A stretch of 51,705 nt of DNA from Bacteroidota bacterium (GTDB taxonomy: Bacteria; Bacteroidota; Bacteroidia; Flavobacteriales_D; Crocinitomicaceae). Position 1 is the stretch's first letter. Each line of letters begins with the position of its first letter. Below are positions 1 to 51,705 of this stretch, one piece after another. The position numbers were made by a program, and so were the translations under genes. Where the stretch lies: positions 1 through 51,705 of the forward strand of contig CANCJF010000004.1 of NCBI GenBank assembly GCA_947378245.1. Direction: 5' to 3'. The notes under the pieces are model-generated. The model was not told the DNA's origin, made no database searches, and was given only the letters and a program-made list of their open reading frames with translations.

Positions 1-289
1 CATTCCCCCATTTGAATTTAGGCTTTTTCAAGTTAAAGGAAACGGTACCAATTTCTGCAAATAATCCAAATTTACTTTTCGGTTGAAATTTATAAATTGT
101 ACGGGTATCGATATACAAACTACTTGTGTCCGCAAAAGTATAGGTAGTCCCAATTGAATAGGTGAGACCTCTATTACTCAGGTTTCGATAATCTTTGGGT
201 CCACCAAAAAAGTCTTTTCTACTTTTTTTTTGAGCAATCACCGAACTAACACAAAGTAAGGAAAGTACAATTAGTAGAAAAGACTTCAT
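1..289 (-). CDS. Partial N-terminus of a secreted or outer-membrane protein (MKSFLLIVLSLLCVSSVIAQKK...), truncated by the window edge
   Basis: Open minus-strand frame from ATG at 289 with a signal peptide; too short for the ORF track. Confidence 0.6.
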   Translation of the reverse strand, partial: MKSFLLIVLSLLCVSSVIAQKKSRKDFFGGPKDYRNLSNRGLTYSIGTTYTFADTSSLYIDTRTIYKFQPKSKFGLFAEIGTVSFNLKKPKFKWGN

Positions 290-295
290 ACGGTT

Positions 296-1633
296 TTATT
301 TTACTAACGAAAATAATTTTTCCATCACTTCTGGTGCATCCCAATTTTCGTGGATGTTGTCCATTTTCAAGATTTCAGCCATGATTGCATCTTGTGCTTT
401 TCCGTTTTTAATCGCTTGACTATAAGGGATATGGCTAAAAGTTACTTGCGAATACAATGGAATCCATTTTTCTGGATAGATTTTACTGAATTTCGCTTCT
501 ATTTTCTTTTGTAATAAGAAGTTAGGATCTGCTGTCAAATCACGCATTTCTACATAATTCTGCAAGGCTAAATCTAAAATTGCATTTCCTTCTGGAACTC
601 TTCTTTCAGAGAAACGTCCTAATAATCCATCCCAATTTCCATTTACCTCTTCATGCATTTCGTGGAATACTGTACAATCTTCAAACGCACAGTTCATTCC
701 TTGTCCGTAGAAAGGTACAATCGCGTGCGCTGCATCTCCAATTAATACAACATCTTCTTTGTAGTTCCAAGGTGTACAACGAACCATGATCAATGTAGAA
801 GTTGGATTTCCAAAATAATCGTCTAACAAAGTAGGCATTAATTGTACCGCATCTGGGAAGGTTTTATCAAAGAAATCAGAAACTTGTTCTCTCGTTTCTA
901 AACTTTCGAAAGAAACTTCCCCTTTCATAGGGAAGAACAAAGTACACGTAAAACTACCATCTAAATTTGCCAAAGCAATCATCATAAACTCGCCACGTGG
1001 CCAGATATGTAAACAGTTTTTGTCTAATTTGTGGGTTCCATCTTCATTTGCTGGAATCACCAATTCTTTGTATCCGTGGTCCAAGTATTTTTGAGAATAA
1101 TCGAACATCGTGCTTTTTTGCATACGCATACGTACTGCTGAAAATGCTCCATCGGTAGCAAATACTTTATCTACTTGGTGTTTTTCACGTTCGCCTGACT
1201 CTGAATTATCAAAAGTCAACGTATTCGTAGCTAAATCAATATCGTTACATTTTCTGTTGAAATGGTAGGAAATCGAAGGATATTGATCCGCTAAATTCAT
1301 TAATTTTTGGTTCAATCCTCCACGAGAAACAGAATAAATCGCTTCATCCTCTTTTCCATAAGGTTGGTAAGTCAATGTACCATCTAAAGCATGCATACAA
1401 CGTTTGTACATTGGAATAGCAATTTCGCGAATGTCATCTGCAATTCCTGCTAACTCTAATGCTTTCCATCCTCTGTGCGATAACGCTAAATTAATTGATT
1501 TTCCAGCAATCAATTTTGCTTTACGTAAATCAGGACGGCGCTCAAAAACGGATACTTCATATCCTTTTTTCGCCATTAATATGGCTTGCAAACTTCCTGC
1601 TAATCCTGCTCCTACTACTGCTATTTTTTTCAT
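296..1633 (-). CDS. kmo: Kynurenine 3-monooxygenase (FAD-dependent)
   Basis: GAGLAGSLQAILMAKKGYEVSVFERR FAD motif, GDAAHAIVPFYGQGMNCAFEDC; adjacent to kynureninase. Confidence 0.93.
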   Translation of the reverse strand: MKKIAVVGAGLAGSLQAILMAKKGYEVSVFERRPDLRKAKLIAGKSINLALSHRGWKALELAGIADDIREIAIPMYKRCMHALDGTLTYQPYGKEDEAIYSVSRGGLNQKLMNLADQYPSISYHFNRKCNDIDLATNTLTFDNSESGEREKHQVDKVFATDGAFSAVRMRMQKSTMFDYSQKYLDHGYKELVIPANEDGTHKLDKNCLHIWPRGEFMMIALANLDGSFTCTLFFPMKGEVSFESLETREQVSDFFDKTFPDAVQLMPTLLDDYFGNPTSTLIMVRCTPWNYKEDVVLIGDAAHAIVPFYGQGMNCAFEDCTVFHEMHEEVNGNWDGLLGRFSERRVPEGNAILDLALQNYVEMRDLTADPNFLLQKKIEAKFSKIYPEKWIPLYSQVTFSHIPYSQAIKNGKAQDAIMAEILKMDNIHENWDAPEVMEKLFSLVK

Positions 1634-1644
1634 ATATTTTTTTT

Positions 1645-2925
1645 TTACGCCAATTCCACAATTGCATCCGCCAAATGTTTACCGAAATAATAAACATCTT
1701 CGAATGAATTATACAATGGAACTGGTGCTAAACGAATTACATTTGGTTCTCTCCAATCGGCAACAACTCCTGCTTCGCTTAATTTATCGAAAATTGCTTT
1801 TCCTTTTCCGTGTACTAACATGGATAATTGTGCTCCACGTTGCGCTTGATTGCGTGGTGTGATGATTTCAAACGTACACAAATCCTTATGTTTGTTAGAA
1901 ATATCATCGATGATAAATTCTAAATAGGCAGTCAACTGATCGCGTTTTGCACACAATTTTTCCATTCCTACTTCGTCAAAAATATCTAAGGAAGCCAAAT
2001 GTGCTGCCATCCCTAGTACAGGCGCATTACTCAATTGCCATCCTTCAGCACCTGGCATTGGTTGAAAACCTGGTTCCATCAAGAAACGAACCGATTTATC
2101 ATGACCCCACCATCCTGCAAAACGAGGTAATTCAGGTCTGTTTGCATGTCTTTCGTGCACATACATTCCTGAAACACCACCTGGCGATGAATTTAAATAT
2201 TTATAGGAACACCAAGCTGCGAAGTCAACACCCCAATCGTGTAATTTAAGGTGAATATTTCCAGCAGCATGAGCTAAGTCAAATCCTGCAATTGCTCCTA
2301 CAGCGTGAGCTGCTTCCGTGATTTTTTTCATGTCAAACAATTGACCAGAATAGTAGTTTACACCACCAATCATCACCAATGCTAATTCCTCACCAACTTC
2401 AGCAATTTTTGCTAAAATATCTTCTTCGTTGATTAAATGTTCTCCTTCTCTTGGTGCAATTTCAATCAAGTCTGTTGCTAAATCCAATCCGTGGAACTTA
2501 ATTTGCGATTCCAAGGCATATTGGTCACTTGGGAATGCTTTTGCCTCACAAATGATTTTTTTACGTTTTCCTTGAGGCGCGAAAAAAGACACCATTAACA
2601 AGTGTAAGTTTGTTGTCAATGAATGTGTTACAACCACTTCACCAGGCAATGCACCAACCACTTTCGCGATTTTCTCTGTTAAATTCTCGTGGTAACTAAA
2701 CCAAGGTCTTTTCCCATGAAAATGTCCTTCCACACCCCATTTTGCCCAATCGTCTAACTCTTGTTGGATGTAAGAACCAACAGATTTAGGTTGTAATCCC
2801 AAGGAATTTCCTGTGAAATAACGAACTTGATTTTCGTGAAATGTTGGTAAAAAGAAACGATCTCTGTACGCTCGTAATGAATCGTTTGCGTCTTGTTGTT
2901 GCGCGTATGAAAGTGTATTTTCCAT
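1645..2925 (-). CDS. kynU: Kynureninase (PLP-dependent)
   Basis: [47 protein letters not shown] motifs. Confidence 0.94.
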
Positions 2926-2991
2926 GTTGAAAATAATAGTTGTAATACAATAAATAGGATTAATCTTAATTAATCGGTTTCAAAGATACAA

Positions 2992-3867
2992 TTAATTTAA
3001 TCTCTTTAAAACCTCTTGTATAAAACCATCCATTCTAGAAAATGCAAACCATTTCTTACCTAAATCTTTCAATGAGGCTCCTAGATGATACAGTTTTAAA
3101 CCATCAATAATTAAAAATCGATCATGTATATTTTTAATTTCTAAAATCGACAAACCTGTATACTGTTCATTAAACTTCATTCTATCAACCTCAAGTTGTC
3201 TTGAAATCTTATTAGTATATATTTTAACTTTTGTGTTTAATTTTTTTTTCGAAAAACTAACCAAAGTAATGTCATCTACATAATTATCTATTAAAATAAT
3301 TTCACTGTTTGCCTCTCTAATAATTTCATTAATAAAAATATATGAGTCAAAAATTTGACCATTGTAAAAGATGCCTTGATGCTGTTCTAAATTATTATTT
3401 TCTAACGCATTAAATATTTCGTCAAATTTAATTTCTGATTCAAATTGTTTTTTTTCTAGATAATTAATCCTTTGATCTAATTGTTGATTCATATTCAACA
3501 TTTTTCTCATTTGAATGAATGCATTAATTATTTGAATACTTATTTTAATTGCAATTTCACTTCTTAGAATTGCGGATAACATTGCAACACCGTGTTCTGT
3601 AAATACATATGGATTGCTTGATGAATGTTTTATATTCTTGAACCGGTCGCAATTTGCGACTAGTTCGATTCTTTCATTTGGTGTAAGTTGAAAATGATAA
3701 CCTTCAGGAAATCTTTGTGCATTTCGTTTTACTTGTTCATTTAATCTTTTGGTTTCAATTTGAAATAATTCTGCTAAATCTCTATCGACAATTACTTGTA
3801 AGTTTCTTATTGTAATTATCTTATTTTGAATTGAATGAATTTCTATTTCATTAATATTTTGTTCCAT
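2992..3867 (-). CDS. ORF6N domain protein with C-terminal PLD-like region
   Basis: N-terminal ITIRNLQVIVDRDLAELFQIETKRLNEQVKRN...FTEHGVAMLS; C-terminal IHDRFLIIDGLKLYHLGASLKDLGKK. Confidence 0.75.
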   Translation of the reverse strand: MEQNINEIEIHSIQNKIITIRNLQVIVDRDLAELFQIETKRLNEQVKRNAQRFPEGYHFQLTPNERIELVANCDRFKNIKHSSSNPYVFTEHGVAMLSAILRSEIAIKISIQIINAFIQMRKMLNMNQQLDQRINYLEKKQFESEIKFDEIFNALENNNLEQHQGIFYNGQIFDSYIFINEIIREANSEIILIDNYVDDITLVSFSKKKLNTKVKIYTNKISRQLEVDRMKFNEQYTGLSILEIKNIHDRFLIIDGLKLYHLGASLKDLGKKWFAFSRMDGFIQEVLKRLN

Positions 3868-3975
3868 AAATTTGATAATATTAAAATTACACTACATATT
3901 AAGTTAGTAAATAATATCATTTTCATCCAATATAAAACACTAAATTTACACCCACAATTTCAAATCAACTATCCT

Positions 3976-5265
3976 ATGAAAACAACAACTTCCGAAGCCT
4001 TATTTGCAACTGCAAAAAATTATTTTCCTGGTGGTGTAAATTCCCCAGTACGTGCTTTTAAATCGGTGGATGGATCGCCGTTGTTTATCAAAAAAGGAGC
4101 TGGTTGCCGTATTTGGGATGAAGATGATAATGAATTTGTGGATTTCTGTTGTAGCTGGGGGCCACTGATTTTAGGACATAATCACCCTGCTGTATACGAA
4201 AAAGTGGTTGCTACGATGCAAAATGGTACTAGTTTTGGTGCCCCAACACGTTTGGAAAATGAATTAGCAGAATTAATCCTTTCTCGCAACCCATTTATTG
4301 AAAAATTACGTTTTGTGAGTTCTGGTACAGAAGCGGTGATGTCGGCATTGCGTTTGGCACGTGGATATACCGGAAAAGATAAAGTTATCAAATTTGAAGG
4401 GTGTTACCACGGACATACAGATGCGATGTTGGTAAAAGCAGGAAGCGGTTTGATCACATTTGGGGCTTCATCAAGTGCGGGTGTTCCTGAAAGTTTCGCA
4501 CAAGAAACAATCGTTCTTCCATTAAATGATATTGAAGCATTAAAAACGTGTGTTGCAACCTATAAAAACGAAATTGCGTGTGCGATTATCGAACCAATTC
4601 CAGCAAATAATGGGTTGTTATTACAAGAAAAAACGTTCTTACTAGCCTTACGCCAAATTTGTACAGAAAACGGAATTTTATTATTCTTTGATGAAGTAAT
4701 CTCTGGTTTCAGGGTTGCTTTTTCAGGTGCTGCTGAACATTATAGTATCAAACCAGACATTGTTACATACGGTAAAATCATCGGTGGTGGTTTACCAGTA
4801 GGTGCGTATGGAGCAAGTAAAGAAATTATGGCGCGCATTTCTCCTGATGGAGATGTCTATCAAGCTGGAACATTATCAGGAAATCCAGTTGCAATGGCAG
4901 CAGGAATTGCACAATTAACAGAATGTGCTAAACCAGGTTTCTACGAGGAATTAGAAAAACGTACAGTAGATTTTATAGCACCAATCAATGCACACGCGAA
5001 AGCAAAAAATTACGAATTTGAAATTCATACTATTGGATCTATCTTTTGGTTGTCATTTGCAGGAAATAAAACCATTCGTCGTGCAGATGAGATCAATCCA
5101 GATATGACAGGATTCAAACATTTACACCACGCTTTATTGGAAGTTGGGGTGTATTTAGGTCCAAGTGGATATGAAGTAGGTTTTGTTTCACAAGCACATA
5201 CTCCTGAGATTTTAGCAGAAGTTGCTGTGAAATTTTGCCAAGCATTAGATGTGATTTACGGGTAG
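3976..5265 (+). CDS. hemL: Glutamate-1-semialdehyde 2,1-aminomutase
   Basis: FPGGVNSPVRAFKSV, SSGTEAVMSALRLARGYTGKDKVIKFEGCYHGH, GKIIGGGLPVGAYGG-like; start trimmed to in-frame ATG at 3976. Confidence 0.95.
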   Translation: MKTTTSEALFATAKNYFPGGVNSPVRAFKSVDGSPLFIKKGAGCRIWDEDDNEFVDFCCSWGPLILGHNHPAVYEKVVATMQNGTSFGAPTRLENELAELILSRNPFIEKLRFVSSGTEAVMSALRLARGYTGKDKVIKFEGCYHGHTDAMLVKAGSGLITFGASSSAGVPESFAQETIVLPLNDIEALKTCVATYKNEIACAIIEPIPANNGLLLQEKTFLLALRQICTENGILLFFDEVISGFRVAFSGAAEHYSIKPDIVTYGKIIGGGLPVGAYGASKEIMARISPDGDVYQAGTLSGNPVAMAAGIAQLTECAKPGFYEELEKRTVDFIAPINAHAKAKNYEFEIHTIGSIFWLSFAGNKTIRRADEINPDMTGFKHLHHALLEVGVYLGPSGYEVGFVSQAHTPEILAEVAVKFCQALDVIYG

Positions 5266-5414
5266 ATTTTTTTACACAAAGTAAAAAAGAGGTCTGTGAA
5301 GTAGATGGTGGAATTAGAGGTCACAGAGATTTTTTAACTTTGTTAGAAAACAGAATCTCAAAAAAACGCTGAGAAAATAGATTCTAAATTTCATTTATTT
5401 TGTTTTGTACGGAT

Positions 5415-5429
5415 TAATTTTATAAATTA
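5415..5429. promoter_or_regulatory. Inverted repeat TAATTT-tat-AAATTA flanked by direct GTACG repeats; candidate TA operator
   Basis: Palindrome 21 bp upstream of the antitoxin ATG. Confidence 0.35.
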
Positions 5430-5449
5430 GTACGTATAATTAACTTGTA

Positions 5450-5707
5450 ATGGACACAAAACTCACACTCAAACTGGATAAATTTGTAGTGGAAGGAGCA
5501 AAAGAATATGCTTCTTCACACAATAAAAGTTTATCTCGTTTAATAGAATCCTATTTAAAGTCTTTACTGAATAATGAGAATCAGCCTACTGAGGAAGATT
5601 TTGAAATTACTCCTTTTGTTAAAAGTCTAAAATCTGGGGTGAAAATTCCGAAAGATTTTGACGATAAAAAGGGCTATGGTGACTACTTATCAGAAAAGTA
5701 TACATAA
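5450..5707 (+). CDS. Antitoxin of a VapBC-like pair (DUF6364-like)
   Basis: KLTLKLDKFVVEGAKEYASSHNKSLSRLIESYLKSL RHH-like N-terminus; 1-bp overlap with a PIN gene. Confidence 0.75.
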   Translation: MDTKLTLKLDKFVVEGAKEYASSHNKSLSRLIESYLKSLLNNENQPTEEDFEITPFVKSLKSGVKIPKDFDDKKGYGDYLSEKYT

Positions 5708-6135
5708 TGGATACACTTTTTTTAGACACCAACGTTGTCATTGATTTACTTGGTGAACGTGAAGATTTTTATGATGCAATCGCTAAAATAGTTTCTCTCG
5801 CTGATAAAGGGAAAGTCAAACTTACGGTTTCAGCACTGACTTATTCTACTGTATTTTATGTCCTTACTCGTTTTGAATCCAAAGAAATTGTAAAAGAAAA
5901 GATACGAAAATTTAAGATAATTGCTAAAACAGCAGATTTAACAGATAAAATTATTGATAAAGGATTAGCATCTAAATTTACTGACTTTGAAGACGCATTA
6001 CAGTATTATTGTGCGCTTAAATCTGGAAGTTCAATGATATTAACAAGAAATGAAAAAGATTTTAAGTCCTCCGAAATTCCAGTTTTTAACCCAAACGAAT
6101 ATTTAAGTAGACTACTATCGAATCCTCAACGATAA
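5707..6135 (+). CDS. PIN-domain toxin (VapC-like)
   Basis: LFLDTNVVIDLLGEREDFYD, DFEDALQYYCA, ILTRNEKDF. Confidence 0.85.
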   Translation: MDTLFLDTNVVIDLLGEREDFYDAIAKIVSLADKGKVKLTVSALTYSTVFYVLTRFESKEIVKEKIRKFKIIAKTADLTDKIIDKGLASKFTDFEDALQYYCALKSGSSMILTRNEKDFKSSEIPVFNPNEYLSRLLSNPQR

Positions 6136-7067
6136 AACGCCAATATTTTATCGGCAAGTACATCACTTAATTTATAATAACTTTCTGTCGTCCAACCTCC
6201 CACATGTGGGGTTAGGATGACTTTCTCAGATGCGATTAGTTCTTGAAAGACGGATAAGCGTTCACTGTCTGAAAAATTCTCAAAACTTGCTTTTTCAAAT
6301 TCAAGAACGTCCAATCCAGCACCTTTCACTTGACCCTTTGAAATGGCATTCAATAATGCTTGCGTATCCACAATTTTACCTCTAGAAAGGTTTAATAGGT
6401 AGATTGGTTTTGCAAGCGATTCAAAAAAGTGTTCATTGACCCAATAGAGCGTTTCTTCATTTTGCGGAATGTGAAAACTAATGACATCAGCTTCTTGATA
6501 GAGTTGTTCTAAAGACACTTGCGTTACGAAATCATCTGTAAGATTGTCTACGTATTTATCATAGACTAACACCTTTGAATCAAATCCGCGTAGTTTTTTA
6601 GCAAAAGCACGACCATTGTTTCCATAACCAATGATTCCAACGGTTTTTCCATCCAATTCTTCTCCACGATTTCCTTCACGATCCCAAATCCCTTTTCGAA
6701 CTTGTTGGTCTCCTTGTATAAACTTATTAAGTAACGCTAATAACATTCCTAATGCATGTTCCCCAACTGCATTTCGATTGCCTTCAGGAGCATTAAACAG
6801 CTGAATGTTACGTTCGCGAGAATAGGCTTCATCGATATTTTCCATACCAGCTCCTGAGCGAGCAATGAATTGTAATTTTGGAGCGTATTTTAAGAAAGCT
6901 TCGTACATAGGAAAACGAGAACGAATGACGATTCCAACAGCATTTTGTAATAAGGAATGACATGTTTCTAAATCAGATTTTGTAGCATCTATACATTGAA
7001 ATCCTTCGCTGGTTAAGCGTTCTTCTAAAATTGGATGGACTGTATCTAAAAAAACAACTTGCATCAC
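6126..7067 (-). CDS. D-2-hydroxyacid / 3-phosphoglycerate dehydrogenase family
   Basis: GKTVGIIGYGNNGRAFAKKLRGF Rossmann motif; LLNLSRGKIVDTQALL; LTPHVGGWT. Confidence 0.88.
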   Translation of the reverse strand: MMQVVFLDTVHPILEERLTSEGFQCIDATKSDLETCHSLLQNAVGIVIRSRFPMYEAFLKYAPKLQFIARSGAGMENIDEAYSRERNIQLFNAPEGNRNAVGEHALGMLLALLNKFIQGDQQVRKGIWDREGNRGEELDGKTVGIIGYGNNGRAFAKKLRGFDSKVLVYDKYVDNLTDDFVTQVSLEQLYQEADVISFHIPQNEETLYWVNEHFFESLAKPIYLLNLSRGKIVDTQALLNAISKGQVKGAGLDVLEFEKASFENFSDSERLSVFQELIASEKVILTPHVGGWTTESYYKLSDVLADKILAFYR

Positions 7068-8740
7068 TTGCGTACTTCTTGACCTTTTGAATATGTTTTA
7101 TCTAAAATGATCTTACCTGTGGAGTCGAACATACGAAATTTACCCTCTTTTAGTCCATTTTTATATTCAGATTCAGAAATTTTTTCACCTCTGCGACCAA
7201 ATTGGGTCATTAATCCAGCTAATTTTCCATCCTTGTAATTCGTAATAACAGCTGGCAATATGCCGCCAGGTAAGTAATCCACCCATTTACCATCTTTTTC
7301 ATCGTTTATATAATGTCCTTCTTCAGTTAAGGCATAATCTTTCATGGAATAAGACGCGTGATATCCATGACGTACACTTTCTTTCACTTTTCTACCTTTT
7401 GTAAAGCCATAATCGATTGGTGCAGCTTTTTCTAAGATTTTATAGGTGTTGATGTCTTCTACTTTTCCATTGTCATAGTATTTCGTCCATTTCCCTACTT
7501 TATACCCTTCTTTGTAGAATCCAGTTAAGGTAACTGTCCCATCCATAGCCCAAGAATGCCATAGTCCATGTAATAGACCGTCTTCAAACGTAGATTGATT
7601 TTTTAATGTAGAGTTTTGCCAAAAGTTTTTCCAAATCCCTTCTTCCTTTCCCTTGACGTATTTCCCTGTCATCAATAAAGTTCCATCCTCATACCACGTT
7701 TCCCATAAACCATCTTTCAAATCGTTGGAGTAGGTTCCAGCTTTAAATAATTTCTTGTTTTCGTAGTAATATTCCCATTTACCCTCGCGCTTATCTTGTT
7801 TGTAAAAAGCTTTGTAAGAAACTTCTCCGGTAGGGTAGTAATAGATCCAATTTCCATCTTGCTTATTGTTGACAAAAGTTCCCTCCATGTCTTTCCCCCC
7901 TTTGTTGGTATACCAAAACCACTTTCCTTCTTTTTTCCCAGCGACATAATTTCCGGTTACATTCAGTACTTTGGTGTCATAGAAGTAGGAGTAAGGTCCT
8001 TCTAATAAACCATTTTTATAATTACTGATTTTTTCTAAGTCACCTGTATAGTAGAAATATTTCCATTCACCATCTTTTCGTTCTTGTTTGAAGAATCCCG
8101 TCAAAAACAAATACCCATTGATACTTCTTTCCTCAAATATACCATCGCGTAACCCTTCTTTGTAATTATATACTTCTTTGACTTTTCCATTCGGGTAATA
8201 GGTTGTTTTGTTTCCTGTTCCATTTTTGATAGTACGTGTATGTAATGAATCATCATTCCAAAAATCTTTCACCATACAGATGGTATCTATATATTCTTCA
8301 ACCGATTGTTCACGACCATCCATATAATATTTTCTCCAAATACCAAATGGTCTCCCATTTTTGTATTTCCCTTCTACAACTAGTGTTCCATTTTCCACCC
8401 ATTCGCGGTAAATCGAATCTTGTTTATCTAGTTTAAAATACCCTTCTTGGCGTGGTTTTCCATTCGCATATTTTAAGAAAATTTGACCATGTAATTTTTC
8501 GCGGTAATAAGTGCGAATTTCTTCAATGTCACCAAACTCGTTGTAATATTCCCATTTTCCATGTTTATCTCGTGTTTCTCCTAATCGATCTTTGTAATAG
8601 GATCCAACTGACTGAATTTTAGTTTTTTTAAAATCCCAAAACAATTTATCTTTTTCAGTTAAATTTTCTTTTTTAACAGTTTGAGCGTTAGAAACTAAAG
8701 AGAAACATAACACTAGTAAAACAAGAATTTTTTCAAACAT
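7064..8740 (-). CDS. Secreted MORN_2 / YwqK-like repeat protein
   Basis: About 18-20 repeats of the type YxNGKxxxxxxYKxGxxxGxWxxY; signal peptide. Confidence 0.85.
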   Translation of the reverse strand: MFEKILVLLVLCFSLVSNAQTVKKENLTEKDKLFWDFKKTKIQSVGSYYKDRLGETRDKHGKWEYYNEFGDIEEIRTYYREKLHGQIFLKYANGKPRQEGYFKLDKQDSIYREWVENGTLVVEGKYKNGRPFGIWRKYYMDGREQSVEEYIDTICMVKDFWNDDSLHTRTIKNGTGNKTTYYPNGKVKEVYNYKEGLRDGIFEERSINGYLFLTGFFKQERKDGEWKYFYYTGDLEKISNYKNGLLEGPYSYFYDTKVLNVTGNYVAGKKEGKWFWYTNKGGKDMEGTFVNNKQDGNWIYYYPTGEVSYKAFYKQDKREGKWEYYYENKKLFKAGTYSNDLKDGLWETWYEDGTLLMTGKYVKGKEEGIWKNFWQNSTLKNQSTFEDGLLHGLWHSWAMDGTVTLTGFYKEGYKVGKWTKYYDNGKVEDINTYKILEKAAPIDYGFTKGRKVKESVRHGYHASYSMKDYALTEEGHYINDEKDGKWVDYLPGGILPAVITNYKDGKLAGLMTQFGRRGEKISESEYKNGLKEGKFRMFDSTGKIILDKTYSKGQEVRK

Positions 8741-8749
8741 AATCGTAGG

Positions 8750-9388
8750 TTAAAAATTTTTAAGAATTCCTTGAAGTAATAAAACTACTCCAAACAAAAA
8801 TAAGATGGATCCGGTAATTCGATTCAATGAACCTAATAACTGATCGGTTATAAAGGGACGAAGTTTTTTAGCTCCAATTATTTTTAGTACATCAATGGAA
8901 AAAAATGTAATTAATAAAACACCAATAAATAGGATATTATCTAACCAGCTATCTACTCCATGTTCAGTCCCTAGAGCCATGACACTAAACCAATAGAATA
9001 TCACCATTGGATTCACTAAATTTAGCATTAAACCTTTCAAAAATTGGATTAAATAATCTTTAGAGGTATGATTGGTGTTTACTATTTCTTCTTGTGATTG
9101 AATTTTTGATTTTTTAAAAAAAGAGACAAATCCATAAATAATAAAGAGTCCTCCACTGATTGCTTTTAACAATTCAGTATGTTTTCCTTCAATTAATTTT
9201 GCAACTTCACTATAGAAAATGTAGGCAATTGCAATATAAATCAAATCACTAATTAAAATCCCTAAATCAAAAGCTAGAGCTGATTTAACTCCTTTTTTAA
9301 TACTTGTTTCTAGGAGTAAAAAAAAAGCAGGACCAATCATTAAACTTAAAATTAATCCAGTAAAGATGGCTTTGAATACTAATTCCAT
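8750..9388 (-). CDS. LysE family translocator
   Basis: AIFTGLILSLMIGPAFFLLLETSIKKGVKSALAFDLG; NLVNPMVIFYWF. Confidence 0.85.
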   Translation of the reverse strand: MELVFKAIFTGLILSLMIGPAFFLLLETSIKKGVKSALAFDLGILISDLIYIAIAYIFYSEVAKLIEGKHTELLKAISGGLFIIYGFVSFFKKSKIQSQEEIVNTNHTSKDYLIQFLKGLMLNLVNPMVIFYWFSVMALGTEHGVDSWLDNILFIGVLLITFFSIDVLKIIGAKKLRPFITDQLLGSLNRITGSILFLFGVVLLLQGILKNF

Positions 9389-9424
9389 ATATGATTGATT
9401 ATTTTAACAAAGATATTTTTTTTG

Positions 9425-10945
9425 CTAATAGTTCCTACGTTCTCTGCCTAAAGTTTTAATGGTACCAATGGTGAGGTAAAAATTTGAAAAAACTTCGTCC
9501 TCTACATTTGAAAAACGTGCTTTAGGTTCTATGAAAAAAGACACATTATCACATTGAAAAAGTTTAGGTAGTTTAATTAGTTCGAATAATATACGCTCAT
9601 ATTTTATTTTCCTTGAAATATAGGCGCCAACTTGTAGTACATGTCTTGTTTTTCCTTGACCGATCGTATTTCCATACTCATAAGGGTGTAGATTGTAAGG
9701 ACGGTAAATATCTCCTCCAAAAGAAGCTTGATTTCCAGATGAAAAATAGTCGCTTCCTTTTAGGTATGCTTGTCCCCAAAATTCGTAACTCCATTTATTA
9801 AAATGAAAAGATACTTCTTGGTACAGCTCAATAAAATTAGAACCTAAAGGATGAGCCACAGGTAAACCTTGATTTCCTAAAACAACATCTTTAGATTTTT
9901 GTGAATAGGTGTAAGGTCGAACCAAATTAAATTCTGTACGGTAAAACATTTGACAGGAATTTGGTAAGGTTTTCCATCCTTTTAGTCCCACTTGTAATCC
10001 ATATTTATTAGACCACCATCCATTTTGCTTTTGAAATGCAGAAAGTAAAAAATCGTCTATTAATACTTGACCGTAGAACATTGAATTCCTATGTTTATAT
10101 GAAAAATGAAGACCTAACAGGATGTTATCAGCGGACCCCATGTTATATTCTTGTGGGCGATAAAATATGAGGGGGTTTAAATATTCAACTTCAAATCCAC
10201 GATTATACAAAGTGTCTTTCATTTGATAAACAACTGTTTCAAAAATAGAAAAATTCCATTTTTTGGATGGATTAAAGCTCAAATAATGGGTCGCGTTACC
10301 TTTCGGGCTATAATGATTTCCACTTCTTTCTCTCCAAATTTGTTGAATAAATGAATATTCAAGTTTGCCAAATTTGGCTTTTAGTGATGCAAATGGTGCA
10401 GGTACCCCTTGATTTCCTAAAAATAATGACCGATCTCCTTCTCCAAAAGTGATTCTATCAATTCCAGTTGTAAACGTAAGTACAGAATTAGGTTTATATT
10501 GGATGCGACCTCTAATATCCCCATAGATTGAATATGCTGTGAATGGATTTAATACTTTGATGTTTTCAAAAAAGAAGGATTTCGTTTGAAATATTGAGGT
10601 GTAAGGTATGATTGATTGATCAGATGTTCCAAGTCTTAAATCAAAAATATAGGAAACTTTATCTTTTATATTTCCTGTTAATGTATATGCCAAACCTTTT
10701 TGAAACGTAAATCCGGTTGTACCATTTTTGTATACGTTTAAATTAAATATTTCATCAGGTAAAATTTTAAATTGAAATTTACTTGAGTCTTTGTTTAATA
10801 AAGAATCAAGTTCAAAGAACATAAACGATTTTTCAGAAGTGTGTAAATTAACATCTTGTTTTAGCCATATTTTTTCCACTTCTGGTGTTTGTTGACCAAA
10901 AAATATAAAAGGGAATAATAGGGTTACTAATAATAGATTCTTCAT
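9425..10945 (-). CDS. Outer-membrane beta-barrel protein, capsule assembly Wzi-like
   Basis: ITFGEGDRSLFLGNQGVPAPFASLKAKFGKLEYSF; AHPLGSNFIELYQEVSFHF; signal peptide. Confidence 0.65.
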   Translation of the reverse strand: MKNLLLVTLLFPFIFFGQQTPEVEKIWLKQDVNLHTSEKSFMFFELDSLLNKDSSKFQFKILPDEIFNLNVYKNGTTGFTFQKGLAYTLTGNIKDKVSYIFDLRLGTSDQSIIPYTSIFQTKSFFFENIKVLNPFTAYSIYGDIRGRIQYKPNSVLTFTTGIDRITFGEGDRSLFLGNQGVPAPFASLKAKFGKLEYSFIQQIWRERSGNHYSPKGNATHYLSFNPSKKWNFSIFETVVYQMKDTLYNRGFEVEYLNPLIFYRPQEYNMGSADNILLGLHFSYKHRNSMFYGQVLIDDFLLSAFQKQNGWWSNKYGLQVGLKGWKTLPNSCQMFYRTEFNLVRPYTYSQKSKDVVLGNQGLPVAHPLGSNFIELYQEVSFHFNKWSYEFWGQAYLKGSDYFSSGNQASFGGDIYRPYNLHPYEYGNTIGQGKTRHVLQVGAYISRKIKYERILFELIKLPKLFQCDNVSFFIEPKARFSNVEDEVFSNFYLTIGTIKTLGRERRNY

Positions 10946-12519
10946 TAAAAATCAAAATATTCGTTTGTAATAGAAGTTCTTAGTCCTACCATTAAACATT
11001 GATAACTCGATTCTAAAAGATCGAATGAACTAGCTCTGCCTTGGTAATTAACAAATAATGTACCGTTATATAAATTATTAAAGCGAAAGCCAAATTCTAA
11101 ATTCTCTAAAATAGTCGTTCCATTTTTCAAAATAGATGGATCTAATTTGGGTGCAAAAATCGAGTTAGACAAAAATTGTTGAGTTAAGTGTCCTCCCTGT
11201 GTATAATAGATATTGGTTTTAGAATTAAGATAAAAACGGCTGTACTGATAGCCTAGTTTCACAAACAACTCACTGAAATTGTTCCCTTTTGGATGTGCTG
11301 AAGGAAGGTTGTAATTACTATAACTTAGCTTCGCTCTGGTTGCTCCATAAAAGTTTTTAGGGACTTGATTCCATTCACATTGAACTTGAAAATTCTTTAA
11401 CCCAAACGCATCAAAATAATATAAACCTACTTGACCAGCCCCTAGCCACGTATCATTATATTTATCAGCTACTAATTGACCATAGATTCGTATTTTATTC
11501 AATGCAAAATCGATATTTATTCCTGTTATTCCATTGATTAGAGACTCATTTCCAAGTAGAATATCATTTTGCATCAAGGGTAATGGAAGTAGTTGACTTG
11601 GCATTAGTTTATGCATTGAAATGGAGTCTCCGCGTAATTGATTTCCTCCTGTGAATAAACTAATTGATAATGCTTCAATCGGTTGAAAGGTCAAATAACT
11701 AGCTGCAAATAGTTTTGTTTCATAATTTGATTCTACAGCAAGAGTAGTAAGCTTTCTGTATAGATTTAATTGTTTTCTATACAATACTTGATAATTAAAA
11801 AAACGATTAATTTTCCATTTTAATCTTAAACTAGGGGAATTACTACTATTGTCTGAGAGGAGTAGTGAGCGATATCCTGAACCAATAAAATGTTGATTAT
11901 TGCCAAATTCAACTTGAAATTTAGGATGAAAATTGATATGTATATTTCCGGATGAATATGCGTAGTCATACCCAGTCACCTTAAATGGTTTCGTTCTACT
12001 AGCACCTGGTATCATTGCATTTTGAGTACTGTATTGACCATAGTATTTGACATAGTTTTCACCTTGTTGGTTGAAATATGTATTTTCATAATCTTGAAAT
12101 TGAGCTTGATTTTCACAAAATGAAAAATTAAAACCAACTTTACTCAATAGATCTCCCTCAACGTATATTCCTCGCGTGTTTCTATAAACCGGCCAATAAT
12201 TAGAATCTAATTTACCTACTCTTCCTTTTGAATAATTTATCAAGGGTGTGATACCAATGCTAATCCCATTTTTTTTTAGCTCAATAGGGAAACGTTTATA
12301 CAAATAAGCTTCTAAGTCAGCATATACAGGTATTGAATCTCTGTTTAGTCTTGCTAGATTTAATTGGTTTGTATTCGCTGGAAAAAAAGTTTCAATAGAT
12401 TTATTTTTAGATAGATATATAAATTTCTCCTTGAAATAACTTTGTTGAAGTAGTATTCTATTTTGTCCATACAACAAGGAATAAAATCCTATAAAGGATA
12501 CAATTAGTAGTTGTTTCAT
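10945..12519 (-). CDS. Outer-membrane beta-barrel protein, capsule assembly Wzi-like (paralog of neighbour)
   Basis: HFIGSGYRSLLLSDNSSNSPSLRLKWKINRFFNYQ; AHPKGNNFSELFVKLGYQYSRFYLNSKTNIYYTQGG; signal peptide. Confidence 0.65.
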   Translation of the reverse strand: MKQLLIVSFIGFYSLLYGQNRILLQQSYFKEKFIYLSKNKSIETFFPANTNQLNLARLNRDSIPVYADLEAYLYKRFPIELKKNGISIGITPLINYSKGRVGKLDSNYWPVYRNTRGIYVEGDLLSKVGFNFSFCENQAQFQDYENTYFNQQGENYVKYYGQYSTQNAMIPGASRTKPFKVTGYDYAYSSGNIHINFHPKFQVEFGNNQHFIGSGYRSLLLSDNSSNSPSLRLKWKINRFFNYQVLYRKQLNLYRKLTTLAVESNYETKLFAASYLTFQPIEALSISLFTGGNQLRGDSISMHKLMPSQLLPLPLMQNDILLGNESLINGITGINIDFALNKIRIYGQLVADKYNDTWLGAGQVGLYYFDAFGLKNFQVQCEWNQVPKNFYGATRAKLSYSNYNLPSAHPKGNNFSELFVKLGYQYSRFYLNSKTNIYYTQGGHLTQQFLSNSIFAPKLDPSILKNGTTILENLEFGFRFNNLYNGTLFVNYQGRASSFDLLESSYQCLMVGLRTSITNEYFDF

Positions 12520-13337
12520 AGTTTTTCAAGTTTAGTTTTTATTAAACTTGTTTTTGTTTGAGCGATGAAATGAGGGTTATATAAATCCTCTTTGTTATAG
12601 GTCAATGTTGAATTATTTATAACAGCTGTAATAGAACCACCCATTGCTTCGAGAATTGCTTGACCAGCTGCGATGTCCCATTCCATCGTAGGTGCAAATC
12701 GAGGATAGATATCTGCTTTTCCTTCGGCTAAATCGAAAAACTTTAATGCGCTTCCCTTTTCTATATAACTAATTTCTCCATGCTGTTCACGTAATTTTTC
12801 TACAAATTCTGCCGTTTTTGGAGAATGAAAACTACGGGAAGAAATTAGGACAAGCGGTTCATTTATTTCGGATGGGTCTATTAACTGAGTCCATGATTCA
12901 AGTTTACCATGTTCATCAAAAGTTGTCATATAGACCCCTGTTTTTTTTCCTCCAATTAGCACTTTACGTTGTACGGGTGTAATAATGATTCCAAAAGAAG
13001 GGGAGCCATCTTCAATGTGTGCAATATTGATGACAAATTCTCCGTTTTTTTTAATGAATTCTTTGGTTCCATCCAAAGGATCTACACACCAATTTTCTTT
13101 CCAATTTTTTCGAATAGAATAATCAGTGTTTATAATTTCTTCTCCAATAATTGGGATATTTGTTTGTTGAAGTCTAAGGTGAATTAATTCGGACGAAGCT
13201 TTGTCTGCTTCTGTAACTGGACTACCATCAATTTTATCTTCTGTAGAAAAACCTCTTTCGTAATAATCCATGATTATAAAAGATGCGTCAACTCCTGCTT
13301 GTATCGCAATGGTATAAATTTCTGGTAAGGCATTCAT
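12516..13337 (-). CDS. cysQ: 3'(2'),5'-bisphosphate nucleotidase (inositol monophosphatase family)
   Basis: DGSPVTEADKASSELI, WCVDPLDGTKEFIKKNGEFVINIA, MEWDIAAGQAIL. Confidence 0.92.
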   Translation of the reverse strand: MNALPEIYTIAIQAGVDASFIIMDYYERGFSTEDKIDGSPVTEADKASSELIHLRLQQTNIPIIGEEIINTDYSIRKNWKENWCVDPLDGTKEFIKKNGEFVINIAHIEDGSPSFGIIITPVQRKVLIGGKKTGVYMTTFDEHGKLESWTQLIDPSEINEPLVLISSRSFHSPKTAEFVEKLREQHGEISYIEKGSALKFFDLAEGKADIYPRFAPTMEWDIAAGQAILEAMGGSITAVINNSTLTYNKEDLYNPHFIAQTKTSLIKTKLEKL

Positions 13338-13393
13338 CTACCAACAAAAATACGAATTTTGTTGGTAGAATGACTTTAATAAGATATAAATCC

Positions 13394-14263
13394 TTATTTG
13401 TTAGTGATATATAAAGATCGTTTTTGCGTTGTTTGTGCTGAAAAATATCCTAATGCTCCATTTGTAAATAATACATCTGGGTTTGAAGGTGTTGCACTTT
13501 GTTGTTTTCCTTGATTTAAATTTAATGTAAATAAATATCGGTACACTTTATTTTCCATGCATTGCATCTCCAACTCAACAAGTATTGAATCTTTAATTTC
13601 AATTTTATCACCTGTTTTTTTCTTCCACTTATCAACATTAGCAATTGTTGTATCCGGACCAAATGCATTTTTATCTGGAAAAATTGGTTTTAAAGTCAAT
13701 TGACCATCCAATCCTAAATCATCTTCCACATAAATTCCGGGAACAAGTTTATTATCTCTTTTCATGATAAATTGATAGTAATTAGCTATTCCTGCAGGAT
13801 CATGACGCAATGGTACGATTGTATATGTCATATTTGGACCAAAAGGATATTTTACCACTTTCACTGAATCTAATGTCACTCGTGTTGGTACAGTACTCGA
13901 TGCAGTATAGGTTTTTCCATTGGAAACAATTGATAATTCGTAGGTATTCCCTTCTTTCACTATGAAATTTTTAAGCACATATTTCCCAAGTTGCGCGTCA
14001 AAACTATAGGTTCCAATAGTGTTACTATTTGTTTCTTTGATAGTGATAGTAGCGCCTGAAACGATTGGTGGAGCAATATCTTCATCAAAATTAATTGAAT
14101 TCGTCAAAGTGACATAATGCGTGCTTGAATCTGCATTAACGATTGCCTCAACGACTAATTTAGTGTCGTTTTTATTTAAGTTAATATCAATAACTTTCGT
14201 ACAAGAGTTCATTAGAAAAATGGTCGCTAAACCCAATAAATAGATTAAATTTTTCATGGTCAA
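13394..14263 (-). CDS. DUF4249-like lipoprotein
   Basis: Lipobox-like LMNSCTKVIDINLN; YELSIVSNGKTYTASSTVP; downstream of a TonB-dependent receptor. Confidence 0.75.
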   Translation of the reverse strand: MTMKNLIYLLGLATIFLMNSCTKVIDINLNKNDTKLVVEAIVNADSSTHYVTLTNSINFDEDIAPPIVSGATITIKETNSNTIGTYSFDAQLGKYVLKNFIVKEGNTYELSIVSNGKTYTASSTVPTRVTLDSVKVVKYPFGPNMTYTIVPLRHDPAGIANYYQFIMKRDNKLVPGIYVEDDLGLDGQLTLKPIFPDKNAFGPDTTIANVDKWKKKTGDKIEIKDSILVELEMQCMENKVYRYLFTLNLNQGKQQSATPSNPDVLFTNGALGYFSAQTTQKRSLYITNK

Positions 14264-14265
14264 TG

Positions 14266-16581
14266 TTATTTGAATTTAAAGTTATAGGTAATACCTGGGA
14301 TCCATTTAAACAAGGAAGTTTGAACTGCCTCTGATTTATTTGGATTATTTTCATTTGCTCTAAAATCGATACGATAAGCATTTTCTCGTCCATAAACATT
14401 GTAGATCGAGAAGTTCCAACTGCTTTCATAGGTTTCAGTGCTTTTGCGAATCCAAGTTACACCTAAATCTAAACGGTGATAATTAGGCATGCGGTATGCA
14501 TTACGATCTGTATATACATATTGTGTTTCGCCATTTACAGTATACTTACCACTTGGGAAAGTAACTGCGTTACCTGTGTAAAAAACAAAAAGTGCTGAAA
14601 TACTCAATTTAGGTGTCAGGTCGTACATAGCAACTACGGACAAATCATGTGTTCTATCTTGTTTTGCACGATACCAATCATTATTGTTAATGCCTTCAAT
14701 TTTACGTTCAGTTTTGGATAAACAATAGGAAATCCAACCATTTAATTTTCCTTTTTTCTTTTTCAAAATAAACTCAAGTCCGTATGCTCGACCAATACCA
14801 TATAATAATTCTCCTTCTAATTTTTCATTGGCTTGAACGTCTGCACCATTTCGGTAATCGATCTGATTTTGTAAGGTTTTGTAGTAGCCCTCCACGTTGA
14901 ATTCGTAAGTGTTTTCAGTAAAATTTTTAAACCATCCAATTGAACCTTGATCTGCAATTTCAGGTTTTGTGTTCAATGTCGAACTCAACCATGTATCCGT
15001 CGGAGAAGAGGTTGTAGAATTGGTAACTAAATGGATATTTTGAGCATTTCGTGCATAAGCAAATTTAAAACTTGCACTTGGATTGTAGGCGTAACTAACA
15101 GAAACTCGTGGTTCTAAATTGAAGTATGTTTTGATATATTGATTGTCAGTGTAGTTGTGTGTAGCACTCACTTTACCTGCAGCATCATAACTATAGGTAT
15201 CCTGACCATTTCCGAGTAATGAAAAACCACTTTCGCGTATTCCATAGTTGACGGATAATTTATCATTTACTTCCCATTCATTATTGATAAATAGTGAACT
15301 CTCGATCGATTTCACTTCATTTAAATGCTGTGATGTAATTCCTGTACCTGAAAATTGACCTGGAGTAATACCATGTTTGATGACATTAAATCCAAATTTG
15401 ATTTTGTTTTTTGCATTTGCATAATATTGAAATTCTTGTTTTAAGTTGTAATCTTGTACTTTAGATTTCACTGTAAAGCTTACTCCATCTCCTTTAATAG
15501 CTATCTGATAATCGTATGAACTATATATTAAAGAAGTATTAGAGAATAATTTTGGCCCAAAAATATGGTTCCAACGTACCGTTCCCGTTGCATTTCCCCA
15601 ATCAATCCCAAAACTTGATCCAAATCCTAGTACGTCACGACCAAAATACCCTGAGGCATACAATTTGTTTTTGTCGTTAATACGGTAGTTTAATTTCGTG
15701 TTTAAATCATAAAAATATAAGGTGTTGTCTTTGTATTTGTCAGAAGCTTTTAGGAACATATCTACATACGTTCTACGTCCTGTGATTAAAAATGATCCTT
15801 TATCCTTTACGATAGGACCTTCAACGTTTAGCTTTGAAGAAATTAATCCCACTCCTCCACTCACATTATAACGCTTATTATTTCCTTCATTCATCTTGAT
15901 ATCTAGTACAGATGATAATCTTCCTCCAAAATTAGCAGGTTGATTCCCTTTGTAAAGTGTAGCATCTTTTAAGGCATCAGAATTAAAGGTAGAGAAAAAC
16001 CCAAGTAGGTGAGAAGCGTTATACACAGGAGCTTCGTCTAATAATATCAAGTTTTGGTCGGATCCACCTCCTCGTACATAATAACCTGTATTTCCTTCAC
16101 CAGCACTTTTGACACCAGGTAATAATTGCAGGGTTTTAATAATATCTTTTTCACCTAAGAGTACGGGTATTTTTGCAATTGCTTTAGGGTCTAATCGTTC
16201 AACTCCCATCGTTGAACCTTTAACATTATCTTGTTTGTTGATCGTAACCTTTGCAACTTCTAATTCAGTAGTCTTTTCAGTTGGCGTTTCCAAAATGAAA
16301 TTGAGTGCAAGATTCTCTTTTAAATCAATTTCTTTTTCTTGTTGAGAATATCCAATGTATGAGACTAACATGGTGTATTTACCTTCTGGAATTGTTAACG
16401 AGTAAAAACCATACTCATTACTTGCTACCAAATAAGCTTGGTCTTTAATACGTATTTTCACTCCGATTAAGGCTTCACCTTTTTTTTGCTCAGTGATAGT
16501 ACCGCTAATGGTAAATTTGTTTTGTGAAAAGCTCAATATACAGATGCTTAAAAACACAAAAAGAACAAGATACTGTTTCAT
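14266..16581 (-). CDS. TonB-dependent receptor with carboxypeptidase-regulatory-like N-terminal domain
   Basis: FTISGTITEQKKGEALIGVKIRIKD; GYYVRGGGSDQNLILLDEAPVYNASHLLGFFSTFNSDAL plug. Confidence 0.92.
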   Translation of the reverse strand: MKQYLVLFVFLSICILSFSQNKFTISGTITEQKKGEALIGVKIRIKDQAYLVASNEYGFYSLTIPEGKYTMLVSYIGYSQQEKEIDLKENLALNFILETPTEKTTELEVAKVTINKQDNVKGSTMGVERLDPKAIAKIPVLLGEKDIIKTLQLLPGVKSAGEGNTGYYVRGGGSDQNLILLDEAPVYNASHLLGFFSTFNSDALKDATLYKGNQPANFGGRLSSVLDIKMNEGNNKRYNVSGGVGLISSKLNVEGPIVKDKGSFLITGRRTYVDMFLKASDKYKDNTLYFYDLNTKLNYRINDKNKLYASGYFGRDVLGFGSSFGIDWGNATGTVRWNHIFGPKLFSNTSLIYSSYDYQIAIKGDGVSFTVKSKVQDYNLKQEFQYYANAKNKIKFGFNVIKHGITPGQFSGTGITSQHLNEVKSIESSLFINNEWEVNDKLSVNYGIRESGFSLLGNGQDTYSYDAAGKVSATHNYTDNQYIKTYFNLEPRVSVSYAYNPSASFKFAYARNAQNIHLVTNSTTSSPTDTWLSSTLNTKPEIADQGSIGWFKNFTENTYEFNVEGYYKTLQNQIDYRNGADVQANEKLEGELLYGIGRAYGLEFILKKKKGKLNGWISYCLSKTERKIEGINNNDWYRAKQDRTHDLSVVAMYDLTPKLSISALFVFYTGNAVTFPSGKYTVNGETQYVYTDRNAYRMPNYHRLDLGVTWIRKSTETYESSWNFSIYNVYGRENAYRIDFRANENNPNKSEAVQTSLFKWIPGITYNFKFK

Positions 16582-16719
16582 TTTTTTTAATTTTTCGGCT
16601 AATTTATAGAACCTTTTTCATATAAAAATTTCTTTTTCGATGAACAAGGTTTTTTTTACTTTAAGTGTATGAATATCTTAGGTGAATTTATCTCACTGTT
16701 TAGAATCATTCTAAAGAGT

Positions 16720-16920
16720 TTACTCTCCCTCTAATTCTTTCAAAATTTGATTCACATCTTCTTCGGTACTAGATAATTTCGTTTTACAAATTTTAATTAA
16801 TTGTGCTGCTCGTTTCACTTTGATCGATAATTCATCGACTGATATTCCTCCTACTTCAATTTCTTGTACAATTTCTTGTAACTCATCAAATGCTGCTGTG
16901 TACGTAATTTCTTCACTCAT
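16720..16920 (-). CDS. xseB: Exodeoxyribonuclease VII small subunit
   Basis: 66 aa, TYTAAFDELQEIVQEIEVGGISVDELSIKVKRAAQLIKICKTKL; 8-bp overlap with xseA. Confidence 0.92.
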   Translation of the reverse strand: MSEEITYTAAFDELQEIVQEIEVGGISVDELSIKVKRAAQLIKICKTKLSSTEEDVNQILKELEGE

Positions 16921-18376
16921 TTTCAGTATTTTTTACTTGTTTAACTTCACTTTCTATCATCGAATTCAATGTTATGAGTTCGATTTGATCTCCTGATTGT
17001 ACGGGGTTATCTAATGAAATCACCTTCCCATGAAAAAGTGCGATAGCATACCCTCTTTTAAGTACTTGTTTTGGATCAACAAGTTGGATATTTCTTGCTA
17101 ATATATTTAATCGTTCAACTTCTTTTTCAATGCGTTTGGGAAATGATTGTTGTAGGAAGATTTGCATATCCTGTAGTTGTGATTGTGTGTTAAAAAAGTA
17201 TGAATTTCGACTTTTTTTGAAGCTTTGTAATAAGTATTCTAGGATATATTTTTGCTCGTGATGAATCTTGTTTGTTCCTGTTTTTAAGTTTATTTGGGAA
17301 GTATATAACTGCCTTTTTTCATCATGAAAACGTATGTTTGACTTCAACAACAAGGTCTTTGAATGATCTTTCAATCGATGGTTAAAGTGTTGTAACAAAT
17401 TACTCGTTTCTCCTTTAAAAACACGTATTTCTTGCGTCAACCCTTCTTTAGCATTTTTCAATAGTTGTTTACTTTCTTGTAAAATAGTTCGTTGCGCTTC
17501 TTTAATTGGAACGGAAAAATTATGGAAAGATTGCAATAAAAAATCAGCCAATTCTGTCGGTGTAATCGCATTACGATAGGCTACCATTTCGGAGACCGTT
17601 GTGTTTGTCGAGTGACCAATCCCGGTTAATACGGGTAATGGAAAGGTAGCAATCGCTTTGGATAATTCGTAATTGTTGTAGCACGACAACCCTATTTCAC
17701 CTCCTCCACCTCGTATGATGGTCACAATATCAAAATGCTCTTTGACTTTTTCGATTTTTTTCAGTTGTGCCTGTATCGCTTCGATAGCAGGATCCCCATT
17801 TAATTGCGCGGTAAACAACATGAAAAAATAGTTATATCCCCACGTATTATTTTTAATTACACTGTAAAAGTCAGATAAACCCTTACTTGATTCTACTGAA
17901 ATAACTGCAATTCGTTTTGGTAAAAGTGGAAAATTCAACGATTTATTCGCGTTTATGACACCTTCCTTGGCTAATCGTTTTAATGTTTCTTCGCGTTCTT
18001 TATGTAATTCCCCTAAGGCAAATGTCGGATCAATGTCCATGATATCTAAAGACATACCATACAGCGGATGAAAGGTAATCTTAACCTGGAACAACAACGT
18101 CATCCCATCACGCAAAGGCTCTTTAACGATTTCCGCAAAATTCTTAGAGATTCTATCATAATTAGCCTTCCAGATTTGACCACGCATATCTGCCACTAAT
18201 TTTCCATCTTCTTTGTGAACCAATTCTGGATAACAATGCCCTTTGTTGGTGTAATTAAGTTTATGCATTTCAGCCTTTACCCAATATAAGCGATGATAAC
18301 GCTCAGAAATTGCCTTCTGAATGGAGGTAGCAACTTGCTTTAAGGTAAATATTTCGTGTTCTTCAGGCATGCACAA
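16913..18376 (-). CDS. xseA: Exodeoxyribonuclease VII large subunit
   Basis: IAVISVESSKGLSDFYSVI, IIRGGGGEIGLSCYNNYELSKAIATFPLPVLTGIGHSTN. Confidence 0.93.
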   Translation of the reverse strand: MCMPEEHEIFTLKQVATSIQKAISERYHRLYWVKAEMHKLNYTNKGHCYPELVHKEDGKLVADMRGQIWKANYDRISKNFAEIVKEPLRDGMTLLFQVKITFHPLYGMSLDIMDIDPTFALGELHKEREETLKRLAKEGVINANKSLNFPLLPKRIAVISVESSKGLSDFYSVIKNNTWGYNYFFMLFTAQLNGDPAIEAIQAQLKKIEKVKEHFDIVTIIRGGGGEIGLSCYNNYELSKAIATFPLPVLTGIGHSTNTTVSEMVAYRNAITPTELADFLLQSFHNFSVPIKEAQRTILQESKQLLKNAKEGLTQEIRVFKGETSNLLQHFNHRLKDHSKTLLLKSNIRFHDEKRQLYTSQINLKTGTNKIHHEQKYILEYLLQSFKKSRNSYFFNTQSQLQDMQIFLQQSFPKRIEKEVERLNILARNIQLVDPKQVLKRGYAIALFHGKVISLDNPVQSGDQIELITLNSMIESEVKQVKNTENE

Positions 18377-18399
18377 GTTTAAGGTTTAATCCAAAAATA

Positions 18400-19251
18400 T
18401 CAATTCTTTTTTTTTGTGATTTTTAGATTATTTTTCGAAATCGTTTTATCGATTGATTTCACTTTTCTTTCTAATTTTTTGATGTCTTCTTCCATTGGTA
18501 GTTCTTCGGGTTTTATCCCGCTTTTACCTAACAAATTCCGGATATCTGTATTGTTTTTCACATGTTCATCAGTAATTTTAATTTCTCCTTTTATATTTTC
18601 TTTTTGGACATTAAAATTGGTAATTTCTGTTGCTAATTGTTTGGCCGTGATGGTAATAGTTGGTAAAAAATCCGCAAGAGGTCTATTTTCTTTTATTCCT
18701 AATTTTAGTTTCATTTCTTTGGTGTTGTTACCACCAAAAAGTGCCCAGTCACCTTTGCTTCGAATTCGAGCAAATCCAAAATTGTCTACTCCTCTTTCAA
18801 AAATATTTTTTGATAATTCTGTTTCTGTTTCAGCTAATTTTTCTCGAGCTTGTAATCGCTCCATTAACTCGCTCCGTTCTTCTAATAACTCTTGTTTTCT
18901 TGTTTGAATAGCAAAATAGCTTTGTGCAAAAGCTATTTTTTCTTTTTTTGAATCACCGTTTTGTGCAATCAAATAACACGCATAACGCGTAAGCATAATA
19001 TCCTCGACCTCACGTTTCGCTCCACTACCTAATTCTATCATTTTGCTGACGTCAGCAAAATGGTCAGAAATCTCATTGTCAGAGTTTTTACACGATACTT
19101 TTGCTTTATCAATTACGTTTAAAAAGTTTCGCCACTGACTGTATTCTAATAACTCTTGTAATTCTCTTGCTAACCAATATTCAATACCATCTTGTTCATA
19201 TACATATTCTTCGAAAAGCTTATTTAATTTTGTAATATTATTTTTTTCCAT
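18400..19251 (-). CDS. dinD: DNA damage-inducible protein D family
   Basis: WLARELQELLEYSQWRNFLNVIDKAKVSC, DIMLTRYACYLIAQNGD, FGGNNTKEMKLKLGI. Confidence 0.85.
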   Translation of the reverse strand: MEKNNITKLNKLFEEYVYEQDGIEYWLARELQELLEYSQWRNFLNVIDKAKVSCKNSDNEISDHFADVSKMIELGSGAKREVEDIMLTRYACYLIAQNGDSKKEKIAFAQSYFAIQTRKQELLEERSELMERLQAREKLAETETELSKNIFERGVDNFGFARIRSKGDWALFGGNNTKEMKLKLGIKENRPLADFLPTITITAKQLATEITNFNVQKENIKGEIKITDEHVKNNTDIRNLLGKSGIKPEELPMEEDIKKLERKVKSIDKTISKNNLKITKKKN

Positions 19252-19426
19252 TGGTTGTGTTTTCGTTAAGTTTTTGAATTTTTCGTTTAGTTCAATTAGA
19301 TGTTGTAATTAAAGTTAGGAATAAATATTTCACTTCTTGTTATCATTAATTGATTTTTTTCCCTTTTTAGAATTCTTCTCTATGAAAAAATCATACCTTT
19401 GTTTTCTAAATATAAATAGAACAACA

Positions 19427-19804
19427 ATGAGTATTCCAGCAGAATTAAAATACACGAAAGATCACGAGTGGGTTCGTGTAGAAGGTAATGTAGCTACAGT
19501 AGGTATTACTGCATTTGCACAAGGTGAATTAGGTGATATCGTTTACGTAGAGGTTGAAACAGAAGGTGAAGAACTTGGAAAAGAAGAAATCTTCGGTACT
19601 GTAGAAGCAGTTAAAACAGTTTCTGATTTGTACTTACCATTAACTGGAAAAATCGTTGAATTTAACACAGCATTAGAAGCTACTCCAGAAGTAGTAAACT
19701 CTGATCCTTACGGTGATGGTTGGATGATTAAAGTTGAATTTTCAGATGCTTCTGAATTAGATGCTTTATTATCTGCTGCTGATTACGAAGCGTTAATAAG
19801 TTAA
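19427..19804 (+). CDS. gcvH: Glycine cleavage system H protein
   Basis: [57 protein letters not shown]; start trimmed to ATG at 19427. Confidence 0.96.
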
Positions 19805-19820
19805 GAGCGACGAAGTGACG

Positions 19821-19838
19821 TCCCGAAAGCTTTCGGGA
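19821..19838. repeat. Perfect palindrome TCCCGAAAGCTTTCGGGA
   Basis: Self-complementary 18-mer just downstream of gcvH. Confidence 0.8.
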
Positions 19839-19880
19839 GACGAATAAAACACTCGAAATTTTAGAGGTTATGTAATATTA

Positions 19881-19914
19881 AAAAAGAGGTTTTTCATTTG
19901 AAAAACCTCTTTTT
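19881..19914. terminator. Bidirectional intrinsic terminator between convergent gcvH and paaZ
   Basis: aaaaagaggttttt-catttg-aaaaacctcttttt perfect 14-bp stem. Confidence 0.85.
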
Positions 19915-19993
19915 GTTTCTAATAGTTCAGAAGATAAGACGCTACTTAAATCCTCAAATGGTCGTCACTCTTAACTCTTAACTCGTCACTCCT

Positions 19994-22042
19994 TTACGCT
20001 TGATCCAATTTTCTAACCATCGTTAAAATAGTTGCAATCGCAACAGTTTCTCCCGTCTCGTCATATACATCCACCAAGAATTTTACAATTCCTTTTGCTA
20101 TATCATCTTCCGAACGTTTTTCTTGATCTACTTTTTCTTTTACGGTAAAACGAACACCAATCGTTGCTCCTGGATAAACAGGTTTTGTAAAACGTGCTTC
20201 TTCTAATCCGTAGTTTAATAATACAGGTCCTTTTTTCGGATCAACAAACAATCCTGCTGCTTTGGATAATACAAAATAACCATGTGCAACACGTCTTTCA
20301 AAGATGGTTCCTTCCAAGGAAGTTGCATCCATGTGTGCATAGAAATTGTCTCCAGACACATTCGCGAAATTCACGATATCTGCATCCGATACCGTATGTT
20401 TATGTGTAAACACAGTTTCTCCAACGACTAATTCTTCAAAATGTTTTCTAAATACGTGTGGATTTGCTTCTGGCATTTCAGCACCAACTTGGAATTGTTG
20501 CGTAATGTGTGTGATTGTCGTTGGGTGACCTTGAATAGCAGTACGTTGCATGTAATGTAATACACCGCGTTTACCACCCATTTCTTCACCTCCTCCAGCA
20601 CGACCAGGACCACCATGTGTCAACAATGGCATAGGAGAACCGTGACCTGTACTTTCTTTGGCACAGTCTTTATTCAATACTAAAATACGTCCGTGCATGC
20701 TCGCAGCACCAATTACGTAATCTGTTGCTTCTTGATTATCTGGAGTAACTATGGAAGATACCAACGAACCTTTACCCATACGTGCTAACTCAATCGCTTC
20801 ATCGATGTCTTTGTATGGCATTACTGTTGATACAGGTCCAAATGCTTCGATGTTATGTACATCTATTTTGTTAAATGGATCATTGTTTACAAACAATATC
20901 GGTGAGAAGAATGCTCCGTTTGCACAGTTGTTACCAACTACATCTACGTGATCTATGTTTCCGTATACAATCTCTTGTGATTTCGCTAATTGAAGTACAT
21001 TTTGGCGAACGCGATCTACTTGTGTTTGTGTTGCTAAAGACCCCATACGAACACCCTCTACACTTGGATCCCCCACTTTCGTAGTTGCCAATCGTGCAGA
21101 AATTTGTTTCGATACTTCTTCCACTAAATTTTCTGGAACGATAATACGACGCACTGCCGTACATTTTTGTCCTGCTTTAATCGTAATTTCTTTGGTAGTT
21201 TCCTTGATGAATAAATCAAATTCGATAGTTCCTGGTACAGCATGTTTTCCAAGTACTGTCGCATTTAATGAATCTGCTTCTAAGTTAAATGGAATACTAC
21301 GTTCACTAAATTGAGGTAAGGATTTTAATACTTTACCTGTATGTGCACTTCCTGTAAAGGTTACTACATCTTCGCTATCAACGAAGTCAAGAATACCTCT
21401 TCCTAAACCACACACTAATTGCAAACTTCCTTCAGGTAATAGTTTGGAATCAATAATATCTTTAACCATTAATTCGGTTACAAAACATGTAAACTCGGAT
21501 GGTTTAACCACACATGGAACACCCGCCATCAAGTTTACCGCCATTTTTTCCAACATTCCCCAAATTGGGAAGTTAAATGCATTGATATGTACCGCAACTC
21601 CTTGTTTTGGCACCATGATGTGATGACCGATAAACGTTCCGTTTTTAGAAAGTGGAGCAGCTGTTCCATCTACATAATAAGGTAAATCAGGAAATTGTTT
21701 ACGCAACGATGCATTGGCAAAAACGTTTCCAATTCCTCCTTCAATATCAATCCAGGAATCCACACGTGTCGCACCAGTCAAGGCACTTAAAGCATAATAA
21801 GATTCCTTTTTATCCATTAAGAACAAAGCCAATGCTTTCAACATACGACCTCTTTCTTGGAACGTCATTTTACGCAATGCTTTTCCTCCAACTTCTCTTC
21901 CGTATGCTAAAATTTGATTGTAATCCAACCCAGCACTGGAAGTTTCTCCGATGACATCGCCAGTTAATGCATTGTATAAGGTTGTTTCTGAACCTGTTCC
22001 AGCGGTCCATTGACCCATTACGTAATTTTTTACTTGTATCAT
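19994..22042 (-). CDS. paaZ: Phenylacetate degradation bifunctional protein PaaZ (ALDH + MaoC-like hydratase)
   Basis: ALDH domain (FTGSAHTGKVLKSLP, GQKCTAVRRIIVP) fused to C-terminal MaoC-like domain (VSGDNFYAHMD...RVAHGYFVLSKAAGLFVDP). Confidence 0.92.
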   Translation of the reverse strand: MIQVKNYVMGQWTAGTGSETTLYNALTGDVIGETSSAGLDYNQILAYGREVGGKALRKMTFQERGRMLKALALFLMDKKESYYALSALTGATRVDSWIDIEGGIGNVFANASLRKQFPDLPYYVDGTAAPLSKNGTFIGHHIMVPKQGVAVHINAFNFPIWGMLEKMAVNLMAGVPCVVKPSEFTCFVTELMVKDIIDSKLLPEGSLQLVCGLGRGILDFVDSEDVVTFTGSAHTGKVLKSLPQFSERSIPFNLEADSLNATVLGKHAVPGTIEFDLFIKETTKEITIKAGQKCTAVRRIIVPENLVEEVSKQISARLATTKVGDPSVEGVRMGSLATQTQVDRVRQNVLQLAKSQEIVYGNIDHVDVVGNNCANGAFFSPILFVNNDPFNKIDVHNIEAFGPVSTVMPYKDIDEAIELARMGKGSLVSSIVTPDNQEATDYVIGAASMHGRILVLNKDCAKESTGHGSPMPLLTHGGPGRAGGGEEMGGKRGVLHYMQRTAIQGHPTTITHITQQFQVGAEMPEANPHVFRKHFEELVVGETVFTHKHTVSDADIVNFANVSGDNFYAHMDATSLEGTIFERRVAHGYFVLSKAAGLFVDPKKGPVLLNYGLEEARFTKPVYPGATIGVRFTVKEKVDQEKRSEDDIAKGIVKFLVDVYDETGETVAIATILTMVRKLDQA

Positions 22043-22045
22043 AGT

Positions 22046-22189
22046 TTAGAATAATATTTTTTTAATCACTGTATATAGAATGACAACTCCTGCAAATAAT
22101 CCGAGTCCGATTTTCCAATCAATTGATCCAGTGGTAATTAATGCGATATCCAAAAGCAATACAATTAGATAAATTAATTTTTTAATCAT
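22046..22189 (-). CDS. Small membrane protein, 47 aa (MIKKLIYLIVLLLDIALITTGSIDWKIGLGLFAGVVILYTVIKKILF)
   Basis: ATG-to-stop reading on the minus strand, directly upstream of paaZ; two hydrophobic segments; below the ORF-track cutoff. Confidence 0.55.
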   Translation of the reverse strand: MIKKLIYLIVLLLDIALITTGSIDWKIGLGLFAGVVILYTVIKKILF

Positions 22190-22233
22190 AATCTTTATTT
22201 TTTAACGAAAATAACTATTTTGTAAATAGCCTA

Positions 22234-23400
22234 TTATAAATCCTTTACATTTGTCCATGAAAGTTGTTCGATTTCGTTGGGGAAACTTTCATTTTCATTA
22301 CCAGCGTAAAGTAAAATCCCTCCTTCTTGTCTAAATACTTTTTGAAACCATTTCAGATTTTTGTGGTGTTCTTTCTGAATTTTTACAGCTGATTTTATTT
22401 CAATAGGAATTAAATTTCCTTCGTTTTCAATGAGTACATCCACTTCGTTTCCAGTGGAATCTCTGTAAAAATAGACTTCCCCAAATTGCTCTTTATTTTT
22501 TCTATTTTTGATGATTTCGGAAACGATAAAATTCTCGAAAATGGCACCATAATAATTACTTTTTTGTAATCCTTCTTCCGAACGAATTCCAAGTAAATGA
22601 CAAACGATTCCCGTGTCGTAAAAATATATTTTGGACGATTTGATTAAGCGTTTATTGAAATTATTGAAATACGGTGGAAGGCGGTACAGAATGTAACTAC
22701 TTTCAAGTACACTTAACCAAGCATCTAACGTTTTATGTTCTACGCCCAATTCTTTTGCAATCGAACTCATGTTAAGTAATTGAGAAGTTCTACTCGCGCA
22801 GATTTTAAGGAACTTTGAAAACACAAGTATATCCCCAATATTACGTATCAAGCGAACATCTCGTTCCAAATACGTACGTATATAATTTGTAATCCATCGC
22901 GATGCACTCGATTTTTGGCGGATTATGTCCGGGTAAAAACCTTCAAGTATCTGTTTGTTGAGTGATTCATTTTGGATATTACTTGCTTCTAACTCCGAAA
23001 GACTGAAAGGCAATAGTTCAATATAACCAACTCGACCAGCTAAGGATTGGGAAATGTTTTGTTGCATCAAAAAATTATTGCTTCCCGATAAGATAAATTG
23101 ACCCATTTCATCGGATGAATCTACAATGCCTTGTAAGTAATTAAATAATTCTGGTATGCGCTGAACTTCATCAAAAATTGCCCCTTTTTGGTATTTTGCT
23201 AAAAATACTTTCGGATTCGTTTTTGCAACTAGTAGGACATCAGGATCTTCCAGATTGACATATGCCTTTTCCGTAAATAACTGTTTACATAAGGTCGTCT
23301 TACCAGACTGTCTAGGCCCAATAACACACACTATTTTGAACTCTTTTGCAGTCTCAAAAGTCTCTTCTGTTAACGCTCGTCCGATGTATGGAACACTCAT
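22234..23400 (-). CDS. AAA ATPase with DUF4143-like C-terminus
   Basis: VIGPRQSGKTTLCKQL Walker A, IFDEVQRIPELFNYLQGIVD Walker B, C-terminal EVDVLIENEGNLIPIEIKSA. Confidence 0.9.
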   Translation of the reverse strand: MSVPYIGRALTEETFETAKEFKIVCVIGPRQSGKTTLCKQLFTEKAYVNLEDPDVLLVAKTNPKVFLAKYQKGAIFDEVQRIPELFNYLQGIVDSSDEMGQFILSGSNNFLMQQNISQSLAGRVGYIELLPFSLSELEASNIQNESLNKQILEGFYPDIIRQKSSASRWITNYIRTYLERDVRLIRNIGDILVFSKFLKICASRTSQLLNMSSIAKELGVEHKTLDAWLSVLESSYILYRLPPYFNNFNKRLIKSSKIYFYDTGIVCHLLGIRSEEGLQKSNYYGAIFENFIVSEIIKNRKNKEQFGEVYFYRDSTGNEVDVLIENEGNLIPIEIKSAVKIQKEHHKNLKWFQKVFRQEGGILLYAGNENESFPNEIEQLSWTNVKDL

Positions 23401-23420
23401 AAATCCTCAATTATTTGAAA

Positions 23421-23452
23421 CAAATATACAAATCAACTACCAAAATTGCAAA
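23421..23452 (-). promoter_or_regulatory. Bacteroidetes-type promoter of the AAA ATPase gene: TTTG-N20-TATATTTG
   Basis: Reverse complement of CAAATATA (23421-23428) and CAAA (23449-23452); matches TAnnTTTG -7 consensus. Confidence 0.55.
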
Positions 23453-23509
23453 TTTTTGCATTTTTGGTAGTTAACTACTAAAATTTGCAATTTTTGCATT
23501 TTTGGTAAT
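23435..23509. repeat. Two tandem imperfect palindromes (AACTACCAAAATTGCAAATTTTTGCATTTTTGGTAGTT)
   Basis: Two about 38-bp units side by side upstream of the AAA ATPase, each an inverted repeat ctaccaaaa.tgcaaa/tttgca.ttttggtag. Confidence 0.85.
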
Positions 23510-23622
23510 CCATGGGGCTTATCCCAATTTTCCGTCTCTCGTCTCTTGTCACTAAGTTTACCCTGAGGTTCTCGATGGGTCACTCTTTTTATTATCTTTA
23601 CAGTCTACAAATTCATTCATTT

Positions 23623-25683
23623 ATGAGCAAGGAAAAATTTACCGTTACCGCAGCATTGCCTTACGCCAACGGACCCCTTCATTTAGGACACGTGGCAGGA
23701 GTATACTTACCAGCAGATATCTTCGTGCGTTTTTTACGTATGAATGAGCACGATGTGGCTTTTATCTGTGGAAGTGATGAACATGGTGCTGCAATTACGC
23801 TACGCGCTAAAAAAGAGGGGATTACACCTCAAGAAATCGTAGATAAATACAACAAGGTAATTGGAGATTCTTTCCAACAATTTGGAATTTCGTTTGATAT
23901 TTTTCACCGTACTTCTGCTGAAATCCATCATAAAACAGCGCAAGATTTCTTTTTGAAATTAGAAGAAAAAGGAAAATTTATTGAAGAAACTACCGAACAA
24001 TATTACGATGAAGACTACAACCAGTTTTTAGCAGATCGCTACATTGTTGGGGAATGTCCAAATTGCCACAATGAAAATGCCTATGGCGACCAATGTGAAA
24101 AATGTGGTTCTGCTTTAAGTCCTACGGATTTGATTAATCCACTTTCTACCTTGAGTGGTAAAAAACCTATCTTAAAATCGACTTCTCACTGGTTCTTACC
24201 AATGGATCGTCATGAAGAATGGTTGACTTCTTGGATTCAAGATGGAATATTGGATGGTAAACAACAACACGATCCAAAAACATGGAGAAACCAAGTGATT
24301 GGTCAATGTATGTCTTGGATCAAAGGAGGATTGAAACCAAGAGCCATGACGCGCGACCTAGATTGGGGAGTGAAAGTTCCTCTGAAAGGTGCGGATGGAA
24401 AAGTATTATATGTTTGGTTAGACGCACCAATCGGTTACATTTCAGCGACCAAACAATGGGCCTTGGATAACAACAAAGATTGGAAAGACTATTGGACAGG
24501 TGAGCGCAAATTGGTTCATTTTATTGGAAAAGACAACATCGTTTTTCACGCGATTATCTTCCCGATATTATTGAAAGACCATGGTGATTTAATTTTACCA
24601 GATAATGTTCCTGCATACGAATTCTTGAATTTAGAAGGAGATAAATTTTCAACTTCGCGCAACTGGGCGGTTTGGTTACATGAATATTTGGAGCGTTACC
24701 CAACGAAAGTAGACGAGTTAAAATATACGTTGACTGCGATTGCCCCAGAAAGTAAAGACAGTGAATTTACCTGGAAAGAATTCCAAGCGCGTGTGAATAA
24801 TGAGTTGGCAGATATCCTTGGAAATTTTGTGAATCGTGCTTTGGTGTTAACTCAAAAATATTACGAAGGAATAGTTCCAGCTTGTGGTGACTTAACAGAA
24901 GAAGACCAACGCGTTTTAGATACTATTTCAGCGTTTCCAGAAAAAATTGCAACGTTGATTTATGCTTATAAAATACGTGAAGCTCAATCTGAAGTGATGA
25001 ATTTAGCGCGTTTAGGGAATAAATATTTAGCGGATAGTGAACCATGGAAATTGGTGAAAACAGACCCTAAACGTGTCGAGACTATTTTACATATTGCATT
25101 ACAAATTACAGCAAATTTAAGTTTCTTATTAGAACCATTTTTACCAACAACTTCTACAAAATTACGTTCGTTTTTGAACATTGAATTGCCTAGTTGGACA
25201 GAAATTGGAAAAAATGATATTCTCAAAGCTGGACATCAAGTTAATACACCAGAAATTCTTTTCCCAAAAATTGAAGATGCGTTAGTGGAAGCAGAAGTGG
25301 AGTTTTTGAAATTGAGTCAAGCTACCCCTTTGGAAGCAAATGTAGCGCCTCAAAAAGCAAACGTAAGTTTTGACGACTTCACGAAATTAGACATTCGTTT
25401 AGGAAAAATCATCGAAGCAGAAAAAGTACCGAAGGCAGACAAATTATTGAAATTGACGGTAGATACAGGAGTAGATGTACGTACCATTGTTTCAGGAATA
25501 GCGAATTTTTACAATCCGGATGAAGTTGTTGGAAAAACAGTTTCTGTTTTAATCAACTTAGAACCGCGTAAAATCCGTGGAGTTGAATCTGCTGGTATGA
25601 TTTTGATGGCGGAAAACGCTGCTGGAGAATTGAGTTTCGTTTCTCCAGAAAAAGCGTTTGAGGCAGGGGGAGAGATACGATAA
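23623..25683 (+). CDS. metG: Methionyl-tRNA synthetase
   Basis: [46 protein letters not shown] (KMSKS-like), C-terminal tRNA-binding domain; start trimmed to 23623. Confidence 0.96.
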
Positions 25684-25763
25684 CTTAAGAATGATTCTAA
25701 ATTAGTTTTAAAACTAAAAATAAAGCAACTAAAAGCATTTAAATCTAGTCTTAAGTGCGGATG

Positions 25764-25823
25764 AAAATTGAAAAAGTTAAGCAATTATTATAAGATATTG
25801 ATTGTTAAACTTTTTCAATTTTT
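25764..25823. terminator. Long A/T stem between metG and the next operon
   Basis: aaaattgaaaaagtt (25764-25778) pairs with aactttttcaatttt (25808-25822). Confidence 0.6.
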
Positions 25824-25848
25824 ATTTTAAACTTAAATATGTATTTAA

Positions 25849-28014
25849 ATGAAAAAAAAGCTATTTCTAGGTGTTTCGATGTTACTCGGAACGTTCTTTT
25901 CGCACGCACAAACTAAAACCATTGCTTATCAAGAATTAAAAACAGGTATAGGATTGTATTTCGGCGCAACAATGACCGCGGATTCAATTACAGTAACATT
26001 TGCTGGGCCATCCACAAAATGGATAGGACTTGGTTTTGGAACTAAAATGGGTGGTTCGGACGCATTAATTTACACTTCTTCAGGAGGTACTCAAGATTGG
26101 TGGGATTATTACATGGGGAGTACCGCTAGTAGTTCAGTTGTAAAAGATGCTTCTCAAGATTGGAAATTTAAGTCAAATACAGTTGTAGGAACACTAAGAA
26201 CGGTTGTTGCAACAAGAAAGTTAAATACGGGTGATGCAAAAGATGCTATTATTAATTTCAATGCTTCTTCATTAAATCTAATTTGGGCAAGAGGTTCAGG
26301 ATCATCTTATACGTTGGCTGACCATGGAGTTTCAAACAGAGGATATGGTATATCTTTAGCATGGGTTTTACCTGATCTTATTCCACCAACTTTAACAGTT
26401 GTTTCGCCATTAGATAATGCTATAGCTGTAACTACTACTCAAAATTTAACGGCAACTTTTAGTGAAAATATTGCAATAGGTTCAGGAACAATTTCACTTT
26501 TTACAGCAACTAATACACTTATAGAAACATTTACCTTACCAAGCTCTAACGTAACCGTAAACGGAACAACTCTTACCATAAATCCTACAAAAGATTTAGT
26601 TGAGTCAACTTCTTATTATGTTCAAATAGCAAACACAGCGATTAAAGATTTGTCAGGAAATACATTTGCTGGAATTACAGATGCAACAACATGGAATTTC
26701 ACAACAGGAGATTTTACATCGCCTTTATTGTTAGTAGGAAATACATTTAATCCTGCAGATGAAGCTGTAAAAATTCCAGTAAAAACTAATTTGACGATTA
26801 GTTTCAATGAAAATATAGCTTTAGGTACTGGATTGATTAGTTTAAAAACTTCAAATGGTACTTTGGTTGAATCATTTGATGTTGCTTCAAGTCAAAATGT
26901 ATCAGTGAATGGAGTAACAGTAACAATTAACCCTACAAATGATTTGTTAGAATCAACAGCTTACTATGTCCAAGTGGCTGCATCAGCGATTAAAGATTTA
27001 TCTGGTAATACATTTGCAGGTATCAATGATGCAACAACATGGAATTTCACAACGGGTGATTTCACTGCACCAGTACTAGGAACTCCAGCATTCTCTCCAT
27101 TAGATAATTCAATAAACGTATTAACTACTCAAAATTTGTTAGTGAAATTTAATGAAAACATTGCATTAGGTACGGGTTTAATCACACTAAAATTAACGGA
27201 TGGAACAGTTGTAGAATCATTTAATGTTGCTACAAGTACTAACATTACCGTGAATGGTAATACAGTAACGATTAATCCTACAACAGATCTTTTATTAACT
27301 ACAGGCTACTATATTACTATTGAAGCAACTGCAGTAAAAGATTTAGCAGGGAACTTCTTTAGTGGGTTTTTAGATGTTACTTCATGGAACTTCACGACTA
27401 TTGGATCAGGAGGAGATACCACGCCACCACAGTTAGACATCAATCCATTTACACCTGCTGATAATTCTACAAATATCGCGACAAATACAGCTTTAACTGT
27501 AAATTTTAATGAGGCTATAGCAGTAGGAAGTGGTTCAGTTTCAATTTATACTTCGAATCAAACGTTGGTCGAACAAATTGATATTTTAAGCAATGAAATA
27601 ATCATTAGTGGAACTCAACTTATCATACATCCAAAAAATACATTACTTGATTCAACAGCTTATTATATTTTAATTACTCCAACCGCTATTAAAGATTTAT
27701 CAGGTAATTTTTATGCCGGTATTTCATCTCCAAGTGATTGGAATTTCACTACTGCAGCGGCTAAGAAGTCAGCAAGTTTATCTGAAATTTTAGAGACAGC
27801 ACGTATTATATTAACAGAAAAATCAGTGTTAATACGCGCAAATGAATCAAGTTATAATTACCAAATTGTAGATTTACAAGGAAATATTTTGAGAACTCAA
27901 AGTAATGTTCATGTTGATACATTGATTGATCTAACAGAATTTAAGCCTGCTGTATATTTCATTACATTTAGTAATGGAAGTCAGATGCTTAAACAAAAGT
28001 TTGTCGTACAATAA
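25849..28014 (+). CDS. Secreted DOMON-like protein with four SbsA-type Ig-like repeats and T9SS type A C-terminal sorting domain
   Basis: N-terminal KWIGLGFGTKMGGSDALIY...ATRKLNTGD...LIWARGSGSSYTLADHG; repeats of DNA..TTQNLTATFSENIAIGSG...YYVQI...AIKDLSGNTFAGI; C-terminal YNYQIVDLQGNILRTQSNVHVDTLIDLTEFKPAVYFITF. Confidence 0.72.
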   Translation: MKKKLFLGVSMLLGTFFSHAQTKTIAYQELKTGIGLYFGATMTADSITVTFAGPSTKWIGLGFGTKMGGSDALIYTSSGGTQDWWDYYMGSTASSSVVKDASQDWKFKSNTVVGTLRTVVATRKLNTGDAKDAIINFNASSLNLIWARGSGSSYTLADHGVSNRGYGISLAWVLPDLIPPTLTVVSPLDNAIAVTTTQNLTATFSENIAIGSGTISLFTATNTLIETFTLPSSNVTVNGTTLTINPTKDLVESTSYYVQIANTAIKDLSGNTFAGITDATTWNFTTGDFTSPLLLVGNTFNPADEAVKIPVKTNLTISFNENIALGTGLISLKTSNGTLVESFDVASSQNVSVNGVTVTINPTNDLLESTAYYVQVAASAIKDLSGNTFAGINDATTWNFTTGDFTAPVLGTPAFSPLDNSINVLTTQNLLVKFNENIALGTGLITLKLTDGTVVESFNVATSTNITVNGNTVTINPTTDLLLTTGYYITIEATAVKDLAGNFFSGFLDVTSWNFTTIGSGGDTTPPQLDINPFTPADNSTNIATNTALTVNFNEAIAVGSGSVSIYTSNQTLVEQIDILSNEIIISGTQLIIHPKNTLLDSTAYYILITPTAIKDLSGNFYAGISSPSDWNFTTAAAKKSASLSEILETARIILTEKSVLIRANESSYNYQIVDLQGNILRTQSNVHVDTLIDLTEFKPAVYFITFSNGSQMLKQKFVVQ

Positions 28015-28024
28015 GTTTCTTTTT

Positions 28025-28549
28025 ATGAAAAATAGTTTAATCGTAATTCTAATAACTTTTTTTATTGTCACATCAGGATTTTCACAAGATCTTTATGATG
28101 CTTGTCGTAAAGGAAATGTGGAGTTAATTAAAAAACTGGCAAAAATAAATACGGATACGATTAATAAACCTAATAAAAGTGGATATACTCCACTCATAAT
28201 TGCAGGGTATAGGAATCAACTTGATGCAGTAAAAGCACTACTTGATTTAGGAGCTAATGTCAATGCTGTTTCAGAAGATGGAACAGTATTGACAGCAGCT
28301 TGTTATAAATCTAATGTAGCATTGGTTAAGCTATTACTAGCTTATAAAGCAGATGTAAATATTAAAAACAATGGTGGTACTACACCGCTTATGTTTGCCA
28401 TTATGGATGAAAACGAAGAAATTGTAAAATTATTAATCGCAGCAGGAGCAGATGTCACAATGAAGGACAATTCAAATAAATCTGTTCAGGAATATGCTGT
28501 AAATTGCGATAATTTAGCGATAAAAAAAATAATTCTTCCAGAGAAATAA
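28025..28549 (+). CDS. Periplasmic ankyrin-repeat protein
   Basis: Signal peptide (MKNSLIVILITFFIVTSGFSQ) then ankyrin repeats KSGYTPLIIAGYRNQLDAVKALLDLGANVNAVSEDG; start chosen at ATG 28025. Confidence 0.85.
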   Translation: MKNSLIVILITFFIVTSGFSQDLYDACRKGNVELIKKLAKINTDTINKPNKSGYTPLIIAGYRNQLDAVKALLDLGANVNAVSEDGTVLTAACYKSNVALVKLLLAYKADVNIKNNGGTTPLMFAIMDENEEIVKLLIAAGADVTMKDNSNKSVQEYAVNCDNLAIKKIILPEK

Positions 28550-28662
28550 AGTAATTTATTAATTATCAAACTCATTCGAAATAAATAAGACAAACTACTT
28601 AATTTATTTATTTTGAAAAATGAAATAATAAAAAATTAAAAGTAATTTTAAATAAAAAATCA

Positions 28663-29343
28663 ATGAAAAATTCTTGTTTGTTAGTGTTGTTTTTAGTTCT
28701 TGCAGGAATAACTACAGCCCAAACCGATACCACCAAAATTTCCGAAGATGATTTGCTTTTACAAGAATTGGGAGCAAATGAAATTAAACAAAGTTTATTA
28801 CCTGAAGGAATGGGGTTAATCAAACGTTCACTTTGGTCTGAAAAAGGATTAATGCGTAAATTTTCGTTTTTTGAATTAACTCCAGAGAAACGAGAACGAG
28901 AAATTATTGTTCGTAGAAGAATGTTGCAAACACACCAAGCATTAGGTTTTGTTGCACTTGGAGGAATGATTGGATCTTGTATTACAGGTCAATTAATGAT
29001 AAATACTCATAGTGGAGCAACCCAAGAAAAAGTTAAACCATTACATGATTTAGCAGTAACAACGACCATGATTGCTTATGGTGCAACAGCTTTGTTGCAA
29101 TTATTGGCTCCACCTCCAATTATCATACGTAAAAATGCTGGATGGAGTAATATGAAAGCTCATAGAACCTTGGCCTATGTTCATTTTTCAGGAATGGTAT
29201 TAACACCAATAGCTGGTCAATTAATGTACGGCAGTGCTAGTCTTCAAAATGAAAACAGTGATAAATTACGTAATTTCCACCAAGTTTCGGGGTATATCAC
29301 TACTGCTTTATTTGCTGGCGCGGTTATTGTCATGAAGTTTTAA
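28663..29343 (+). CDS. Cytochrome b561-like membrane protein
   Basis: Signal peptide; four hydrophobic helices with His residues THQALGF, LHDLAV, AHRTLAYVHFSGM, FHQVSGY. Confidence 0.55.
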   Translation: MKNSCLLVLFLVLAGITTAQTDTTKISEDDLLLQELGANEIKQSLLPEGMGLIKRSLWSEKGLMRKFSFFELTPEKREREIIVRRRMLQTHQALGFVALGGMIGSCITGQLMINTHSGATQEKVKPLHDLAVTTTMIAYGATALLQLLAPPPIIIRKNAGWSNMKAHRTLAYVHFSGMVLTPIAGQLMYGSASLQNENSDKLRNFHQVSGYITTALFAGAVIVMKF

Positions 29344-29367
29344 CTTAATAATTTAACACTAAACACT

Positions 29368-29913
29368 ATGAAAAAATCTATTATTTATTCGCTATTTTTA
29401 GGACTTACATTGATGTTGTGCTCCTTTGACAATGTGAAATTAACGCTTAACAAAACAGATTCATTTATCAGATATACGTTGAGTCATCCAGCACACGAAT
29501 CAATAGGAACCTCAAAAGATTTTATTTGTGGAGGATATTATGATAATGCATCCAAAAAAGTTACCAAATTGGTTGTTGCTGCTGCTGTAGCATCTTTTGA
29601 TTCACAAAATTCTAGTAGAGATTCTCATGCTTTAGAAACATTGGAAGGGACAAAATATCCGAAAGTTACTTTTATAAGCAAAGCAATTAAAGAAGAAGGT
29701 AATGAAGTAATTATTGTAGGTGAATTGAATTTTCATGGAATAAAAAAAGACATAACCATCAAAGCAAAACAGTCTGAATCGGATAAGAAAATAATATTAA
29801 CAGGTTCTTTCAACGTAAGTTTAGATAAATTTAAAGTTGAAAAACCATCCATGATGGGAGTTGCTGTAGATGACAACTTAGTAATGGATTTTAAAACTGT
29901 TTTTGACATTTAA
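29368..29913 (+). CDS. YceI family protein
   Basis: VASFDSQNSSRDSHALETLEGTKYPKVTFISKAIKE...GELNFHGIKKDITIKAK. Confidence 0.85.
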   Translation: MKKSIIYSLFLGLTLMLCSFDNVKLTLNKTDSFIRYTLSHPAHESIGTSKDFICGGYYDNASKKVTKLVVAAAVASFDSQNSSRDSHALETLEGTKYPKVTFISKAIKEEGNEVIIVGELNFHGIKKDITIKAKQSESDKKIILTGSFNVSLDKFKVEKPSMMGVAVDDNLVMDFKTVFDI

Positions 29914-29916
29914 GAT

Positions 29917-30837
29917 TTGCAACAATCTACTTGGAAGGCGCATGTTGCCTTATTTATCGTAAATGCATTATATGGAGCTGGTCATATCCTCGCAAAAGGG
30001 GTTATGCCAGCTTTTTTATCTCCTACCACATTCATTTTCTTTCGAATTTTAGGAGCTACTGTACTTTTTTGGATGATTAAAGCTTTTTTACCTAAAGAGC
30101 GAATTCAACGAAAAGACATCGGACTTTTTATGTTGTGTGCGTTATTTGGAGTTACGATCAACCAATTATTTTTCTTTCATGGCTTGAGTTTATCTTCTTC
30201 GATAAATTCTGGAATTATCATGACCACCAACCCTATACTAGTAACCATCATTGCCTATTTTTTATTAAAAGAGAAGATCACACGAACGAAAGTAACCGGA
30301 ATAGTATTAGGAGCTACGGGAGCTATTTTATTGTCATTAGCAGGAAATACGGGAAAAGGGGATTCATCTTTAGGGGATTTGTTTTTATTCATAAATGCAT
30401 TGAGTTACGCCATCTATTTGGTCATAGCCAAACCGTTAATGCAGCGCTATAGTCCGTTCACAGTTATAACCTATGTATTTACTTTTGGGTTGTTCTACAT
30501 GCTGATTTACCCACCTACCTATATTGAATTATTACAGATTGATTTTGGAGCAATTACGCCTAATATATGGGTGAAAATTACATACATTGTGATTGGAGTA
30601 ACATTTTTCACTTATTTGTTGACCATGTATGGATTGAAATATGTTGGACCTTCTATTGCTAGTGCATACATTTATACACAACCAGTTCTAGTAATGGGCT
30701 TTGCCTTCTTATTCTCCTTGATTGGTTTAGCAGATGATTATACGAATACAATTACCTTGGAAAAAGTAGGGTATATGGCAATGATTTTTGTTGGGGTATG
30801 GATTACAGCGTATTATGGTAAAAATAAAAAACAGTAG
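29917..30837 (+). CDS. DMT/EamA family transporter (TTG start)
   Basis: Ten hydrophobic segments, tandem EamA pattern (PTTFIFFRILGATVLFWMIKA...IIGVTFFTYLLTMYGLKYVGPSIASAYIYTQPVLVMGFA). Confidence 0.85.
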   Translation: MQQSTWKAHVALFIVNALYGAGHILAKGVMPAFLSPTTFIFFRILGATVLFWMIKAFLPKERIQRKDIGLFMLCALFGVTINQLFFFHGLSLSSSINSGIIMTTNPILVTIIAYFLLKEKITRTKVTGIVLGATGAILLSLAGNTGKGDSSLGDLFLFINALSYAIYLVIAKPLMQRYSPFTVITYVFTFGLFYMLIYPPTYIELLQIDFGAITPNIWVKITYIVIGVTFFTYLLTMYGLKYVGPSIASAYIYTQPVLVMGFAFLFSLIGLADDYTNTITLEKVGYMAMIFVGVWITAYYGKNKKQ

Positions 30838-30867
30838 GGGCGAAAAATCTTTCGCCCCTACTGTTTT
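30828..30867. terminator. Perfect 18-bp stem, 4-nt loop hairpin overlapping the stop codon of the EamA gene
   Basis: aaaacagtaggggcgaaa-aatc-tttcgcccctactgtttt; right arm partially duplicated at about 30869-30888. Confidence 0.75.
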
Positions 30868-30923
30868 ACAAATCTTTCGCCCCTAGTTTTTTATTTCACA
30901 CAAAATTTAGGTAACTAAAATCA

Positions 30924-31955
30924 TCAATTATATTTCATTTTACCTTTTAATTTTTTGAATATCTTAATCTTAGGTAATTTTATATTAAAATTCTTTTTCT
31001 TTTTAGTGTCGCCATTTGTTTTGGTAAACTTACGATATGTAAATGGGTTTTCAGGGATAGTACGTGCATAACCAATAGAAAATTCATGACTTGAACCCGT
31101 ATTGGAATGTTTTGTTAATGCGGCATTATTATATGTATATACAAACCTCCATCCTAAATCTAAGAAAACACCAGCACTTGCTACTATTGTATTATCTGTT
31201 CGATATCCAGCACCTAACCATACTAATTGATTTAATAAGAAGTTGGCATCTGCACTTATGTTTAAAGGTGCACCAACAACATTTCGCAACGATAAAGTTG
31301 GGTAGAATACATAAAATCCATTATCCCATCTAATTTTATAACCAGTAGAAATAAATAAATTATTACTTTTTAGATCAAACATACTATGCTTAAATGATGT
31401 GTCAATCACTGAAGCAGGAAGTCGGTTACCTAATAGACCTGGTAGACTTATATTTAAATCAAAGTCAGGGGTAACCATTGAAAACCCTACACCTACATTC
31501 AATCCAAATTTGTTAATTCCAGGTTGAGTCAAGGTAGGATCATCTAACTGACGATAATATAAGTTAGTAGCATTCAACGTATTTTGAGTGAATCCTAATC
31601 GCAAACCATAAGCGAAAGACATTCCTCCATAATGGCGGGTAAAAGTTTTGTAAGAAACATTACCAGCTACCTCCATTTGGTTATAACCTCCAAAATTATC
31701 GTTTACAGCAAATCCAGAAAATCCTAAATGTGGTCGATAATTGTAGTGAGATACAACAGCAAAGTTCGCTGCAGAATTGTCCTGATTTGAATAATCGTAA
31801 TGTGAAAGTAGTGTAGTTCCATATTTTGTAAACACATCCATATTTGCAGGATTTAAAAATCCTGGGTTCAACATATACTGATTATAGAATTGTTTAGATT
31901 GAGATAATCCAAGCGTAGATGCTAAAAGTAAAAGTAAAACACCTATAAATCTCAT
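30924..31955 (-). CDS. PorP/SprF family type IX secretion system membrane protein
   Basis: SKQFYNQYMLNPGFLNPANMD...HYNYRPHLGFSGFAVNDNFGGYNQMEV; C-terminal EFSIGYARTIP. Confidence 0.85.
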   Translation of the reverse strand: MRFIGVLLLLLASTLGLSQSKQFYNQYMLNPGFLNPANMDVFTKYGTTLLSHYDYSNQDNSAANFAVVSHYNYRPHLGFSGFAVNDNFGGYNQMEVAGNVSYKTFTRHYGGMSFAYGLRLGFTQNTLNATNLYYRQLDDPTLTQPGINKFGLNVGVGFSMVTPDFDLNISLPGLLGNRLPASVIDTSFKHSMFDLKSNNLFISTGYKIRWDNGFYVFYPTLSLRNVVGAPLNISADANFLLNQLVWLGAGYRTDNTIVASAGVFLDLGWRFVYTYNNAALTKHSNTGSSHEFSIGYARTIPENPFTYRKFTKTNGDTKKKKNFNIKLPKIKIFKKLKGKMKYN

Positions 31956-32338
31956 CGTTTCAAGATTATTTTACCGTTAATAAAGGTAGGTTTATCCTCG
32001 AACTTATATTCCAATTGATACATGTAAACACCTTCAGGTAAATCTTTCCCAAATATACATAGAGGTTGATTACATAATCCAACAAAGGTTTTATTCTCAC
32101 CATCGTTCGGATTATTTGAGTAAGGCGAAGCGTAAAAAACTAAATCACCCCATCTATTAAATACTGAAAATTTATGATCGCGGTAGGTCGCTAATTTTTC
32201 TATGACATAATAATCATTGATAGAATCACCATTTGGGGTAAAATAATTGTAGTTTAATGAGTCCATCAATTCACTTGCTTTACTAGTAAAAACAGGTGCT
32301 AAGACAATAAACAGTACAAAAAGTAATCTTACTTTCAT
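31952..32338 (-). CDS. Near-minimal gliding motility-associated / T9SS type B C-terminal domain protein
   Basis: NYFTPNGDSINDYYVIEKLATYRDHKFSVFNRWGDLVFYASPY...LPEGVYMYQLEYKFEDKPTFINGKIILKR; start trimmed to signal peptide MKVRLLFVLF. Confidence 0.85.
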   Translation of the reverse strand: MKVRLLFVLFIVLAPVFTSKASELMDSLNYNYFTPNGDSINDYYVIEKLATYRDHKFSVFNRWGDLVFYASPYSNNPNDGENKTFVGLCNQPLCIFGKDLPEGVYMYQLEYKFEDKPTFINGKIILKR

Positions 32339-32428
32339 TATGAGGAACAAATATTTGGACACAAAGTTGTGTTTTTTTTTTGTGTTATCCAATGAATTTC
32401 ACAGAAAGTATCTATTATAGGACACAAA

Positions 32429-32462
32429 AAAGAGGTTGTTAAATACAATTAACAACCTCTTT
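32429..32462. terminator. Bidirectional intrinsic terminator
   Basis: aaagaggttgttaa-atacaa-ttaacaacctcttt perfect stem. Confidence 0.8.
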
Positions 32463-32483
32463 CAATCATTGAATCTTTAATTT

Positions 32484-32918
32484 CTATTTTTCAATAATCT
32501 CAATTGCATTGATTTTATCGCCTTCACGTATAGCATCAATCACTTCTAATCCTTCATATACTTTACCAAAACATGTGTGGTTTCTATCTAAATGAGAAGT
32601 CTGACGTCTACTATGACAGATGAAAAACTGAGAACCACCTGTATTTCTTCCAGCATGTGCCATTGAAAGTACACCGCGATCATGGTATTGATTATCTCCT
32701 GTTAATTCACAGTCAATTTTATAACCAGGTCCACCAACCCCTGTTCCTTTTGGGCAGCCACCTTGAATCACGAAGTCAGGCAATACGCGGTGAAAAGTTA
32801 ATCCATCATAAAATCCTTCTTTTGCTAATTTTACAAAGTTTGCAACCGTATTTGGTGCATCTTTTTCATAAAAAGATACTTTCATATCTCCTTTTACTGT
32901 TTTTATAATTGCTTCCAT
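32484..32918 (-). CDS. ppiB: Peptidyl-prolyl cis-trans isomerase, cyclophilin type
   Basis: [45 protein letters not shown]. Confidence 0.92.
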
Positions 32919-33006
32919 AGAAATATTTTGAAGGACAAAGTTACGTTTTTTAAAAATCACAATACATATTTCATTGCTTGAATATTGTTTTCAGTACATT
33001 TGTTCT

Positions 33007-34560
33007 ATGCAAAAACACACCTTACATAGAGAAAAATCGGGACAATTTTCCAATTTAGCAAACACTTTATCGTATCGTCAGGATACACTTACAGATTTAA
33101 TTACTGCACCTTTTTCTTTAAAGAATATAGGTTTACAAATACCTAATAAACAACAAAATTATTCACTTGAGACCAGACATACGTTAGTAAACGAATTAGT
33201 CAAACAATTTCCTACACTAGCTATAAATTCTCCTGTTGCTTTAAATATAGAACGATTAAAAAAGGACACAACATTTACAATATCTACTGGACATCAATTA
33301 AATATAGCTACAGGACCTGCATATGTGATTTATAAAATAATTCATTGCATACGTTTAGCAGAAGAATTAAAAAAAGAATATCCATCCAATGAATTTGTAC
33401 CCGTTTTTTGGTTGGCATCTGAAGATCATGATATTGAAGAAGTAAATCATACTTCTTTATTTGGAAAAAAAATCCAGTGGAATGAACAACAAGGTGGAGC
33501 AGTTGGCCAATATGAATTAAATCAATGGGAAGAAATGAAGGCTGAAATTGCGGCCTTTTTTCACAATCATCCCGAAGGTGAAATTCATCAACTATTAGAA
33601 AAATATTCAGGTGATAACGTAGCTCGTGCTACTCAGCAGTTATATCATACGTTGTTTGAACGTTATGGAGTGCTTGTCATCGAACCCAATGTTCCAGGTT
33701 TAAAATCATTATTTACGAATATAATGCAAGAAGAGGTAAGGAAACCTTTTGTTGAACAATGTGTACATAAAGCAAATGAAACGATCGTTCGTTTAGGTTT
33801 TGCACCTCAAGCATTTGCGCGACCAATTAATATATTTCAATTAAGTAAAGGAAAAAGAGAGCGATTATTAGCAGAGAATGATACTGAAATCATTGAGGCA
33901 ATAGGAAATCATCCAGAACATTTTTCTCCTAATGTGATGTTGCGACCGGCCTATCAAGAAACTATTTTGCCAAATTTAGTCTACGTTGGTGGAGGGGGTG
34001 AAATTAGTTATTGGATTCAACAAAAGGGTGTTTTTGACACCATCGGTTTAGCATTTCCTTTGTTAAGCGTTCGAAATTCTGTACAACTCATAGATGTTTC
34101 AACTCAAAAAAAATGTGAGAAATTAAATCTTTTATGGCAGGATATTTTTACACCACTTCAGGAATTACAACGAGATTATATCCAAGCTAATTCAGGAGAT
34201 GAGTTAAATTTTTCAGCTATTGATACGGCTTTATTTCAGTTAAATAAAGTTCTGATAGAACAAGCTGAGCTTTTTGATCAAAACATGGAAAAGTTTGTTG
34301 AGGCTGAAACTAGCAAGTTGGCAAAACAACTAGAAATGATTAAATCTAAGTTTACAAAGCATCGCAAAGGTCAATTAGAAGTCGCAATGAAACAATTAGA
34401 AGATCTTAAAGCTAAATTATTTCCAAATAATGGATTGCAAGAACGAACTGAAAGTTTTTTAAGTTTTTGTAAAGATGGAAACATAAGCAAAATGATTGAT
34501 GTGGTAAAAAACGAGATGGACCCTTTTGAAAATGATTTGATTGTTCTACTTTTAGACTAG
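33007..34560 (+). CDS. bshC: Bacillithiol biosynthesis cysteine-adding enzyme BshC
   Basis: STGHQLNIATGPAYVIYKIIHCIRLAEELKKEYP, FVPVFWLASEDHDIEEVNH; LPNLVYVGGGGEISYWIQ. Confidence 0.93.
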   Translation: MQKHTLHREKSGQFSNLANTLSYRQDTLTDLITAPFSLKNIGLQIPNKQQNYSLETRHTLVNELVKQFPTLAINSPVALNIERLKKDTTFTISTGHQLNIATGPAYVIYKIIHCIRLAEELKKEYPSNEFVPVFWLASEDHDIEEVNHTSLFGKKIQWNEQQGGAVGQYELNQWEEMKAEIAAFFHNHPEGEIHQLLEKYSGDNVARATQQLYHTLFERYGVLVIEPNVPGLKSLFTNIMQEEVRKPFVEQCVHKANETIVRLGFAPQAFARPINIFQLSKGKRERLLAENDTEIIEAIGNHPEHFSPNVMLRPAYQETILPNLVYVGGGGEISYWIQQKGVFDTIGLAFPLLSVRNSVQLIDVSTQKKCEKLNLLWQDIFTPLQELQRDYIQANSGDELNFSAIDTALFQLNKVLIEQAELFDQNMEKFVEAETSKLAKQLEMIKSKFTKHRKGQLEVAMKQLEDLKAKLFPNNGLQERTESFLSFCKDGNISKMIDVVKNEMDPFENDLIVLLLD

Positions 34561-34601
34561 TTTATATACTAATTATTAATTTTTTACGTTCTACTTTACT
34601 T

Positions 34602-37196
34602 ATGCGTTTTTTGCTGACATTTTTTTTTCTATTACTTTCATTGTGTTTGTCGGCTCAAGAGTTTGGTTTTGTGGAAGGTATCTGTGTCGAGAAAGGAGGT
34701 AAAGTCATCGAAAATGTATTAGTAAGTAGTGAGGATACTCGTGTTTATACAGATGTCAATGGATATTTTCAGTTGAAAGTTTCTGCAAATAAACAGCTAA
34801 TTATTTCTTTTCTAATTGATTCAACTAGCCTAAATAAAGAAGTGAAAATTCGACCAAATGAACATTATAATTTGGGTAAAGTAAAATTTTCATTTACGGT
34901 GATGAACTCAGTTTTTTTAAAAACAGAAAAAAATGATAATAATATCCTTAAATTACCTTCCTTAGACTTACAAAAAATTGCAGCAACATCCGTTGAAAGA
35001 ACGCTAATTTATTCAACTTCCGCAAGCTCAAACAATGAATTAACCTCGAATTATAATGTGCGTGGAGGTAGTTATGATGAAAATCTAGTGTATGTAAATG
35101 GCTTTTTAATTAATAGACCATTTTTAACGCGTTCTGGACAACAGGAAGGCTTGAGTTTTTTATATTCTTCACTCGTAAAAGACATACGTTTTAGTGGCGG
35201 TGGATTTGATGCAAAATATGGCGATAAATTAAGTTCAGTCCTTGAGGTAACTTATGTAACACCTGATTCTACAAATGCTTCAGTAATGATGTCCTTGTTA
35301 GGAGTAGAGTCTCATATTGCACAAAAAGTAAATTCCAGATTCAATTATTTAGTTGGAGCACGTTATCGTTCTAATGGATATTTATTGAATTCACTTCCAA
35401 CCAAAGGGGCATATAATCCTGTTTTTTACGATGCTCAATTTTTAATGAATTATGCTATTACACCAAAACTTACTTGGAGTACATTAGGACATTTATCATC
35501 AAATAATTATCGTTTTTCTCCTACTACGCAAGAAACAGATTTTGGAACCGTCAATGAAGCATATCGTTTGAAAATTTATTTTGACGGCCAGGAACAGACA
35601 AAATTCGAAACCATGACTGGAGGTACGGCTTTAAAATATAAGCCAACTGAAAAAACGAATTTGGATGTTTATGCAAGTTTATTCTATACGAACGAAAAAG
35701 AATATTTTGATGTTCAAGGTCAATATTATATCAATTTATTAGAAACTAACCCAGGTAAGAAAAATTTCGGCGATTCTATTGCTTCGATAGGGGTAGGAAG
35801 TTATTTAAATCATGCACGTAATAATTTACAAGCTACCATATTGAATATCTATCATAATGGTTCTCATCAGTTTTCAGACAAACAACGTTTACTTTGGGGA
35901 GTAAATTACCAGCATGATGTATTTAGAGATGTCTTAAGTGAATGGAAAAATGTCGATTCTGCAGGTTATACAATTACTAAAATTCCTAGTAATGATTTGA
36001 CACTTTCATATGCCATCAAGAGTAAATTAGCATTAAACTCGCAACGTATTAGTGGATTTGCACAACATAGTTTTGAATGGGGAAAGACATCTTTAAATTA
36101 CCCTGTAAAAGCGAAGTATCTTTATAAAGATTCGATAGGAAAACGACAAGTATTAATGGTCTATGATACACTGACAGCTGCCACACGTCGTTTTTTGTTA
36201 ACGACAGGTGTTCGTGCTGGATATACAGAAGTAAATAATGAGCACTATGTTACCCCACGTATTTCTTTCATTTTCTTTCCTAGAACTTATTTTTATTCCA
36301 ACAATAAAGTGATGCGTCGCAACACACAGGTTCGATTAGCAACAGGTTTGTACTATCAACCCCCTTTTTACCGAGAATTTCGAACGATGGAAGGCCAGCT
36401 AAATCTGCAAGTTGTTTCACAAAAATCTGCTCACATCATAACAGGTTACGACTTTAATTTTTCCATGTGGAACAGAAAAACTCCATTTAAATTTTCTGCT
36501 GAAGCATATTATAAATATTTCTGGGATGTAAACCCTTACGAAATTGATAATGTGCGCACAAGATATTATGCCAAAAATGATGCAATCGCATACGCCTATG
36601 GTGCAGATGTAAATATTCATGGAGAATTTATAGAGGGAGTGCAATCATTTTTTAAAATAGGTTATCTAAAAACAATGGAAAATTTATTAAATGATTCATA
36701 CAAAGTTTACCGAAATAAAAGTGGTGAAACGATTATTCCAGGGTATACCATTGATGATAAAAAAGTAGACAGTACAATTGTACATCCAGGGTTTATACCA
36801 AGACCAACAGATCAACGGATTAATTTTGCAATTTTATTTCAGGATAAGATGCCTTCCTATGAGATGTTAACGGCACAAATGGGTTTTAATTTTGGTTCGA
36901 GTTTACCGTATGGTCCACCAGATTTTAATCGATATAAAGATACGCTTCGACAAAAATTTTATGCACGAGTTGATTTAGGATTATCTTATGATTTACTTCA
37001 AAAGACACACGCTCAAAAACAAAAAACGAAACATGGGTTTTCAGATGCAATTATATCTTTTGAAGTATTCAATTTATTAGGAATTAATAATGTTCTTTCC
37101 CATCAATGGGTACAAGATGTTACTGGTAAAACGTATGCCATTCCAAACTACTTGACACAAAGAAGATTCAATTTGAAACTGATCATCAGAATGTAA
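34602..37196 (+). CDS. TonB-dependent receptor (carboxypeptidase-like N-terminal domain)
   Basis: GFVEGICVEKGGKVIENVLVSSEDTRVYTDVNGYFQL; SNYNVRGGSYDENLVYVNGFLINRPFLTRSGQQEGLSFLYSSLVKDIRFSGGGFDAKYGDKLSSVLEV. Confidence 0.88.
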   Translation: MRFLLTFFFLLLSLCLSAQEFGFVEGICVEKGGKVIENVLVSSEDTRVYTDVNGYFQLKVSANKQLIISFLIDSTSLNKEVKIRPNEHYNLGKVKFSFTVMNSVFLKTEKNDNNILKLPSLDLQKIAATSVERTLIYSTSASSNNELTSNYNVRGGSYDENLVYVNGFLINRPFLTRSGQQEGLSFLYSSLVKDIRFSGGGFDAKYGDKLSSVLEVTYVTPDSTNASVMMSLLGVESHIAQKVNSRFNYLVGARYRSNGYLLNSLPTKGAYNPVFYDAQFLMNYAITPKLTWSTLGHLSSNNYRFSPTTQETDFGTVNEAYRLKIYFDGQEQTKFETMTGGTALKYKPTEKTNLDVYASLFYTNEKEYFDVQGQYYINLLETNPGKKNFGDSIASIGVGSYLNHARNNLQATILNIYHNGSHQFSDKQRLLWGVNYQHDVFRDVLSEWKNVDSAGYTITKIPSNDLTLSYAIKSKLALNSQRISGFAQHSFEWGKTSLNYPVKAKYLYKDSIGKRQVLMVYDTLTAATRRFLLTTGVRAGYTEVNNEHYVTPRISFIFFPRTYFYSNNKVMRRNTQVRLATGLYYQPPFYREFRTMEGQLNLQVVSQKSAHIITGYDFNFSMWNRKTPFKFSAEAYYKYFWDVNPYEIDNVRTRYYAKNDAIAYAYGADVNIHGEFIEGVQSFFKIGYLKTMENLLNDSYKVYRNKSGETIIPGYTIDDKKVDSTIVHPGFIPRPTDQRINFAILFQDKMPSYEMLTAQMGFNFGSSLPYGPPDFNRYKDTLRQKFYARVDLGLSYDLLQKTHAQKQKTKHGFSDAIISFEVFNLLGINNVLSHQWVQDVTGKTYAIPNYLTQRRFNLKLIIRM

Positions 37197-37519
37197 TTGA
37201 ATTTTAGTTACTTAAATCAAAGATCACCAAGGGATTTACATAAAGCCCACAAAGAAAAGTTCACATTATAGTATATACAAAAAAACAAAGCTTCTGAGAG
37301 ACAACATCAATTTATTCATTGTGTATCTCTATGCTATTGTGAACTCTGTGTTAATTTTCTTTTTTTACTTATATCCCGTGATATAATTCCATTAAGTAGT
37401 AGCTGTTTCATTGTGTTCTAAGCATATAATATAGATACTCCATGCTTTAATCAAAAATTAATCTGAATCTCTAGGCGATTTCAATAATTTACGGCAAATT
37501 TGTAGCATATAATTTGCCC

Positions 37520-38920
37520 ATGAGAACGAAATACATTGATCTTATTGATCAAACCTTTGATTTTCCACAAGATGAATTCAACTTGCAGGATGATCGTTTG
37601 ATTTTCCACGGAATCGATTTGATGCGATTAATTGAACAATATGGAACGCCATTAAAGTTCAATTACCTTCCTCAAATTTCGTATAACATTCAACGTGCGA
37701 AAGGTTGGTTTCGCGAAGCCATGAATAATTTAGGGTATGGTGGAAACTACTATTACTCCTATTGTACTAAAAGTTCCCATTTTTCATTCGTATTAGATGA
37801 GGTATTACACAATGATGTACATATAGAAACATCATCAGCGTTTGACATTGATATTGTACGAAAATTATATGACACTGAAAAATTAAGTGCGGGAAGATAT
37901 ATTATTTGTAATGGTTACAAACCAAAAAAATACATCGATAATATTACCAAATTAATGGCAGAAACAGATTTGAAAGTTATTCCTGTCATTGATAATGTGC
38001 AAGAAGTAACGGATTTAATTGAAAGTACTGCTGATTTATCAAAAGACATTCAAATAGGAATACGTGTCGCTTCGGAAGAAGAACCAAAATTTGAGTTCTA
38101 TACTTCTCGATTAGGAGTACGTTATCGAGAGATATTACCTTTATACAAAACGATAGTTCAAGAAAATCCACGTGTAAAAATTAAGATGCTTCATTTCTTT
38201 ATTAATACCGGGATTAATGATACGGCCTATTATTGGAATGAGTTAACAAAATTACTTCGTGTTTACTGTGATTTGAAAAAAGTGTGTCCAGAGTTAGATT
38301 CATTGAATATCGGTGGTGGATTCCCAATCAAAAAATCCTTGCAATTTGATTTCGACTACGCCTATATGGTGAAAGAAATCTTAACGCAAGTAAAAAGAGT
38401 TTGTTCGGATAATGATATCCCAGAGCCTCATATTTTTACAGAATTCGGCTCGTTTACCGTAGGGGAAAGTGGAGGAGCAATCTTCAATATCTTACAACAA
38501 AAAAAGCAAAACGATAGAGAACGTTGGAACATGATTGACTCTTCGTTCATGACCAACCTTCCAGATACATGGGCAATTAACCAACGTTTTATCATGTTGC
38601 CAATCAACCGTTGGAACGATGATTACGAACGTGTATTGTTAGGAGGATTGACCTGTGACAGTGATGATTATTACAATTCAGAACAACATTCCAATGCTAT
38701 ATACCTTCCGAAATTTAATAAGAATAAACCCTTGTATATTGGTTTTTTCAACACAGGAGCGTACCAAGAAACAATCGGTGGATTTGGAGGATTGAAACAC
38801 TGTTTGATTCCTGAACCAAAACACGTGCTTATACGTCGCGACGAGAATGGAAAAATCAAAACGGAACTATTCTCGGAAGAACAAACGGCTGCTGATTATT
38901 TGAAGATATTAGGGTATTAA
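37520..38920 (+). CDS. speA: Arginine decarboxylase (PLP-dependent, fold type III, Bacteroidetes type)
   Basis: YYYSYCTKSSHFSFVLDEVL, HIETSSAFDIDIV, LNIGGGFPIKKSL, FTEFGSFTVGESG. Confidence 0.82.
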   Translation: MRTKYIDLIDQTFDFPQDEFNLQDDRLIFHGIDLMRLIEQYGTPLKFNYLPQISYNIQRAKGWFREAMNNLGYGGNYYYSYCTKSSHFSFVLDEVLHNDVHIETSSAFDIDIVRKLYDTEKLSAGRYIICNGYKPKKYIDNITKLMAETDLKVIPVIDNVQEVTDLIESTADLSKDIQIGIRVASEEEPKFEFYTSRLGVRYREILPLYKTIVQENPRVKIKMLHFFINTGINDTAYYWNELTKLLRVYCDLKKVCPELDSLNIGGGFPIKKSLQFDFDYAYMVKEILTQVKRVCSDNDIPEPHIFTEFGSFTVGESGGAIFNILQQKKQNDRERWNMIDSSFMTNLPDTWAINQRFIMLPINRWNDDYERVLLGGLTCDSDDYYNSEQHSNAIYLPKFNKNKPLYIGFFNTGAYQETIGGFGGLKHCLIPEPKHVLIRRDENGKIKTELFSEEQTAADYLKILGY

Positions 38921-38933
38921 AATAAATTAAGGT

Positions 38934-39007
38934 CACCTCCCTCGGTCCCTCCTCAAGGAGGGAAGGCGAACAATGTTTCCCTCCTTGAGGAGGGATTAAG
39001 GGAGGTG
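38934..39007. repeat. 74-bp MITE/REP-like inverted repeat
   Basis: CACCTCCCT-cggt-CCCTCCTCAAGGAGGGAA ... TTCCCTCCTTGAGGAGGG-atta-AGGGAGGTG. Confidence 0.88.
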
Positions 39008-39055
39008 AAAAATTACCTAGATCTTCTTAACTTTGTCCTATTATATTTTACTACC

Positions 39056-40498
39056 ATGATAAAACTACAAAACTTCATCAACGGTAATTACATTGCACCA
39101 ACAAGCAATGAATACATCGATAATTTCGAACCTGCAACGGGTCAAGTATATTCCCTTATCCCAGATTCGGATGAGAGAGATGTAGAAATGGCTGTGCAAG
39201 CAGCTGAAAAAGCGTTTCCGATTTGGTCGAAAATGAGTAGTGAAGAGCGGAGTAAAATTTTAGTAAAGCTTTCTGAAGGAATAGAAGCACGCATGGATGA
39301 ATTTGTGCAAGCAGAATCGAGAGATAACGGTAAACCAGTTTCTTTGGCTGCGCATGTAGACATTCCAAGAGCTGTGTCTAACTTTCATTTCTTTGCTACT
39401 GCAATTACTCATTTCGCTTCCGAATCCCATTACATGGAAGGAGAGGGGATCAACTTCACCTTGCGTAAACCGATTGGTATTGTAGGCTGTATTTCTCCGT
39501 GGAACTTACCTTTATATTTATTTTCATGGAAAATAGCTCCTGCCTTAGCTGCTGGAAATTGTGTGGTTGCTAAACCATCTGAAATTACGCCATATACAGC
39601 GTATTTGTTAGGTCAAGTTGCTAAAGATGCAGGCATGCCAGACGGCGTATTAAATATTTTACATGGCTTAGGATCTAAAGTTGGAGATGCCATTGTGAAA
39701 CATAAAAAAATCAAAGCGGTTTCGTTTACAGGAGGAACAAAAACTGGCGAATATTTAGCGCGTACTGCTGCTCCAATGTTCAAAAAATTATCTTTAGAGT
39801 TAGGTGGTAAAAATCCGGTAATCATTTTTGACGACTGTGATTTTGATGAAATGTTGAGCACAACAATCCGTTCTTCATTTGCGAACCAAGGTCAAATTTG
39901 TCTGTGTGGTTCTCGCATTTTTGTGCAACGCACCATCTATGATAAATTTAAAACAGCTTTTGTAGAAAAAGTAAATAAAGCAATTGTTTCTAATCCTACG
40001 GATCCAAAAGCGAACATGGGTGCCTTGGTTTCTTTACCGCATTTAGAGAAAGTACTTTCGTATGTGGAATTAGCAAAAGAGGAGGGAGGAACCGTATTGA
40101 CTGGAGGGACACGTGTTCAGTTAGAAGCTCCGTATGACAATGGTTACTACATGCGACCAACCGTAATTGAAGGCCTGGCATTCGATTGTCGTACCAATCA
40201 AGAAGAGATTTTTGGACCAGTTGTTACCATCACACCATTTGATACCGAAGAAGAGGCATTAATGATGGCGAATTCTACCGAATATGGATTACAAACTACT
40301 TTATGGACAAACGACTTGAAACGTGCACACCGCATAGCCGACGAAGCCCAATCTGGAATTGTTTGGATTAATTGTTGGATGGTAAGAGATCTGCGCACAC
40401 CTTTTGGAGGGACAAAATCTTCTGGTGTTGGCCGTGAAGGAGGTTGGGAAGCCTTACGTTTCTTTACAGAACCTAAAAATGTCTGTATTAAATATTAA
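39056..40498 (+). CDS. Aldehyde dehydrogenase, ALDH8A1-like; likely 2-aminomuconate semialdehyde dehydrogenase
   Basis: LELGGKNPVIIFDDCD, FANQGQICLCGSRIFVQRTIYDKF, INCWMVRDLRTPFGGTKSSGVGREGG; start trimmed to ATG 39056. Confidence 0.8.
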   Translation: MIKLQNFINGNYIAPTSNEYIDNFEPATGQVYSLIPDSDERDVEMAVQAAEKAFPIWSKMSSEERSKILVKLSEGIEARMDEFVQAESRDNGKPVSLAAHVDIPRAVSNFHFFATAITHFASESHYMEGEGINFTLRKPIGIVGCISPWNLPLYLFSWKIAPALAAGNCVVAKPSEITPYTAYLLGQVAKDAGMPDGVLNILHGLGSKVGDAIVKHKKIKAVSFTGGTKTGEYLARTAAPMFKKLSLELGGKNPVIIFDDCDFDEMLSTTIRSSFANQGQICLCGSRIFVQRTIYDKFKTAFVEKVNKAIVSNPTDPKANMGALVSLPHLEKVLSYVELAKEEGGTVLTGGTRVQLEAPYDNGYYMRPTVIEGLAFDCRTNQEEIFGPVVTITPFDTEEEALMMANSTEYGLQTTLWTNDLKRAHRIADEAQSGIVWINCWMVRDLRTPFGGTKSSGVGREGGWEALRFFTEPKNVCIKY

Positions 40499-40528
40499 TT
40501 GACAATTGATAATTAACAATTGACAATC
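40498..40528. repeat. TTGACAATTGATAATT-type intergenic repeat
   Basis: aattgacaattgataattaacaattgacaatc. Confidence 0.6.
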
Positions 40529-40634
40529 TTATTTAGAAATAATAAAAACTAGAGTTACGAAAGAAAAACTTTTGTGATTAGGAAATAATTTATGGGTAAG
40601 GATTCTTATATTTACCTTTTAAACAAGTTGATAG

Positions 40635-41453
40635 ATGATTACAAACGTAGATTTAATTGATGTTAAAGAATTAACAAGTATAGTTCAAGAGAAGTATAAT
40701 GAAGATTTTTCTGAATTTGCTACTACTGCGTATCGACGAAGAGTTGAAAAAGCTGGGAATGATTTGCGAATTCCTACAATGAGTGTTTTGTTGGAAAAAA
40801 TCAAAACCGATCCAGCGACTTTTCAAAAGTTTAAAAAACAATTAATTATCCCTACCACAGAGTTTTTTAGAGACCCTTCTTTTTGGAGAAAATTAAGAGA
40901 AGAAATAACAAAAAAACATAAAGCAACTGCTTTTAGAGTTTGGGTTGCTGGTTGCTCTTCAGGAGAAGAATTGGTTTCTCTTGCTATTTTATTGAAAGAA
41001 TTAGATATTTACGATAATAGTAAAATACTCGCGACTGAAATAACCGACCAAGTTTTTGCGGATATTAAAATGGGGAATTTTGAGGCTAGAAGTATCGAAA
41101 CAGGAGAAAGTAACTATGAGCGTTTTGAAGGTAAAAAGAAGTTTGCTGATTACCTTAAAACTTCAAATGGTATTACAACTATTGATACGTCATTGCTTTC
41201 TAATGTCACTTTCCAAGCTTCATCAGTCGATCTATCGGAAGTTACAGGAAAATTTGATTTAATCCTTTGCCGTAACGTTTTCATCTATTGCAATCTTAAT
41301 TTGCAAGATAAAATGATTAAAAGCTTTGAACAGCGTTTATTCCCATCTGGATTATTCGCTATCGGAGTGAAAGAATCCTTAAATTCTTCTCGTTACAAAA
41401 ATTCTTTTTTAGTGGTTTCGGAAGAAGAAAATATTTTCAAAAGCAAAATGTAA
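40635..41453 (+). CDS. CheR-type protein-glutamate O-methyltransferase
   Basis: TEFFRDPSFWRKLREE, RVWVAGCSSGEELVSLAILLKEL, FDLILCRNVFIYCNLNLQDKMIKSF. Confidence 0.9.
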   Translation: MITNVDLIDVKELTSIVQEKYNEDFSEFATTAYRRRVEKAGNDLRIPTMSVLLEKIKTDPATFQKFKKQLIIPTTEFFRDPSFWRKLREEITKKHKATAFRVWVAGCSSGEELVSLAILLKELDIYDNSKILATEITDQVFADIKMGNFEARSIETGESNYERFEGKKKFADYLKTSNGITTIDTSLLSNVTFQASSVDLSEVTGKFDLILCRNVFIYCNLNLQDKMIKSFEQRLFPSGLFAIGVKESLNSSRYKNSFLVVSEEENIFKSKM

Positions 41454-41460
41454 TTCAGTT

Positions 41461-41501
41461 AATAATTATCAATTGATAATTTACAATTGATAATTGATAA
41501 A
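41461..41501. repeat. Second copy of the CAATTGATAATT-type repeat
   Basis: aataattatcaattgataatttacaattgataattgataa. Confidence 0.6.
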
Positions 41502-41565
41502 CTGATATTTGTCATATTTTATGCTATTCGCCTAATCTATCTTTGATTATGTAAAGTATAGCGCT

Positions 41566-43773
41566 ATGTTTAAAAATATCAACACTAAATTAAATCGTAA
41601 GTTCTCTGTTGTTTTTGGAGTGATAACGATTACCGTTTCTACCTCTTATTTGCTTAATTTTTGGTTTAATAGTACGTTAAAAAGCGATGCTGTTGTAACG
41701 GAATTAGCTGCTCAAAATAAGATATCTGCTCAAAAAATGGAGATGCAATTAACAAAGTTGTACTATGCAAACGAGGAAGAGAGTATTGAAACATTAAAAA
41801 ATGAAATTCAGGAGACTTCCATTTCTTTTCGTAAGAATTTAGCAGTCATAAAATTAGGTGGTGATTATTACGATGAAGAAGAAAAAGTAGTTGTCAAACC
41901 AGCGATAGAAACTACCTTGAAAAATGAAATTTCAGAAATTGAGTCTGTTTTTGGTGGTTTAATGCAAAAAGTAAACATCATCATAGATCAATCTAAATAT
42001 GTTCGATTAAAAGCTTCTGATACACTTAAAACATCGAAGGTTCGATTGATTAATCCTGTTTTTGATGAAACTTTTACGAAGTTGAATATTTATTTAAAAA
42101 ATAATGATTTAATTGCTGACAATCAGGATTTACTTAACATTTTAAGTAAAAAATCAAAAGAAGGTAAAAAGTTTTTCGTGGAATTAATGATTTTCTTGTT
42201 GATTACAAATGTGTCTTTGATATTCTTAACTTATTTATTCTTAAGAAGAAATTTAAAACCAATAGAAAGTATTACAGATTATGTAACTCGTTTGTCGGAT
42301 GGAGAATTACCAAATGATATCCACACGAAGTCAAAAGATGAAATCAATGAGATTGCATTGGCAGTAAATAAGTTGGGGTCAAATATCAATGCAGCTAGTT
42401 CATTTGCGGCAAGTATTGGAAGTGGAAATTTGGAAACAGACATTGTCGTTTTTAACAATCACGGAAAATTGTCTGAATCCTTGCGTTCAATGCGAGATAG
42501 TTTGGTTAGTGTAGCCGATGAAGAAGCAAAAAGAAATTGGGCTACAGAGGGATTTGCAAAATTTGTAGACATCATCCGATCTACAGATAATATCGAAGAG
42601 TTTTATAATAATATTTTAGGGAATTTAATTCGTTATTTAAAAGTAAATCAGGGCTACCTGTACATTGTCAATGATCAAAATACGGTGGAGCCATTTATGG
42701 AAGTTCAGGCAGTGTACGCGTATGGGAAGAAGAAATACTTAGAGGACAAAAAGACCGCTCATTATAAAGAGGGATTAATAGGTCAAGCATGGTTTGATAA
42801 AGAAGCTTTATATTTTACGGAAATTCCAGATAATTATGTCTATATAACTTCTGGTGTTGGTGAATCGTTGCCAAAAGCTTTATTAATTGTTCCACTCGTA
42901 ATTAATGAAGTAGTGGTAGGTGCTATCGAGATCGCTTCCTTTAAAGAACTACACCAATACGAAATTGATTTTGTATTTAAATTAGGAGAAACAATTGCTG
43001 GCGCAATACAGAATGTAAAAGTAAGCGAACGAACACGAAAATTGTTAACTGAATCCCAAGAACATACGGAACAAATGCGCGCTCAAGAGGAAGAGATTCG
43101 TCAAAACATGGAGGAGATGCAAGCGACCCAAGAAGAAATGGAACGTGCACAACGTGCGATGAAACAAGCGTTGGATTCAGCTAAAATTAAAGAACAAGAA
43201 GCAATCGCTATTCAAGAAGATTTTGAACACCAAAAAAACAGAATTCAAGCGGAATTTGACGTGCAATTAGCAATCATCAATGAAACAGCAATTGTTTCTA
43301 AAACAGATTTGCGAGGATATATTACGTATGTGAATGATATGTTTTGCGAAGTTGCTCAATATACACGGGAGGAATTAATTGGTCAAAATCACAATATTGT
43401 TCGTCACCCAGATATGCCTGCAGCTGCTTTTGAAGATGTTTGGAGAACAATTAGTTCTGGAAAAATTTGGAAAGGTCAAGTAAAGAACAAGAAGAAAGAC
43501 GGCTCTTATTATTGGGTTCAAGCAACAATCTCTCCAATTATCGGTGAAAACGGTAAACCTGTTGAATATATGGCGGTACGTTATTTAATTACGGATATGA
43601 AAGACCAAGAAGTTTCAAATATCCAACTTATCGAAACAATGCGTGCACAAGAAGAAGAAATTAAACAAAATTTAGAGGAAATTCAAACTACGACTGAAAA
43701 ATTGGAAGCAGTAATCAAAGACTATAAAGAAAGAGAAGAAAAATTACTACAAGAATTAAAAAACAAGGGGTAG
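41566..43773 (+). CDS. Membrane HAMP-GAF-coiled coil-PAS protein with no kinase, cyclase or MCP output domain
   Basis: TM segment VELMIFLLITNVSLIFLTYLFL then HAMP; GAF; Aer-like PAS (YTREELIGQNHNIVRHPDMPAAAFEDVWRTISSGKIWKGQVKNKKKDGSYYWVQATI); C-terminal coil only. Confidence 0.82.
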   Translation: MFKNINTKLNRKFSVVFGVITITVSTSYLLNFWFNSTLKSDAVVTELAAQNKISAQKMEMQLTKLYYANEEESIETLKNEIQETSISFRKNLAVIKLGGDYYDEEEKVVVKPAIETTLKNEISEIESVFGGLMQKVNIIIDQSKYVRLKASDTLKTSKVRLINPVFDETFTKLNIYLKNNDLIADNQDLLNILSKKSKEGKKFFVELMIFLLITNVSLIFLTYLFLRRNLKPIESITDYVTRLSDGELPNDIHTKSKDEINEIALAVNKLGSNINAASSFAASIGSGNLETDIVVFNNHGKLSESLRSMRDSLVSVADEEAKRNWATEGFAKFVDIIRSTDNIEEFYNNILGNLIRYLKVNQGYLYIVNDQNTVEPFMEVQAVYAYGKKKYLEDKKTAHYKEGLIGQAWFDKEALYFTEIPDNYVYITSGVGESLPKALLIVPLVINEVVVGAIEIASFKELHQYEIDFVFKLGETIAGAIQNVKVSERTRKLLTESQEHTEQMRAQEEEIRQNMEEMQATQEEMERAQRAMKQALDSAKIKEQEAIAIQEDFEHQKNRIQAEFDVQLAIINETAIVSKTDLRGYITYVNDMFCEVAQYTREELIGQNHNIVRHPDMPAAAFEDVWRTISSGKIWKGQVKNKKKDGSYYWVQATISPIIGENGKPVEYMAVRYLITDMKDQEVSNIQLIETMRAQEEEIKQNLEEIQTTTEKLEAVIKDYKEREEKLLQELKNKG

Positions 43774-43783
43774 AAAAAATGTG

Positions 43784-43853
43784 CGACTCCGCTGGAGTCG
43801 TGCAGTTTCATCAGCTTGCCTTTGGCAAGCTAGGTGTGACCTCTCTGAGGTCA
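43784..43853. repeat. Cluster of three short tri-loop hairpins
   Basis: CGACTCC-gct-GGAGTCG; AGCTTGCC-ttt-GGCAAGCT; TGACCTC-tct-GAGGTCA. Confidence 0.85.
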
Positions 43854-44010
43854 GCTAGATTTATTCATTCAAAAAATTGCTTTCATTGACTCAGTAGTAG
43901 TAGTGACCTGTTTAATAAGTCTTATTGTGCTTGACAAAGTGAAGTATTTCTTCTCAATCCGACCTCAAAGCAGTATAAATATAATTAAAATGGCTAGTAA
44001 TTTCTTTTTA

Positions 44011-44076
44011 TGACTCCGTAGGAGTCACATATTGCTTGCTGCAAGCAAGCATAAATAAACGACTCCAGAGGAGTCG
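44011..44076. repeat. Second cluster of three short tri-loop hairpins
   Basis: TGACTCC-gta-GGAGTCA; GCTTGCT-gca-AGCAAGC; CGACTCC-aga-GGAGTCG. Confidence 0.85.
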
Positions 44077-44084
44077 CACCTTGC

Positions 44085-45497
44085 TTATATCTTCACACTC
44101 AACGTAAAATAATAGGCATTCGTTGAATGGTTAAATTCTAATTTCCCTCCCAAATATTCTACTAATTTCTCACTGATCGGAAGACCTAATCCAAAGGTGT
44201 CCACTCCGGAGAGGGATGGGTTTGTGGAGGTATAAGTCGGATGGGTTATTGCTGAATGCTCTTTTTGGATGCTTTTCACTTCAAAATACAGAATACTATT
44301 GTTTATTTGACTACGCATACTCGATACAGAAATTAGTATTTTACTATCTTTTGCAATTAATTTTAAGGTACTACTCAGTAAATTATTAAGTATAATTGAA
44401 ATTTTTACTGCGTCAATGTTGATTTCAGCTGGTAAATCTTTCTCTACCTCGAAATCTAAAAATACATTTTTTGATATGGCATGAAAATAATGCGAAGCCA
44501 AAACTTCTTGGATTAAATCGACCAAGTTTGTCGTATTCACAGTTGTTGACTCTTGGTATTCAATTAATCTTTCATCATTTAACGCTTCATCGATTAAGAT
44601 ATTGATACTTTGACATTGATGTTTTAAGGTGTTTAATTCAATGCGTTGTTCTCCTGTTAAAGTAGAAATTACTTCTGGTGAGGAAATAGATGAAATGATT
44701 TTATATAAAGGAAATATGATTTCAGAAGAAAAATGGTTGATGAACGTGTTTTTTAAATCTAAATTTCGCTCGATAATTTTCTTTTCTTTTTTGATGATTT
44801 CATTTTCTATTTGTGAACTGATATCGGTAATGAAAATAAGAACAGAATGGGTTGAAGCATCTACCTCTTTTAATTTTGTAAGTTGAACCAATCCACGCTT
44901 TACACTATTTATATCAAAAACATGTTCAAATTGTAAATGTTGTGCTTCAGATAAGTAAAAATTATCGATTTTGGCACTTAGTTCTATATCAAAAATACGA
45001 TAAGAAGCTAAAGTGTCAATCGAATCATCGGGTAACTCAAAAAAACGATTAAAGGAAGAATTGTATGTCTCGATAGTACGTTTTAATGGCTCAAACACAC
45101 AAAATGAAATCGAAGTAGTTTGAAATATATCCCTAAACAATAGATTTTTAGTGAATTGTTTAGTTTCGTTTTCAAAAATGGTATGAATACCCAAAGAAAT
45201 AGCATCTAAATCATCTTCTATTTCTTCATTTACTAAGGTAGAAGCAACGGATTGTCCGTCAATTCTATGGGTGACTTGTTTTAGTATAAATTGTTGTTTT
45301 TGTAGCGTCTTTAAATGAGCTTCATACAAAAGATTTGCTTCTTTTTCTAATTCAATAATCACGTCTTCCTCGGAAGTTAGTGTTGGACAGGAAGAATTGG
45401 ACATACGTTTTAATAAAGTTAAGACGTTTGTCAATTTTGGATTTCCTAAGTCATAGGAAACGAATTGTTCCGTAGTGAATTTATTAGTAAGCTTCAT
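44085..45497 (-). CDS. PAS-type sensor histidine kinase homolog with degenerate phosphoacceptor site
   Basis: PAS-like region; HisKA-like FINHFSSEIIFPLYKIISSISS with Ser where His is expected; HATPase N-box ILNNLLSSTLKL and GLGLPISEKLVEYLGGKLEF. Confidence 0.72.
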   Translation of the reverse strand: MKLTNKFTTEQFVSYDLGNPKLTNVLTLLKRMSNSSCPTLTSEEDVIIELEKEANLLYEAHLKTLQKQQFILKQVTHRIDGQSVASTLVNEEIEDDLDAISLGIHTIFENETKQFTKNLLFRDIFQTTSISFCVFEPLKRTIETYNSSFNRFFELPDDSIDTLASYRIFDIELSAKIDNFYLSEAQHLQFEHVFDINSVKRGLVQLTKLKEVDASTHSVLIFITDISSQIENEIIKKEKKIIERNLDLKNTFINHFSSEIIFPLYKIISSISSPEVISTLTGEQRIELNTLKHQCQSINILIDEALNDERLIEYQESTTVNTTNLVDLIQEVLASHYFHAISKNVFLDFEVEKDLPAEINIDAVKISIILNNLLSSTLKLIAKDSKILISVSSMRSQINNSILYFEVKSIQKEHSAITHPTYTSTNPSLSGVDTFGLGLPISEKLVEYLGGKLEFNHSTNAYYFTLSVKI

Positions 45498-45626
45498 AAT
45501 GGGTAAATTATACGTATCAAATATACGTATTATTTTGATTGATTACGTATTAATTTTTGTAATTTTATTCTTTAGTATCTTATTTATCAGTATTTTTACT
45601 AAATAGTTAATCATTACCTTTTTTAA

Positions 45627-46322
45627 ATGGAATTTGCCTTAGTTTGTAACGAAAAAGGAATCGTGCAAGAGATCACTTTAGACACCTCTTCCCAATTAAC
45701 TATTGGCAACTCTTTATTTCCCTTCGTGGATTCATTTAGCATCCCGAAAATTCTTACTTTTTATCAAGAAATTGAGAATAAAGGAATTGCACTTAACTGG
45801 GAAATAAATTTTTGTTTTGAAGACATGCTTATAGCACTAGTAGTGTCTGGTATAAAAAGAAATAAAGAAATTCAAATTTTTGGATATTCTGCACACGACA
45901 ACAATCAAAAAATCATCGATGAATTAAGTGCAATTAATAATTCACAGAGTTTATTACTTCGTTCATCCATCAAAGAAAACATAAAGCACGCTGTACAGAG
46001 AGATCCAGAAAGTGATAAGGCATTTATTTTAAGCTTGCAAAATGAAAATAGATTATTAAAAAACCAAGTGATTTCTTCGAGTCGTATCTTTGAAAAACAA
46101 TTAAACGAACAAGAGCATAAAATCAAATTATTACTTAAAAAGGATAACGAATTAAAGGAAGAACTTTTGATTATATACGATGAAATTAAATGTTCCACAG
46201 AATTAATAATTAAGGATTACCGACAAGCGGTATTTACGAAGCAAGGAGAATTAGAAGAAATACAATCCCAACTTTTTGAGTTGAATTTACTAATCGAAAA
46301 GTGGGGTATAATTAAGGAATAA
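45627..46322 (+). CDS. PAS-like / coiled-coil signalling protein, no output domain seen
   Basis: PAS-like N-terminus; IIDELSAINNSQSLLLRSSIKE linker; long C-terminal heptad region. Confidence 0.5.
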   Translation: MEFALVCNEKGIVQEITLDTSSQLTIGNSLFPFVDSFSIPKILTFYQEIENKGIALNWEINFCFEDMLIALVVSGIKRNKEIQIFGYSAHDNNQKIIDELSAINNSQSLLLRSSIKENIKHAVQRDPESDKAFILSLQNENRLLKNQVISSSRIFEKQLNEQEHKIKLLLKKDNELKEELLIIYDEIKCSTELIIKDYRQAVFTKQGELEEIQSQLFELNLLIEKWGIIKE

Positions 46323-46323
46323 C

Positions 46324-47592
46324 ATGCCGAATCAATTAAATCAATTATTAAACCATAAAATAAAAACAGAATATTCTGTGAAGAATAATTGGGATTTAAC
46401 ATTAGAACTAAATCTCTTACTTACTTTTTTCTCACATCAGTCCAAGCAATTGCCAGTATTTATTTATTGGTTGGAGAATTATTTTGAAGCAGTAAATTTA
46501 CCTTTTTCTCTGCTTGAAAATTGTTTGTTAGAAATTGAACCAAAACATTTTTTGGTTCATAGCGACTTAAAAGAGAAGCTAAAAGTAAATAACAAAATAG
46601 AAGAAATAGGGCTTTGTACCGACTTGCACATTGAACTTTTTCAAACCATTGAGAAACATTCTAAGCCTGAATACAGAAGTTATATTTATAATGACGCGGA
46701 AAAACATTTAGAATTTTTAAAACAATCGATCGAAACGGATAGTATTATTTTATTTACGGAATACATCGCTTGGGCAAAAACAATGTTAAACGCTTTGCAC
46801 ATTGACACAAGTACCTTAATTCGCTTTTTGGTCACTTTACGTACTGTTTTTCATGTAAATAATCAGAAAAAAGAAGTAGCGTTTTTGGATCGTGGTATCC
46901 AAATGTTATTAGATGGAAATGTCGTTTCAGCAACTTCTGAAATCGCGTTTACCATTACTGAAGAATCCAAAAAATACTTAGAGCTTCTCCTTCTAAAAGA
47001 ACGAAATTTGGCTAAGAATTACATACTTGAGTTAGCGGATGGAGGAATGGATATTCGTGAAATATTCCTTGATGTTTTTCAAGCGACCCAATATGAATTA
47101 GGTAGATTGTGGGAATTGAATCGTATTACCATTGCACAAGAACACTACTGTACAGCTGCAACGCAAACCTTCATGGCAATGCTTACCGCACGTATTGTTC
47201 CAGAAAAATTAATTGGTAAAAAAGTGATTGCTACCTGTGTAGGTACTGAACAACATGAATTAGGGATACGAATTGTAAATGATTTCCTAGAAATGGAAGG
47301 TTGGGATACGTATTACTTGGGTGCAAATGCGCCGATGGAAGCCATTATCCTTGCCATTAAAGATAACCAACCAGATTTATTAGCACTATCGGTTACATTG
47401 ACACCACATGTTAAAAATGTGATTGAAATCATTCAAAAAGTGAAAAATATTTTCCCAACCATTAAAATATTAGTTGGTGGTTATCCTTTTTTAAGAGATA
47501 ATTCATTAGCAGAAAAAATTGGAGCAGATGGCGTCGCTTTAGATGCAAAACAAGCGCCTATAATTGCCTTAAAATTAGTGCAGAATTCTTAA
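46324..47592 (+). CDS. Cobalamin-binding (B12-binding_2 + B12-binding) protein, photoreceptor-like
   Basis: RLWELNRITIAQEH matches W-x9-EH; TEQHELG matches the ExHxxG variant of the B12 ligand motif; ILVGGYPF. Confidence 0.85.
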   Translation: MPNQLNQLLNHKIKTEYSVKNNWDLTLELNLLLTFFSHQSKQLPVFIYWLENYFEAVNLPFSLLENCLLEIEPKHFLVHSDLKEKLKVNNKIEEIGLCTDLHIELFQTIEKHSKPEYRSYIYNDAEKHLEFLKQSIETDSIILFTEYIAWAKTMLNALHIDTSTLIRFLVTLRTVFHVNNQKKEVAFLDRGIQMLLDGNVVSATSEIAFTITEESKKYLELLLLKERNLAKNYILELADGGMDIREIFLDVFQATQYELGRLWELNRITIAQEHYCTAATQTFMAMLTARIVPEKLIGKKVIATCVGTEQHELGIRIVNDFLEMEGWDTYYLGANAPMEAIILAIKDNQPDLLALSVTLTPHVKNVIEIIQKVKNIFPTIKILVGGYPFLRDNSLAEKIGADGVALDAKQAPIIALKLVQNS

Positions 47593-47610
47593 TTTTTTTC
47601 TTTCTAACTA

Positions 47611-48312
47611 GTGAAAAAAGTATTTGATTTTGTGCTAGACTCAATCTTCGAGCCATCCGAGGTCGCATTCCAGTGGAGAGAAGAAAAAAGAGAAGAGCAA
47701 TACCGTAACTACACCCTTGTTCAAGAAAAAAAGGTAATAGTTGTCACAAGTAGAGGTTGGGTAAGTAAAGATGGAAATGCATGCATGCGCTTCGCGCGCT
47801 TTCAAAACGAGCAAATCGACATTACAACGCTTATCATTTTCCCTACAAACGACACATCACTTTTTCCAATTTTTGTGGTAGAACTCGTGTTGGTGATGGA
47901 TAAAATTCATCGTTGTATTGTAGATGTGGAGCCCGTCACTTTGCTCAGCAAACCATTAATAGATACCTATTTTTCTTCTTTATACACGAAAAACCAAGAC
48001 CTTTTAGAACAATTAAATGACCGACCTGACTGGTTTACCGACATTCAATCGCCTTACGCTATTTACGCGACCTGTAATGCTTCGGAGGTGCATAAAGTGG
48101 AGACAATTGTAGATTCGTATTTCTCTATGTTTATGCTAGAATATATAAACGGTCAAAAATTACCAGTTTTTGAACAGGTCAAGGATCATGTTTCTGTTGC
48201 TGAATATAAAAAACACCATGTTGCACATTCTCCAGCAAAATCAATTATCAAGGGCGAAAATGAATCTTGGTTGAATCAATTTTTAGAACATAACCATTTC
48301 AAAATTCTATGA
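47611..48312 (+). CDS. Putative ferredoxin-dependent bilin reductase (HY2/PcyA superfamily), GTG start
   Basis: FARFQNEQIDITTLIIFPTNDTSLFPIFVVELVLVMDKIHRCIVDVEPV; QSPYAIYA; C-terminal EYKKHHVAHSPAKSIIKGENESWLNQFLEHNHF; 4-bp overlap with heme oxygenase. Confidence 0.65.
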   Translation: MKKVFDFVLDSIFEPSEVAFQWREEKREEQYRNYTLVQEKKVIVVTSRGWVSKDGNACMRFARFQNEQIDITTLIIFPTNDTSLFPIFVVELVLVMDKIHRCIVDVEPVTLLSKPLIDTYFSSLYTKNQDLLEQLNDRPDWFTDIQSPYAIYATCNASEVHKVETIVDSYFSMFMLEYINGQKLPVFEQVKDHVSVAEYKKHHVAHSPAKSIIKGENESWLNQFLEHNHFKIL

Positions 48313-48902
48313 AGTTATCTGAAAAGTTAAAAATAGCCACACAAAATGCACACAAAGAAATTGAGCAGTCTCATTACTTTAAACGACTTCTATCTCCCGA
48401 TTTAACAGTCGAGGAATATGTGCATATTTTGTGTTTATGGAAGACATTCCTTACCCCAATCGAAGCATCTTGGCAAAAACATGCGGAATCCAATTTGATT
48501 TTTTCAACCATAAATCAAAGAGGTAAAACCTACCGTTTACAATTGGACATAGATAATTTAGGAAAATTTTACCATCTTGCGAATTCGAGTGGGGCTGGCA
48601 AAAAGTTGCTTGCAAATGACTTCGATGTACAGAATCCATTGAGTTTAATTTCCTCTTTATACGTTATCGAAGGTTCCACTATGGGAGCAATGCATATTGT
48701 AAAACAGTTAATGAAGGTTGATTTTTGTTCGGAGAACACGACCCATTTTTACACACATTATGGAGAGGAAACGATTGCGATGTGGCAAACGTGTAAAATG
48801 GAATTGGACCATTGGGGAGATGAAAACCCAAATCTTCACAATCAGGTGTGTGATGGAGCGGTTCAATGTTTTCAATCGCTTGGAAATCATTTTAATGGTT
48901 AG
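48309..48902 (+). CDS. Biliverdin-producing heme oxygenase (BphO/HO-like)
   Basis: LKIATQNAHKEIEQSHYFKRLL (proximal His), SSLYVIEGSTMGAMHIVKQL, FYTHYGEETIAMWQTCKMELD. Confidence 0.82.
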   Translation: MKLSEKLKIATQNAHKEIEQSHYFKRLLSPDLTVEEYVHILCLWKTFLTPIEASWQKHAESNLIFSTINQRGKTYRLQLDIDNLGKFYHLANSSGAGKKLLANDFDVQNPLSLISSLYVIEGSTMGAMHIVKQLMKVDFCSENTTHFYTHYGEETIAMWQTCKMELDHWGDENPNLHNQVCDGAVQCFQSLGNHFNG

Positions 48903-49085
48903 TTGTTTAGCTATTAATTGAAAATTAAATTTGATTCCTTTTCAAGTTTAATAGATTAATCAAATATTTATAAGTAATTTTACTTATCAAAATGAAAAGG
49001 ATAGCATAATAGATTATGAATTAACTGTTTATTTTTGTAAAATTTAATTTTAATTATTTTTTTTGCACACAATTACGTATCTAAA

Positions 49086-51705
49086 ATGATCACTAAAACA
49101 AAAAATTGGTTTATTAAAAACATACCAGAATCGGACTCAGTTATTGAGAACCGTAGGTCTGCCTTGGTATTCCAATATTTGTTTATATATAGTTTAATAT
49201 TAGCTTTTTCGTACCCTTTTTTCTGTATAAAGCTCAATCTTTCTCAGATTTTCGTGAGTACACTTGGATTACTTGGTGCTATCATTCCCTTGTTTTTATT
49301 GCGTAGTTCACATTCGTATAAAATGGCTTCGATTGTTTACATATGCTTGGGATTACTTAGTAATACCTTGTCTATCGTTGTTTTTTCGAACGGAGTAATT
49401 GATGCGCGATTATTTACGTGGTTTTTAGTCCATATTTTGTTTGCGTTTTTTACCTTAGAAAAAAAAGCAGGGTTAATCATCATGGGCTTGACCATTGCGT
49501 TAAGTGTAATAATTCCATTTGGAAAGGAATTACCTATATTTTCCTCATTCTACCAAAATCAGGAGAATACGGTCCTATTCACTATTTTGTCCAATGTGCT
49601 CTCCTATATCTTTATCTATTTTATTTTAGATAGTTACATGAAGATTTTTCAGGCATCTGATTCACGAATTCAAGAGTTAATAGGAGTAAATTTGGATACT
49701 CAGAAAGAGATGATTGATATTCTGAATCAAAACCTAGCATTAACCGAAGAATTTAGTGAAAATCAACAGGTATTAGAAACCAATTTTGAGTTATTGCAAA
49801 ATTTAGATTTAAAAATTCATAACTCTGAAGAACAAACCTTAGCGATACATGATGCTGCTCCAGTAGGAATTCTTTTTTTCAATTTAAAAGGGGAGTGTGT
49901 TTACACAAATCCGAAAGCAACAAATATATTAGGATTAGAGAACGCTAGCAAAGAATGGTTAATGACCGTAATTGAATCTGACAAGGATAAATTAATCAAA
50001 AAATGGGATGCATTTATCGAAGAAAAAAGCAATTTTTCTGCAGATTTTCGGATTAATGTTTCGGAAAGTGAAAGATGGATTCAAGCACGTATTACACCCA
50101 TTCGTGAAAATGGAAAAGTAGTTTCCTTTATAGGTACCATATCGAATATTACGAATGCACATAGAGAAAAAGAATTGCTTTATGTTTTATTTGAAATGGT
50201 GGATCATACGTTAGATATTTTCTTTGTTACAGAAAAAGATGGAGATATTATTTATCTGAACAAAGCAGCGAAAACATTATTACGACCAAGTAAGGCCCAA
50301 CGATCTTTAAATGTATTTGATACCAATTGGATAGAATCCGATAAGGGTTGGATGGAAAAAGTGACAACACTAAAAGAGCAAGAATCCGCGAGCTATGTTA
50401 GGGAATCTAAAGATGATTTTGGGAAAGCTACAATTTTAGAAGTAACTGAAAGACTCTATACTTTTCGTGAGGTAGAGTATGTCATTACTATGGCGAAAGA
50501 TCGTACAGAGAAAATGGAAGATGAAAAGAAAATAGTACGAAACCGTTTGTTTTTGAAAAATGCCCAATCCATCGCAAAAACAGGTAGTTTTGAACGAAAT
50601 TTCACTACCAAAGAATACTTTTTTTCTGATTACCTCTATGAACTATTTCAAATACCACAAGACACCGATATTTCGCGTTTTGATTTCAGACAATATATTT
50701 CAAACGAGGATTATGAGTATGTAAATGCCATTTTTAAAGAGAAGATTCGGAAAGAAAAATCATTTAGTTTAATGTATCGTTTGGTGAATACGCTTGGTGA
50801 AATTATACCGGTTCATACGACTGTAGAAATTGTCCGAAGTAAATCGGGAGCTGTAAGTAAAATCAGTGGTACCATCCAAAATTTGACCGAACAGTATAAA
50901 ATGGATAAACTAAATAGAGAATTAGTTCAATTACAAAGCGATCAAATTAAAAACAAATTAGAAATCGAAGAGCGAACCTTGGATCTTATTGAAAAAAATG
51001 TACAAATGAAAGAAGAGCGTATACGTATTTCTTCTGTGTTAACAGGACAAGAAAATGAACGTAAGCGCTTATCGAGAGAATTACATGATGGTTTAGGACA
51101 AATGTTGACCGCGATCAAATTAAAGGTGGAAATGATCGATGAAAAAGCGGTAAATTCAGAAGATATTTTGAAATATATTTTAGAGATTAAAAAAGACATA
51201 AAAAACACCATTTTCGAAACCAGAAAAATATCCCAAGATTTGATGCCAAGCGCCTTAGAAGATTTTGGAATTGCCTCTGCTATACGTATACTTGCGGAGG
51301 ATTTTTCCAATGTAAAAGGGATTAAAGTATTGTTTAAAGAAAAGGATTTTAACTCAGATCTTCCTTCAGATATAAAAATAACGTTATTTCGTATTGTACA
51401 AGAAGCATTTTCAAACATTTCGAAACATTCAAATGCTACAAAATGTACCATTGAATTAAGCAACAAAAACGAAATCATTTATTTGAAAATTACAGATAAT
51501 GGTTCAAATTTTAGAAAAGACGTTTTTGGTTCAGGTTCAGGAATTGTTAATATGAAAGAAAGAACAGAATTGTTAAATGGACAATTTTTAATTAATCAAA
51601 CACAAGAAAACGGGTGTGATATTCAAATTAAAATTCCTTTAAATGATTCACCTTTGGTAGTTTTAACCCCTGTAAAATATCCTGGGGGGGGGGGGTATCT
51701 ACCTA
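49086..51705 (+). CDS. Membrane sensor histidine kinase (multi-TM + PAS repeats + HisKA_3/HATPase), incomplete at window end
   Basis: Frame open from ATG 49086 to window end; GQENERKRLSRELHDGLGQMLTAIKLKVEMI (HisKA_3), FRIVQEAFSNISKHSNATKC (N box), GSGSGIVNMKERTELLNGQF. Confidence 0.88.
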   Translation, partial: MITKTKNWFIKNIPESDSVIENRRSALVFQYLFIYSLILAFSYPFFCIKLNLSQIFVSTLGLLGAIIPLFLLRSSHSYKMASIVYICLGLLSNTLSIVVFSNGVIDARLFTWFLVHILFAFFTLEKKAGLIIMGLTIALSVIIPFGKELPIFSSFYQNQENTVLFTILSNVLSYIFIYFILDSYMKIFQASDSRIQELIGVNLDTQKEMIDILNQNLALTEEFSENQQVLETNFELLQNLDLKIHNSEEQTLAIHDAAPVGILFFNLKGECVYTNPKATNILGLENASKEWLMTVIESDKDKLIKKWDAFIEEKSNFSADFRINVSESERWIQARITPIRENGKVVSFIGTISNITNAHREKELLYVLFEMVDHTLDIFFVTEKDGDIIYLNKAAKTLLRPSKAQRSLNVFDTNWIESDKGWMEKVTTLKEQESASYVRESKDDFGKATILEVTERLYTFREVEYVITMAKDRTEKMEDEKKIVRNRLFLKNAQSIAKTGSFERNFTTKEYFFSDYLYELFQIPQDTDISRFDFRQYISNEDYEYVNAIFKEKIRKEKSFSLMYRLVNTLGEIIPVHTTVEIVRSKSGAVSKISGTIQNLTEQYKMDKLNRELVQLQSDQIKNKLEIEERTLDLIEKNVQMKEERIRISSVLTGQENERKRLSRELHDGLGQMLTAIKLKVEMIDEKAVNSEDILKYILEIKKDIKNTIFETRKISQDLMPSALEDFGIASAIRILAEDFSNVKGIKVLFKEKDFNSDLPSDIKITLFRIVQEAFSNISKHSNATKCTIELSNKNEIIYLKITDNGSNFRKDVFGSGSGIVNMKERTELLNGQFLINQTQENGCDIQIKIPLNDSPLVVLTPVKYPGGGGYLP

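Follow-up and report, generated by a model that had tools for sequence, protein, structure and literature searches.

A predicted photocobilin of permuted domain order encoded with bilin enzymes and two-component genes in a Flavobacteriia genome

For which protein would a bilin be made by an operon that also encodes a B12-binding protein, and what would this operon be used for? The question was raised by one end of the window (the whole stretch of DNA analysed, 51,705 nucleotides), a contig of a Flavobacteriia genome with a putative light-sensor operon, bilin-making enzymes and two-component signalling genes. The genes were as follows, the first two identified by Pfam and by their counterparts near the cluster at loci L011 and L042, the others by open reading frame (ORF) calls.

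40635-41453, plus strand, CheR methyltransferase
41566-43773, plus strand, HAMP-GAF-PAS signalling protein
44085-45497, minus strand, divergent pseudokinase
45627-46322, plus strand, PAS/coiled-coil protein
46324-47592, plus strand, B12 protein (predicted permuted photocobilin)
47611-48312, plus strand, divergent ferredoxin-dependent bilin reductase (FDBR) homologue, GTG start
48309-48902, plus strand, heme oxygenase (HO, PF01126), overlapping the FDBR stop by 4 bp
49086-51704, plus strand, membrane PAS-HisKA_3-HATPase kinase, open at the contig end

The four plus-strand genes from 45627 to 48902 were spaced by 1 bp, 18 bp and a 4-bp overlap, and the gene coordinates, spacing and operon-like co-direction given in the original prediction were all reproduced by the ORF calls. 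The whole arrangement was present again in a congener with protein identities of 31-60%, thus the layout is not due to chance. Photocobilin, FDBR, pseudokinase and HisKA_3 kinase were carried together by the same three of 13 congeners, and the four stayed linked despite rearrangement, the block of kinase, regulator and CheR lying to one side of the operon in L011 and to the other in L042. The CheR and HAMP-GAF-PAS genes, which flanked the cluster in L011 and L042 as well, probably belong to the same signalling island as the operon.

By its sequence the B12 protein is a photocobilin of permuted domain order, a member of the photoreceptor family using B12 and biliverdin (BV) that includes SasPcob and AbDPcob (PDB 8J2W, 8J2X and 8J2Y; PMC10979010). 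A lineage-specific N-terminus of ~95 aa was followed by a photoglobin domain, then by a CarH-type B12 helical bundle and Rossmann domain.

46612-46938, plus strand, photoglobin domain, predicted to bind bilin (residues ~97-205)
46693-46695, plus strand, D124, aligned with the BV-contact residue Asp270 of SasPcob
46771-46773, plus strand, W150, aligned with Trp296 of SasPcob
46948-47589, plus strand, B12 domain (residues 209-422)

In the B12 domain, W263 and E273-H274 formed the motif Wx9EH, and H311 of E309xH311 (E309QH311) is the predicted lower axial His. Pfam gave B12-binding (8e-24) and B12-binding_2 (2e-10), and photocobilins were the top matches of a PDB sequence search (1.7e-21). The receptor family profile was aligned to SasPcob in two blocks of permuted order, 146-347 onto 9-205 (134 bits) and 11-105 onto 228-321 (8.5e-6); it also matched allophycocyanin (2.6e-4), and the receptor N-terminus of a relative matched Pfam Phycobilisome (0.0014). 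The best structural match of the AF2 model (pLDDT 86) was 8J2W (Z 26.6, 2.2 A over 208 residues of the B12 part), with Foldseek/VIA matches spanning the B12 half only (about residues 209-422). D124, W150, W263, E273, H274 and H311 were invariant in all 16 receptors (L042-L056 and the window), and were also kept in the split L058 pair and in Azospirillum. The receptor profile also matched L059 and L060, which lack the residues of the globin and were left out of the photocobilin count.

A photocobilin has been defined as a B12 domain fused to a photoglobin (PMC10979010), and BBD-CBD fusions have been mentioned elsewhere (PMC11796333). The window receptor has the CarH-like B12 domain with W-x-EH and E/DxH motifs, fused to a predicted bilin-binding globin with the BV-contact Asp and the counterpart of Trp296; the B12-then-globin order, reversed here, is the layout of the solved members and not part of the published definition. 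Profile, Phycobilisome match and residue conservation support the N-terminus of the B12 protein as bilin acceptor, one of the candidates named in the original prediction, and the proposal of a candidate light-sensing operon using bilin and B12 was likewise supported. The system was further called undescribed, which could not be upheld, since photocobilins (PMC10979010) and clusters of FDBR, globin and B12 protein (PMC10151467) were already published; the new part is the rearranged version with bilin enzymes and two-component genes.

SasPcob, AbDPcob and the window receptor share a CarH-type B12 domain fused to a bilin-binding globin, with Wx9EH, ExH and the bilin-contact Asp and Trp kept. Unlike the former two, the window receptor has its globin N-terminal, an extra N-terminus of ~95 aa and no fused output enzyme, with HO and FDBR in the operon and signalling partners in trans. 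CarH/LitR photoreceptor repressors have the same B12 domain and light signature, whereas the window receptor lacks a DNA-binding domain and carries the added bilin globin. The photoglobin family, on which photocobilins are based, is reportedly that of Schneider et al. 2022.

The bilin reductase assignment held for the fold and not for the active site. Fe_bilin_red (PF05996) was matched at 5e-10 (39.8 bits against a cut-off of 31), hhalign to PcyA/PebA/PebB gave an E of 8e-7, and the predicted fold (pLDDT 58) reached a Z of 13.7 against PcyA, with the top 22 Foldseek matches all being FDBR/RCCR structures, which places the protein in the FDBR superfamily. By sequence it was weak against the PDB, where the FDBR profile matched nothing relevant, and the congener's copy gave no Pfam match on its own. 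The PcyA residues His88, Asp105 and Glu76 corresponded to T73, E91 and A62 in the window, so the protein was not classed as PcyA, and it may be weak or inactive as a reductase because the canonical catalytic residues are missing. It also differs from the pre-2 pre-PcyA enzymes, which keep Asp105 and have Asn at 88 instead of Glu and Thr. The next gene matched Heme_oxygenase at 6e-14 (52.9 bits against a cut-off of 23), and with a candidate proximal His15 (ATxxAH, by inspection), a distal GSTMG and a distal Gly helix aligned to HemO it could be assigned to the HO-1 type. One FDBR and one HO were present in the whole genome; in congener G116 the HO frame was broken, by MAG error or decay.

When 395 Bacteroidota genomes were searched with PF05996, nothing was matched, not even the FDBR of the window genome, and this search was therefore set aside; a repeat with the FDBR alignment recovered the gene. 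The only other match of the repeat, in G296 (90 residues, 7e-4, in a 730-aa frame), was judged chance, as was an FDBR match at L010/G134 (5e-4) with one stop and unrelated neighbours.

For the divergent PAS-like/HATPase protein (44085-45497), Pfam gave HATPase_c only, below threshold. Its HisKA phospho-acceptor His was replaced (SSE in the window, DKE in the congener; a Ser or Lys region for AHD), the G1 box was degraded and the N-box Asn was lost in the window copy, thus a degenerate kinase, as predicted from the DNA, was borne out. The PAS/coil protein has its homologue in the first ~200 aa of the PAS-HisKA-HATPase kinase adjacent to photocobilins in other Bacteroidota, and by this alignment it is a truncated form of that kinase without the catalytic half. 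The HisKA_3 kinase (Pfam PAS, HisKA_3 and HATPase_c) had an intact H-box (ELHDGLGQ) and was short of about a dozen codons because the contig ends at 51705. In the sister contig L011 it is full length (886 aa), and genes for two response regulators of LuxR/NarL type and for CheR come after it. TACGTA palindromes were located as below; the motif was enriched and, in two species that have diverged, lies upstream of the majority of the genes in the island. Matches in a scan for sigma-70-like promoters were no more frequent than by chance.

45511-45549, three TACGTA palindromes in the divergent promoter region
49074-49079, one TACGTA palindrome, 12 bp ahead of the HisKA_3 kinase gene

On the reading considered probable, the photocobilin has a bilin source of its own and signals into a two-component pathway of NarL type. 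HO would open heme to biliverdin, which the FDBR homologue may further reduce, and the operon would supply the light receptor, of photocobilin type, as well as the bilin for it. The globin domain would hold the bilin non-covalently (D124, W150), and the CarH-like domain would hold adenosylcobalamin via H311, with W263, E273 and H274 around the adenosyl group. Light taken up by B12 directly (green) or via the bilin next to it (red, as for SasPcob) would break the Co-C bond and change the receptor assembly. This change would be passed in trans to the PAS/coil protein, probably with the pseudokinase, and these would tune the linked HisKA_3 kinase and the NarL-type response regulators, which may control the island through TACGTA sites. 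A more specific version is doubtful: an FDBR with an unreported active site (Glu for Asp105) would make a reduced bilin tuning the permuted receptor, which would then be the first photocobilin known to have an enzyme dedicated to tailoring its chromophore, and would signal through the kinase-less adaptor and the pseudokinase to a NarL-type pathway controlling its own island via TACGTA.

The bilin could also be biliverdin itself, with no reduced bilin involved and the FDBR homologue either lacking reductase activity or serving to carry or remove bilin. This has a real chance, somewhat short of even, given the changes of Asp105 to Glu, His88 to Thr and Glu76 to Ala, the binding of BV by characterised BBAG-2 globins even when FDBR was co-expressed (PMC10151467), the use of BV by SasPcob (PMC10979010), and the receptor alignment, in which no conserved Cys for covalent bilin was found. 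Against it, FDBR adjoins HO in the operon of two species in which 66% of the FDBR residues differ, while T73, E91 and nearby motifs are unchanged. HOs often function in iron release, and PF01126 HO was absent from 15 other photocobilin-carrying Bacteroidota, in line with HO and FDBR serving heme-iron recycling or bilin detoxification beside a cobalamin or redox sensor adjacent by chance. Such a role is improbable, however, as D124 and W150 are kept, no iron-uptake genes were found among the genes of the cluster, and FDBR, HO and receptor occurred together in genome comparisons.

Supply of bilin to a phytochrome or other biliprotein off the cluster is very unlikely. GAF proteins exist in the island, and a phytochrome gene could be missing because the assembly is 92% complete; but the search for phytochromes elsewhere in the genome that the original prediction had proposed gave no PHY domain, and a bilin-type globin lies in the same operon, for which reasons this explanation was rejected. 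Also rejected, and hardly credible, is a corrinoid methyltransferase partner in place of a photoreceptor: MtgC/MtbC were the best weak NCBIfam matches of the B12 protein, but all were far under cut-offs, the CarH signature Wx9EH and a globin N-terminus were present, no corrinoid methyltransferase was adjacent, and photocobilins ranked first among structures.

The nearest relatives of the window operon are the pre-2 pre-PcyA clusters, mainly of Myxococcales, with FDBR, BBAG-2 globin, B12 protein and sometimes HO (PMC10151467). The ensemble is the same; in the window the globin and B12 parts are one fusion protein, the host belongs to Bacteroidota and two-component genes are linked. BBAG/pre-PcyA clusters were proposed as ancestors of cyanobacterial light harvesting, with BBAG functions stated as unknown (PMC10151467), and the operon gives a handle on the purpose of FDBR/globin/B12 clusters. 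Linkage, co-occurrence and the common upstream motif tie HO, FDBR, bilin globin and B12 domain to two-component signalling, so the light-sensing hypothesis is directly testable. If this hypothesis is true, the known range of photocobilins would come to include members in Bacteroidota that act on kinases in trans, and the operon would illustrate how a receptor-kinase pair can lose its kinase and gain chromophore enzymes.

Neighbourhood conservation, which the original prediction had proposed as a check for B12 protein, FDBR and HO, was seen within the genus, for the genomes that carry the cluster, and not across Bacteroidota, where the conserved unit was photocobilin and PAS-HisKA kinase, without HO or FDBR. 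The bilin may thus not be universal for the permuted subfamily, since photocobilin-bearing relatives elsewhere in the phylum had no PF01126 HO. The permuted receptor adjoined the kinase in all 14 inspected loci of other Bacteroidota (L043-L056) and in Azospirillum (L076), pairs found here. They differ from the window in their intact kinase, with no FDBR nearby and no PF01126 HO in the Bacteroidota genomes tested; the PAS/coil N-terminus is common to the Bacteroidota pairs and the window.

Six genes, predicted to form a light-sensing cluster using bilin and B12, were all re-found by an ORF check at the coordinates below, together with the gaps of 1 bp and 18 bp and the overlap of 4 bp between the four central genes.

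44085-45497, minus strand, pseudokinase
45627-46322, plus strand, PAS/coil protein
46324-47592, plus strand, photocobilin receptor
47611-48312, plus strand, ferredoxin-dependent bilin reductase homologue (FDBR)
48309-48902, plus strand, heme oxygenase (HO)
49086-51704, plus strand, HisKA_3 kinase

The window is a single complete contig of a 3.0 Mb genome (completeness 92%), and a near-identical sister contig (L011) belonged to the MAG 'Flavobacteriia bacterium isolate Jr-7aug17-230'. The predicted light-sensing cluster is real and coherent. It had been proposed as a candidate undescribed system, but its receptor class is already published. For the permuted fused receptor with its own HO and FDBR and a decayed kinase, no description in Bacteroidota was met in the literature searched, which had few subscription papers and did not include the photoglobin paper, so the permuted order or the kinase pairs may have been mentioned earlier.

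The B12 domain pair at residues 228-409 was the sole Pfam match in the receptor, and the best PDB matches were the photocobilins 8J2W, 8J2X and 8J2Y. A family profile (17 members) matched the photocobilin SasPcob in two blocks of permuted order, the C-terminal block on SasPcob 9-205 and the N-terminal block on SasPcob 228-321. The latter stretch of SasPcob is its biliverdin-binding globin domain. The N-terminal block likewise matched allophycocyanins, and the N-terminus of one relative matched Phycobilisome (Pfam). By position count along the profile alignment, D124 corresponded to SasPcob Asp270, which holds biliverdin, and W150 to Trp296. The His that replaces this Asp in AbPcob, where biliverdin binding is weak (PMC10979010), fell in the D124 column. 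The CarH light signature was complete (W263, E273-H274 and E309xH311), and these residues, D124 and W150 were kept in the window, in L042 (the cluster locus of congener G116), in the Bacteroidota receptor-type loci L043-L056, in a split pair (L058) and in Azospirillum. The AF2 model was good (pLDDT 86), and photocobilins were nearest to its B12 half in structure comparison (Z 26.6).

Globin-B12 proteins of about 355 aa were present in several other Bacteroidota families, and the next gene on the same strand, 0-100 bp away, encoded a kinase of about 400 aa in 14 of the 14 loci inspected. Pfam found HisKA and HATPase domains in both of the partner kinases that were scanned, and the partner kinases resembled one another in the alignment. 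Azospirillum thermophilum shared this receptor layout, with a kinase nearby. In alignment, the PAS/coil protein matched the first ~200 residues of the partner kinases and ended there, and neither the phospho-acceptor His nor the G1 box survived in the pseudokinase of the window or of the congener. Receptors of the window and G116 had about 95 additional N-terminal residues, absent from other members, and in the receptor tree a long stem of 1.72 changes per site led to this pair (support 98/100). Such a stem would fit a system whose role changed as it acquired HO and FDBR and shed its kinase.

Two variant loci were observed. In L058 the globin and B12 halves were two neighbouring genes (4539-5060 and 5093-5602) ahead of the same kinase, and this split form was a close relative of the fused L055 receptor. 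The B12 protein encoded in the class-mate L060 (4566-5672) had the CarH signature and another N-terminal half without the globin Asp and Trp.

HO was a clear PF01126 member, and a PF01126 HO was found in none of the 15 other photocobilin-carrying Bacteroidota genomes tested. FDBR was a remote homologue, its window copy exceeding the Pfam cut-off and its G116 copy falling below detection; model confidence was modest (pLDDT 58), and PebS, PcyA, PebB, HY2 and RCCR took all of the top 22 Foldseek places. In an alignment with phage PcyA and plasmid PebA/PebB, the positions of Asp105, His88 and Glu76 were taken by Glu, Thr and Ala, respectively. Among the pre-PcyA classes, pre-1 enzymes have none of the three PcyA residues, pre-2 enzymes have Asp105 with Asn88 and pre-3 enzymes Asp105 with Thr88 (PMC10151467). 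Thus FDBR fits neither pre-2 nor pre-3, and Glu at 105 lies outside the variants which that paper describes; its main text does not list Bacteroidota as pre-PcyA carriers. FDBR may reduce biliverdin.

The HO frame was interrupted in the congener (L042 11721-12300), by MAG error or decay. Genes of the ABM monooxygenase family, which includes IsdG-type heme-degrading enzymes, lay beside photocobilins in genomes without a PF01126 HO (L043 6089-6388, L044 6069-6380 and L048 4481-4882), and would be a possible alternative bilin source.

FDBR occurred in 3 of 240 family genomes searched, all in the window genus, and the photocobilin, pseudokinase and HisKA_3 kinase occurred in exactly these three of 13 genus genomes (a 25% pseudokinase match in G109 was not taken for an orthologue). 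Of the remaining genus genomes several were incomplete, and of the six among the 13 with at least 90% completeness the window genome alone had the cluster. The diverged L042 kept the order pseudokinase, PAS/coil, photocobilin, FDBR, HO. The HisKA_3 kinase, two NarL-type regulators and CheR were upstream in L042 and downstream in L011, so their linkage outlived rearrangement. Beside the cluster (L042 12478-18546, L011 16780-20502) stood CheR genes and genes for large HAMP-GAF-PAS proteins whose PAS units are repeated, joined in L011 by a ParA and a STAS protein; together these constitute a chemotaxis-like signalling island.

The palindrome TACGTA was found upstream of most island transcription units in L011 and L042, and in each of them the pseudokinase/PAS-coil promoter region held three copies.

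TACGTA sites
Window: 45511-45549, 49074
L011: 5433, 5723, 7901-7939, 11464, 14817-14844, 15613, 16604-16712
L042: 2428, 6583, 8968-9039, 12395

Intergenic DNA held 12 copies in 2.4 kb in L011 (0.6 expected) and 6 in 1.6 kb in L042 (0.85 expected), expected values which flatter a motif chosen by eye ahead of testing; more weight lies with its independent reappearance in L042. Strongly enriched ahead of the signalling-island genes in two diverged species, TACGTA is a candidate regulon motif. Non-island intergenic DNA of the window had 3 copies in 3.3 kb (0.57 expected), and TACGTA may therefore not be confined to the island. TAC-type half sites are common targets of NarL-family regulators, which makes the island NarL-type regulators candidate readers.

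For SasPcob, a dark AdoCbl (adenosylcobalamin) assembly, green and red action and Co-C cleavage were shown. By analogy, the dark state here would be an AdoCbl-bound assembly, green light would act on B12 directly and red light via the bilin, and Co-C cleavage would change the assembly. The signal could then pass through the PAS/coil protein and pseudokinase into the HisKA_3/NarL route, as suggested by gene order, homology to the adjacent receptor-kinase pairs, co-occurrence and the TACGTA motif.

A MITE-like unit was also observed, about 305 bp long and bounded by inverted ends of 24 bp (GCGACTCC..GGAGTCGC).

Copies of the MITE-like unit
Window: 43778-44082, one copy
L011: 4456-4762, 5797-6060 and 6168-6472, three copies flanking a LuxR-type response regulator gene

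This regulator gene (L011 4766-5410) was absent from the window, and the difference between window and L011 could come from either repeat recombination or assembly collapse.

Follow-up and report, generated by a model that had tools for sequence, protein, structure and literature searches.

Photocobilins, of which SasPcob and AbDPcob (8J2W, 8J2X, 8J2Y) were characterised in 2024 (PMC10979010), join a B12-binding part to a bilin-type globin. In SasPcob, Asp270 is the key biliverdin contact and Trp296 also contacts the pigment, while AbDPcob binds biliverdin poorly despite its globin, with an occupancy of about 20% (PMC10979010), so that a globin fold alone is no proof of bilin occupancy. The same publication mentions neither heme oxygenase nor an operon, which leaves the bilin source of photocobilins open. 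Photoglobins, and photoglobin-B12 fusion proteins, go back to Schneider et al. 2022 (as cited in PMC10151467), the year in which photoglobins were named. In the pre-2 class of pre-PcyA gene clusters, a ferredoxin-dependent bilin reductase (FDBR) is found together with a separate BBAG-2 globin, a separate B12-binding protein and sometimes a heme oxygenase (HO) (PMC10151467). Our literature search found no description of an operon that holds HO and FDBR genes together with a fused photocobilin; Schneider et al. 2022 may contain part of such an arrangement.

Here we describe a locus from a Bacteroidota bacterium of the Crocinitomicaceae (assembly GCA_947378245.1), within a 51,705-nucleotide stretch of contig CANCJF010000004.1 that we call the window. 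One gene in it is predicted from its sequence to encode a photocobilin whose globin is N-terminal; proteins of this kind have been known since 2022-2024. What sets the locus apart is a predicted dedicated supply of bilin to this protein, the bilin possibly being reduced rather than biliverdin itself.

The photocobilin gene and its domains

The photocobilin gene (46324..47592, + strand) starts with ATG and encodes a protein of 422 aa that consists of an N-terminal extension, a photoglobin domain, a B12-binding helical cap and a Rossmann domain; an AlphaFold model of the whole protein had a mean pLDDT of 89.6. Pfam matches above cut-off cover B12-binding_2 (residues 228-287) and B12-binding (residues 300-409). 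A sequence-only reading of this DNA had pointed to a W-x9-EH motif, followed by a histidine, at given codons, and the residues are where it had placed them: W263 at 47110-47112 and E273-H274 at 47140-47145, which together form the predicted adenosyl-pocket signature W263-x9-E273-H274 (47110..47145, + strand), and H311 (47254..47256, + strand), the predicted lower axial cobalamin ligand, which aligns with His108 of SasPcob. All four are invariant across an alignment of 45 sequences from many phyla (Bacteroidota, Chloroflexota, Desulfobacterota, Bacillota, Acidobacteriota and archaeal MAGs), so the spacing of the signature is no chance match. Directly after the signature Trp the protein has Glu where CarH has His132, and, extrapolating from PMC11796333, a CarH-like bis-His light state is therefore not expected.

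When compared with solved structures, the protein matched the photocobilins 8J2W, 8J2X and 8J2Y best (1.7e-21 to 3.5e-15), followed by corrinoid proteins (4e-12) and then CarH (about 0.01). In a domain tree in which many forks are open, its B12 domain groups with photoglobin-B12 proteins, apart from methionine synthase and 1y80; CarH-like MerR proteins from this genus make up a clade of their own. A placement with methyltransferase corrinoid proteins, which the earlier reading had named as the outcome that would count against it, was not seen. That reading had also stated that the protein, unlike CarH, has no helix-turn-helix (HTH), and a Pfam scan of the photocobilin indeed found no HTH family; the N-terminus is predicted to adopt a helical globin fold instead.

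This last point corrects the description of the N-terminus as a region of unknown function, since most of it is a photoglobin domain by both profile and fold searches (residues 85-222; 46576..46989, + strand), with a predicted bilin pocket. A profile of the globin (alignment residues 80-222) searched against PDB sequences retrieved 8J2X and 8J2W at the top (6e-9), with subunits of allophycocyanin and phycocyanin next. The comparison with globin and phycobiliprotein folds that had been proposed as a check gave the same order: residues 1-222, folded separately, retrieved 8J2W and 8J2X (probability 1.00) and then phycobilisome proteins, with weak E-values of at least 0.03. When the aligned sequences were scanned singly, 31 of the 45 matched Pfam Phycobilisome, while the globin of the window protein alone had no Pfam match. 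Within the domain, D124 (46693..46695, + strand) aligns with the biliverdin-binding Asp270 of SasPcob and is Asp in 42/45 sequences, and W150 (46771..46773, + strand) aligns with Trp296 and is Trp in all 45. By contrast, SasPcob His137, which contacts a bilin propionate, is not conserved, its counterpart in the window protein being A340. In a comparison with the protein of a congener (genome G1188, locus L148), the bilin-pocket helices (residues 99-160) were the most highly conserved segment at 74%; the Rossmann domain reached 66%, the helical cap 63% and the N-terminal extension 36%.

The extension itself (residues 1-84; 46324..46575, + strand) is predicted to be helical, and hints in its sequence raise the possibility, which is only suggestive, that it is a truncated second copy of the photoglobin. 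It scored 9.0 bits against the photoglobin profile, where the maximum of 1000 shuffles was 7.9 bits, with an hhalign probability of 63%. Typical relatives, of about 350 aa, lack the extension, and one of similar length occurs in a Saprospiraceae protein (L005) and in the congener. Against a second globin, the Saprospiraceae extension does not score and D24 is Asn in the congener.

The operon and its bilin enzymes

The photocobilin gene is the second of four genes in a same-strand operon that runs from a PAS/coiled-coil gene through the photocobilin and FDBR genes to the HO gene, with junctions of 1 nt, 18 nt and -4 nt. In the congener the order PAS-photocobilin-FDBR-HO is kept, as is a divergent kinase-like gene upstream; identities between the two species are 36% for the PAS protein, 56% for the photocobilin, 34% for the FDBR and 31% for the HO, the last of which is read in two frames in the congener, reflecting a frameshift in a MAG that is 74% complete. 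A nearly identical operon was found at one further locus (L004). Among 299 genomes drawn from the order, no other strong match turned up, in keeping with a patchy distribution. The window contains no match to a cobalamin riboswitch or to any other Rfam family. Gene content and order, domain homology, the conserved residues and the conservation of the operon in the congener are direct observations. Two side observations concern the same region. The HO gene differs from its L004 counterpart at 33/591 bases, 18 of them within 48700-48799, against 6/1266 for the photocobilin gene in genomes that are otherwise near-identical; the divergence at 48700-48899 perhaps reflects local recombination. Upstream of the operon (40635-43773) lie genes for a CheR methyltransferase and a HAMP-GAF-PAS protein, the latter with many relatives in the genus, and a CheR gene precedes the operon in the congener too.

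The first of the two enzymes is a divergent FDBR (47611..48312, + strand; GTG start, 233 aa). It exceeds the Pfam Fe_bilin_red gathering score (PF05996, 39.8 bits; cut-off 31), matches NCBIfam PRK02816 at 3.7e-9, well under the curated cut-off of that model, and aligns with a profile of PcyA and myxococcal FDBRs at an hhalign probability of 94.6%. However, it lacks the catalytic Asp105/His88 pair of PcyA, having T73 at the position of His88 and E91 at that of Asp105 (numbering from a 4EOE/2G18 alignment), and both substitutions are kept in the congener, whose FDBR has no Pfam match below 0.01. In a tree in which long branches meet, and which includes no named pre-2 reference, the window FDBR is an orphan long branch with at most 18% identity to any other FDBR that it includes. 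Its divergence from the congener's enzyme amounts to a dN of about 0.70 and a dS of about 2.2, the dS being near saturation, and on these sequence comparisons the FDBR is retained in the operon through deep divergence. The second enzyme is an HO (48309..48902, + strand; 197 aa; PF01126, 52.9 bits, cut-off 23); its start and the FDBR stop share 4 bases.

At four unrelated loci (L062, L041, L048 and L019), too, photocobilin genes have an HO gene that passes the Pfam cut-off within about 250 bases, and at another (L083) such an HO gene is about 1.1 kb away from a B12 relative without a globin. FDBR matches, in turn, numbered three among 50 photocobilin-bearing genomes, two of them above cut-off (the L004 operon and an unlinked gene in the genome that carries L018). 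From this, a dedicated HO appears to be a theme that recurs, and the FDBR of the operon a local addition. A phylum-wide PF05996 search gave 0/399 matches, but since it failed to pick up even the FDBR of the window it is not taken as evidence of rarity, and phage and plasmid searches with the window FDBR or a Polyangia FDBR returned nothing close. Two candidates were rejected: the one other match (G823, 5e-4) of a class-wide FDBR protein search falls in the C-terminal part of a protein that resembles an ion channel, and a B12 match beside an FDBR (L133), considered as a pre-2 partner, belongs to a small B12 protein of the mutase type. One gene of a Lake Pavin Bacteroidetes MAG (L091:7817-8737) encodes a bilin reductase that carries a PCP_red domain (proto-chlorophyllide reductase 57 kD family) at its C-terminus; it is unlinked to the photocobilin-Kai cluster (L018) of the same genome. 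A MAG of the myxobacterial class carries two globins, a protein that by eye is V4R-like, a bilin reductase and a match to heme oxygenase, all in one cluster (L134:1823-6636), which resembles clusters of the pre-1/pre-3 type.

As for the supply and use of the two pigments elsewhere in the genome, which is 92.4% complete, a cobalamin adenosyltransferase, the enzyme that forms adenosylcobalamin (AdoCbl), is encoded. A search for PHY domains found no match, and a phytochrome is therefore not the obvious customer for the bilin, though a GAF-only bilin protein might be one.

Candidate output partners

The first gene of the operon (45627..46322, + strand) encodes a 231-aa protein with a PAS-like domain and a coiled coil but no kinase. 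By itself it has no Pfam match; in phmmer searches it matched 46 PAS genes that adjoin photocobilin genes outside the lineage, and it is homologous to the sensor part of the PAS-histidine kinases found in that position elsewhere. In relatives the next gene mostly encodes such a kinase, an H-box being present in 43 of these 46 PAS neighbours. The divergently transcribed gene upstream (44085..45497, - strand) encodes a histidine-kinase-like protein without the H-box histidine: the H-box position reads FSSEIIFPL in the window and IDKEMMLPL in the congener, so that the phospho-acceptor His is lost in both. Parts of the ATPase domain are kept in this protein and in its congener counterpart (L148:6697-8094), which makes it a probable pseudokinase. 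Downstream of the operon, a gene for a PAS-HisKA_3-HATPase sensor kinase runs to the contig end (49086..51704, + strand), and in L004 two response-regulator genes then follow. We regard this as a candidate downstream kinase, with a relay that might run from the photocobilin through the PAS protein to the PAS-HisKA_3 kinase.

At loci from Bacteroidota and Chloroflexota MAGs, genes for a photocobilin and a PAS-histidine kinase come immediately before those for a response regulator, KaiB and KaiC (L018:3-4833, L076:5848-11111, L021:5899-10804 and L007:3007-7938). A partial Kai locus (L075:718-3876), on a contig that ends after KaiB, carries a globin-less B12 protein, and the regulator at L018 has a sub-threshold match to the KaiA C-terminus (18.1 vs 22.2 bits). 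This suggests that Kai-linked photocobilins may be a light input to non-cyanobacterial Kai systems; our literature search found no paper joining KaiC and B12-binding as a light input.

Mechanism, alternatives and comparison with known systems

We consider it quite probable that the operon specifies a dual-chromophore light sensor, which would use AdoCbl together with a bilin whose supply is most probably encoded in cis. Chromophore binding, photochemistry, dimer switching, the identity of the bilin and the output path are all what we infer from sequence, as follows. The sensor would be soluble and probably dimeric, with AdoCbl held between the helical cap and the Rossmann domain and a non-covalent bilin in the N-terminal photoglobin domain. 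Green light absorbed by the cobalamin, or red light absorbed by the bilin, would lead to cleavage of the Co-C bond; the adenosyl group held by W263, E273 and H274 would then be released, and the dimer interface would change. The HO (48309-48902) would make biliverdin, which the FDBR (47611-48312) may reduce before use. The co-transcribed PAS/coiled-coil protein would receive the signal and hand it on to a nearby kinase, in place of a route through an HTH. The sequence-only reading had arrived at a B12 photoreceptor acting through protein-protein contacts; as a prediction this holds up well on the sequence evidence, but it was incomplete, having missed the bilin-type globin and the operonic synthesis of bilin.

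The bilin itself may be of either kind. On one version of the dual-chromophore sensor, which we advance tentatively, the second chromophore would be a reduced bilin and not biliverdin, made by the dedicated, atypical FDBR of the operon and tuning the red-light response; this version might further include a truncated second globin in the N-terminal extension and, in place of the usual PAS-histidine kinase, a PAS relay that lacks a kinase. On the other, which differs in the bilin bound and has somewhat less than an even chance, biliverdin would be used as in SasPcob, and the FDBR would only clear excess biliverdin or serve an unrelated acceptor. SasPcob does bind biliverdin (PMC10979010), BBAG-2 globins do so despite the FDBR in their cluster (PMC10151467), and most photocobilin-bearing genomes have no FDBR match (3/50 do, 2 above cut-off). 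Against this version stands the persistence of the FDBR in the operon through deep divergence, which does not tell which bilin is bound.

Could the protein instead sense green light through AdoCbl only? The globin would then be a structural element for dimerization or partner docking, with little or no bilin, and HO and FDBR would serve heme-iron recovery or another pathway. The low occupancy of AbDPcob, which keeps its globin (PMC10979010), the non-conservation of SasPcob His137 and the catalytically atypical FDBR all speak for such a sensor. Yet the window protein has Asp at the Asp270 position, where AbDPcob has His (PMC10979010), and the bilin pocket is the most conserved region between the congeners. 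Moreover, HO and FDBR remain in the operon in both species, HO recurs next to photocobilins at unrelated loci, and a bilin reductase would be unneeded for heme-iron recovery; we therefore judge this explanation unlikely. More improbable by far is a corrinoid methyl-carrier of a methyltransferase system in which the signature is coincidental. The best NCBIfam matches of the Rossmann domain are indeed corrinoid proteins of the MtgC/MtbC type, but these fall far under the curated cut-offs (54.6 vs 370 bits), and photocobilins match better (1.7e-21 vs 4e-12). The W/E/H/H set is invariant, the B12 domain is separate from MetH and 1y80 in the tree, and no such methyltransferase gene was identified in the operon or in those of its flanking genes that were examined.

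If the protein is a dual-chromophore sensor, chromophore-making enzymes sit in the sensor's own operon, in a genome without a detected phytochrome PHY domain, which suggests that the photocobilin family can have its own pigment supply. Should the FDBR be active, photocobilins would be tunable by bilin reduction, as cyanobacteriochromes and phycobiliproteins are, and the operon would tie a fused sensor to the BBAG-2/FDBR/B12 gene clusters known from other bacteria. It is also a possible ready-made source of red- and green-light optogenetic parts.

The window protein shares the AdoCbl signature W-x9-EH and the ligand His with SasPcob and AbDPcob, and with SasPcob a bilin-type globin with Asp and Trp pocket residues. 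Like both, it has a residue other than His directly after the signature Trp and no evident covalent Cys attachment, C98 not being kept in the congener. It differs from SasPcob in that its globin is N-terminal rather than C-terminal, and from both in sharing only about 26-28% identity over the B12 part, in lacking a fused output domain, and in having 84 extra N-terminal residues and an HO/FDBR operon. The domain fusion is that of the photoglobin-B12 proteins, the 44 aligned relatives likewise having an N-terminal globin followed by B12 domains, but the PAS partner here has no kinase, whereas theirs carry an H-box in 43 of 46 cases. With CarH and AerR the protein has in common the B12 signature and a predicted adenosyl-dependent oligomer switch, while it has no DNA-binding domain and does have a globin. 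The FDBR is homologous at profile level to PcyA and other FDBRs in its central domain, where it has the FPIFxxE/D strand and the Asp that follows; it departs from PcyA at T73 and E91 and, by alignment, in having no Glu at the Glu76 position, and since it is without His88 and has Glu for Asp105 as well, production of PCB is not expected. Finally, the locus holds the same four ingredients as the pre-2 clusters, namely an FDBR, a bilin globin, a B12-binding domain and an HO, but here globin and B12 domain are a single protein, the lineage is Bacteroidota and the FDBR is an orphan long branch.

Follow-up and report, generated by a model that had tools for sequence, protein, structure and literature searches.

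A probable light-sensor operon with both enzymes for its pigment in a few freshwater Flavobacteria

The DNA analysed here (the window) comprises positions 1 to 51,705 of contig CANCJF010000004.1 in the Bacteroidota assembly GCA_947378245.1. Near its end lie four consecutive genes that presumably form an operon (45627-48902; Table 1), encoding a protein that looks PAS-like in its first part and coiled-coil in its second, a predicted photoreceptor with a globin and a B12-binding domain (referred to as photoglobin-B12), a protein resembling ferredoxin-dependent bilin reductases (FDBRs), and a heme oxygenase. Judged from sequence, this operon, found in a few freshwater Flavobacteria, probably combines a light sensor gene with the genes for the two enzymes by which its pigment would be derived from heme, one of them a highly divergent relative of the enzymes behind cyanobacterial and plant light pigments. 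The photoglobin-B12 and FDBR genes are separated by 18 bp, and the FDBR and heme oxygenase genes share an ATGA, so that translation of these two overlapping genes is probably coupled. The Bacteroidetes -33/-7 promoter pattern was no more frequent than expected by chance, and was absent before the operon. A first-pass annotation of the same DNA had described a putative bilin reductase gene overlapping a heme oxygenase gene by 4 bp in a Bacteroidetes genome; it was right about both the overlap and the host, whose near-identical relative is a Flavobacteriia MAG.

Table 1. Genes of the presumed operon and its surroundings (window coordinates), with the evidence for each.
Feature	Coordinates	Strand	Evidence and remarks
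CheR	40635-41453		Pfam; beside HAMP-GAF-PAS receptor
HAMP-GAF-PAS receptor	41566-43773	+	Pfam
Divergent histidine-kinase-like gene	44085-45497	-	HATPase_c below Pfam cut-off; homologue 32% identical in second species, same orientation
PAS-like/coiled-coil protein, 231 aa	45627-46322	+	First gene of presumed operon; no Pfam family; 36% identical homologue at same place in second species
Predicted photoglobin/photocobilin-type photoreceptor, 422 aa	46324-47592	+	B12-binding Pfam, PDB sequence matches, globin profile, motifs
FDBR-like protein, 233 aa, GTG start	47611-48312	+	Pfam Fe_bilin_red, predicted fold, residue map
Heme oxygenase, 197 aa	48309-48902	+	Pfam Heme_oxygenase; 4-bp overlap with FDBR gene
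Multi-PAS HisKA_3/HATPase sensor kinase	49086-51704	+	Pfam; open at window end

A second species of the genus, represented by a Flavobacteriia MAG, has the same genes in the order divergent kinase-like, PAS-like, photoglobin-B12, FDBR, and heme oxygenase, again with 4-bp overlaps. Protein identity between the two species is 32% for the kinase-like protein, 36% for the PAS-like protein (230 aa), 55% for photoglobin-B12, and 34% for the FDBR. The FDBR reading frame is not a product of chance, since an open frame of 231 codons is preserved in the second species at this level of identity and in the same gene order. The heme oxygenase gene of the second species (local coordinates 2184-2769) is split by a frameshift, which may be either true decay or an assembly error. 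Signalling genes of like kinds flank the cluster in both species. The gene that comes next in the second species does not match the sensor kinase downstream of the operon, which we regard as a neighbour that does not clearly belong to the conserved cluster. In the divergent kinase-like protein, the H-box, judged by eye, reads FSSEIIFPL in the window and IDKEMMLPL in the second species (local coordinates 6694-8091, minus strand), with Ser and Lys respectively at the phosphoacceptor position. As the phosphoacceptor His seems to be absent from both, this protein may be a pseudokinase that partners the sensor.

The heme oxygenase, FDBR, and full-length photoglobin-B12 genes occur together in the same three of 13 genomes of the genus, which amount to about two independent lineages because two of the three genomes are near-identical. 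FDBR genes were found in 3 of 240 genomes of the family and in 2 of 399 genomes sampled from the order. Across a sample of the phylum, a 42-sequence FDBR profile recovered the window genome and, in another genome, a 59-residue fragment that we take as a chance match, given its internal stop; the phylum scan with Pfam Fe_bilin_red (no matches) carries no weight, as it also missed the window itself. The decarboxylase gene upstream has counterparts of 98-99% identity in six further genomes of the genus, which assigns the contig to this genus and rules out contamination. DNA shared with five sibling genomes ends near window position 40500, past an aldehyde dehydrogenase gene, placing the cluster in a variable region. 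The segment 40500-51705 (CheR, the HAMP-GAF-PAS receptor, the kinases, and the operon) is absent at this place in the five siblings, and looks like a lineage-specific signalling region. Within it, GC content at third codon positions is 0.36 in the FDBR and heme oxygenase genes vs. 0.26-0.28 in the three genes upstream (44085-47592), which suggests that the two enzyme genes may have joined the cluster later, as a pair.

The photoglobin-B12 protein consists of an N-terminal region (residues ~1-95), a globin (~95-215), and a B12-binding region (~225-420), the latter a predicted CarH-like C-terminal domain. Its top PDB sequence matches are the photocobilins 8j2w, 8j2x, and 8j2y. The B12 motifs associated with light sensing are present as W263-x9-E273-H274 and E309-Q-H311, and W263, E273, H274, E309, and H311 are shared without change by the window, the second species, and Azospirillum. 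Of the four SignatureFinder motifs, GxxW, EH, and GxxxP are strictly present, and the position of GxxH is occupied by T-E-Q-H. When grouped with Azospirillum and Skermanella homologues, the globin profile matched the globin of photocobilin-like Streptomyces proteins at E 2.1e-8 (95% probability), a match that weakened to E 3e-4 when only the two Flavobacteria were aligned. D124 and W150, 26 residues apart, correspond to Asp270 and Trp296 of SasPcob, which contact biliverdin. The globin region of the second species contains no Cys, which fits non-covalent bilin binding and makes a covalent Cys linkage of the phycobiliprotein type unlikely. The three-dimensional model of the protein is of low confidence, weak outside the B12 fold, and too weak to support the globin. 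In residues 1-95 (46324-46608), a WLENYFEAV-type motif resembles the globin's WAKTMLNAL segment, a weak hint (E 0.019) that this region is perhaps a degenerate second globin half. Together, the domains and motifs make it very likely that this gene encodes a photoglobin-B12 photoreceptor.

Photocobilins have been described for their photochemistry in SasPcob and AbDPcob, and those crystallised use biliverdin (PMC10979010; PDB 8J2W/8J2X/8J2Y). The protein in the window resembles them in the W-x9-EH and E/DxH motifs of its B12 domain and in the bilin-contacting Asp and Trp of its globin, spaced as in SasPcob. It differs in having the globin N-terminal instead of C-terminal, in its ~95 extra N-terminal residues, and in its linkage to a bilin reductase gene. 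Photoglobins are globin-B12 fusions (Schneider 2022, as cited by others); the protein in the window is such a fusion, and its Azospirillum and Skermanella homologues share the N-terminal globin order. In contrast to the window, none of three annotated alphaproteobacterial photoglobin examples has an FDBR or heme oxygenase marked in its neighbourhood; the record of a fourth carries no annotation. A plasmid of Azospirillum thermophilum (local coordinates 4305-10157) has a globin-B12 gene in the vicinity of genes for PAS-domain, ATP-binding, and response-regulator proteins and for a sensor kinase, an arrangement resembling that in the window, with no FDBR or heme oxygenase annotated.

The last gene of the operon matches Pfam Heme_oxygenase well above the cut-off (E 5.6e-14, 52.9 bits; cut-off 23), and is the only heme oxygenase match in the window genome. 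We consider it likely that this enzyme serves the predicted photoglobin-B12 photoreceptor.

The product of the gene preceding it matches Pfam Fe_bilin_red (E 5.2e-10, 39.8 bits; gathering score 31), and is also detected by a profile built from cyanophage FDBRs only (E 3e-10). The NCBIfam PcyA model scores it at 3.7e-9 and 36.4 bits, far under its cut-off of 206, and the second-species FDBR falls below Pfam detection. The predicted structure (pLDDT 77.6, pTM 0.82) has the alpha/beta/alpha sandwich fold of the FDBR family, aligning with Nostoc PcyA (2g18) at Z 20.6 over 210 residues and with PcyA, PebS, PebA, and PebB generally at Z of about 17-20. Foldseek returned 36 matches at E <= 0.001, every one an FDBR or red chlorophyll catabolite reductase (RCCR). 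This fold match is supportive, although not fully independent, because the alignment behind the model contained phage FDBRs. In sequence searches of the PDB, the single window sequence found PcyA weakly, and a three-sequence FDBR profile (HMMER) found no FDBR. The protein shares core residues with PcyA, PebS, PebA, and PebB (Pro78, Pro86, Asp105, Ser147, and Tyr199 in window numbering, among others) but only ~12-18% identity, with the PcyA-specific catalytic residues all changed and the second Asp lost. In a tree whose references were phage and cyanobacterial sequences only, the window protein and its relative are set far apart from the rest by a very long branch. Searches of viral contigs, phages, and plasmids with the window FDBR returned no relative, so that an origin from phages or plasmids has no support. 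From the sequence match and the modelled fold, the protein is almost certainly a member of the FDBR superfamily. The assignment made in the first-pass annotation thus held in both the profile search and the fold comparison.

We mapped the active site on an alignment that included FDBRs of cyanophages as well as PebA and PebB from cyanobacteria. PcyA Glu76, His88, and Asp105 correspond to Ala62, Thr73, and Glu91 in the window protein, and the second Asp of PebS and PebB, which lies in their DPA motif, to Ser207; in the second species, these four positions hold Ala, Thr, Glu, and Ala. Where the first-pass annotation saw a likeness to the C-terminal DPA motif, the Asp is missing from both the window (SPA) and the relative (APA). 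The central Asp (PcyA Asp105), which most though not all lineages of FDBRs conserve, is kept in all eight tabulated reference FDBRs, and is Glu in the window and its relative. With the PcyA residues replaced, the window protein does not qualify as PcyA, and the sequence does not tell which product it would make. The missing central Asp does not exclude membership in the FDBR superfamily, because pre-1 enzymes also lack the PcyA catalytic residues.

Activity cannot be assumed, since Glu replaces Asp105, Ser or Ala stands in for the second Asp, and both His88 and Glu76 are absent. A pre-1 enzyme, from a lineage lacking the PcyA residues, nonetheless showed weak activity and seemingly made a little phytochromobilin (PMC10151467), and PebA functions without the second Asp; both make reductase activity plausible here. 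A search of the open-licence literature for data on a D105E change found none. On these comparisons, we regard the FDBR-like protein as probably an active reductase. The earlier suggestion that the organism may make a reduced bilin is accordingly backed by homology and fold and weakened by the four changed catalytic positions.

The association of FDBRs with a B12-binding protein and a globin has already been reported from myxobacteria, where the pre-2 PcyA enzymes are encoded in a three-gene cluster with these two proteins, mostly in Myxococcales (PMC10151467; Rockwell, Martin and Lagarias 2023). Such clusters sometimes include a heme oxygenase, FDBR activity has been demonstrated, and the BBAG-2 globins of pre-2 clusters bound biliverdin even while a reduced bilin was made; by the authors' account, no function is known for the bilin-binding globins accompanying pre-PcyA enzymes (PMC10151467). 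The same study documents FDBRs in heterotrophs, in agreement with the first-pass annotation. As in pre-2, the window has a heterotroph FDBR without Glu76 beside B12-binding and bilin-binding globin functions, and the locus looks like a fused version of the pre-2 cluster plus a heme oxygenase. Unlike in pre-2, where they are separate proteins, the globin and B12 domains are here one fused protein. At PcyA position His88, the window protein has Thr as in pre-3, whereas pre-2 has Asn; at Asp105, it has Glu, whereas pre-2 and pre-3 both have Asp. Its catalytic residues therefore fully fit neither pre-2 (Asn88, Asp105) nor pre-3 (Thr88, Asp105). The hallmark cluster of pre-1 and pre-3 consists of an Fe-S protein and two V4R proteins, and no such family was found among the neighbouring proteins scanned. 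The host is a member of the Flavobacteriia, and its phylum is not named in the main text of PMC10151467. The new elements of this locus are its host in the Bacteroidota, the fusion within its predicted photoreceptor, and its changed active site.

We propose, with a probability of roughly 0.6 for the mechanism as a whole, that a light sensor and its own chromophore supply are encoded in the operon 45627-48902. The analysis shows sequence homology, the predicted fold, motifs, a conserved gene order, and co-occurrence, and it is from these that enzyme activity, product, delivery to the globin, and signalling are inferred. The heme oxygenase would open heme to biliverdin, and the FDBR-like protein, fed by ferredoxin (2Fe-2S ferredoxin-type domains are present in the window genome), would reduce biliverdin to a two-electron-reduced bilin, either phytochromobilin or a dihydrobiliverdin. 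The bilin would sit non-covalently in the globin domain of photoglobin-B12, adjoining adenosylcobalamin. As in photocobilins, absorption of light by one or the other chromophore would cleave the Co-C bond, and the altered assembly would signal on through two partners, the PAS-like protein and the divergent kinase-like one. We lean slightly toward the FDBR product being the chromophore of the sensor. This step is the least certain, because BBAG-2 globins kept biliverdin, so that the reductase product need not be what the sensor binds. The frameshift in the heme oxygenase gene of the second species also counts against the proposal.

The main alternative is that the FDBR-like protein has no reductase activity and acts as a carrier or chaperone of biliverdin between the heme oxygenase and the globin, in which case the sensor would be an ordinary biliverdin photocobilin. 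Such a role would agree with the changes at both catalytic Asp positions and at His88 in both species, with the binding of biliverdin by BBAG-2 globins and photocobilins, and with the probable translational coupling of the overlapping FDBR and heme oxygenase genes. Against it, an acidic residue (Glu) is retained at the central position in both species, a pre-1 FDBR, from the lineage lacking all three PcyA residues, is weakly active, and PebA does not need the second Asp; we consider a pure carrier unlikely.

FDBRs classically supply reduced bilins to phytochromes and phycobiliproteins, and the reduced bilin could, in the manner of cyanobacteria, be destined for such a protein elsewhere in the genome. 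This we think very improbable, as no PHY-domain (phytochrome) match was found in the 92%-complete window genome, and a likely bilin acceptor is encoded within the operon itself. The two enzymes could also serve a separate purpose, such as the release of heme iron with disposal of the biliverdin, and adjoin the photoglobin-B12 gene by chance. Their higher third-position GC, perhaps a sign of their addition as a pair, would be compatible with this, but gene order and overlaps are kept in two diverged species, the three genes co-occur, and the same functions are joined in published clusters (PMC10151467), leaving a chance association improbable.

We thus favour the operon as a light sensor with its own pigment supply. 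Earlier reading of the locus as a bilin reductase correctly recognised the enzyme pair and left out the likely bilin consumer encoded upstream; the predicted photoglobin-B12 gene turns a stray reductase into a probable part of a light-sensor operon. It is a tentative proposal, somewhat short of even odds, that a new Bacteroidota lineage of FDBRs, with Glu for the central Asp, produces a reduced bilin reserved for a dual-chromophore photoreceptor of B12 and bilin. The photocobilins described in the open-licence literature were studied with biliverdin, and if the proposal is true, tuning of a photocobilin-type sensor by a reduced bilin would be seen here for the first time. The operon offers a compact system for asking whether FDBRs of heterotrophs exist to tune B12-bilin light sensors, bears on whether Glu can substitute for a widely conserved catalytic Asp, and would add a Bacteroidota branch to the origin story of cyanobacterial pigment synthesis.
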